Source of the DNA: Gammaproteobacteria bacterium
GTDB taxonomy: Bacteria > Pseudomonadota > Gammaproteobacteria > SZUA-140
Direction: 5' to 3'
NCBI GenBank assembly: GCA_015491865.1
Contig: WFVD01000001.1
Coordinates: 1-33,605, forward strand
Length of the DNA stretch: 33,605 nt
Shown here in pieces: positions 1 to 33,605 of the stretch (position 1 is the stretch's first letter; every line of letters begins with the position of its first letter). Under the pieces are notes generated by a model. It was not told the DNA's origin. It worked only from the letters and a program-made list of their open reading frames with translations, and did not search any database. The position numbers and the translations under genes were made by a program.

Positions 1-113
1 CTATTCAGGTCACTGGATAGGGGTTTTCTTTTTTTTGGGGTGGGGTCCCGTTACCAGCAGGACGCCTCTGAGGGGCGCGCGCGCCTCCCGTGGCTAATGA
101 CCAGGGTTTTACG

Positions 114-144
114 AACCCCTGTTACTTGCGTAGCAGGGGTTTTT
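114..144 (+). terminator. Intrinsic terminator of an upstream gene outside the window
   Basis: A 12-bp stem (114-125 with 130-141, one G-U pair) closes a TTGC loop and runs into five T residues at 140-144. This is a classic Rho-independent terminator reading on the plus strand. It lies before the first gene here, so it most likely ends a transcript that begins left of the window. The 113 bases before it hold a T-rich run at 25-38 and an alternating CG run at 76-84 but no coding region I can support. Confidence 0.8.
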
Positions 145-218
145 CTCTAGGTGGCTGTGGTAAATTGGGTGGCTTCGGGCGCTGAGAGCGTCGAACTGGA
201 AATAGCCGGGAAAATAGA

Positions 219-902
219 ATGAATGTCTTAATAACAGGGGCTAATCGGGGCATAGGGCTTGGTTTTGTGCAGCACTATCTGGCGCAAGGGTGTGATGTAT
301 GGGCAACTTGCCGCAGTGACTACGGCGGCCTGGCGAATATCGACAGTCCTCGATTGCATATCTTGCAGTGGGATGTGACATCAGACAAAGATGAGCAATA
401 TCTGCAGGCGATGGCCATTCCAGATCGGCTTGACCTGTTGATCAATAACGCCGGTATCTACGGTCCTAAAAAGGCGCATGGGCAGTCGTTTGAGACGGTG
501 ACGGCGGAGACGATGCAAACGGTCTTTGAGGTGGACTGTGTGGGTGCATTGAAGGTGAGCCAACTGCTTGCCTCACGGGTGATTAATGCGCATGGTGTAA
601 TTGCCAACATCAGTTCCAAGATGGGCTCATCGGAAGATAATAGCAGTGGTGGCTGTTACGCATACCGCGCTGCTAAAGCCGCGCTGGTGATCGTTTCGCG
701 CTCGATGGCTGTGGATCTCGCAGCGGATGGTGTGAGTGTGATCACGCTACACCCCGGCTGGGTGAGTACCGATATGACAAACCACTCTGGTTTGATTGAT
801 GTCGCCACTTCAGTAAAGGGGTTAGCGAGCGTGATTGAGAACGTAGGGCAGTATCAGCCCGGTGCCTTTGTCGCTTTTGATGGTAAAGTGGTCCCATATT
901 AG
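219..902 (+). CDS. Short-chain dehydrogenase/reductase, C-factor (CsgA)-like
   Basis: A 227-residue classical SDR that probably reduces a carbonyl group with NAD(P)H in the cytoplasm; the substrate is unknown. The Rossmann glycine motif TGANRGIG is at residues 6-13, NNAG at 76-79, the catalytic serine at about 132-133 and the YxxxK pair at Tyr149/Lys153, so all catalytic residues are present. The short length and the C-terminal GAFVAFDGKVVPY-type ending resemble the CsgA/sniffer-like carbonyl reductase subgroup. The ATG is preceded only by a weak purine stretch. It stands alone, convergent with the MetF-like gene, with a GC hairpin between them. The family call is secure; the substrate is not. 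Confidence 0.85.
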   Translation: MNVLITGANRGIGLGFVQHYLAQGCDVWATCRSDYGGLANIDSPRLHILQWDVTSDKDEQYLQAMAIPDRLDLLINNAGIYGPKKAHGQSFETVTAETMQTVFEVDCVGALKVSQLLASRVINAHGVIANISSKMGSSEDNSSGGCYAYRAAKAALVIVSRSMAVDLAADGVSVITLHPGWVSTDMTNHSGLIDVATSVKGLASVIENVGQYQPGAFVAFDGKVVPY

Positions 903-903
903 C

Positions 904-920
904 CCCGCCATCCGGGCGGG
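904..920. terminator. GC hairpin between convergent genes
   Basis: A perfect 6-bp CCCGCC/GGCGGG stem with a 5-base loop sits immediately after the SDR stop codon. It has no T run, so it may be a weak or Rho-assisted end signal for the dehydrogenase transcript. Confidence 0.35.
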
Positions 921-1000
921 TCGATGTGGTTCCGCGCCGTTTAACTGAAAGCGGCTATCGAGGAGGATGAAGAAGGCGCCCGCTTTTCAGGTGAGAAGGC

Positions 1001-1885
1001 TCACATTAAGCGGCGAGCTCGATCACCCTTGTCGCTCGACAGTCCCAGGTTATTCCATATTGCGAGGGTTGGGGCGGATTGGTTCATAGTATAGAAGTGC
1101 AGCCCCGCAGCTCCCCCTTTTAATAGCTGCTCGCATAATCTGGTGACCACCTCTTCCCCAAAGCTGCGGATAGATGCTATATCATCACCGTACCCCACCA
1201 GCCGTTGCCGTATCCAGCGCGGAATTTCAACACCACAGATGTCAGAGAAGTGTGCTAGTTGATGGTAATTGGTGATCGGCATGATGCCGGGGACAATAGG
1301 TTGATCGATACCTAGTTTTTCACACTCATCGATAAAACGAAAAAAAGCGTCCGGGTTATAAAAATATTGAGTCAGTGCAGCATCGGCACCCAGATCAAAT
1401 TTCAGCTTGAGATTAATCAGATCAGCCTGGGGGTTTGTCGCTTGAGGGTGTATCTCAGGGTAAGCCGCCACCTCTATAAAAAAGTAATCGCCATATTTAG
1501 CTCGGATGAACTGAATCAGCTCACTGGCATGGTTAAAGTCACCGCAATCAAGTAGCCCAGAGGGGGTGTCGCCTCTTAACACCACAATATGGCGGATTTC
1601 CTGCTGCTGGCAATGTTGAAGCAGTGTATTGATTTCATCATAGCTGGCACCGATCGCAGCGATGTGAGGTGCGACATCAATGGCGGTTGTTTTGCGAATG
1701 TGGCTGACTGCACTTAGAGAATCTTCTCGTGTAGCGCCACCCGCGCCATAGGTCACAGAAAAGAAGCAAGGGTTAACGGTCGCCAGCGCACGACAGCTAT
1801 CAAGCAGCCTGCTGTTTCTCTGCTCGGTTCTGGCAGGAAAGCATTCGAAACTGAAGGCCAGGGGGTAGAACTTCTGTGAATCCAT
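1001..1885 (-). CDS. metF: Methylenetetrahydrofolate reductase paralogue (MetF-like)
   Basis: A 294-residue member of the MetF family, which reduces 5,10-methylene-THF to 5-methyl-THF with FAD and NAD(P)H. Key positions of E. coli MetF are kept: Glu14 in the SFE motif, Asp106 in LRGDTPSG and Gln173 in TQYF. The first motif reads FECFPAR instead of the usual FEFFPP. The second copy in this window (13416-14255) is clearly homologous but diverged, so this is a paralogue rather than a recent duplication. It is a single-gene unit with no folate or methionine genes next to it. A 14-bp inverted repeat lies about 100 bp upstream. It is probably an active enzyme, though a different flavin or folate partner is possible. 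Confidence 0.85.
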   Translation of the reverse strand: MDSQKFYPLAFSFECFPARTEQRNSRLLDSCRALATVNPCFFSVTYGAGGATREDSLSAVSHIRKTTAIDVAPHIAAIGASYDEINTLLQHCQQQEIRHIVVLRGDTPSGLLDCGDFNHASELIQFIRAKYGDYFFIEVAAYPEIHPQATNPQADLINLKLKFDLGADAALTQYFYNPDAFFRFIDECEKLGIDQPIVPGIMPITNYHQLAHFSDICGVEIPRWIRQRLVGYGDDIASIRSFGEEVVTRLCEQLLKGGAAGLHFYTMNQSAPTLAIWNNLGLSSDKGDRARRLM

Positions 1886-1982
1886 GCGGGGTCGTCTGTT
1901 TTAGTGATGGTGGGTAGCGATTCTTGATTTCGATTATGGGTACGCTAGTTTAGGTGTACTACGCTTCTGGATAAAGTAAAAA

Positions 1983-2022
1983 GAAATCTCTGTACGAAAA
2001 TTATTTACCGTACAAAGATTTC
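1983..2022. promoter_or_regulatory. 14-bp inverted repeat upstream of the MetF paralogue
   Basis: Arms 1983-1996 and 2009-2022 match over 13 of 14 positions and flank a 12-base AT-rich spacer. The repeat lies about 100 bp before the MetF-like start and about 95 bp beyond the 3' end of the small unknown gene. It could be an operator for the MetF paralogue or an end signal for the small gene. There is no T run on either side, which favours a protein-binding site, but this is inference. Confidence 0.4.
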
Positions 2023-2116
2023 CAACAAGAGGGATCTTCTGGTTTTTCCTGGTAGAGATTGACAAACGCTCACTCTGTCAGGCTCTTTCTCTCCGAGGCG
2101 GAGGCAGGAAGAGAGG

Positions 2117-2452
2117 TTAGCTGGCTTTTAGAAGGTCTGCCAGCGAGTTGCTACTGTTGCCATGTGCTGCAAGCGCGCCCGCCCCATTTTCTGCAAAAAT
2201 TGAAGCGATCTTCTGCGCGAGTTCTGCTGCCTGATTACTGTTCTGGAGATTACCTTCGCCCTGGCTGGCTGCAGAGCTGCCGAGTGCCTGCGCCGCATTG
2301 CTGACATTGACGGCATCATCTTGCCGTTTGACGGCTGTTTCTTCACCGACAACCACGCTATTTTTTATCCCCCCTCCATTTTCATTATTTGAGTTGCCAG
2401 CCCTTCTATGATCGGTAAGTGCTGGATTATTATTGGAAATTGGTGCTGCCAT
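2117..2452 (-). CDS. Small Ala/Asn/Ser-rich protein of unknown function
   Basis: A 111-residue protein from an ATG at 2452, chosen because GGAG sits ten bases upstream; a longer form from GTG at 2497 lacks a ribosome binding site. I do not recognise it. The N-terminal half is polar and probably disordered. The middle carries a DAVNVSNAAQAL motif, a style seen in FlgM and other flagellar-associated proteins, followed by a predicted helix (AELAQKIASIFAENGAG) and a polar tail. There is no signal peptide, membrane segment or cysteine. It is transcribed away from the DNA glycosylase gene. A link to motility is only a suggestion from the motif. Confidence 0.55.
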   Translation of the reverse strand: MAAPISNNNPALTDHRRAGNSNNENGGGIKNSVVVGEETAVKRQDDAVNVSNAAQALGSSAASQGEGNLQNSNQAAELAQKIASIFAENGAGALAAHGNSSNSLADLLKAS

Positions 2453-2622
2453 ATCTGCTAGTCTCCATCGTAACGGTGTGCGTAATGTTTGTGACACTCT
2501 TTAATTTCATTCAGTTGTATGAGTAAATGCAATTCGTGGGCCAGTTCTTATCACTAAAGTCCAGGTTAATTAAAGGGTGGCAGGTCGCTATAAATGGATA
2601 TTAATCGGTTGATAGGAGGGGA

Positions 2623-3138
2623 GTGCCGGTGATCAGTGGATTTCCGCCGGTGGTAGCGCCTGATGCTGAGGTGCTAATCCTTGGGTCGATGCCGGGGCAG
2701 GCATCACTGGATGTTAGTCAGTATTACGCTCACCCGCGTAACGCTTTCTGGCCGATTATCTGTCAGCTATTCGAGGTGCCGCAGGGGGGTGAATATAGCG
2801 AACGGCTGGTGCTGCTACAGCGCAATCGTATTGCGTTATGGGATGTGATGCAGCACTGCCTACGAGAGGGGAGTCTTGATTCTGCGATCAAACCGTCGTC
2901 AATCGTTGCCAATGATTTTATCTCCTTCTTTGTAGCGACCCCATCGATTCGCCACCTTTTCTTTAATGGTGTGCAGGCAGAGCGTTCGTTTAAACGCCAC
3001 GTCATACCGACACTATCGACACATGATTATAAGTTTGAGATGCAGCGGTTGCCATCAACCAGTCCGGCACACGCCTCAATCTCATTCGAACAGAAACTAG
3101 CACAGTGGCAGCGTGTACGTGATGTAATAGCGCGATGA
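2623..3138 (+). CDS. DNA-deoxyinosine (hypoxanthine-DNA) glycosylase, UDG superfamily
   Basis: A 171-residue protein of the hypoxanthine-DNA glycosylase branch of the uracil-DNA glycosylase superfamily, which removes deaminated adenine from DNA. The first motif, LILGSMPG followed by YYAHPRNAFW, is at residues 18-43, and the second, LPSTSPAHA, is at about 143-151; both are diagnostic. The start is uncertain: AGGAGG at 2614-2619 is only three bases from the GTG at 2623 but nine from a second in-frame GTG at 2629, which would shorten the protein by two residues. Its last four bases overlap the next gene (ATGA), so the two are probably co-translated. Confidence 0.85.
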   Translation: MPVISGFPPVVAPDAEVLILGSMPGQASLDVSQYYAHPRNAFWPIICQLFEVPQGGEYSERLVLLQRNRIALWDVMQHCLREGSLDSAIKPSSIVANDFISFFVATPSIRHLFFNGVQAERSFKRHVIPTLSTHDYKFEMQRLPSTSPAHASISFEQKLAQWQRVRDVIAR

Positions 3139-3947
3139 AACAATTTCTTCCGTTACTACTGTTATGGTTCTGGCCTGTTGTGGTGTGGTGCGATCTCGCG
3201 CTGCCTCCACCGATGGCGGCAACGAGCAGCTTTAAGATCCAGTTGTCAGAGCGTGAGGCGCGTGAGATCGGCCGCAGGATCTGGCAGAATGAAGGGGCGA
3301 GTCAGGTAAAAAACCTGACGGTGTGGAATAAAGGAGAGGCGTTCCCGTCGCTTGGGATCGGCCATTTTATCTGGTATCCCAGCGGTGTTGAAGGACCTTT
3401 TGTCGAAAGCTTCCCGGCACTGCTAACGCACCTTGAGCAGAGCATTGCGTTACCTGCATGGTTGAGGAAAACGGGAGATGCACCGTGGCCAAACCGCAGT
3501 GCATTTTATGATGATATCAATTCATGGCGCATGGTTGAGCTACGTGAACTGATGAAGAACACCATGCCGCAGCAGGTGGCGTTTATCGTTCAGCGCCTGG
3601 AAGCGGCGCTGCCCCAGATGTTGGAGACCCTTCCGAAGGCGGCTCAGCGGGCAGCTATTGAACGGCAGTTTTATCGGGTGGCAAATTCACCCAATGGGCT
3701 TTATGCATTGATCGATTATGTCAACTTCAAGGGTGAAGGTATCTCGCTTAAAGAGCGCTATCGAGGCCAGGGGTGGGGGTTGCTGCAGCTGCTGCAGACG
3801 ATGCAGTTCAGCAGCAATGATACGATGGATGAGTTTACGCGCGCCGCCGACGAGGTACTGACACGGCGTGTCAATAATGCACCGCGAGATGAGTCCCGCT
3901 GGCTAGCAGGATGGCGTAAGCGTATTGAAACCTACCGGGCACGGTGA
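3135..3947 (+). CDS. Secreted protein of unknown function with a lysozyme-like motif
   Basis: A 270-residue protein with a clear N-terminal signal sequence (hydrophobic residues 4-18, probable cleavage shortly after). I do not recognise a named family. Residues 49-80 read as IWQNEG, then a spacer, then SLGIGHFIW, which recalls the Glu...GIGH catalytic arrangement of phage T4-type lysozymes (Glu53 and Gly74-His77 here). The rest is helix-rich, and a conserved-looking VNFKGEG...YRGQGWGLLQLL segment lies near residues 195-225. Translation is coupled to the glycosylase gene by an ATGA overlap. Peptidoglycan cleavage is an inference from the short motif only. Confidence 0.7.
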   Translation: MKQFLPLLLLWFWPVVVWCDLALPPPMAATSSFKIQLSEREAREIGRRIWQNEGASQVKNLTVWNKGEAFPSLGIGHFIWYPSGVEGPFVESFPALLTHLEQSIALPAWLRKTGDAPWPNRSAFYDDINSWRMVELRELMKNTMPQQVAFIVQRLEAALPQMLETLPKAAQRAAIERQFYRVANSPNGLYALIDYVNFKGEGISLKERYRGQGWGLLQLLQTMQFSSNDTMDEFTRAADEVLTRRVNNAPRDESRWLAGWRKRIETYRAR

Positions 3948-3982
3948 TGACCGTGGGGATTAACCAGCCTCACCAGCGATAA

Positions 3983-4639
3983 CTACAAAGAGCGATGCTG
4001 GATCCAGTCTGCGATGCTATCCATATACTCAGGGTGCTTGATCGGCATGATATGACCACAGGGGGTGTTAAGCCGTGCTGCGCTGCTAAATGCAGCGATC
4101 ATGTTAGCTGCCTGCTCTCTCATGAAGTCAGACTCTTTGATGCCACTGACATGCAGTGTCGGTAGCGCAAGTGGCGAATCAAACAGCGAGCGGTAACGAG
4201 CATCACCGGGTAGAAACCCCCCGCACAGTATTGCCCAGTTAAAATCGAAGCGGTGCGCTGGGTTGTTCTCTCTTAACGCCGATAAAATCGCGCTCATTAC
4301 CGCCCCCTGGCTCCAGCCGATCACGCCATCAATCGGTCCGTGTTGCACAAAGTAGTCCGCCAGGTAATCGAGAGAGCGCTCTATCTGGCGGTAGGTTGGT
4401 GGTCTCGCTTCGTCGGCCCGATACCAGCACCAGTTCTTGCCCGCACCGATACGCTCCTCAGGCAGCGACATATTCAAGCGAGCACCCATTATCCGCACCG
4501 CTTCAGCGGGACATTCGACCGGCCCCTGGGGGTAGAGCAGCTGGTAATGGTTGCCGAGGCGCTGCTGTAATTGGTCAAGCCATGACTGTAACCATTCACG
4601 GTTCATCGCATAACCGTGCAGGCAGGTGATCTTTTTCAT
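3983..4639 (-). CDS. Serine hydrolase, FSH/OVCA2 (DUF341) family
   Basis: A 218-residue alpha/beta hydrolase. The N-terminal LHGYAMN supplies the oxyanion region, the nucleophile elbow GWSQG places Ser110, HVSGIKESDFM carries the likely acid region and PCGHIMP the catalytic histidine. The HGYAMN start and CGGFLPG strand are typical of the FSH1/OVCA2 family of small carboxylesterases, whose natural substrates are mostly unknown. The gene begins 23 bases after the sbcB stop on the same strand, so it is probably the last gene of that transcript. It is convergent with the secreted protein gene. Confidence 0.8.
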   Translation of the reverse strand: MKKITCLHGYAMNREWLQSWLDQLQQRLGNHYQLLYPQGPVECPAEAVRIMGARLNMSLPEERIGAGKNWCWYRADEARPPTYRQIERSLDYLADYFVQHGPIDGVIGWSQGAVMSAILSALRENNPAHRFDFNWAILCGGFLPGDARYRSLFDSPLALPTLHVSGIKESDFMREQAANMIAAFSSAARLNTPCGHIMPIKHPEYMDSIADWIQHRSL

Positions 4640-4662
4640 CCTGCGTTACCGCTTATTTAGGT

Positions 4663-6096
4663 CTATGTCGTGATCGACTTGCCATACGCTTCAACCTCAT
4701 CAAGTATCGCCCAGTCACTGCCGCTCCGTTCGGGCTCATCGCGCAGGCGCTGGAGCTCTTCGAAAAACTGCTCGCTGGTTAGCTTGCCTTTTTCCGGGCG
4801 GTTTAGTCGGTCCATCCTGAACGCTTCCCAGCGCGCCTGCTCATCACTGTTGAGTGATGCTGGATAGTTGCGTGCGCGATAACGAAACAGCATCTCATCG
4901 AGGCGGCTATCATCAAAACAGGCCGAGTAATCTCTGAGCTCATCGGCGGAGAGCTGCTGGATCTTGTTCATGCGGGCGCGATCATCACTGCTGAAAAAAG
5001 GGCTGCCATAGAGCATCTGATCCGGGTCAGTCCGCTTCTCAAATTGCGCGCCACTGAAGACTGTTTGTAGTTTTTTGCTTAGCGGAGGATTCGCTTTGAT
5101 GGTATCGAGATTGGCGCGGCAGCGATTCAGGTCTACTTTGTATTGTTTTGCTGCGTGTCCAGTCAGTGTGCCGAGTGGCGCGATGATCGGACACTTATTG
5201 GCATGTACCGTTTTTAGCGGTAGCCGCTCTATCCCTTCTGGCAGTTCAGCGGTCGGTGTGAAAACACGCTGGTGGATATCTTCCTTGCTGAGTTTATAGA
5301 GTATTGAAGGATCCTGGCTAAGGTCAAAAACGATCACTCCATTTTTATTGGTTGGGTGAGCCGCCACCGGAACCACAACAGCAAGGTTTCCCTGCTCGAC
5401 CGGATACATCCCCGAGACATGCAGCACCGGTTTTTGCTGGCGCAGATCAAGCATCTTGAGGATCTTGTTTTTGTTGCGGTTCTCAATCGCATAGTCAAAC
5501 ACCTTCGGCTGTTTCTCTTTGATCAGCTTTGCAACGGCGATGGTGGCATAGACATCCGAAAGCGCATCATGTGCTGATTCGTGGTTAATCCCATTGGCGG
5601 CGGTGAGATCTTCAAGGCGGACACTTGGGCGGCCTTCTTCATTGTTGGGCCACTCGATTCCCTCCGGGCGCAGTGCGCGAGTCATGCGTACCACATCCAG
5701 CAGGTCCCAGCGTGAACAGCCATTCTTCCATTCACGTGCATAGGGGTCCTGCAGGTTACGGTAGAGGCTATAACGGGTGAACTCATCATCAAAGCGTAGA
5801 TTGTTATAACCGAGAACGCAGGTGTTGGGTTGTGAGAATTCAGCGTTGATGCGGCGAATGAATTCCGTTTCAGGCAACCCTTCGGCCAGCGCCTTCTGTG
5901 GGGTAATGCCGGTTACCAGGCATGACGCCGGGTTTGGCAAAAAATCGTTGGCCGGTTTGCAGTAGAGCATCAACGGTTCACCGATGATGTTTAGATCCAT
6001 GTCGGTGCGTATGCCACCAAATTGAGAGAGGCGATCGAACATTGGATTGAGGCCAAACGATTCGTAATCGTACCAGTAAAGGGTGTTGTTGCTCAT
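4663..6096 (-). CDS. sbcB: Exodeoxyribonuclease I
   Basis: A 477-residue protein, close to the 475 of E. coli SbcB, which degrades single-stranded DNA 3'-to-5' in mismatch repair and recombination and is stimulated by SSB. The DEDDh exonuclease motifs are visible: DYESFG with Asp10 and Glu12, GYNNLRFDDEF near residues 115-127, and HDALSDVYAT near 178-187. The SH3-like and helical C-terminal regions (including ARWEAFRMDRL) are present, so the gene is complete. It is followed 23 bases later by the FSH hydrolase and preceded at 92 bases by mdlB on the same strand. Confidence 0.95.
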   Translation of the reverse strand: MSNNTLYWYDYESFGLNPMFDRLSQFGGIRTDMDLNIIGEPLMLYCKPANDFLPNPASCLVTGITPQKALAEGLPETEFIRRINAEFSQPNTCVLGYNNLRFDDEFTRYSLYRNLQDPYAREWKNGCSRWDLLDVVRMTRALRPEGIEWPNNEEGRPSVRLEDLTAANGINHESAHDALSDVYATIAVAKLIKEKQPKVFDYAIENRNKNKILKMLDLRQQKPVLHVSGMYPVEQGNLAVVVPVAAHPTNKNGVIVFDLSQDPSILYKLSKEDIHQRVFTPTAELPEGIERLPLKTVHANKCPIIAPLGTLTGHAAKQYKVDLNRCRANLDTIKANPPLSKKLQTVFSGAQFEKRTDPDQMLYGSPFFSSDDRARMNKIQQLSADELRDYSACFDDSRLDEMLFRYRARNYPASLNSDEQARWEAFRMDRLNRPEKGKLTSEQFFEELQRLRDEPERSGSDWAILDEVEAYGKSITT

Positions 6097-6188
6097 GGCT
6101 CGCCGCTATCGGTAATTAACAGTGGCCTGACTTTAACATAAAAAGCGTTCACGCGGCTGTGGTAGCCATGACAGCTGTTGTAGGGTAT

Positions 6189-7946
6189 TTACTCATCTAG
6201 CAACTGCATCGTCTGCATCTGATAGAGGCGTTGATAGGTACCGCCCACTTTTAATAACGTGTTGTGTCTGCCACGCTGAATGATCTTTCCCTGGTGTAAA
6301 ACCAGGATCTCATCCGCCCTTTCAATCGTTGAGAGGCGATGTGCGATGACCAGCAGGGTGAGCTTGCCGTGCAGCTTCATGAGCGTCTGCTGAACCTCAG
6401 CTTCGGTGTGGCTATCGATATTGGCAGTCGCCTCATCCAGTATCAGAATCCGGGGGTGGCGCACCAGTGCGCGTGCGATTGCCAGTAGTTGACGCTGGCC
6501 GGTTGAGAGATTGCTGCCACGTTCATCAAGTATGGTGCTGTAACCCTGTGGCAGGCGTTCAATATGTGAATGCAGCCCCGCCTGTTTTGCTGCGCTGATG
6601 ATGGTCACCTCATCGATGGCTTCACCCAGCGTGATGTTCTCTTGCACACTGCTATTAAAGATAAAGGGCTCCTGCTGCACAACACCGATCGCGCGGCGCA
6701 ACTCGCGCTCACTAAAGCAGTTCAGTGGCTGGCCGTCGATCCGGATCGATCCCTGCTGTGGCTGGTAAAATCGCAGTAGCAGTTGGGTCAGGGTGCTCTT
6801 GCCGCTGCCGGTGTGGCCAACGATGGCGTGAAATGCACCGGCAGGGATCGTTAACGAGATGTCGTTGATCACCGGCTGTTTAGCGTTGTAACTAAAGCCG
6901 ATGTGGTTAAATTCGATCGCCCCCTGAGTGATGCGGATGCGTTTATCCGCAGTGATGCTCTCCACTTCGCTATCGAGCAGTTGAAAGGCGCGTTCGCCAG
7001 CGACGATTGCCTGCTGGTAGAGGTTAAGGCGCTGCGTCATTTCAATCAGTGGTTCGGTAAAACGCCCAAGGTAGGTGACAAAGGCGTAGATCACACCGAT
7101 CTCAACCGGATTGTCGAGTGATTGGTAGGCGAAGGTAAACAGCACGCCGGCAAGGACCAGTTTCTGCAATAGGTCAACGAACGGGCGCAGCAGCCACGCG
7201 TCGAGCTGTGTGTTGCGGCGACGTGCCCGGTAGTGGGTGTCTGCAAGTGAGGCGAAGTCTTTACGAAAGCGCACCTGCTGTCCGTTGAGTTGTATCACTC
7301 GCATCCCCTGGATCGACTCATGCAGTCTGGCGTTGATGTCACTAAGGAGGCTGCGTGCGCGATGAAACAGTGGTGCGCTAAGGCGTTGATAGAGCCACAT
7401 CACGGCAGCAACCAGCGGCACAAACAGCAGGCAGATGATCATCAGCTGCCAGTCGAGGATTGCCATCGCGATAATCACCCCGAGAATACGCATCATGTTC
7501 TGGATAAACGAACCGACCACGTTGACATACAGCTCCTTGATCGACTCCGTGTCGTTGGTGATGCGAGAGACCATGCTGCCGGTCGGGGTGTGGTCAAAGC
7601 GGCCCAGCGGCAGCTGCATCACTTTGGCAAAGAGCTGTTGGCGGAGGGTTTGTACTGCTTCCTGTGCAATGATATTAAGGCGCACCGCCTGCATGTAATT
7701 GGTGGTGGCGGCAAGCAGCATGAAAAAGATATAGGCGATGCCGAGCCAGATAATCGCCTCCATCTGCCAGTTGCCGGGCACCACATAGTCATCGAGAAAG
7801 ATTTTAATCAACAGCGGCGCGGTGACATCTGCAATGGTAGCGATTAACAGTAGTAGTAACGCCTGACGCAGCCGTTTTTTATCTTGCAGCGCATAGCCGA
7901 TAAGGCGCCTGAAGGAGCCCCGTTGTGCGGTTTCGTTACTGAACAT
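6189..7946 (-). CDS. mdlB: ABC exporter half-transporter, MdlB-like
   Basis: A 585-residue half-transporter: six membrane helices in the first ~310 residues, then a nucleotide-binding domain. The ATG at 7946 was chosen because the protein then begins MFSNETAQRGSFRRLIGYAL like MdlB; longer readings run through the mdlA coding region. It has Walker A GHTGSGKST, signature LSTGQ (Gly3 replaced by Thr) and a full Walker B LILDEAT with the catalytic glutamate. The start overlaps the end of mdlA by 11 bases, so translation is coupled and a heterodimer is expected. Substrate unknown; MdlAB/SmdAB relatives export drugs, lipids or peptides. Confidence 0.88.
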   Translation of the reverse strand: MFSNETAQRGSFRRLIGYALQDKKRLRQALLLLLIATIADVTAPLLIKIFLDDYVVPGNWQMEAIIWLGIAYIFFMLLAATTNYMQAVRLNIIAQEAVQTLRQQLFAKVMQLPLGRFDHTPTGSMVSRITNDTESIKELYVNVVGSFIQNMMRILGVIIAMAILDWQLMIICLLFVPLVAAVMWLYQRLSAPLFHRARSLLSDINARLHESIQGMRVIQLNGQQVRFRKDFASLADTHYRARRRNTQLDAWLLRPFVDLLQKLVLAGVLFTFAYQSLDNPVEIGVIYAFVTYLGRFTEPLIEMTQRLNLYQQAIVAGERAFQLLDSEVESITADKRIRITQGAIEFNHIGFSYNAKQPVINDISLTIPAGAFHAIVGHTGSGKSTLTQLLLRFYQPQQGSIRIDGQPLNCFSERELRRAIGVVQQEPFIFNSSVQENITLGEAIDEVTIISAAKQAGLHSHIERLPQGYSTILDERGSNLSTGQRQLLAIARALVRHPRILILDEATANIDSHTEAEVQQTLMKLHGKLTLLVIAHRLSTIERADEILVLHQGKIIQRGRHNTLLKVGGTYQRLYQMQTMQLLDE

Positions 7947-9678
7947 GCTGCACTGTTGCTTCGATCTGTTGATAGCGGAACATCTGCGCATACCAGCCGT
8001 CAAGCTGCTGTAGCTGGGTGTGGTTGCCGCGCTCTGCAACGGTGCCGTGGCGCAGCACGATGATCTCATCCGCTTCGAGTACCGCCGAGAGGCGGTGACA
8101 GATGATGATGTTACTGCGCCCGTGTCGCGCCTGTTTAATGTGTGTAAGAATCTGCTGCTCGGTATTGAGGTCAACGGCGGAGAGGGCATCATCGAGTATC
8201 AGCAGTGGCGGGTTAATCAACAGTGCGCGCGCAATGGCAATGCGCTGCTTCTGTCCACCAGACAAGGTGATGCCGCGCTCGCCGACGAGGGTGTGGTACT
8301 GGTCAGAAAAATTGAGGATCTCATCATCAATGCAGGCAAGTTGTGCTGCAGCACGTATCTGTTCCATCGACGCTTTGGGGCGGCCGAGCGCAATGTTTTC
8401 TGCAATCGTCGTTGAAAACAGGAAGGGGTCCTGTGGCACCAGCCCAAATTGTGCACGCAATGTCTCAAGTTTAAAGGTCTTGATGTTGTGATGATCAAGA
8501 AAGATGGATGCTTCATCGCCTTCACACATACGCAGCAGCAGTTGAATCAATGTGCTTTTACCGCTGCCGGTATGGCCAACGATACCCAGGGTGTGACCGG
8601 GCGGAATCTGAAAGTTGATCTTGTGGAGCGTACTGGCACTGCCATCATAGGCGAATTGTCTGACCTGTGCGTCGATGTGGGTCGTCATCACAACATCGCG
8701 TCGGCCCACGTCCTTAATGGCTGGTACTGTCTGCAGCAGTTCATCGATACGCCTGTGCGCGGCTGTACCGCGCTCTATCAGGTTCAATGTCCAGCCGTAG
8801 GCAAACATCGGCCAGATCAGAAAGGTGAGGTACATGGTAAAGGTGGTGAGTTCACCAATCGTCAGTTCACCCTGGTAGATCCACCACGCGCCACCCGCCA
8901 CGGCGAGCAGGAATGAGCTGCTAACGGTGAGGTAGATCACCGGATCGTACTTCACTTCTACTTTTGCTACTGCCAGGTTGGCGGCGCTGACATCTCGGGT
9001 TACGTCACTATAGGCGCGCGCCATCTGTGGCTGCTGACCATATGCCTTGATCAACCGAATGGCGCTGATGCTCTCCTGTGTTTTGTCATTGAGCAGGCTA
9101 AACTGGCGTTGTGCCTCACTAAAGGTGTTGTGCAGCTGGTGGCCAAAACGCCACATAAAATACCCCATGAGTGGCCACGGCAGCAGCGCCAGTAGCGTCA
9201 GCTTCCAGCTGACCAGTACCACCATCATGATCAATACGATCACACCCGTGAGCACGCCATCGAACAGTGCAAGGATTGCTTCACCTGCGGTCATCTCAAC
9301 CGCGGTGACATCGTTGGTTGCACGTGCCATCAGGTCGCCGGTGTGGTGGCGCTGGAAAAAGTCTGGCGACATCAGCGTCAGGTGGTTATAGATCCTGCTG
9401 CGCAGCAGTGCTGCGAGCTTAAATGAGGCGCCGTAGAGTTGCCGTCGCCACACCACGCGCAGTCCGTAAACAATAATACCAATGCCGAGCAGCAGCCCAA
9501 TTTCTGAGATTAGCCGTTCATAGGTCAATGTATCACTGGCCACTGCATCGACCAGTTGTCCGGTAATCCACGGCGGTACCATCATCAGGCCAGAGATCAT
9601 GAGCAACGCCGCAAACGCGACTGCATAACGTTTCCAGTAGCGGCGGAAGAACCAGCTGAGTTTACGCAGGATGATCAT
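7936..9678 (-). CDS. mdlA: ABC exporter half-transporter, MdlA-like
   Basis: A 580-residue half-transporter if the ATG at 9678 is used; a TTG at 9696 would add six residues. Neither start has a good Shine-Dalgarno sequence, and the ATG fits MdlA homologues (MIILRKLSWFFRRYWKRY). Six membrane helices precede a nucleotide-binding domain with Walker A GHTGSGKST at 368-376, a canonical LSGGQ at about 472-476, and a Walker B ending LILDDA, so the catalytic glutamate is Asp497. With the LSTGQ of its partner this gives one degenerate and one consensus ATP site, as in heterodimeric exporters such as E. coli MdlAB. It is the first gene of the run that continues through mdlB, possibly to sbcB and the hydrolase. 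Confidence 0.88.
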   Translation of the reverse strand: MIILRKLSWFFRRYWKRYAVAFAALLMISGLMMVPPWITGQLVDAVASDTLTYERLISEIGLLLGIGIIVYGLRVVWRRQLYGASFKLAALLRSRIYNHLTLMSPDFFQRHHTGDLMARATNDVTAVEMTAGEAILALFDGVLTGVIVLIMMVVLVSWKLTLLALLPWPLMGYFMWRFGHQLHNTFSEAQRQFSLLNDKTQESISAIRLIKAYGQQPQMARAYSDVTRDVSAANLAVAKVEVKYDPVIYLTVSSSFLLAVAGGAWWIYQGELTIGELTTFTMYLTFLIWPMFAYGWTLNLIERGTAAHRRIDELLQTVPAIKDVGRRDVVMTTHIDAQVRQFAYDGSASTLHKINFQIPPGHTLGIVGHTGSGKSTLIQLLLRMCEGDEASIFLDHHNIKTFKLETLRAQFGLVPQDPFLFSTTIAENIALGRPKASMEQIRAAAQLACIDDEILNFSDQYHTLVGERGITLSGGQKQRIAIARALLINPPLLILDDALSAVDLNTEQQILTHIKQARHGRSNIIICHRLSAVLEADEIIVLRHGTVAERGNHTQLQQLDGWYAQMFRYQQIEATVQHVQ

Positions 9679-9820
9679 GGGGTGGCGTTGGGTCAATTAA
9701 CAGCAAAATCACATGATAAGTCATCGGCTACCGCAGCAAAAAGAATATTTGCGGCGGCATCTGTCGGCGGTTTTTTACAACCGACTGAAGGGGGAATGGG
9801 GGGGGGATTCTCAACTGGGC

Positions 9821-9841
9821 CGCCAGATATGTTGTCTGGCG
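9821..9841 (-). terminator. Hairpin after the periplasmic binding protein gene
   Basis: A perfect 7-bp CGCCAGA/TCTGGCG stem with a 7-base loop begins 21 bases after the stop codon of the PstS-like gene. There is no T run, so termination is plausible but not shown. A run of nine G residues (9798-9806) follows in the same intergenic region. Confidence 0.35.
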
Positions 9842-9861
9842 CCCCCTGACTTGTCTGACTA

Positions 9862-10317
9862 CTATTTGCTGATCATCAGCACCTTAACTGAACCATCGGT
9901 AGCACCGCTGTCTACGTAGCCGACAGCGCCGGGGGTTGCGGCCACCCAGTTGACCACTTCGGCATCAGCGGCGAAGGTTTTTGGCGGCGTTCCTTTACCT
10001 GAAAAAGCAATTTTCGCCCAGTAGGCCTTCAGTTTGCTTTCACTTTTTTTGACCACCTTGCTGTAGAAGTGGTTGCGCGCCCCGTTGCCGGGTGGGAGAT
10101 CCGCTAATTTGAGCGTGGTGCCACCCATCGATTTGGTTTTACTTAACCAGATTTTTTTGGCCTCTTTTGCCGAAATGGAATCGACCCCGAGTGACTTGTT
10201 GGCAATGACGGCCACATCGGCCACTGCCTGTGCCTGACCGATAATGAACAGGAGCAGGCCGCAGAGCAATAACAGCGGCAGCCGTTTACTATTTTTCTCT
10301 ATCGTCTGATGAACCAT
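9862..10317 (-). CDS. Small periplasmic PstS-like (PBP domain) binding protein
   Basis: A 151-residue protein with a signal peptide (hydrophobic residues about 13-31, ending AQA). The mature part is a short phosphate-binding-protein-like domain: VAVIANKS...ISAKEAKKIWLSK, then PPGNGARNHFYSKV, then a strand ending in VGYVDSGA. This size class is often annotated as a phosphate ABC transporter substrate-binding protein, but no permease or ATPase is nearby and the domain is far shorter than PstS. The gene starts 11 bases after the porin stop, and its ribosome site (AGGGGA) overlaps the porin TAG, so the two are coupled. Ligand unknown; phosphate or another oxyanion is possible. Confidence 0.8.
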   Translation of the reverse strand: MVHQTIEKNSKRLPLLLLCGLLLFIIGQAQAVADVAVIANKSLGVDSISAKEAKKIWLSKTKSMGGTTLKLADLPPGNGARNHFYSKVVKKSESKLKAYWAKIAFSGKGTPPKTFAADAEVVNWVAATPGAVGYVDSGATDGSVKVLMISK

Positions 10318-10328
10318 TTTTCTGTCCC

Positions 10329-11414
10329 CTAAAATATAATGTCGACGGCGATGCTTGTCATATCGACAGAACCATCGCTGGGAGATGTGCTGAATAGCCC
10401 TGTCTGGTTGGTAAAGTCATCTAGCTCAATGCGGCTCTGCTCCACCTTGAGCACCATGGTGTCGGTGAGATTATAGGCGGCTCCCAGCGTCGAGATCTGC
10501 TGATTATTGCCGTTACCCCGCTCCCACTCCTGGCGGGTGATGTGGGGGAGGAGCTTGCCTATTCTGTAGCCGAGTGTGGCGTACCAGGAGTCGGAATCAC
10601 CGGTTTTTCTCCCCATCATGACCACATCCATCTTCACCTGCGCCGCCTCTGCATAGGCAACGATGTTGTTCCAGTCAAGCTTGACTCCAACAAGGGTCGC
10701 TGAGTGATCCTTCTCATTCATTAATGCTAGCGTACCTGTCGGGTCTGTATTCATTTCTCCCTGATAGGTCGAGGCCTGAAATTCAATTGTGTCGTCCCAG
10801 ATAGCGCGGGCAGTCACCCCCAGTGTCCCTTTGACTGACATCTGATCAAGGTCCACCTGCCCAAAAAACAGATCGCCACCAAGATTCCAGTCACCAACGT
10901 ACCCCTCCCATAGCAGGCTGGAGCCGATATAGGCCTCACGGGTCGCCTGTGGACCTATGGTCTCCTCCGAATAGAGAAGGACCGGTGCTGTGATCCAGGG
11001 GTAGGTGGCGCCAACATCAACATACTCATTGACCAGCCCTACGGGAAACTTGATCTTTCCTGTGCGTAGCGTGAACTCATCATTGAGCCTGAAGCTGGCG
11101 AAGGCCCAGTCGACGTGGGTCGCGAAGCTTTCATGGTCGGCCGCAGACATCAGCAGTACTGCGACATTTACATCGTCGCTGACCTGAGAGCTGACCACCA
11201 GCCCCAGCTTGGTTCCCTGGAAGCTACCATCTTCGTTGATGCCGGTCTCTCTATCGCCGTGAAAATAGGCTTTTTCGTCGGTTAAGCTATAGCGTGCTGA
11301 ATAGAAGCCTGAAATATCCGTGCGTTCGACCCAGTTAGCCGCTAGCGCCCCCGGGCTTGCTAGCGCCAGTCCTAACAGTGACAGGCTGCTTAAACAGATC
11401 AATTTTCTGTTCAT
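10329..11414 (-). CDS. Outer-membrane porin-like beta-barrel protein
   Basis: A 361-residue protein with a clear signal peptide (residues 1-25, ending ALA before ANWVER) and a mature chain of alternating strands ending in phenylalanine (VDIIF), the usual BamA-recognised terminus of an outer-membrane barrel. Segments such as FTLRTGKIKFPVGLVNEY resemble proteobacterial porins. GGAGG lies ten bases before the ATG. It sits between the chemotaxis protein gene (63 bases upstream) and the PstS-like gene (coupled), suggesting uptake or sensing of one anionic nutrient. No specificity can be read from the sequence. Confidence 0.8.
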   Translation of the reverse strand: MNRKLICLSSLSLLGLALASPGALAANWVERTDISGFYSARYSLTDEKAYFHGDRETGINEDGSFQGTKLGLVVSSQVSDDVNVAVLLMSAADHESFATHVDWAFASFRLNDEFTLRTGKIKFPVGLVNEYVDVGATYPWITAPVLLYSEETIGPQATREAYIGSSLLWEGYVGDWNLGGDLFFGQVDLDQMSVKGTLGVTARAIWDDTIEFQASTYQGEMNTDPTGTLALMNEKDHSATLVGVKLDWNNIVAYAEAAQVKMDVVMMGRKTGDSDSWYATLGYRIGKLLPHITRQEWERGNGNNQQISTLGAAYNLTDTMVLKVEQSRIELDDFTNQTGLFSTSPSDGSVDMTSIAVDIIF

Positions 11415-11451
11415 TCTCTGATTACCTCCTTGCCCTTTTGTTACACATTAC

Positions 11452-11472
11452 AAAAGCAGACGATCTGCTTTT
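11452..11472 (-). terminator. Hairpin with A/T flanks between the chemotaxis and porin genes
   Basis: A perfect 9-bp AAAAGCAGA/TCTGCTTTT stem with a 3-base loop lies six bases after the chemotaxis protein stop codon. The 3' arm ends in four T residues, giving a weak intrinsic terminator that could reduce, but perhaps not abolish, read-through into the porin gene. Confidence 0.55.
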
Positions 11473-11477
11473 ATTGT

Positions 11478-13097
11478 TCATATTCTGAATACTGAAATTT
11501 GCGCCCTTAACTGCTCCGCTAGCTGCGCCAGTTTTTCGCTGTCACCTTCGGCAGTCCGTGCATCCTGGGTCACCTGGTTGACCACCTGCCCCAGGTTAAC
11601 AATATTGTTATTGATCTCCTGAGTAACGGCATTCTGCTCATCTGCCGCGTTAGCAATCTGCTCATTCATGGTGGTAATTTCATTGACCCCAAGGGCAATT
11701 CGCTGCAGTGACTCCCCGACCCGGGCTGCCTGAGTGACGCTGGCCTGGGCCTGCTCTCGCCCCTGCACCATGGTCTGTACGGCGTTCTTTGTGCCTGTCT
11801 GCAGGTGGTTGATCAGATCGTGAACCTCCCGGGTGGAGTCGTGGGTGCGGGTGGCCAGTGTCCTCACCTCATCCGCTACCACGGCAAAGCCTCGCCCCTG
11901 CTCACCGGCTCGCGCCGCTTCGATCGCGGCGTTGAGTGCCAGCAGATTGGTCTGTTCAGCGATATCCCGGATGACGTTGAGTACTTTGCCAATAGCTTCG
12001 CTGTGGCTCTCTAGCTCCTGAATCACTTCGGCAGCGTTTTCGACCTCTTCCGCCAGGCTGCTAATGGCCTGCATGTTCTCTTCAACAACCCGTTTTCCTG
12101 CATCGGCCTCTGTACTGGCGGTGCTGGCGGTGCGGGCTGCTCGACTGGCGCTATCGGAGACCCCTTCTACAGAGCGGGTCATCTCGGCCATGGCGGTGAC
12201 GACGTGGTTGATCTCCTGCTGTTGCGAGTTCATGCCCACTACGCTCATCTCAGAGACATGCTTCATCTCACCCGCGGCAGTCGCCACCCTGGCGGTTGAC
12301 CCCGTTACCTCACTGATCACCCCCTGCAGCTTGGCTACGAAGGCGTTAAACTCCTCAACCAACGTGCCGATCTCATCATTACTATCACTCCTGAGGCGAA
12401 TGGTCAGGTCGCCCTCGCCGCTGGCCATCTCTTTAAGGGAGTGAATCACAGCCGAAATGTTGCGGGTGATCGAATTGCCGATGAGCACCCCTACCACGCC
12501 GAGTAGCAGCGCGGTTGCCAGCCCCACGACCATGCCGGTGATCAGCGCCTCGGCTGAGGCCTCATTGGCACCATCAATGGCACCAGTGAATCGTTGATAG
12601 CTATAGCCGCGGAAATTATTGAGTCCTTCTTCAGTAGTGGTAAATTGCGTATTCATCTTTTTTAACATGGGCTGTGCCGCTTCCAGGTCGAGGGTCTCTT
12701 CAATCATGCCGAGACTTACGAGATCGGCTGTCTGAGTGTAGGCGGTGAAATTGTTCAGAATCTGATCGATTCTTTCATGCTCTACACTGTCCATCTCAGC
12801 CACTTCAGTCAGTGCCTGTGTTAGTTGTTGAGCCAGTTCGGCATTCTCTTCTAATATATCTTCATCGCCGGCGATCACGGCGGTGGTGTAGTTCTCTTTT
12901 ATTTTATCCAGACGAACCAGATTGGCATCCAGCCGTTCAAGGACCGGAAAGTAGATGTTCTGAACGCTTTCCAGGGTGACTTTATTGCTACTGGTCGCGT
13001 TATAGTTGAAGGCGAGCGTGGCAATCAGGCCTGCGATACCACCAACGACGATGGTCAGCACTTTGAAACGAATCGACAGATTTGAGAACAGCTGCAT
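11478..13097 (-). CDS. Methyl-accepting chemotaxis protein with four-helix-bundle sensor
   Basis: A 539-residue transducer from the ATG at 13097, chosen for AAGGAG six bases upstream; a longer form from 13145 has no such site. It has an inner-membrane helix at about 10-32, a periplasmic helical sensor of roughly 150 residues (4HB type), a second helix near 185-207, HAMP, and a cytoplasmic signalling domain whose hairpin tip ([37 protein letters not shown]) is at about 376-412. There is no C-terminal CheR-binding pentapeptide. A close match to a FliA promoter lies 69-95 bases upstream. The porin and PstS-like genes follow on the same strand. The tip binds CheA/CheW; the ligand is unknown. Confidence 0.92.
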
Positions 13098-13165
13098 TGA
13101 GAACTCCTTGACATCCACAACGTTACAACCGAGAAGGCGGTGCAATTCCTTTGTCAGTGAGTATC

Positions 13166-13192
13166 GTATCGGGAGTGGGTGAGAAATCTTTA
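13166..13192 (-). promoter_or_regulatory. FliA (sigma-28) promoter of the chemotaxis gene
   Basis: Read on the minus strand the site is TAAAGATT, 11 bases, CCCGATAC. The FliA consensus is TAAAGTTT-N11-GCCGATAA: the spacing is exact and 12 of 16 positions agree, including TAAAG and CCGATA. It would start transcription near 13158, about 60 bases before the ATG of the methyl-accepting chemotaxis gene, which is the usual FliA target class. Confidence 0.75.
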
Positions 13193-13253
13193 GTTATCGT
13201 ATTCACAGCATAATTGGCGTGTTTTGTATGTGGTTTTTTTGTTGTCTGGAGTT

Positions 13254-13280
13254 GAGGGAAAAGGGAAAAGGGAAAAGAGA
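13254..13280. repeat. Partial copy of the purine-armed intergenic repeat
   Basis: A 27-base all-purine tract built from GGGAAAA units lies between the metF terminator and the chemotaxis promoter. It resembles the left arm of the two longer repeats at 14266-14369 and 22446-22539 but has no pyrimidine partner, so it looks like a truncated copy. Confidence 0.5.
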
Positions 13281-13337
13281 GTCTGGTAAATGAATGGCTG
13301 GGTTCTGTTCTAGTGGAAATTGTTTCTGATGAGGAAT

Positions 13338-13387
13338 AAAAAAACCACTTCTGGTTTCAATCACGTTGATTAAACCCGGAAGTGGTT
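13338..13387 (-). terminator. metF: Intrinsic terminator of metF
   Basis: A 12-bp stem (13343-13354 with 13376-13387, one mismatch or wobble) encloses a 21-base loop and is followed on the minus strand by seven T residues (13338-13344 as A on the plus strand). It lies about 30 bases beyond the metF stop codon and closes the SAM-cycle block. Confidence 0.85.
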
Positions 13388-13415
13388 CGAATAGTACAAT
13401 CGACTATTTTTATTA

Positions 13416-14255
13416 TTAAACGGCGATGCCCAGATTATGCCACAATTTCTGTGTGGGGCCAGCCTGATTCATGGTGTAGAAGTGAAAACCGGGCGCGCCG
13501 TTGGCGAGTAGCTTGTGGCACATCTCGGTTACTACCTCTTCACCAAAGGCGAGCAGTGACGCCTTGTTGTCGCCGTAACCATCAAGCCGTTTGGCAATCC
13601 AGCGTGGGATCTCTGCGCCACACATATCTGAGAAGCGTTTGAGATTGCTGTAGTTGGTGATCGGCATGATGCCGGGGATGATCGGGATATCAACGCCGAG
13701 CTTTTCACAGTCATCCACAAAGCGGTAATAGCCGTCTGCGCTGTAGAAGTACTGGGTGATCGCAGCATTAGCACCGGCTTTGACCTTGCGGGCAAAGTTC
13801 TCCATATCTACCTGTGCGTTGGGTGCCTGAGGATGGAACTCAGGATAGGCGGCAACCTCAATGTGGAAGTGGTCGCCTGTCTCGGTACGAATGAATTCGA
13901 CCAGCTCATTGGCGTAACGGAACTCGCCGGTTTCGCGCATGCCGGAGGGCATGTCGCCGCGGAGTGCGACGATGCGTTGGACCCCGAGTTCAATGTAACC
14001 GTTGAGCAGTTTTCGGATTCCCTCTTTTGTTGAGCCGATGCAGGAGAGGTGCGGTGCGGCAGCATAGCCCTGCCGCTGAACCATGTTAACGGTCTCAAAG
14101 GTTCCTTCCTGAGTGCTGCCACCGGCACCAAAGGTGACTGAAAAATAGGCCGGTTTTAATTTAGCCAGTTCGGATAACGTGGTGCGTAGTTTCTCTGCAC
14201 CCTTTTCGGACTTGGGTGGGAAGAATTCGCAGCTGAAAGATTTTTCATGTTTCAT
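13416..14255 (-). CDS. metF: 5,10-methylenetetrahydrofolate reductase
   Basis: A 279-residue MetF from the ATG at 14255; upstream codons run into the repeat element and do not look coding. It reduces 5,10-methylene-THF to 5-methyl-THF, the methyl donor for homocysteine remethylation. Catalytic positions are visible: Glu10 in CEFFPPK, Asp101 in LRGDMPSG and Gln168 in TQYF; the C-terminal HFYTMNQAGPT is typical. The ribosome binding site is poor. It lies 118 bases after ahcY on the same strand, with a hairpin-forming repeat between, and ends at a strong terminator. Context (metK, ahcY) makes this the housekeeping copy of the two MetF genes in the window. Confidence 0.95.
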   Translation of the reverse strand: MKHEKSFSCEFFPPKSEKGAEKLRTTLSELAKLKPAYFSVTFGAGGSTQEGTFETVNMVQRQGYAAAPHLSCIGSTKEGIRKLLNGYIELGVQRIVALRGDMPSGMRETGEFRYANELVEFIRTETGDHFHIEVAAYPEFHPQAPNAQVDMENFARKVKAGANAAITQYFYSADGYYRFVDDCEKLGVDIPIIPGIMPITNYSNLKRFSDMCGAEIPRWIAKRLDGYGDNKASLLAFGEEVVTEMCHKLLANGAPGFHFYTMNQAGPTQKLWHNLGIAV

Positions 14256-14265
14256 AATAAATCTA

Positions 14266-14369
14266 GGGTAAAGGGGCAAGGGGAAAGATACAAGGCAATG
14301 AGCGGGGCGCAAATATGCGCCCAGGCTGACTGCTTTTCCCTTTGCTCTTTTCCCTTTTCCTTTTTCCCT
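14266..14369. repeat. Hairpin-forming purine/pyrimidine-armed repeat between ahcY and metF
   Basis: This 104-base element begins GGGTAAAGG, has a purine-rich left arm, a perfect 7-bp central palindrome (GGGCGCA/TGCGCCC, 14305-14322, 4-base loop) and a pyrimidine-rich right arm ending TTTTCCCTG. The element at 22446-22539 shares both ends and the overall plan while its centre differs. It fills nearly the whole ahcY-metF gap and may act as a partial terminator or RNA processing site. It resembles a small non-autonomous repeat family. Confidence 0.65.
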
Positions 14370-14373
14370 GCGG

Positions 14374-15780
14374 TTAATACCGGTAGTGGTCTGGCTTGTA
14401 AGGCCCTTCAACAGGTACCCCGATGTAATCGGCCTGTTCCTGAGAGAGCGTCGTCAGATTGACGCCGATCTTCGCCAGGTGAAGTCGGGCAACCTCTTCA
14501 TCCAGATGTTTTGGCAGGATGTGAACGTCGATCTCATACTGCTCACGTCGCACGAAAAACTCGATCTGCGCCAGCACCTGATTGGTGAAGGAGTTGGACA
14601 TAACAAAGCTGGGGTGACCCGTGCCGCAGCCGAGGTTAACCAGTCGTCCTTCTGCCAGCATGATGATGCGGTTGCCATTGGGCAGTTTGATATGATCAAC
14701 CTGAGGCTTGATGTTTTCCCACTCATACTGGCGCATGCCGTTGATGTCGATCTCGTTATCGAAGTGGCCGATGTTGCAGACGATCGCCTGGTCCTTCATC
14801 TGAACCATATGATCATGGGTGATGATATCTTTGTTGCCAGTGGTGGTGACAAAGATATCGCCTATTGGTGCCGCCGCTTCCATGGTGATGACGCGAAACC
14901 CTTCCATCGCAGCCTGAAGCGCACAGATTGGATCGATCTCTGTGATCATGACGGTAGCGCCAAGCCCCTTGAGAGACTGCGCTGACCCTTTACCGACATC
15001 ACCGTAGCCGGCGACGATAGCGATTTTACCGGCGACCATCACATCGGTGGCGCGTTTAATGCCATCAACCAGCGACTCACGGCAGCCATAGAGGTTGTCG
15101 AACTTGGATTTAGTCACCGAGTCGTTAACATTCATCGCAGGGAAGAGCAGTTCGCCACTTTCAACCATCTCATAAAGTCGATGTACGCCGGTGGTGGTCT
15201 CTTCGGTCACACCCTTGATGTTAGCAGCCTGTTTGGTCCAGAACTGATTGTCCTCTTCCATTATGCGCGCGAGTACGCCAAACACGCATTTCATCTCTTC
15301 ATTGTCGGTAGTTTCAGGGCCGGGCACGGCGCCCGCTTTCTCGTACTCAACGCCTTTATGCACCAGCAGTGTTGCATCGCCACCGTCATCAAGGATCATG
15401 TTGGCCGTTTCGCCGTTGGGCCATTTGAATGCCTGCTCGGTACACCACCAGTACTCTTCCAGGGTTTCGCCCTTCCATGCAAAGACGGGTACGCCCGACG
15501 CTGCGATCGCGGCAGCTGCGTGATCCTGAGTTGAGAAGATGTTGCATGATACCCAGCGCACTTCGGCACCCAGTGCCGTCAGGGTTTCAATGAGTACCGC
15601 GGTCTGGATGGTCATGTGCAGGCTGCCCATAATGCGCGCGCCTTTGAGTGGTTTTGACGCGCCATATTTTTCACGCAGAGACATCAGGCCGGGCATTTCG
15701 GTCTCGGCGATGTTCATTTCCTTGCGGCCCCAGTCGGCCAGGGTGATATCGGCGATTTTATAATCGGTAAATTGAGACAT
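14374..15780 (-). CDS. ahcY: Adenosylhomocysteinase
   Basis: A 468-residue SAH hydrolase, which splits S-adenosylhomocysteine to homocysteine and adenosine using tightly bound NAD, relieving inhibition of methyltransferases. Visible motifs include [15 protein letters not shown] near 52-66, [19 protein letters not shown] (NAD-binding loop) near residues 257-275, and the C-terminal KPDHYRY that contributes to the neighbouring subunit's cofactor site. The ATG at 15780 has GGAGG seven bases upstream. An SAH riboswitch ends only 20 bases before the start. metK lies upstream and metF downstream on the same strand. The gene is complete. Confidence 0.97.
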
Positions 15781-15800
15781 TCGTTGTCCTCCAAATTTAA

Positions 15801-15886
15801 CCGAGCGCCGTTATTGTTGAAATCTCTTTCCGAGCCTGGCAGGTGCTTCCCATCTTTCTTGGGTACCTGTCGCAGCGCTCCTCGGA
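15801..15886 (-). ncRNA. S-adenosylhomocysteine (SAH) riboswitch
   Basis: The minus-strand leader of ahcY carries the conserved SAH riboswitch elements: CCGAGGAGCGCTGCGACAGG at the 5' side, CCAGGCTCGG closing stem P1, and downstream AACGGCGCTCGG whose GCGCTC pairs with GAGCGC as the pseudoknot. An internal hairpin (CAGGT...ACCTG with CCC/GGG) forms P2. This class binds SAH and switches on SAH-recycling genes. Its 3' end is 20 bases from the ahcY ATG, so control of ribosome access to GGAGG at 15788-15792 is likely, although transcriptional control cannot be excluded. Confidence 0.93.
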
Positions 15887-15932
15887 ATGAGGGAAAAGCT
15901 TTAAGTCTGGTTGAATTCTTTCTGCCCTCGGG

Positions 15933-15954
15933 CAGATCTGTATCGGTAGATCTG
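15933..15954. promoter_or_regulatory. CAGATCT inverted repeat upstream of the SAH riboswitch
   Basis: Arms CAGATCT (15933-15939) and AGATCTG (15948-15954) are perfect and separated by eight bases; a short hairpin TCTGCC/GGCAGA (15921-15936) overlaps the first arm. The site is about 50 bases upstream of the riboswitch, where an ahcY promoter or operator would lie. No convincing -10/-35 pair was found here. Confidence 0.35.
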
Positions 15955-15970
15955 GCTGTGGAGTTTAATC

Positions 15971-16001
15971 CAGGTTGGGGTATGAATAAAACCCCAACCT
16001 G
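15971..16001 (-). terminator. metK: 11-bp hairpin after metK
   Basis: A perfect 11-bp stem (15971-15981 with 15991-16001) with a 9-base AT-rich loop lies 28 bases past the metK stop codon. There is no clear T run after the stem on the minus strand, so it may be a poor terminator or an mRNA-stabilising structure between metK and the riboswitch-controlled ahcY. Confidence 0.5.
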
Positions 16002-16028
16002 TGAGACCTGTCTTAACGATCTGTGTCT

Positions 16029-17189
16029 TTATATACCAGCAGCAGCGCGCAGTGCTTCGGCCTTGTCCGTTTTTTCCCAGGTGAAGTTCGGCTCTTCCCG
16101 GCCGAAATGTCCATAGGCGGCGGTTGCACGGTAGATTGGCCGTAGCAGGTTCAGCATCGCGATCAGCCCTTTGGGACGCAGGTCGAAATGTTCACGAACC
16201 AGCGCCACGATTCTGTTGTTTGAGATTTTTCCGGTACCGAAGGTTTCAACAGAGATAGAGGTGGGTTCGGCAACACCAATCGCATAAGAGACCTGAATCT
16301 CACAGCGATCTGCCAGCCCTGCGGCAACGATATTTTTTGCCACATAACGACCGGCATAAGCGGCAGAGCGATCAACCTTTGATGGGTCTTTGCCAGAGAA
16401 TGCGCCACCGCCATGACGCGCCATACCTCCATAGGTGTCGACGATGATCTTGCGACCGGTCAGCCCGCAGTCACCGACTGGGCCACCGACGACAAAACGG
16501 CCGGTTGGGTTAATATGGTACTGGGTCTCACTGTTTAGCCACTCGGGCGGTAGTATCGGTTTGATGATCTCATCCATGACCGCTTCACGCAGCGCCTCGG
16601 TGGTGATATCGGGGTTGTGCTGAGTTGAGAGCACGACCGCTTCGATACCGACCGGCCGGTGATCTTCATAACGGAAGGTGACCTGGCTCTTCGCATCTGG
16701 GCGTAGCCACGGCAATGTGCCGTTCTTGCGTACTTCTGCCTGGCGCTTGACCAGCTTGTGCGCGTAGTGGATGGGTGCGGGCATTAGCACATCGGTCTCG
16801 TTGCTGGCGTAGCCGAACATCAGGCCCTGGTCGCCCGCACCCTGTTCGTGGTCGTCAAACTCATCAACACCCTGCGCGATATCGGCAGACTGCTTGTCGA
16901 TGGAGGTGATAACGGCGCATGATTCCCAGTCAAACCCCATTTCAGAGCTGTTATAGCCGATCTCTTTAACCGTCTTACGTACGACATTCTGCATATCGAC
17001 CCAAGCGGAAGTGGTGATCTCGCCGGAGAGTATCACCATGCCGGTGTTGACCAGCGTTTCGCAGGCGACGCGTGCGAGTGGATCCTGCTCAAAAATTGCG
17101 TCGAGTACCGCGTCGGAGATCTGATCGGCAACCTTATCCGGGTGGCCTTCAGAAACAGATTCAGAAGTGAAGAGATGTGATGTTGTCAT
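16029..17189 (-). CDS. metK: S-adenosylmethionine synthetase
   Basis: A 386-residue methionine adenosyltransferase that makes SAM from methionine and ATP; active as a tetramer in the cytoplasm. Motifs include [21 protein letters not shown] (residues 9-29), [12 protein letters not shown] (about 116-127, substrate and ATP site) and [19 protein letters not shown] (about 260-278, P-loop-like phosphate site). The length matches E. coli MetK (384). The ATG follows a short purine-rich site. A good sigma-70 promoter lies about 100 bases upstream with an overlapping inverted repeat. It diverges from the thioredoxin-like gene and leads into the riboswitch-ahcY-metF block. Confidence 0.97.
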
Positions 17190-17295
17190 GCCGCCCTCTT
17201 TAAATTATGGAAGAAATGCTGCAGGCTTTCGTCTGCCCGCAGTGTTTTCCTGTTCGCGAGAATGATTTGAGTTGATTAAGATCGAAAGTTTGGCG

Positions 17296-17324
17296 ATTGT
17301 AGCGGCTCGAAAACGGAATGTCAT
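17296..17324 (-). promoter_or_regulatory. metK: Sigma-70 promoter of metK
   Basis: On the minus strand ATGACA and TACAAT are separated by exactly 17 bases, each one mismatch from consensus. The predicted start near 17289 gives a leader of about 100 bases containing an 8-bp hairpin (CTGCGGGC/GCCTGCAG, about 17210-17233). Confidence 0.7.
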
Positions 17325-17349
17325 TAGCGGACCCAGCCCTATTCCGTTT
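17311..17349. promoter_or_regulatory. Inverted repeat overlapping the metK promoter (candidate operator)
   Basis: Perfect 9-bp arms AAACGGAAT (17311-17319) and ATTCCGTTT (17341-17349) are 21 bases apart. The first arm lies in the spacer of the metK promoter and touches its -35 box; the second is about 35 bases upstream of the -10 box of the divergent thioredoxin-like gene. A dimeric regulator bound here could affect both genes. The regulator is unknown. Confidence 0.5.
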
Positions 17350-17382
17350 CGGGCGGGGGTGTTTGGCTGCCGGCAGGCGACG

Positions 17383-17388
17383 TATAAT
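17383..17388 (+). promoter_or_regulatory. -10 box of the thioredoxin-like gene
   Basis: A perfect TATAAT lies 54 bases before the ATG of the plus-strand gene. No good -35 box is present at 16-18 bases, so the promoter may need an activator. Confidence 0.5.
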
Positions 17389-17442
17389 GGCTCGCAATAT
17401 CTGTTTTCTCTTCTGCAAGCTTAAATTTTAAGGATACAAGTT

Positions 17443-18003
17443 ATGGTCAGCCTTGAGACACCGTTATGTGATTTTGGTAAGCCAGCGATCGATTTTGATC
17501 TTCCCGGTGTCGATGGCAGGCGCTGGACGCTGGCCGATTGTCGTGGAAAAAATGGGCTGCTGGTGATGTTTATCTGCAATCACTGCCCCTATGTGATCGC
17601 CATTCGCGAGCGAATTGTGCGCGAAGCGCGAGCGCTACACCCTAAGGGAGTCAACTTTGTGGCGATTATGTCGAATGACCCGTCGGATTATCCCGAAGAC
17701 TCATTTGAAAACATGCAGCGGGTAGCGGCGGAGTTTGATTTCCCTTTTCCCTACTTATTAGATGAGACCCAGGCGGTGGCGAGGGCTTATGGGGCGATCT
17801 GCACTCCCGATTTCTTCGGCTATAATAGTCGCCTGGAGCTACAGTATCGTGGCAGGCTCGATGCCAGTCGTAAAGAGGCAGCGCCGGAGGGTGCGAGACG
17901 TGAGCTGTTCGAAGCGATGACACAGGTGGCCGAGAGCGGGATAGGGCCGCGAGAACAGATTCCGAGCATGGGGTGCTCAATCAAGTGGGTTTCCGCTGGA
18001 TAA
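17443..18003 (+). CDS. Thioredoxin-like/AhpC-TSA family thiol protein
   Basis: A 186-residue cytoplasmic protein of the thioredoxin-fold family often annotated as thioredoxin family protein or AhpC/TSA. The active site is CNHCPYV at residues 45-51, a CxxC motif placed after the strand GLLVMFI; a third cysteine occurs before the cis-proline loop (GAICTPDFF), and a fourth near the C-terminus (PSMGCSIKW). The last two are typical of this subfamily. There is no signal peptide, so it probably acts in cytoplasmic redox or peroxide handling. AAGGA lies upstream of the ATG. The gene is divergent from metK and separated by 450 bases from the next gene. Confidence 0.85.
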   Translation: MVSLETPLCDFGKPAIDFDLPGVDGRRWTLADCRGKNGLLVMFICNHCPYVIAIRERIVREARALHPKGVNFVAIMSNDPSDYPEDSFENMQRVAAEFDFPFPYLLDETQAVARAYGAICTPDFFGYNSRLELQYRGRLDASRKEAAPEGARRELFEAMTQVAESGIGPREQIPSMGCSIKWVSAG

Positions 18004-18456
18004 ATGTGGTTCCTGGTCGGTTGTTGCAATTCACTCAGGTGAGGGCGGGGTAAGGCAAAAGCGGCCGAAGAAAGCGTAGCTTACTGAGAAACATGGTTGT
18101 TTTGAGACAGGTTTTCACGCCGAAGCGTGCCGACTGAGCCGAATGGCAACATCCTGCTAACGAGTCAATCGCACCGCTAAAGGGGATCAGTCATAAAAGA
18201 AGGTGCACGAGTCGTCTCTGTTTGATTTTATCTTGTTGTTATTTCAGATGTTTTTCTTTCTTAAGTGATTAGCTATTGCCGAACAGGCGCGGGTAGGCGA
18301 AAATAGCGGGTTCTTGTTGCAGGCTATATCCGTTGGAATTAAGTGATTGAGCCGCTTGGTATTTGACTTTGCTTCTCACGGGGAGAGTCGTTTCATCTGT
18401 TCTGGAACGATCCGCAGAGAGTTAAGAAACTAGAACCATAAATTTTAAGGACTGGG
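18004..18456 (+). other. 453-base gene-free region before the carbon-metabolism block
   Basis: No coding region, tRNA or clear terminator was found. It contains a perfect 5-bp CACGC/GCGTG stem with a CGAA loop (18117-18130), a possible 14-codon reading frame at 18093-18137 with no ribosome site, and a 10-bp direct repeat TTAAGTGATT at 18261-18270 and 18339-18348. The sequence just before the next ATG (TAAATTTTAAGGA) repeats the one before the thioredoxin-like gene. It is long enough for a regulated promoter or a small RNA controlling the downstream genes. Confidence 0.5.
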
Positions 18457-19293
18457 ATGCGTCACCCTCCGGTAGTGTTAGGTATTGTGGGTAAACCAGT
18501 GGCTGAAAGAGAGGCGCTGGCGGCAGGCGTTGCCCGGCTGCTGGGCGGTGTGCAGCGCGTAGCCCGGGTATCGACAGGAGATTATCGGAAATTTAACCGT
18601 GCGGATGGGGTTAAAGAGGCGGTGACAGCAGCGCACCCGACGGGGCTCTGGCTGGATATTGTGGCGCAGCATTTAGGATTGTTAAAGCGTGGTGAGGCGG
18701 TGTTACGCCCCACCTACAATCGACAGCGCGATGCCTTTGAACCCGCCGCCTATGTTGAACCGCGCCCGTTTGTGATTGTTGATGGTGAACTCGGTTTTTT
18801 TACGCAAGGGTTGCGTAATAGTCTGGATATAAGGGTTTTTTACAGCTCTGATGAGTCTGTTGCGGAGTGGCAAGGGTCGCTCGCTAGCGACGCAACGGCC
18901 TATGTGGAGTCGCAGCGGAAATGGGCCGATCTGGTGGTTGAGTCACTGCCAGCGGGTAGCGCAAACGGGAAAAAGGGGGTGGGCCTGACATTGCGCCCGA
19001 CACTACCGTACCTCGAACTGGAGGCGTTAATCTCGGCAGTGAACGAGCCGACCGCCATGCGGCTGGAGTTGGCGCGAGACATGGGCTTGCCGGTGGATCG
19101 GGTGGTGATTGATGGGGCGATTAGCCGTCAGGCGGCGGCCTCTTTTAAGAAGCGCCTAGTTGCGGAAATAGCTGCCGATTATCGGCATGGTGCAGCTGAA
19201 TCAGCCCTCAATGAGGCGAAAAATGGCGCTGAGTCACTTGTATTGACTCAGCTGCTGGTGACACTGTTCGTGCTGAAAATCGCGAGCGGTTAG
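18457..19293 (+). CDS. Phosphoribulokinase-like protein lacking P-loop and lid (probable pseudoenzyme)
   Basis: A 278-residue protein whose fold signature is that of the phosphoribulokinase/uridine kinase family: LDIVAQHLGLLKRGEAVLRPTYNRQRDAFEPAAYVEPRPFVIVDGELGF aligns with the family's EQHL...PVYNH...EPR.FVIVEG region, and QRKWADLVV with the conserved QR.WAD. The family P-loop (G..GDS..GKTT) reads GIVGKPVAEREA at residues 9-20, so the glycine, lysine and threonines that hold ATP are gone. The DDYHRYDR motif is GDYRKFNR (41-48). The basic lid segment that normally precedes EAFI.PQR is missing about 20 residues. The frame is intact, AAGGA lies seven bases before the ATG, and it directly precedes tkt. 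Catalysis seems unlikely; a binding or regulatory role is inferred. Confidence 0.75.
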   Translation: MRHPPVVLGIVGKPVAEREALAAGVARLLGGVQRVARVSTGDYRKFNRADGVKEAVTAAHPTGLWLDIVAQHLGLLKRGEAVLRPTYNRQRDAFEPAAYVEPRPFVIVDGELGFFTQGLRNSLDIRVFYSSDESVAEWQGSLASDATAYVESQRKWADLVVESLPAGSANGKKGVGLTLRPTLPYLELEALISAVNEPTAMRLELARDMGLPVDRVVIDGAISRQAAASFKKRLVAEIAADYRHGAAESALNEAKNGAESLVLTQLLVTLFVLKIASG

Positions 19294-19372
19294 CAAAGAA
19301 TTGACAGGGTATCGATAGCGCAGGCATCGGTGCTGTTACAGATTTTATTTTTGATATAGACAGGAGAAAGCA

Positions 19373-21361
19373 ATGCCATCTCGTAGAGATCTAGCAAATG
19401 CGATACGTGCTCTGAGCATGGACGCAGTACAAAAAGCCAAATCTGGCCACCCCGGAGCACCGATGGGGATGGCGGATATCGCTGAAGTTCTGTGGAACGA
19501 CCACATGAAATATAATCCAACCAATGCCAAATGGGCTGATCGTGATCGTTTTGTGCTTTCAAACGGCCACGGCTCTATGCTGATCTACTCGCTACTTCAT
19601 CTGTCAGGTTTTGATCTAAGCATGGAAGATATCAAGAACTTCCGTCAGCTACACGCCAGGACAGCAGGTCACCCTGAGTACGGTTATGCCGACGGCATCG
19701 AAACCACTACTGGTCCTCTTGGTCAGGGCATCACCAATGCCGTTGGTATGGCGATTGCCGAGCGCACCCTGGCGGCACAGTTTAACAAGCCAGGTCACGA
19801 CATCGTTGATCACCACACCTATGTATTTATGGGTGACGGTTGCTTGATGGAAGGGCTTTCTCATGAAGCTTGTGCGATGGCGGGTACTTTGGGCTTGGGC
19901 AAGCTGATCGCATTCTGGGATGACAATGACATCTCTATCGATGGGCATATCAGTGACTGGATGGAGAAAGATGTGCCGGGGCGCTTCAACTCTTACGACT
20001 GGCATGTGATTCCAGATGTGGATGGCCATGACGCCGACGCCATCAGTGCTGCTATTGCTGAAGCAAAATCGGTCACTGATAAGCCGACGTTGATCTGTAC
20101 GCGCACCATCATCGGTTTTGGTTCGCCAAATCTTAAGGGAACGCATGACTGCCACGGCGCACCACTGGGTGAAGAGGAAATCGCCGCAACACGCAAGGAG
20201 CTGGGCTGGACGGCTGCTCCTTTTGAAATCCCTGCAGAGATCTATGCCGGCTGGGACCATAAAGCGCAGGGTGCTGCGGATGAAGCTTCGTGGGACGCTA
20301 AATTTGAAGCCTATCAGGCGGCCTTTCCGGCGGAAGCAGCTGAGTTTATTCGCCGTATGTCTGGTGAGCTGCCAGCAAACTTTACCGTTGAGATGGATAA
20401 ATTCATCGCTAAGACACAGGAGGAGATGCCCAACATCGCGTCTCGGAAAGCCTCTCAGAATGCGATTGAAGCGATGGGGCCACTGCTGCCAGAGATGTTC
20501 GGCGGCTCTGCTGACCTGACAGGTTCTAACCTGACCAACTGGTCTGGCACCGTCAAAGTAACGCCTGAAAACGCTAATGGTAACTATATTTCATGGGGTG
20601 TGCGTGAGTTTGGTATGGCGCACATGATGAACGGTATGGTGCTGCATGGTGGTTTCAAGGTTTATGGTGCTACCTTCTTTATGTTCATGGAGTTCATGCG
20701 CAATGCACTGCGTATGTCTGCGCTGATGAAGATCGGCACCATCTATGTTTACACCCATGACTCAATTGGTCTGGGTGAAGATGGTCCGACCCATCAGCCG
20801 GTGGAACAGTTGGCAACCATGCGTGTGATTCCGGGTTTCCAGACATGGCGTGCTTGTGATGCAGTTGAGTCAGCCGTTTCGTGGAAAGTCGCGATGTTAC
20901 GTGGCGATGCACCGACTGCGCTGGTTTTCTCTCGTCAAGCCCTGATACCGATGGCACGTACAGCAGATCAGGTCGCCAACATTGAGAAGGGTGGTTACGT
21001 GTTGAAAGATTGTGAAGGCGCACCCGATGTGATCTTTATCGCCACCGGCTCAGAGGTAGGGCTGGCGGTTGAGGCGGCTGAAGTGATGGATGCCAACGTG
21101 CGCGTTGTCTCGATGCCATCTACCTGTGCATTTGATACACAGGATCAGGCCTACAGAGATTCGGTGCTGATACCTGGCGTGAAACGTGTTGCGATCGAAG
21201 CGGGCGTAGATCAGTCGTGGTACAAATACGTGGGTCTTGATGGCGCAACTGTCTGCATGAAATCTTTTGGTGAATCTGCCCCTGCCGGCGACCTCTTTAA
21301 AGAGTTCGGTTTCACGGTAGAGAACGTGGTCGCGACTGCAAACGCAGTGCTGGGTAAATAA
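19373..21361 (+). CDS. tkt: Transketolase
   Basis: A 662-residue transketolase that moves two-carbon units between sugar phosphates using thiamine diphosphate, in the Calvin and pentose phosphate cycles. The thiamine-binding GDG...N motif is visible ([32 protein letters not shown], about 154-185), as are the substrate-binding [16 protein letters not shown] near 25-40 and [21 protein letters not shown] around 460-480. The length is typical (E. coli 663). AGGAG lies eight bases before the ATG. It is the first conventional enzyme of the tkt-gap-pgk-pyk-fba block and follows the kinase-like gene by 79 bases. Confidence 0.96.
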
Positions 21362-21372
21362 CTTAATTATCA

Positions 21373-21407
21373 GGTTGCAGCCTCGGTCTATGGTCGAGAC
21401 TGTAACC
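21373..21407 (+). other. Hairpin in the tkt-gap spacer
   Basis: A 13-bp imperfect stem (21373-21385 with 21395-21407, one G-U and one mismatch) with a 9-base loop lies shortly after the tkt stop codon. No T run follows directly. It may set the relative mRNA stability of tkt and gap or cause partial termination. Confidence 0.5.
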
Positions 21408-21443
21408 CACAAGTTTCGTTTTACACTTTTAGGAGAATGATGA

Positions 21444-22445
<1,002 letters not shown>

Positions 22446-22539
22446 GGGTAAAGGCAGAGGGAAAAGAGAAAAGGGATTGAGGAGGCGGGTTATGCCCGTC
22501 TCCCTTCTTATTTATTCTTGCATCTTTACCCTTTTCCCT
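22446..22539. repeat. Hairpin-forming purine/pyrimidine-armed repeat between gap and pgk
   Basis: The element starts right after the gap stop codon. Outer ends GGGTAAAG (22446-22453) and CTTTACCC (22524-22531) are perfect inverted repeats, the arms are purine- then pyrimidine-rich, and the centre is a 9-bp stem (22481-22489 with 22495-22503, one G-U) with a 5-base loop. Start and end sequences match the copy at 14266-14369. It occupies an in-operon gap, so it may modulate read-through into pgk. Confidence 0.65.
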
Positions 22540-22605
22540 GATTTTCAGAGAGATTTGCTGAGAGACAGACTCTCACCAAACTTTTCGAAACCTTAGGAGA
22601 TATCA

Positions 22606-23781
22606 ATGTCAGTAATCAAAATGACCGACCTGGATCTGGCAGGTAAGCGTGTGTTAATTCGTCAGGATCTGAATGTGCCGCTGAAAGAGGGCGCAGTTTC
22701 GGATGACACCCGCATTCGCGCATCATTACCGACCATTCAGAAAGCGCTGGAAGGTGGCGCGAAGGTGATGATTATGTCGCATCTTGGGCGGCCTACCGAA
22801 GGCGAGTGCTCCGATGAGTATTCGTTGGCGCCAGTCGCTGCTTACATGGGTGAGCTACTGGGGCGCGATGTTAAGCTGGTTAAAGCGTACCTGAATGGTG
22901 TCGAGCTGGCTGATGGCGAAGTGGCGATTCTGGAAAATGTACGTTTCAATGCGGGTGAAAAGAAAAATGATGATGCGCTTGCTAAACAGTACGCAGCACT
23001 ATGTGATGTGTTTGTAATGGATGCGTTTGGTACTGCGCATCGCGCACAGGCATCAACGCATGGTGTCTCTAAATTTGCACCGACAGCCTGTGCTGGCCCA
23101 CTGCTGGCTGGTGAGCTGGAAGCGCTGGGCAAAGCGCTAGACAACCCGGCACGACCAATGGTTGCAATCGTCGGAGGCTCGAAGGTTTCAACCAAACTGA
23201 CCGTGCTGGAGTCGCTTTCCAGAATTGTCGATCAACTGATTGTCGGCGGCGGGATCGCAAACACGTTTATTGCTGCAGCAGGATACAATGTTGGCAAATC
23301 TCTGTATGAAGCGGATCTGGTTGAGACGGCAAAAAAACTGACGGCCGATGCACAGGCGCGTGGTGGTGATATCCCGGTTCCTGCTGATGTTGTATGTGCG
23401 AAAGAGTTTTCTGAAAGCGCGGCTGCAGAGCTGAAAAATGCATCAGATGTTGCTGATGATGACATGATCTTTGATATTGGCCCTGAAAGCGCAAAAGAGC
23501 TGGCCGAAATTTTGAAGAATGCAGGTACCATCGTCTGGAACGGCCCTGTTGGTGTGTTTGAGTTTGATCAGTTTGGAGAAGGAACCAGAGCGATTGCAAA
23601 TGCAATTGCCGAGAGCCCTGCATTTTCAATTGCAGGCGGTGGCGATACACTGGCTGCTGTTTCGAAGTATGGGATTGCCGATAAGGTGTCGTATATTTCA
23701 ACCGGTGGTGGCGCATTTCTCGAATTCCTGGAGGGCAAAAAACTGCCTGCTGTTGAGATTCTGGAAGAGCGCGCTAAGTAA
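22606..23781 (+). CDS. pgk: Phosphoglycerate kinase
   Basis: A 391-residue phosphoglycerate kinase, transferring phosphate between 1,3-bisphosphoglycerate and ADP or the reverse. N-terminal [11 protein letters not shown] (residues 19-29), [10 protein letters not shown] (about 58-67), the hinge [15 protein letters not shown] and the C-terminal nucleotide site ([14 protein letters not shown] and [20 protein letters not shown]) are all present; the usual DFNVP is DLNVP here, so the substrate-loop asparagine is kept and phenylalanine is leucine. AGGAG lies upstream of the ATG. It sits between gap and pyk in the carbon block. Confidence 0.96.
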
Positions 23782-23796
23782 TTGTTGAAAATATAT

Positions 23797-23820
23797 AGGG
23801 GTCAGGTGGCCCCTGTTTTT
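23797..23820 (+). terminator. Weak intrinsic terminator between pgk and pyk
   Basis: A 5-bp AGGGG/CCCCT stem with an 8-base loop is followed by five T residues at 23816-23820. The stem is short, so partial termination or attenuation between pgk and pyk is more likely than a full stop. Confidence 0.5.
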
Positions 23821-23845
23821 AAATCGATATCTAGGAGAAGATAAG

Positions 23846-25270
23846 TTGCGCAGAACTAAAATTGTCGCAACTCTAGGGCCGGCAACTGACGACCTTAAAG
23901 TTTTGGAATCACTGGTCGTGGCTGGTGTTGATGTTGTGCGTCTGAATTTTTCTCACGGATCTTTTGAAGAGCAAAAGTTTCGTGCAGACAATATTAGAAT
24001 CCTGGCAGAAAAACACGGCAGAGCGATTGGCGTGCTGGTTGACCTGCAGGGGCCGAAGATCCGTACCTGTAAATTCAAGGAAGGCAAAGTCAACCTGGTT
24101 GAGGGTGATACCTTTATTCTTGATGCAGCGCTCGGTGATGAGGATGGTACAAATGAGCGAGTGGGGCTGACCTATAAACAGTTGCCGAACGATGTCTCCC
24201 CGGGAAATACCTTGCTGCTTGATGATGGCAGAATGGTGCTGGAGGTAACAGCAGTGAAAGGTGCCGAAGTTCATACTAAGGTGATGCACACCGGCCCATT
24301 GTCTAATAATAAAGGGATAAATCTGCAAGGTGGTGGTCTTTCTGCGCCAGCTTTAACGGAAAAAGATAAAATTGACATCGTTTCTGCGGCGAAAATCGAT
24401 GCTGATTTTGTTGCGGTCTCGTTTCCGCGTACAGCAGCGGATGTTAATGAGTGTCGGCGTCTACTTCATGAGGCGGGTGGTTCAGCGGCCATCGTTTCCA
24501 AGATAGAGCGCGCTGAGGCGCTGGAAGTGATCGATGAAATCATCGAAGCATCGGAGGTGATCATGGTTGCCCGCGGTGATCTCGGCGTTGAAGTGGGGGA
24601 TGCTGAGTTGCCCGCGATCCAGAAAGATCTCATCAAGCGGGCTCGTGCGATGGATCGGGTCGTGATCACAGCCACACAGATGATGGAATCGATGATTGAA
24701 AACCCAATCCCGACACGCGCCGAAGTGTTCGATGTTGCGAATGCTGTGCTTGATGGCACGGATGCGGTGATGTTATCCGGCGAAACGGCTGCGGGGAAAT
24801 ATCCTGCAAAGGTCGTAGAAGCGATGGGGCGTATCTGCGAAGAAGCAGAAAAACAACGGACCACTCGCGTTTCTGATCATCGTGTTGACCTCACCTTTGA
24901 ACGCTCAGACGAGGCCATTGCCATGGCGACAATGTATACCGCCAATCACCTCGATGTGGACGGTATTGCAGCATTGACAGAGTCGGGTTCTACGCCATTA
25001 TGGATGTCACGCATTAGCTCCGGCCTGCCAATTTATGCACTGACACGTAGTCATAAAACTAAAAGACGCATGACGATGTATCGTGGTGTCTATCCGATGA
25101 GTATCAATATTGATGAGGTTAAGCAGTATCAGCTTAGCGCGCATGCACAGAAAGTGTTGCTGGAGCGTGGCGTGGTAAAGAGTGGTGATCTGATTATTAT
25201 CACAAAAGGCGACAAGGTCGGTGTTGATGGTGGTACTAATTCAATGAAGATTGTTCGTATCGGGGGTTGA
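23846..25270 (+). CDS. pyk: Pyruvate kinase
   Basis: A 474-residue pyruvate kinase converting phosphoenolpyruvate and ADP to pyruvate and ATP. The start is a TTG with AGGAG eight bases upstream; the resulting N-terminus MRRTKIVATLGP matches the family exactly, so the TTG is well supported. Other motifs are RLNFSHGS (residues 33-40), the phosphate-transfer lysine in VSKIERAEAL (about 217-226), MVARGDLGVE and ITATQMMESMI. Its place inside an otherwise reversible sugar-phosphate block shows that the block also serves lower glycolysis. The rare start codon may keep expression below its neighbours. Confidence 0.95.
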   Translation: MRRTKIVATLGPATDDLKVLESLVVAGVDVVRLNFSHGSFEEQKFRADNIRILAEKHGRAIGVLVDLQGPKIRTCKFKEGKVNLVEGDTFILDAALGDEDGTNERVGLTYKQLPNDVSPGNTLLLDDGRMVLEVTAVKGAEVHTKVMHTGPLSNNKGINLQGGGLSAPALTEKDKIDIVSAAKIDADFVAVSFPRTAADVNECRRLLHEAGGSAAIVSKIERAEALEVIDEIIEASEVIMVARGDLGVEVGDAELPAIQKDLIKRARAMDRVVITATQMMESMIENPIPTRAEVFDVANAVLDGTDAVMLSGETAAGKYPAKVVEAMGRICEEAEKQRTTRVSDHRVDLTFERSDEAIAMATMYTANHLDVDGIAALTESGSTPLWMSRISSGLPIYALTRSHKTKRRMTMYRGVYPMSINIDEVKQYQLSAHAQKVLLERGVVKSGDLIIITKGDKVGVDGGTNSMKIVRIGG

Positions 25271-25347
25271 TCATTTTAGATCTCCCCGCTATAACGTGTT
25301 AAAAATTCTAAAACTCAAATAAACTTAAATAAACAGGAGAAACAGAG

Positions 25348-26385
25348 ATGGCTTTGATTTCACTACGCCAGTTACTGGATCATGCAGCAGAAAATGGTTA
25401 CGGTATGCCTGCATTCAATGTCAATAATATGGAACAGGTTCACGCAATCATGCAGGCAGCTGATGCAGTGGACTCGCCCGTTATCATGCAGGGTTCTGCA
25501 GGCGCTCGCGCTTATGCAGGTGAGCCATTCCTGCGTCATCTGATCTCTGCTGCTGTTGAACAGTACCCACACATTCCGGTGGTCATGCATCAGGATCACG
25601 GCTCCGAGCCGGCAGTCTGCCTGCGCTCTATCCAGTCCGGTTTTTCATCGGTCATGATGGATGGTTCATTAGAAGCCGATATGAAAACACCCTCTTCTTT
25701 TGAATATAACGTTAACGTTACCAGAACAGTTGTTGATATGGCGCACGCTGGTGGTGTCTCTGTTGAAGGTGAGCTGGGCTGTCTGGGGTCACTTGAGACT
25801 GGTGAAATGGGTGAGGAAGATGGACATGGTGCAGAAGGGAAGTTAGATCTTGATATGCTGCTGACAGACCCGCAGGAAGCGAAAGATTTCGTTGAGCAGA
25901 CTAATGTTGATGCACTGGCGATCGCTATTGGCACCTCTCATGGCGCTTATAAATTCACCAGCAAGCCTACCGGTGAAGTGCTGCGAATTGATCGCATCAA
26001 AGAGATCCATCAGGTGATCCCGAATACCCATCTGGTGATGCACGGCTCTTCTTCTGTGCCTCAGGAGTGGTTAGAGATTATCAACAACTACGGCGGCGAC
26101 ATGGGGCAGACCTATGGTGTACCGGTTGAAGAGATCGTTGAAGGCATCAAACATGGTGTGCGCAAGGTTAACATCGATACAGATCTGCGCATGGCATCGA
26201 CTGGTGCGGTACGCAAGTTCCTTGCGGAGAACCCTGCGAACTTTGATCCGCGTAAATTCCTTAAGGAGTCTACGGCGGCGATGTCTGCTATTTGTAAGGC
26301 GCGTTTCGAAGCGTTTGGTTGCGCTGGTCAGGCTGCAAAGATTACACCGAAATCGCTAGAAAAGATGATCGATTTTTATAAATAA
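25348..26385 (+). CDS. fba: Fructose-bisphosphate aldolase, class II (Calvin-cycle subtype)
   Basis: A 345-residue zinc-dependent aldolase that joins or splits fructose 1,6-bisphosphate; related enzymes also make sedoheptulose 1,7-bisphosphate. Metal ligands lie in VMHQDHG (His81 and His84) and further on in GTSHGAYKF and [11 protein letters not shown]. The length and the segment [24 protein letters not shown] fit the class IIB 'Calvin cycle subtype', although members also occur in heterotrophs. AGGAG lies before the ATG. It is the last gene of the block and is followed by a strong terminator, convergent with galU. Confidence 0.95.
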
Positions 26386-26407
26386 GACCAATCGATCTTG
26401 TTATAAG

Positions 26408-26443
26408 GCCGCCGCATTGCAGAAGTAATGCGGCGGCTTTTTT
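26408..26443 (+). terminator. Intrinsic terminator after fba
   Basis: A perfect 11-bp GCCGCCGCATT/AATGCGGCGGC stem with an 8-base loop is followed by six T residues. It is a textbook terminator ending the tkt-to-fba transcript and shielding the convergent galU. Confidence 0.95.
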
Positions 26444-26459
26444 AATGGTGAGTAGTGAT

Positions 26460-27347
26460 TCAAGTTCCGATTGCGCTAAGGTATCTTTTGAATGCTTCGC
26501 CATTTTCAGGATGTCTCATGCCGTACTCAACAAAGGCCTTCATATAACCTATTTTTGAACCACAATCGTGAGATTTCCCTGTCATATGAAAGGCTTCAAC
26601 GGTTTCAGTATTCATTAAATCGGCAATGGCATCCGTGAGCTGGATCTCACCGCCGGCACCGGCTGTTGTCTTCTCAAGCAGGTCCCATATTCTGGCCGAT
26701 AGAACATAGCGCCCAACAACTGCCAGGTTTGAAGGCGCCTCATCGGCAGCTGGTTTTTCAACGACCTTCGTCATTAATGCTGACTCACCTGGTGATAAGG
26801 CTTTGCCTCCACAATCAGCAACACCATAGCTGGAGACCAGCTCTACAGGAACAGGTTCAACCATGACCTGACTCGCCTGCGTCTCTGCATAGCGGCGAAT
26901 CATCACTGCAAGGTTATCGTTTTTCAGATCGCAGGAAGTTTCATCAATCAAGACGTCAGGCAGTACCACAATGAAAGGGTTGTCGCCGATGAGTGGACGG
27001 GCGGTTGCCACCGCATGTCCTAACCCCTTTGCCTGTCCCTGGCGGACATGCATGATAGTGATCTCTTTAGGGCAGATTGTCTGGATCTCTTCTAATAACT
27101 TTCTTTTGACCTTTTTTTCAAGGGTTGTTTCCAGCTCAAAAGATTTATCAAAATGGTTTTCAATCGCATTTTTTGATGAGTGTGTGACCAGAACAATTTC
27201 TTTTATACCGGCATCAATGCATTCGTTGACAATATACTGAATTAAAGGCTTGTCTACGAGGGGAAGCATCTCTTTAGGGATCGCTTTCGTTGCGGGTAGC
27301 ATACGAGTACCAAGGCCTGCGACGGGGATGACTGCTTTTGTGATCAT
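26460..27347 (-). CDS. galU: UTP-glucose-1-phosphate uridylyltransferase
   Basis: A 295-residue GalU making UDP-glucose from UTP and glucose 1-phosphate. The N-terminal nucleotidyltransferase signature ([20 protein letters not shown], residues 10-29) is complete, followed by [21 protein letters not shown] (metal-binding Asp) and [19 protein letters not shown]. Length is typical for the family (about 290-302). It is the last gene of a minus-strand operon, 18 bases after the epimerase gene, and provides the UDP-glucose oxidised by the Ugd encoded at the operon's head. Confidence 0.95.
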
Positions 27348-27365
27348 ATTATAATTATTATCCAG

Positions 27366-28373
27366 TTATGCTCTGTAATAGTTTCGGTACCATGCAACAA
27401 AGTTTGCAATACCATCTTCAATAGAGGTCGCCGGCTTGAAGCCGACATCATTCATCAGGTCATCAACATTGGCGTAAGTGGCCGGGACGTCACCTGGTTG
27501 CAACGGCAACATGTTTTTAACGGCCTTTTTGCCAACGCATTCCTCAATGACTTCGATGAAATGGAGTAGCTCGACAGGGTTATTATTGCCGATATTATAG
27601 ATTCGGAACGGTGCATAGCTTGTGCCGGTATCCGGCGCGTCACTCGACCAGTCTGGGTTTGGTGTGGCGGTGTTATCGAGTGTTCTAATGACCCCTTCAA
27701 CGATGTCATCTATATAGGTGAAGTCGCGTTTGCATTTTCCGTAATTGAAGACGTCGATGGGTTTTCCTTCAAGAATATTCCTGGTGAACATGAACAGGGC
27801 CATATCGGGGCGGCCCCATGGTCCGTACACGGTGAAGAAACGTAACCCAGTTGTCGGGAGCTGGTAGAGGTGGCTGTAGGTGTGGGCCATTAACTCGTTG
27901 GCCTTTTTTGTGGCCGCATAAAGGCTGACAGGGTGATCGACATTGTCATGCACAGAGAAGGGCATGTTTGTGTTGGCACCATAGACAGAGCTGCTTGAGG
28001 CGTAAACCAGGTGGTCAACTTCACTATGACGACAACCCTCCAGTATGTTGGTGGTCCCGGTAATATTGCTGTCAATATAAGCGTTGGGGTTAACGAGCGA
28101 ATAGCGAACCCCTGCCTGTGCCGCAAGGTGAACAACTTTATCAGGTTGCTGCGCTTTGAAAAGCCTGGCGACTCCATCGCGATCTTCAAGGTGGAGGCGA
28201 ACGTCAGTGAACCCTTCGCGTGATGCTAGCCGTTGCAGGCGAGCCTTTTTAAGATTGACATCATAATAGTCATTGAGGTTGTCGAGACCAACAACCTCAT
28301 CGCCCCTGTTAAGCAGGTAGTGAGCAACGTTGGAACCGATAAAGCCGGCGGTGCCTGTGACCAGTACTTTCAT
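27366..28373 (-). CDS. UDP-glucuronate 4-epimerase (CapI/LspL-like)
   Basis: A 335-residue extended SDR. NAD motif TGTAGFIG is at residues 6-13 and the catalytic YxxxK at Tyr152/Lys156. The segments [33 protein letters not shown] and [13 protein letters not shown] are characteristic of UDP-glucuronate 4-epimerases (CapI, LspL, UGlcAE), which make UDP-galacturonate. Spacing is 28 bases to the tviB-like gene before it and 18 to galU after it, so all are co-transcribed. Context with Ugd supplies its UDP-glucuronate substrate. UDP-glucose 4-epimerase (GalE) is less likely given these motifs. Confidence 0.9.
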
Positions 28374-28401
28374 TGCAATAGTTCGCCTTAATTAATTGAG
28401 A

Positions 28402-29679
28402 TTAGAGTCGACCATCGACAGCGTCTGCCGGAAAAAGATATTTAACATCGAAGATGACACTGCTCTCTTTGCCAAGCGCCCTTACACCTGTCATTCCCAT
28501 CTCCTTGAACTGGCGGTGGCCGACAGCGACGATAATTGCATCGTAGCGGCTGTTTTCAGGGTTTTGTATCGGGGTGATGCCATATTCATGTTCCGCCTCA
28601 GTTGTGCTTACCCAGGGGTCGTATACCTCAATCTGGCATTGATAATCTTCAAACTCAGCGATGATATCAACAACGCGGGTGTTGCGCAGGTCGGGGCAGT
28701 CCTCTTTGAAGGTGAGCCCCATGATCAGGATTTTAGCATCGACCACGGCGATTCGCTTCTGTGTCATTAGCTTTACCACTTGCTGGGTCACATAGGCGCC
28801 CATTCCATCATTAAGTCGCCGACCGGCGAGGATCATTTCTGGTTGGTAACCGATCTCCTGTGCCTTGTGTGTCAGGTAGTAGGGGTCGACGCCGATGCAG
28901 TGACCACCAACGAGTCCTGGGCGAAATGGGAGGAAGTTCCATTTGGTGCCAGCAGCAAGCAGAACCTCTTCCGTATTGATATCAAGCCGATTAAAGATCA
29001 GCGCCAGTTCATTGATCAATGCGATATTGACATCTCGCTGGGTGTTTTCGATAACCTTGGCCGCTTCTGCCACCCGGATATTGCTGGCGAGGTAGGTGCC
29101 CGCCGAGATCACCCGTTTATAGAGATCATCCACAAAGGCTGCACATTCCGGGGTAGAGCCGGAGGTGACCTTTAAGATGTTGGTGACCCGGTGCTTTTTG
29201 TCACCAGGATTAATCCGTTCGGGGCTGTAGCCGACATAGAAATCCTTGTTATATTTAAAACCAGAGACTCGCTCCATTATCGGAACACACACCTCTTCGG
29301 TAGCACCAGGATAGACGGTGGACTCAAAGATAACAACGTCCCCTTTGTTGAGCAGCTCTCCTACCGTATGGCTGGCTCCTTCCAGCGGCGTTAAATCCGG
29401 GCGCTTGTAGTTATCAATGGGCGTTGGCACAGTCACGATATAGACATTGCAGTCTGCCAGCTTTGCGGGGTTATCGGTATAGCGCAGGTGGGTGGCGGTG
29501 ACCAGAATCTCAGGCTCCACTTCAAGCGAACTGTCCTGGCCAGCCCTTAACTCGGCAATTCGGGCTGAATTGATGTCAAGGCCAATAATCGGCAATATTT
29601 TTCCAAATTCCACAGCAAGAGGCAGGCCTACATAGCCGAGGCCAATCATGCCAATCTTTACCTTGTCCTGCGTCACCAT
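28402..29679 (-). CDS. tviB: UDP-N-acetyl-hexosamine 6-dehydrogenase, TviB/WbpO-like
   Basis: A 425-residue nucleotide-sugar dehydrogenase, distinct from the Ugd type encoded next to it. [19 protein letters not shown] (residues 9-27) binds NAD, and the catalytic Cys261 lies in [15 protein letters not shown]. The GHCIGVDP form and the [13 protein letters not shown] segment match the TviB/WbpO/VipA group, which oxidises UDP-GlcNAc or UDP-GalNAc to the uronate for Vi antigen or O-antigen. The gene follows ugd by 27 bases. The precise hexosamine cannot be told from sequence alone. Confidence 0.88.
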
Positions 29680-29706
29680 GGTAATGCGTCCTTTTCTTCA
29701 GTTATT

Positions 29707-31029
29707 TTATGGCCGCCCGATGGCGTAGTAGGTAAAACCAAGGCTATCCAGGGTAGCCGGGTCATAGATATTTCGCCCATCAAAGATGGTTGGCGAGCTT
29801 AGATTCTCTTTTATGAGATCAAAATCAGGGCTGCGGAAGGCTTGCCATTCTGTAACAACGATCAATGCATCGGCACCCGCGAGTGTGGCTTGACTATCTT
29901 TGCAGAGTGTCAAGTCCGGGCGCTCTCCATAGATACGTTGCGCTTCCTGCATCGCTTCGGGGTCGTATGCCTGTACAGTTGCGCCCGCTCTCCATAAGGC
30001 CTCTATCAGAGTTCGACTCGGGGCAGCGCGCATATCATCTGTTTTAGGTTTAAAGGCGAGTCCCCAGACCGCAAAGGTCTTACCTTTGAGGTTGCCATCA
30101 AAATGCTGACTGACCTTCTGGAACAGCACCTTCTTCTGACGATTATTGACAGTTTCAACGGCCTGCAGAAGTGGCGCATCGTAGCCGATCTCCCTGGCGG
30201 TGCGCTCGAGTGCCTGCACATCTTTGGGAAAGCATGAGCCACCATAGCCGCATCCCGGGTAGATAAAGTGATAACCAATACGGGGGTCGGCGCCGATGCC
30301 GAGACGAACCTGCTCTATATCTGCGCCAAGACGCTCTGCCATATTCGATAGCTCATTCATAAAGCTGATTTTAGTCGCAAGCATCGCATTGGCTGCATAT
30401 TTCGTGAGTTCTGCCGAGCGGATGTCCATCACGACAAGACGATCATGGCTGCGGTTGAAGGGCGCATAAAGTGCTCTCAGCAGTTCTGTGGTGCGCGGAT
30501 TGTCGGTGCCGATAACGATGCGGTCTGGCTTCATGAAATCATCAATGGCAGCACCTTCTTTGAGAAACTCAGGATTAGAGACCACATCAAAATCTACCGC
30601 TAAGCCTCGATTTTCAAGCGCAGCCATGACGGTTTCGCGCACTTTATCCGCAGTGCCAACCGGGACGGTCGATTTATCAACAATAACCCGGTACTCATTC
30701 ATCTGCTCACCAATGCTGCTGGCGACAGCCTTAACGTACTGCAGGTCGGCCGAGCCATCTTCATCTGGGGGCGTACCAACGGCGATAAACTGGAATAACC
30801 CATGGGAGACACCAGCCTCAATGTCGGTAGTAAATGAAAGCCGGCCCAGTTTTGTGTTGTTGAGGACAATTTTTTCGAGCCCTGGTTCGTAAATCGGTAT
30901 CTCACCGCGGTTCAGCATCTCAATTTTATTGGGGTCGATATCGACACAAACAACATCATTGCCGACTTCAGCAAGACAGGCCCCGGTCACCAGACCAACG
31001 TAGCCAGAACCAAAAACTGTTACTTTCAT
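29707..31029 (-). CDS. ugd: UDP-glucose 6-dehydrogenase
   Basis: A 440-residue Ugd oxidising UDP-glucose to UDP-glucuronate with two NAD. The NAD motif [19 protein letters not shown] is at residues 5-23, [10 protein letters not shown] near 118-126, and the catalytic Cys266 in [12 protein letters not shown]. Length and motifs match the bacterial Ugd/HasB family. It is the first gene of the four-gene minus-strand operon and is divergent from the sugar transferase gene, with about 300 bases between the two coding regions that should hold both promoters. Confidence 0.95.
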
Positions 31030-31331
31030 AGAGTAAACCCCGGGTCTCTTTAGTTGTATTGTAAAAAAGTAATATTAATAGTGCTATGATATTACATAAA
31101 TAGGGTAAGCGGCACGACTTTAGATGAGTTTAGTCGTGAATGGATGCGTTTCAATATGCGAAATTATATATTTTTCCATCGGGCCTGCTTTGTTCATAGA
31201 TTTGATAGCTCCCTGTTATGTCGACAGAAGCTGTGATGTAAAGGTTGAATCGTCTTGACCGATATAACTGTTTCTCATTCTATTCTATCCCGCTATCTGC
31301 ACCGGTCCGCATTAATCAGAGGTTCTTTAGT
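31030..31331. other. Divergent AT-rich regulatory region of the polysaccharide locus
   Basis: The 302 bases between ugd and the sugar transferase hold no gene I can support; an in-frame TTG at 31245 could extend the transferase by 29 residues but has poor spacing to any ribosome site. The left half is AT-rich. A perfect 7-bp inverted repeat lies at 31113-31138. I looked for a sigma-54 site, as PrsR-controlled genes use one, and found no good match. Confidence 0.55.
31113..31138. promoter_or_regulatory. CACGACT inverted repeat, candidate operator
   Basis: Perfect arms CACGACT (31113-31119) and AGTCGTG (31132-31138) with a 12-base spacer lie about 85 bases before ugd and about 195 before the transferase ATG. 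The position is suitable for a regulator of both polysaccharide transcripts. The binding protein is unknown. Confidence 0.4.
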
Positions 31332-32720
31332 ATGGTAAGAGTCTTTCGGCACTACATACCAACCGCATTTGTACTGTTGGGGGTGATTGAAGCCCTGATC
31401 TTAATTTTATCTGTCTATCTGGGTGTGTCGCTACGTTTCTGGGGTAGCGAAACGGCGCTCAACTATGACGGTGGTTTGTTTGGCAAGGCACTGCTATTTT
31501 CTATTGTGATGTTGAGTGCGATGACTTTTATGGGGCTCTATCAGCGCCATATGCGCGAGGGTGTAGAGGGTGTCCTGATTCGAGTCGCAGCGGGTCTGGC
31601 ACTTGGGCTTGTGTTGTTGAGTATCGTTTACTATGTATTTCCCAGTGCAACGCTAGGGCGTGGCGAGTTTGCATTGGCCTCTTTTTTTGCGCTGACCTGT
31701 ATATTAGCGGTACGTTTTGTTTTTGTTCGTTACCTGGATGACGATACTGGAAATCGGCGTATTCTGGTCTTAGGGGTCGGCTCCAGAGCTAAAGTGATTA
31801 ACGACCTTCTGCGGCGTAAAACGGACCAACGTGGCTTTACGATTGTAGGCTACGTCAAATTTCCTGGGGAGCAGGTGAAGGTTGAGCAGAATGTGATTCC
31901 ACATGACTTAACGCTGCTGGAGTTATCGCTGAAATACCAGGTTGATGAGATCGTGGTAGCCATTGAGGACCGGCGCAAAAGCTTTCCAATGCATGAGATT
32001 GTTGACTGCCGCATGAGCGGCGTTGATGTTGTTGATCTGCTAACATTTTTTGAGCGCCAGACAGGTAAGGTGATGATCGATATCCTGAACCCCAGCTGGT
32101 TAGTCTTTTCTGATGGTTTTAAATATGGTGTCTTACGGGTCTACTCAAAGCGGGCCTTTGATATAGTGGCGAGTCTGCTGCTATTGCTGGTCTCTTTGCC
32201 TGCCATCTTAATTGCAGTTATCGCTATTTTCCTGGAAGACCGGGGCCCGATCCTCTATCGCCAGGTGAGAGTCGGGGAGAACTGGAAGTTATTTCAGGTG
32301 CTGAAGTTTCGTAGTATGCGGGTGGATGCCGAAGGGGATGGAAAGGCGCAGTGGGCATCTAAAAATGATAGTCGTATCACGCGCGTCGGCGGAATCATTC
32401 GGAAATTAAGAGTTGATGAGCTGCCGCAGATCATCAATGTGCTGCGGGGCGACATGAGCTTTGTCGGGCCTCGCCCCGAGCGGCCTGTTTTTGTAGAGCA
32501 GCTATCAGAAAGCATTGATTATTATTCTGAGCGGCACCGCGTTAAGCCGGGAATTACCGGTTGGGCGCAGATCTGTTACCCCTATGGTGACTCTGAAAAA
32601 GATGCTTATGAGAAACTGCAGTTTGATCTCTATTATGTCAAAAATTACAGCCTTTTCCTGGATCTGGTTATTCTATTTCAAACAGCTGGTGCCGTGCTGT
32701 GGGGCAAAGGTGGCCGCTGA
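31332..32720 (+). CDS. epsB: Undecaprenyl-phosphate sugar phosphotransferase, EpsB-like (PEP-CTERM associated)
   Basis: A 462-residue membrane protein that transfers a sugar phosphate from a nucleotide sugar to the undecaprenyl carrier, the first step of exopolysaccharide assembly. The ATG at 31332 gives MVRVFRHYIPTAFVLLGVIEAL, the usual start of the PEP-CTERM-associated sugar transferases (TIGR03013 type). About four or five helices fill residues 1-130, a nucleotide-binding-like domain (RRILVLGVGSRAK) follows at about 145-260, then a membrane segment and the C-terminal transferase domain (KRAFDIVAS, LKFRSMRVDAEGDG, RKLRVDELPQIINVLRGDMSFVGPRPERP, KPGITGWAQ). prsK begins 86 bases later, which supports the assignment. 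Confidence 0.92.
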   Translation: MVRVFRHYIPTAFVLLGVIEALILILSVYLGVSLRFWGSETALNYDGGLFGKALLFSIVMLSAMTFMGLYQRHMREGVEGVLIRVAAGLALGLVLLSIVYYVFPSATLGRGEFALASFFALTCILAVRFVFVRYLDDDTGNRRILVLGVGSRAKVINDLLRRKTDQRGFTIVGYVKFPGEQVKVEQNVIPHDLTLLELSLKYQVDEIVVAIEDRRKSFPMHEIVDCRMSGVDVVDLLTFFERQTGKVMIDILNPSWLVFSDGFKYGVLRVYSKRAFDIVASLLLLLVSLPAILIAVIAIFLEDRGPILYRQVRVGENWKLFQVLKFRSMRVDAEGDGKAQWASKNDSRITRVGGIIRKLRVDELPQIINVLRGDMSFVGPRPERPVFVEQLSESIDYYSERHRVKPGITGWAQICYPYGDSEKDAYEKLQFDLYYVKNYSLFLDLVILFQTAGAVLWGKGGR

Positions 32721-32806
32721 GCATTTGTGTCATTGACTCTTCCTCATTCCAGTAGCATCTACCTGCAAAGGGTAGTGATGAAACAGATCAAAGGTACTCC
32801 TCTGTG

Positions 32807-33605
32807 ATGTTCACGCTAACAAATGAATTTGGCGCAGTCGGTTATAGCCTGGCTGCGGTGGCCTTCTCGGTGCTGTCTCTGTTGTTGCTGACTGGCTGGC
32901 GTAAGCGATTTCAGGGGTTCTATCTGCTGATGGCGGTTGCGGTTAGCGCTCTATGGGCGGTTGTATCGGCACTCAACATCTACTTCAATATTGCTGGCCT
33001 GCCCTGGGCGGTGCTGGTCGCAGAACTGTTCATGATGGCGGCCTGGCTGGTCGTACTGGTTAAAATGGCAGCCCTGGAAGAAGGGTCGTTTTTGACCAGT
33101 AAAAACAGATTTTTTGTTATTACGCTCTCTTTGCTGGTGGTTTACGAACTGGTATTGCTGACCCTGATTCTCCTGTTGCCATTGGGTGGGGGTGCTGTGC
33201 AGGCGATTCTGGTTGGTTTTGTGGCGTTATCAGTGCTTGGTTTGGTATTGATTGAACAGATCTATCAAAATACAAAAAAAGAGAAACGTTGGGCGATAAA
33301 GTTCTTTGTGATAGGGGTTGGGGCGCTATTTGCTTATAACTTCTATATGTATGCTGATGCGCTGCTGTTTGGCCGTTTCGATGCGATTGCCTGGTTTGCG
33401 CGCGGCTATGCTGCCGTCATATTAGTGCCATTGATCGCCATTTTTGTGATGCGAAACCCCCAGTGGTCGTTTGATATCTTTGTCTCTCGTGGGGTTGTGT
33501 TTCACTCGGTTGCACTGTTTGCGGTGGGTGCATATCTGTTAGTGATGGCTGCCGGTGGCTATTTTATTCAGATGCTGGGTGGGGACTGGGGGCGGGCGCT
33601 TCAGC
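32807..33605 (+). CDS. prsK: PEP-CTERM system histidine kinase PrsK, N-terminal part (runs off the window)
   Basis: An open frame from the ATG at 32807 to the window edge gives 266 residues without a stop. It is highly hydrophobic with about eight membrane helices (for example residues 13-30 and 38-58). The segment IEQIYQNTKKEKRWAIKFFVIGVGALFAYNFYMYADALLF, then MRNPQWSFDIFVSRGVVFHSVALF, is characteristic of the sensor part of PrsK. The GAF and kinase domains would lie outside. PrsK with PrsR controls exosortase and exopolysaccharide genes in PEP-CTERM bacteria, and the adjacent EpsB-like gene fits. A GTG one codon earlier is an alternative start; the ribosome site is weak. Confidence 0.88.
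   Translation, partial: MFTLTNEFGAVGYSLAAVAFSVLSLLLLTGWRKRFQGFYLLMAVAVSALWAVVSALNIYFNIAGLPWAVLVAELFMMAAWLVVLVKMAALEEGSFLTSKNRFFVITLSLLVVYELVLLTLILLLPLGGGAVQAILVGFVALSVLGLVLIEQIYQNTKKEKRWAIKFFVIGVGALFAYNFYMYADALLFGRFDAIAWFARGYAAVILVPLIAIFVMRNPQWSFDIFVSRGVVFHSVALFAVGAYLLVMAAGGYFIQMLGGDWGRALQ

Follow-up and report, generated by a model that had tools for sequence, protein, structure and literature searches.

One point at which CO2 fixation is controlled is the supply of RuBP. For phosphoribulokinase (PRK), regulation by protein complexes is, to our knowledge, well documented only where CP12 takes part. The roles of the PRK catalytic Asp, dyad His, Ru5P-binding His and lid Lys/Arg have been described, and an Arg and a Tyr (Arg49 in RsPRK, Tyr98 in MhPRK) hold the Ru5P phosphate (PMC9978339, PMC5241800). 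Bacterial-type PRK is octameric, and the C-terminal domain through which it pairs differs from its counterpart in dimeric PRKs (PMC5241800, PMC9978339). Our search of the open literature, incomplete in coverage, turned up no account of a PRK without a P-loop.

The window analyzed here, a stretch of 33,605 nucleotides of gammaproteobacterial DNA, carries a gene for such a protein (Table 1). A sequence-only reading of the window had taken its frame to be clean, preceded by a good ribosome site and beyond repair of the P-loop by a frameshift, and these points hold: the 278-aa ORF is open, AAGGA lies 5 bases upstream of its ATG, and a longer N-terminus is impossible because a TAA stands in frame upstream. 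A P-loop hidden by a longer N-terminus or a frameshift is ruled out by this stop and by five concordant genomes; common to five independent genomes, the loss is neither chance nor an assembly error. The family core is kept, as the same reading had stated: the protein matches PRK07429 (NF005655) over its full length (145.4 bits, E 2e-42), and the closest solved structures, the cyanobacterial 9qkn (E 5e-45) and 9qko (E 7e-43), match it far better than classical plant-type PRKs do. This significant similarity to models and structures makes it a member by descent of the PRK07429/phosphoribulokinase family; it stays below the curated NCBI cut-off for PRK07429 (236 bits), and hence outside the subfamily as defined, and exceeds the Pfam PRK cut-off (28 bits versus 22). 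AlphaFold2, given four sequences, returned a prediction with a pLDDT of 34, too low to be usable, and a search of viral contigs found no relatives.

Table 1. Features of the prk-like gene and its surroundings in the window.
Feature	Position	Strand	Basis
AhpC-TSA/redoxin family gene, constant upstream neighbour	17443..18003	+	comparison of relatives
Leader block	18266..18319	+	shared by all 8 genus members compared
Ribosome-binding site AAGGA	18447..18451	+	sequence
P-loop-less phosphoribulokinase-like gene, PRK07429 lineage, 278 aa	18457..19293	+	homology
Former Walker A, now G-K-P-V-A-E-R-E-A (residues 12-20)	18490..18516	+	alignment
GDYR where DDYH expected: catalytic Asp to Gly, Ru5P-binding His to Arg	18577..18588	+	alignment
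YNR where YNH expected: dyad His lost, Tyr and Asn kept	18715..18723	+	alignment
DG where EG expected: Walker B-side Glu to Asp, 5/5 copies	18781..18786	+	alignment
Lid deletion site, 19-20 residues (RD..KRGH segment absent)	18865..18876	+	alignment
QRKWAD conserved segment	18913..18930	+	alignment
C-terminal conserved segment LELARDMGLPVDRVVI	19063..19110	+	alignment
tkt, transketolase of a foreign type compared with sibling species	19373..21361	+	sequence comparison
gap, glyceraldehyde-3-phosphate dehydrogenase	21444..22445	+	gene-order comparison
pgk, phosphoglycerate kinase	22606..23781	+	gene-order comparison
pyk, pyruvate kinase	23846..25270	+	gene-order comparison
fba, class II fructose-bisphosphate aldolase	25348..26385	+	sequence reading

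The active site was aligned with those of six canonical members. Where these have the Walker A motif GDSAAGKTT, the protein reads GKPVAEREA at the same length, with no indel (GIVGDSAAGKTT in relatives versus GIVGKPVAEREA here), and GKPV[AT]ER is kept in all five species with an intact gene. The first Asp of DDYH, which is the catalytic one, is Gly in the window copy and in one homologue (G006) and persists in three others (G004, G007 and G009); the lid lacks 19 residues plus one Arg, its Lys/Arg included. These three changes had been seen in the window beforehand, and the alignment lengthens the list: Arg replaces the Ru5P-binding His of DDYH in every copy, the dyad His of YNH is absent from all five (Arg, Gly or Ser instead), and the Glu of the EGL motif is Asp. 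Walker A, an Asp-His dyad and the lid Lys/Arg are all wanting in the window protein, and because the P-loop, both His and the lid are missing, its sequence is incompatible with the known mechanism of phosphotransfer. What is retained comprises QRKWAD, LRPTLP and the C-terminal RDMGLPVDR block, 47 of the 104 residues invariant among canonical members (those kept in all five copies; about half are gone), and Arg48 and Tyr87, the equivalents of RsPRK Arg49 and MhPRK Tyr98, both invariant in the five copies. To judge by its sequence, the prk-like protein is not a new family but a catalytically dead form of a known one.

The intact P-loop-less gene was found in five species of one genus (the window genome G000, G004, G006, G007 and G009; 67-90% identity), and it precedes tkt in every one. 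The homologue records include Chromatiales bacterium HyVt-459 and two gammaproteobacterial MAGs, and from the isolate names we read the carriers as vent-associated. In a sample of 369 genomes from the class and 398 from the phylum, the hits read included no further P-loop-less copy, and as far as seen the gene is restricted to one genus within what was searched. Conservation of the lost P-loop and of the tkt neighbourhood, a question that the sequence-only reading had raised for different genera, holds across five species but within that genus.

In close pairs the dN/dS of the prk-like gene (Nei-Gojobori) is 0.25-0.32, with a significant deficit of amino-acid changes (Fisher p 2e-5 to 1e-10), which argues that the protein is under selection; between the two clades it is 0.13-0.15, synonymous sites there being near saturation. 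The constraint spans a synonymous divergence of about 1.5, and of 1000 neutral simulations at each level of divergence, 31 still had an open frame at 0.15 substitutions per site and 2 at 0.3. All these ratios lie well under 1, and the contrary outcome named in the sequence-only reading, a lone decayed copy with dN/dS near 1, was not seen: the window copy and its four homologues are intact, at 0.13-0.32, and it is the sibling remnants described below that look like decaying pseudogenes. The constraint is about three to ten times looser than on the neighbouring genes (dN/dS about 0.03-0.13 for redoxin and about 0.02 for tkt). Within the gene, synonymous divergence is lowest over codons 1-16 (0.22), and the start of tkt is likewise low (0.26), so conservation of the former P-loop is partly at the nucleotide level, and part of it may serve translation initiation. 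Selection on the gene acts at the protein level and is loose.

Upstream of the prk-like gene lie a divergent metK and the redoxin gene; tkt begins 79 bases downstream and is followed on the same strand by gap, pgk, pyk and fba, an order preserved among relatives. The leader block, gctattgccgaacaggcgc.ggtaggcgaaaatagc, is kept even where the prk-like gene has decayed, and is probably an operator/promoter-type control region of the tkt operon; in the 5' region an Rfam search gave no structural RNA match, and a promoter scan gave nothing on the + strand.

Three of the eight informative species have the prk-like gene deleted or eroded, the redoxin-tkt gap measuring 561-695 bases in G001, G002 and G005 versus 1242-1369 in carriers. 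The remnant in G005 reads RHPPPVVLAIMGKPV, then a stop, with ...VVLAIMGKPV legible, and its DNA match scores 55 (maximum of 300 shuffles, 40); G001 retains the C-terminal end of the gene (score 37 versus 29 in shuffles). No significant remnant was found in the gap of G002, and no trace in more distant genera of the family. Since the G005 remnant already carries GKPV, the loss of the P-loop predates the split of the species of the genus, and the gene itself was dispensed with later, in one branch; its loss from three sibling species implies a role that is dispensable in some relatives. Comparison of redoxin, cbbP and rbcL did not settle the species tree.

The tkt of the window clade is 86-91% identical to that of distant families (f75, f77, f53, f128 and f109) and 66-68% identical to that of the sibling species, whose flanking metK and gap are 93-100% alike; a foreign tkt between such flanks suggests that recombination replaced the body of the gene. 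Joint horizontal acquisition of the prk-like gene and tkt in one cassette was ruled out: remnants of the prk-like gene persist in siblings whose tkt is native, and in other families no prk adjoins the foreign-type tkt. Foreign-type tkt is present in every genome with an intact prk-like gene, and native tkt in the three siblings without it; this pattern would fit a partner of Tkt, and in effect represents one evolutionary event.

The genome does encode, as suspected earlier, a true phosphoribulokinase at another locus: a canonical CbbP lies at G000:C8 (NF011997, 510 bits; cut-off 362). RuBisCO is present in the genome too, and CbbP was found in G003, G004, G005 and G009 as well. An intact PRK07429 lies between metK and tkt in two unrelated autotrophs (G344 and G131) and before tkt in G224, where it appears able to serve as the only PRK, since RuBisCO is present there and no other PRK is; in two members of the same phylum, G610 and G656, it adjoins a tkt of another type. 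Both PRK types occur together in G344, G131, G055 and G610. In G610 (L157) the bacterial-type cbbP, the PRK07429-type prk and tkt are adjacent, and at seven further loci (L062, L063, L064, L159, L161, L162 and L163) PRK-like kinases form part of open frames about 680-724 aa long and are apparently fused to another domain. The G055 homologue (L008:1486-2403), located between metK and tkt, keeps the P-loop (ADACAGKS), the lid, the catalytic Asp and the Glu, and has lost both His (DDYR, YNR); by these residues it may be an additional PRK, partly disabled, in a genome that also encodes CbbP. In the tree it groups with the P-loop-less clade (support 82/69, long branches meeting); it may be kin to that clade and may represent an intermediate on the way to the P-loop-less form. 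That catalysis could be lost is most simply put down to redundancy with CbbP.

We hypothesize, at about even odds, that a second, redundant PRK has become a retained pseudoenzyme and sugar-phosphate-responsive partner of the operon enzymes. An ancestral PRK07429-type second PRK would have occupied the position beside tkt that this type has in other autotrophs, and with CbbP supplying RuBP this copy would have been free to lose ATP binding and catalysis. The protein would still fold, would dimerize through its C-terminal domain like plant-type and archaeal PRKs, and would keep the phosphate-binding corner (the Arg49 and Tyr98 equivalents); co-expressed with Tkt, Gap and Pgk, it may act as their non-catalytic, sugar-phosphate-responsive partner, in a logic resembling that of PRK in the GAPDH-CP12-PRK complex, without CP12. 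The conserved pseudoenzyme of the sequence-only reading survives in this form: catalytic residues are lost in all orthologues and these losses are fixed in all five copies, the frames are open and precede tkt, dN/dS is below 1, and CbbP and RuBisCO are present. Retained function is in turn challenged by the confinement to one genus in the genomes searched, by the three siblings without the gene, by a constraint weak next to that on redoxin and tkt, by the nucleotide-level share in the conservation of the former P-loop, by the loss of about half of the family's invariant residues, and by the lack of CP12 (PF02672), which had no match in the 11 genomes searched, S. elongatus serving as positive control. 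A CP12-dependent PRK complex is ruled out by this absence. A bolder version, in which the protein is a non-catalytic sugar-phosphate-binding regulator or scaffold physically coupling Tkt and its neighbours in a CP12-less chemoautotroph, we hold to be doubtful.

The same sibling losses, together with a dN/dS several times that of the neighbours and a catalytic Asp missing in only some copies, would be expected of a relic in slow decay, with no dedicated function, whose frame is kept open by polarity on tkt and the cost of misfolding until deletion. Such a relic accounts for the losses but not for the restraint on missense changes, which polarity cannot hold back, nor does it sit easily with a constraint of such duration and a frame intact in all five copies; we consider it possible but rather unlikely. 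Less probable still is a dominant regulatory subunit that hetero-oligomerizes with CbbP and tunes RuBP supply, control of a true PRK having been suggested in the sequence-only reading: CbbP is at hand in five genomes, yet direct co-assembly with an octameric enzyme that pairs through a different C-terminal domain is unlikely, and siblings with CbbP live without the prk-like gene. A still-active kinase with an unorthodox nucleotide site could claim the near-invariance of GKPVAER (save Ala/Thr at one position) and the Asp kept in three of the five copies, but it would have to dispense with Walker A, the lid Lys/Arg, the dyad His and the Ru5P-binding His at once, and is very improbable.

The retained pseudoenzyme would be a PRK without catalysis, yet kept by selection inside a sugar-phosphate operon. 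Because the active ancestral type, the dead form and gene-less species coexist, they offer a natural series from redundant enzyme through pseudoenzyme to loss. Among known systems, the GAPDH-CP12-PRK complex of cyanobacteria and plants is a possible model, by analogy, for a PRK acting via partners, and differs in its dependence on CP12, absent from these genomes. Bacterial-type CbbP (NF011997), present elsewhere in the window genome, bears only a superfamily likeness to the window protein, being octameric in R. sphaeroides, with another C-terminal domain and an intact active site. The PRK07429-type PRK (NF005655; 9qkn, 9qko) is of the same lineage over its whole length, sharing QRKWAD, LRPTLP and RDMGxPVDR, and in G344, G131, G224 and G055 it occupies the same place before tkt; by contrast, the window protein is without Walker A, lid, dyad His and Ru5P-binding His, and scores 145 versus 236 bits. 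The G055 homologue (L008) shares with the window protein both the metK-tkt position and the same two His losses, and differs in that its Walker A (ADACAGKS) and lid persist, as do the catalytic Asp and the Glu.
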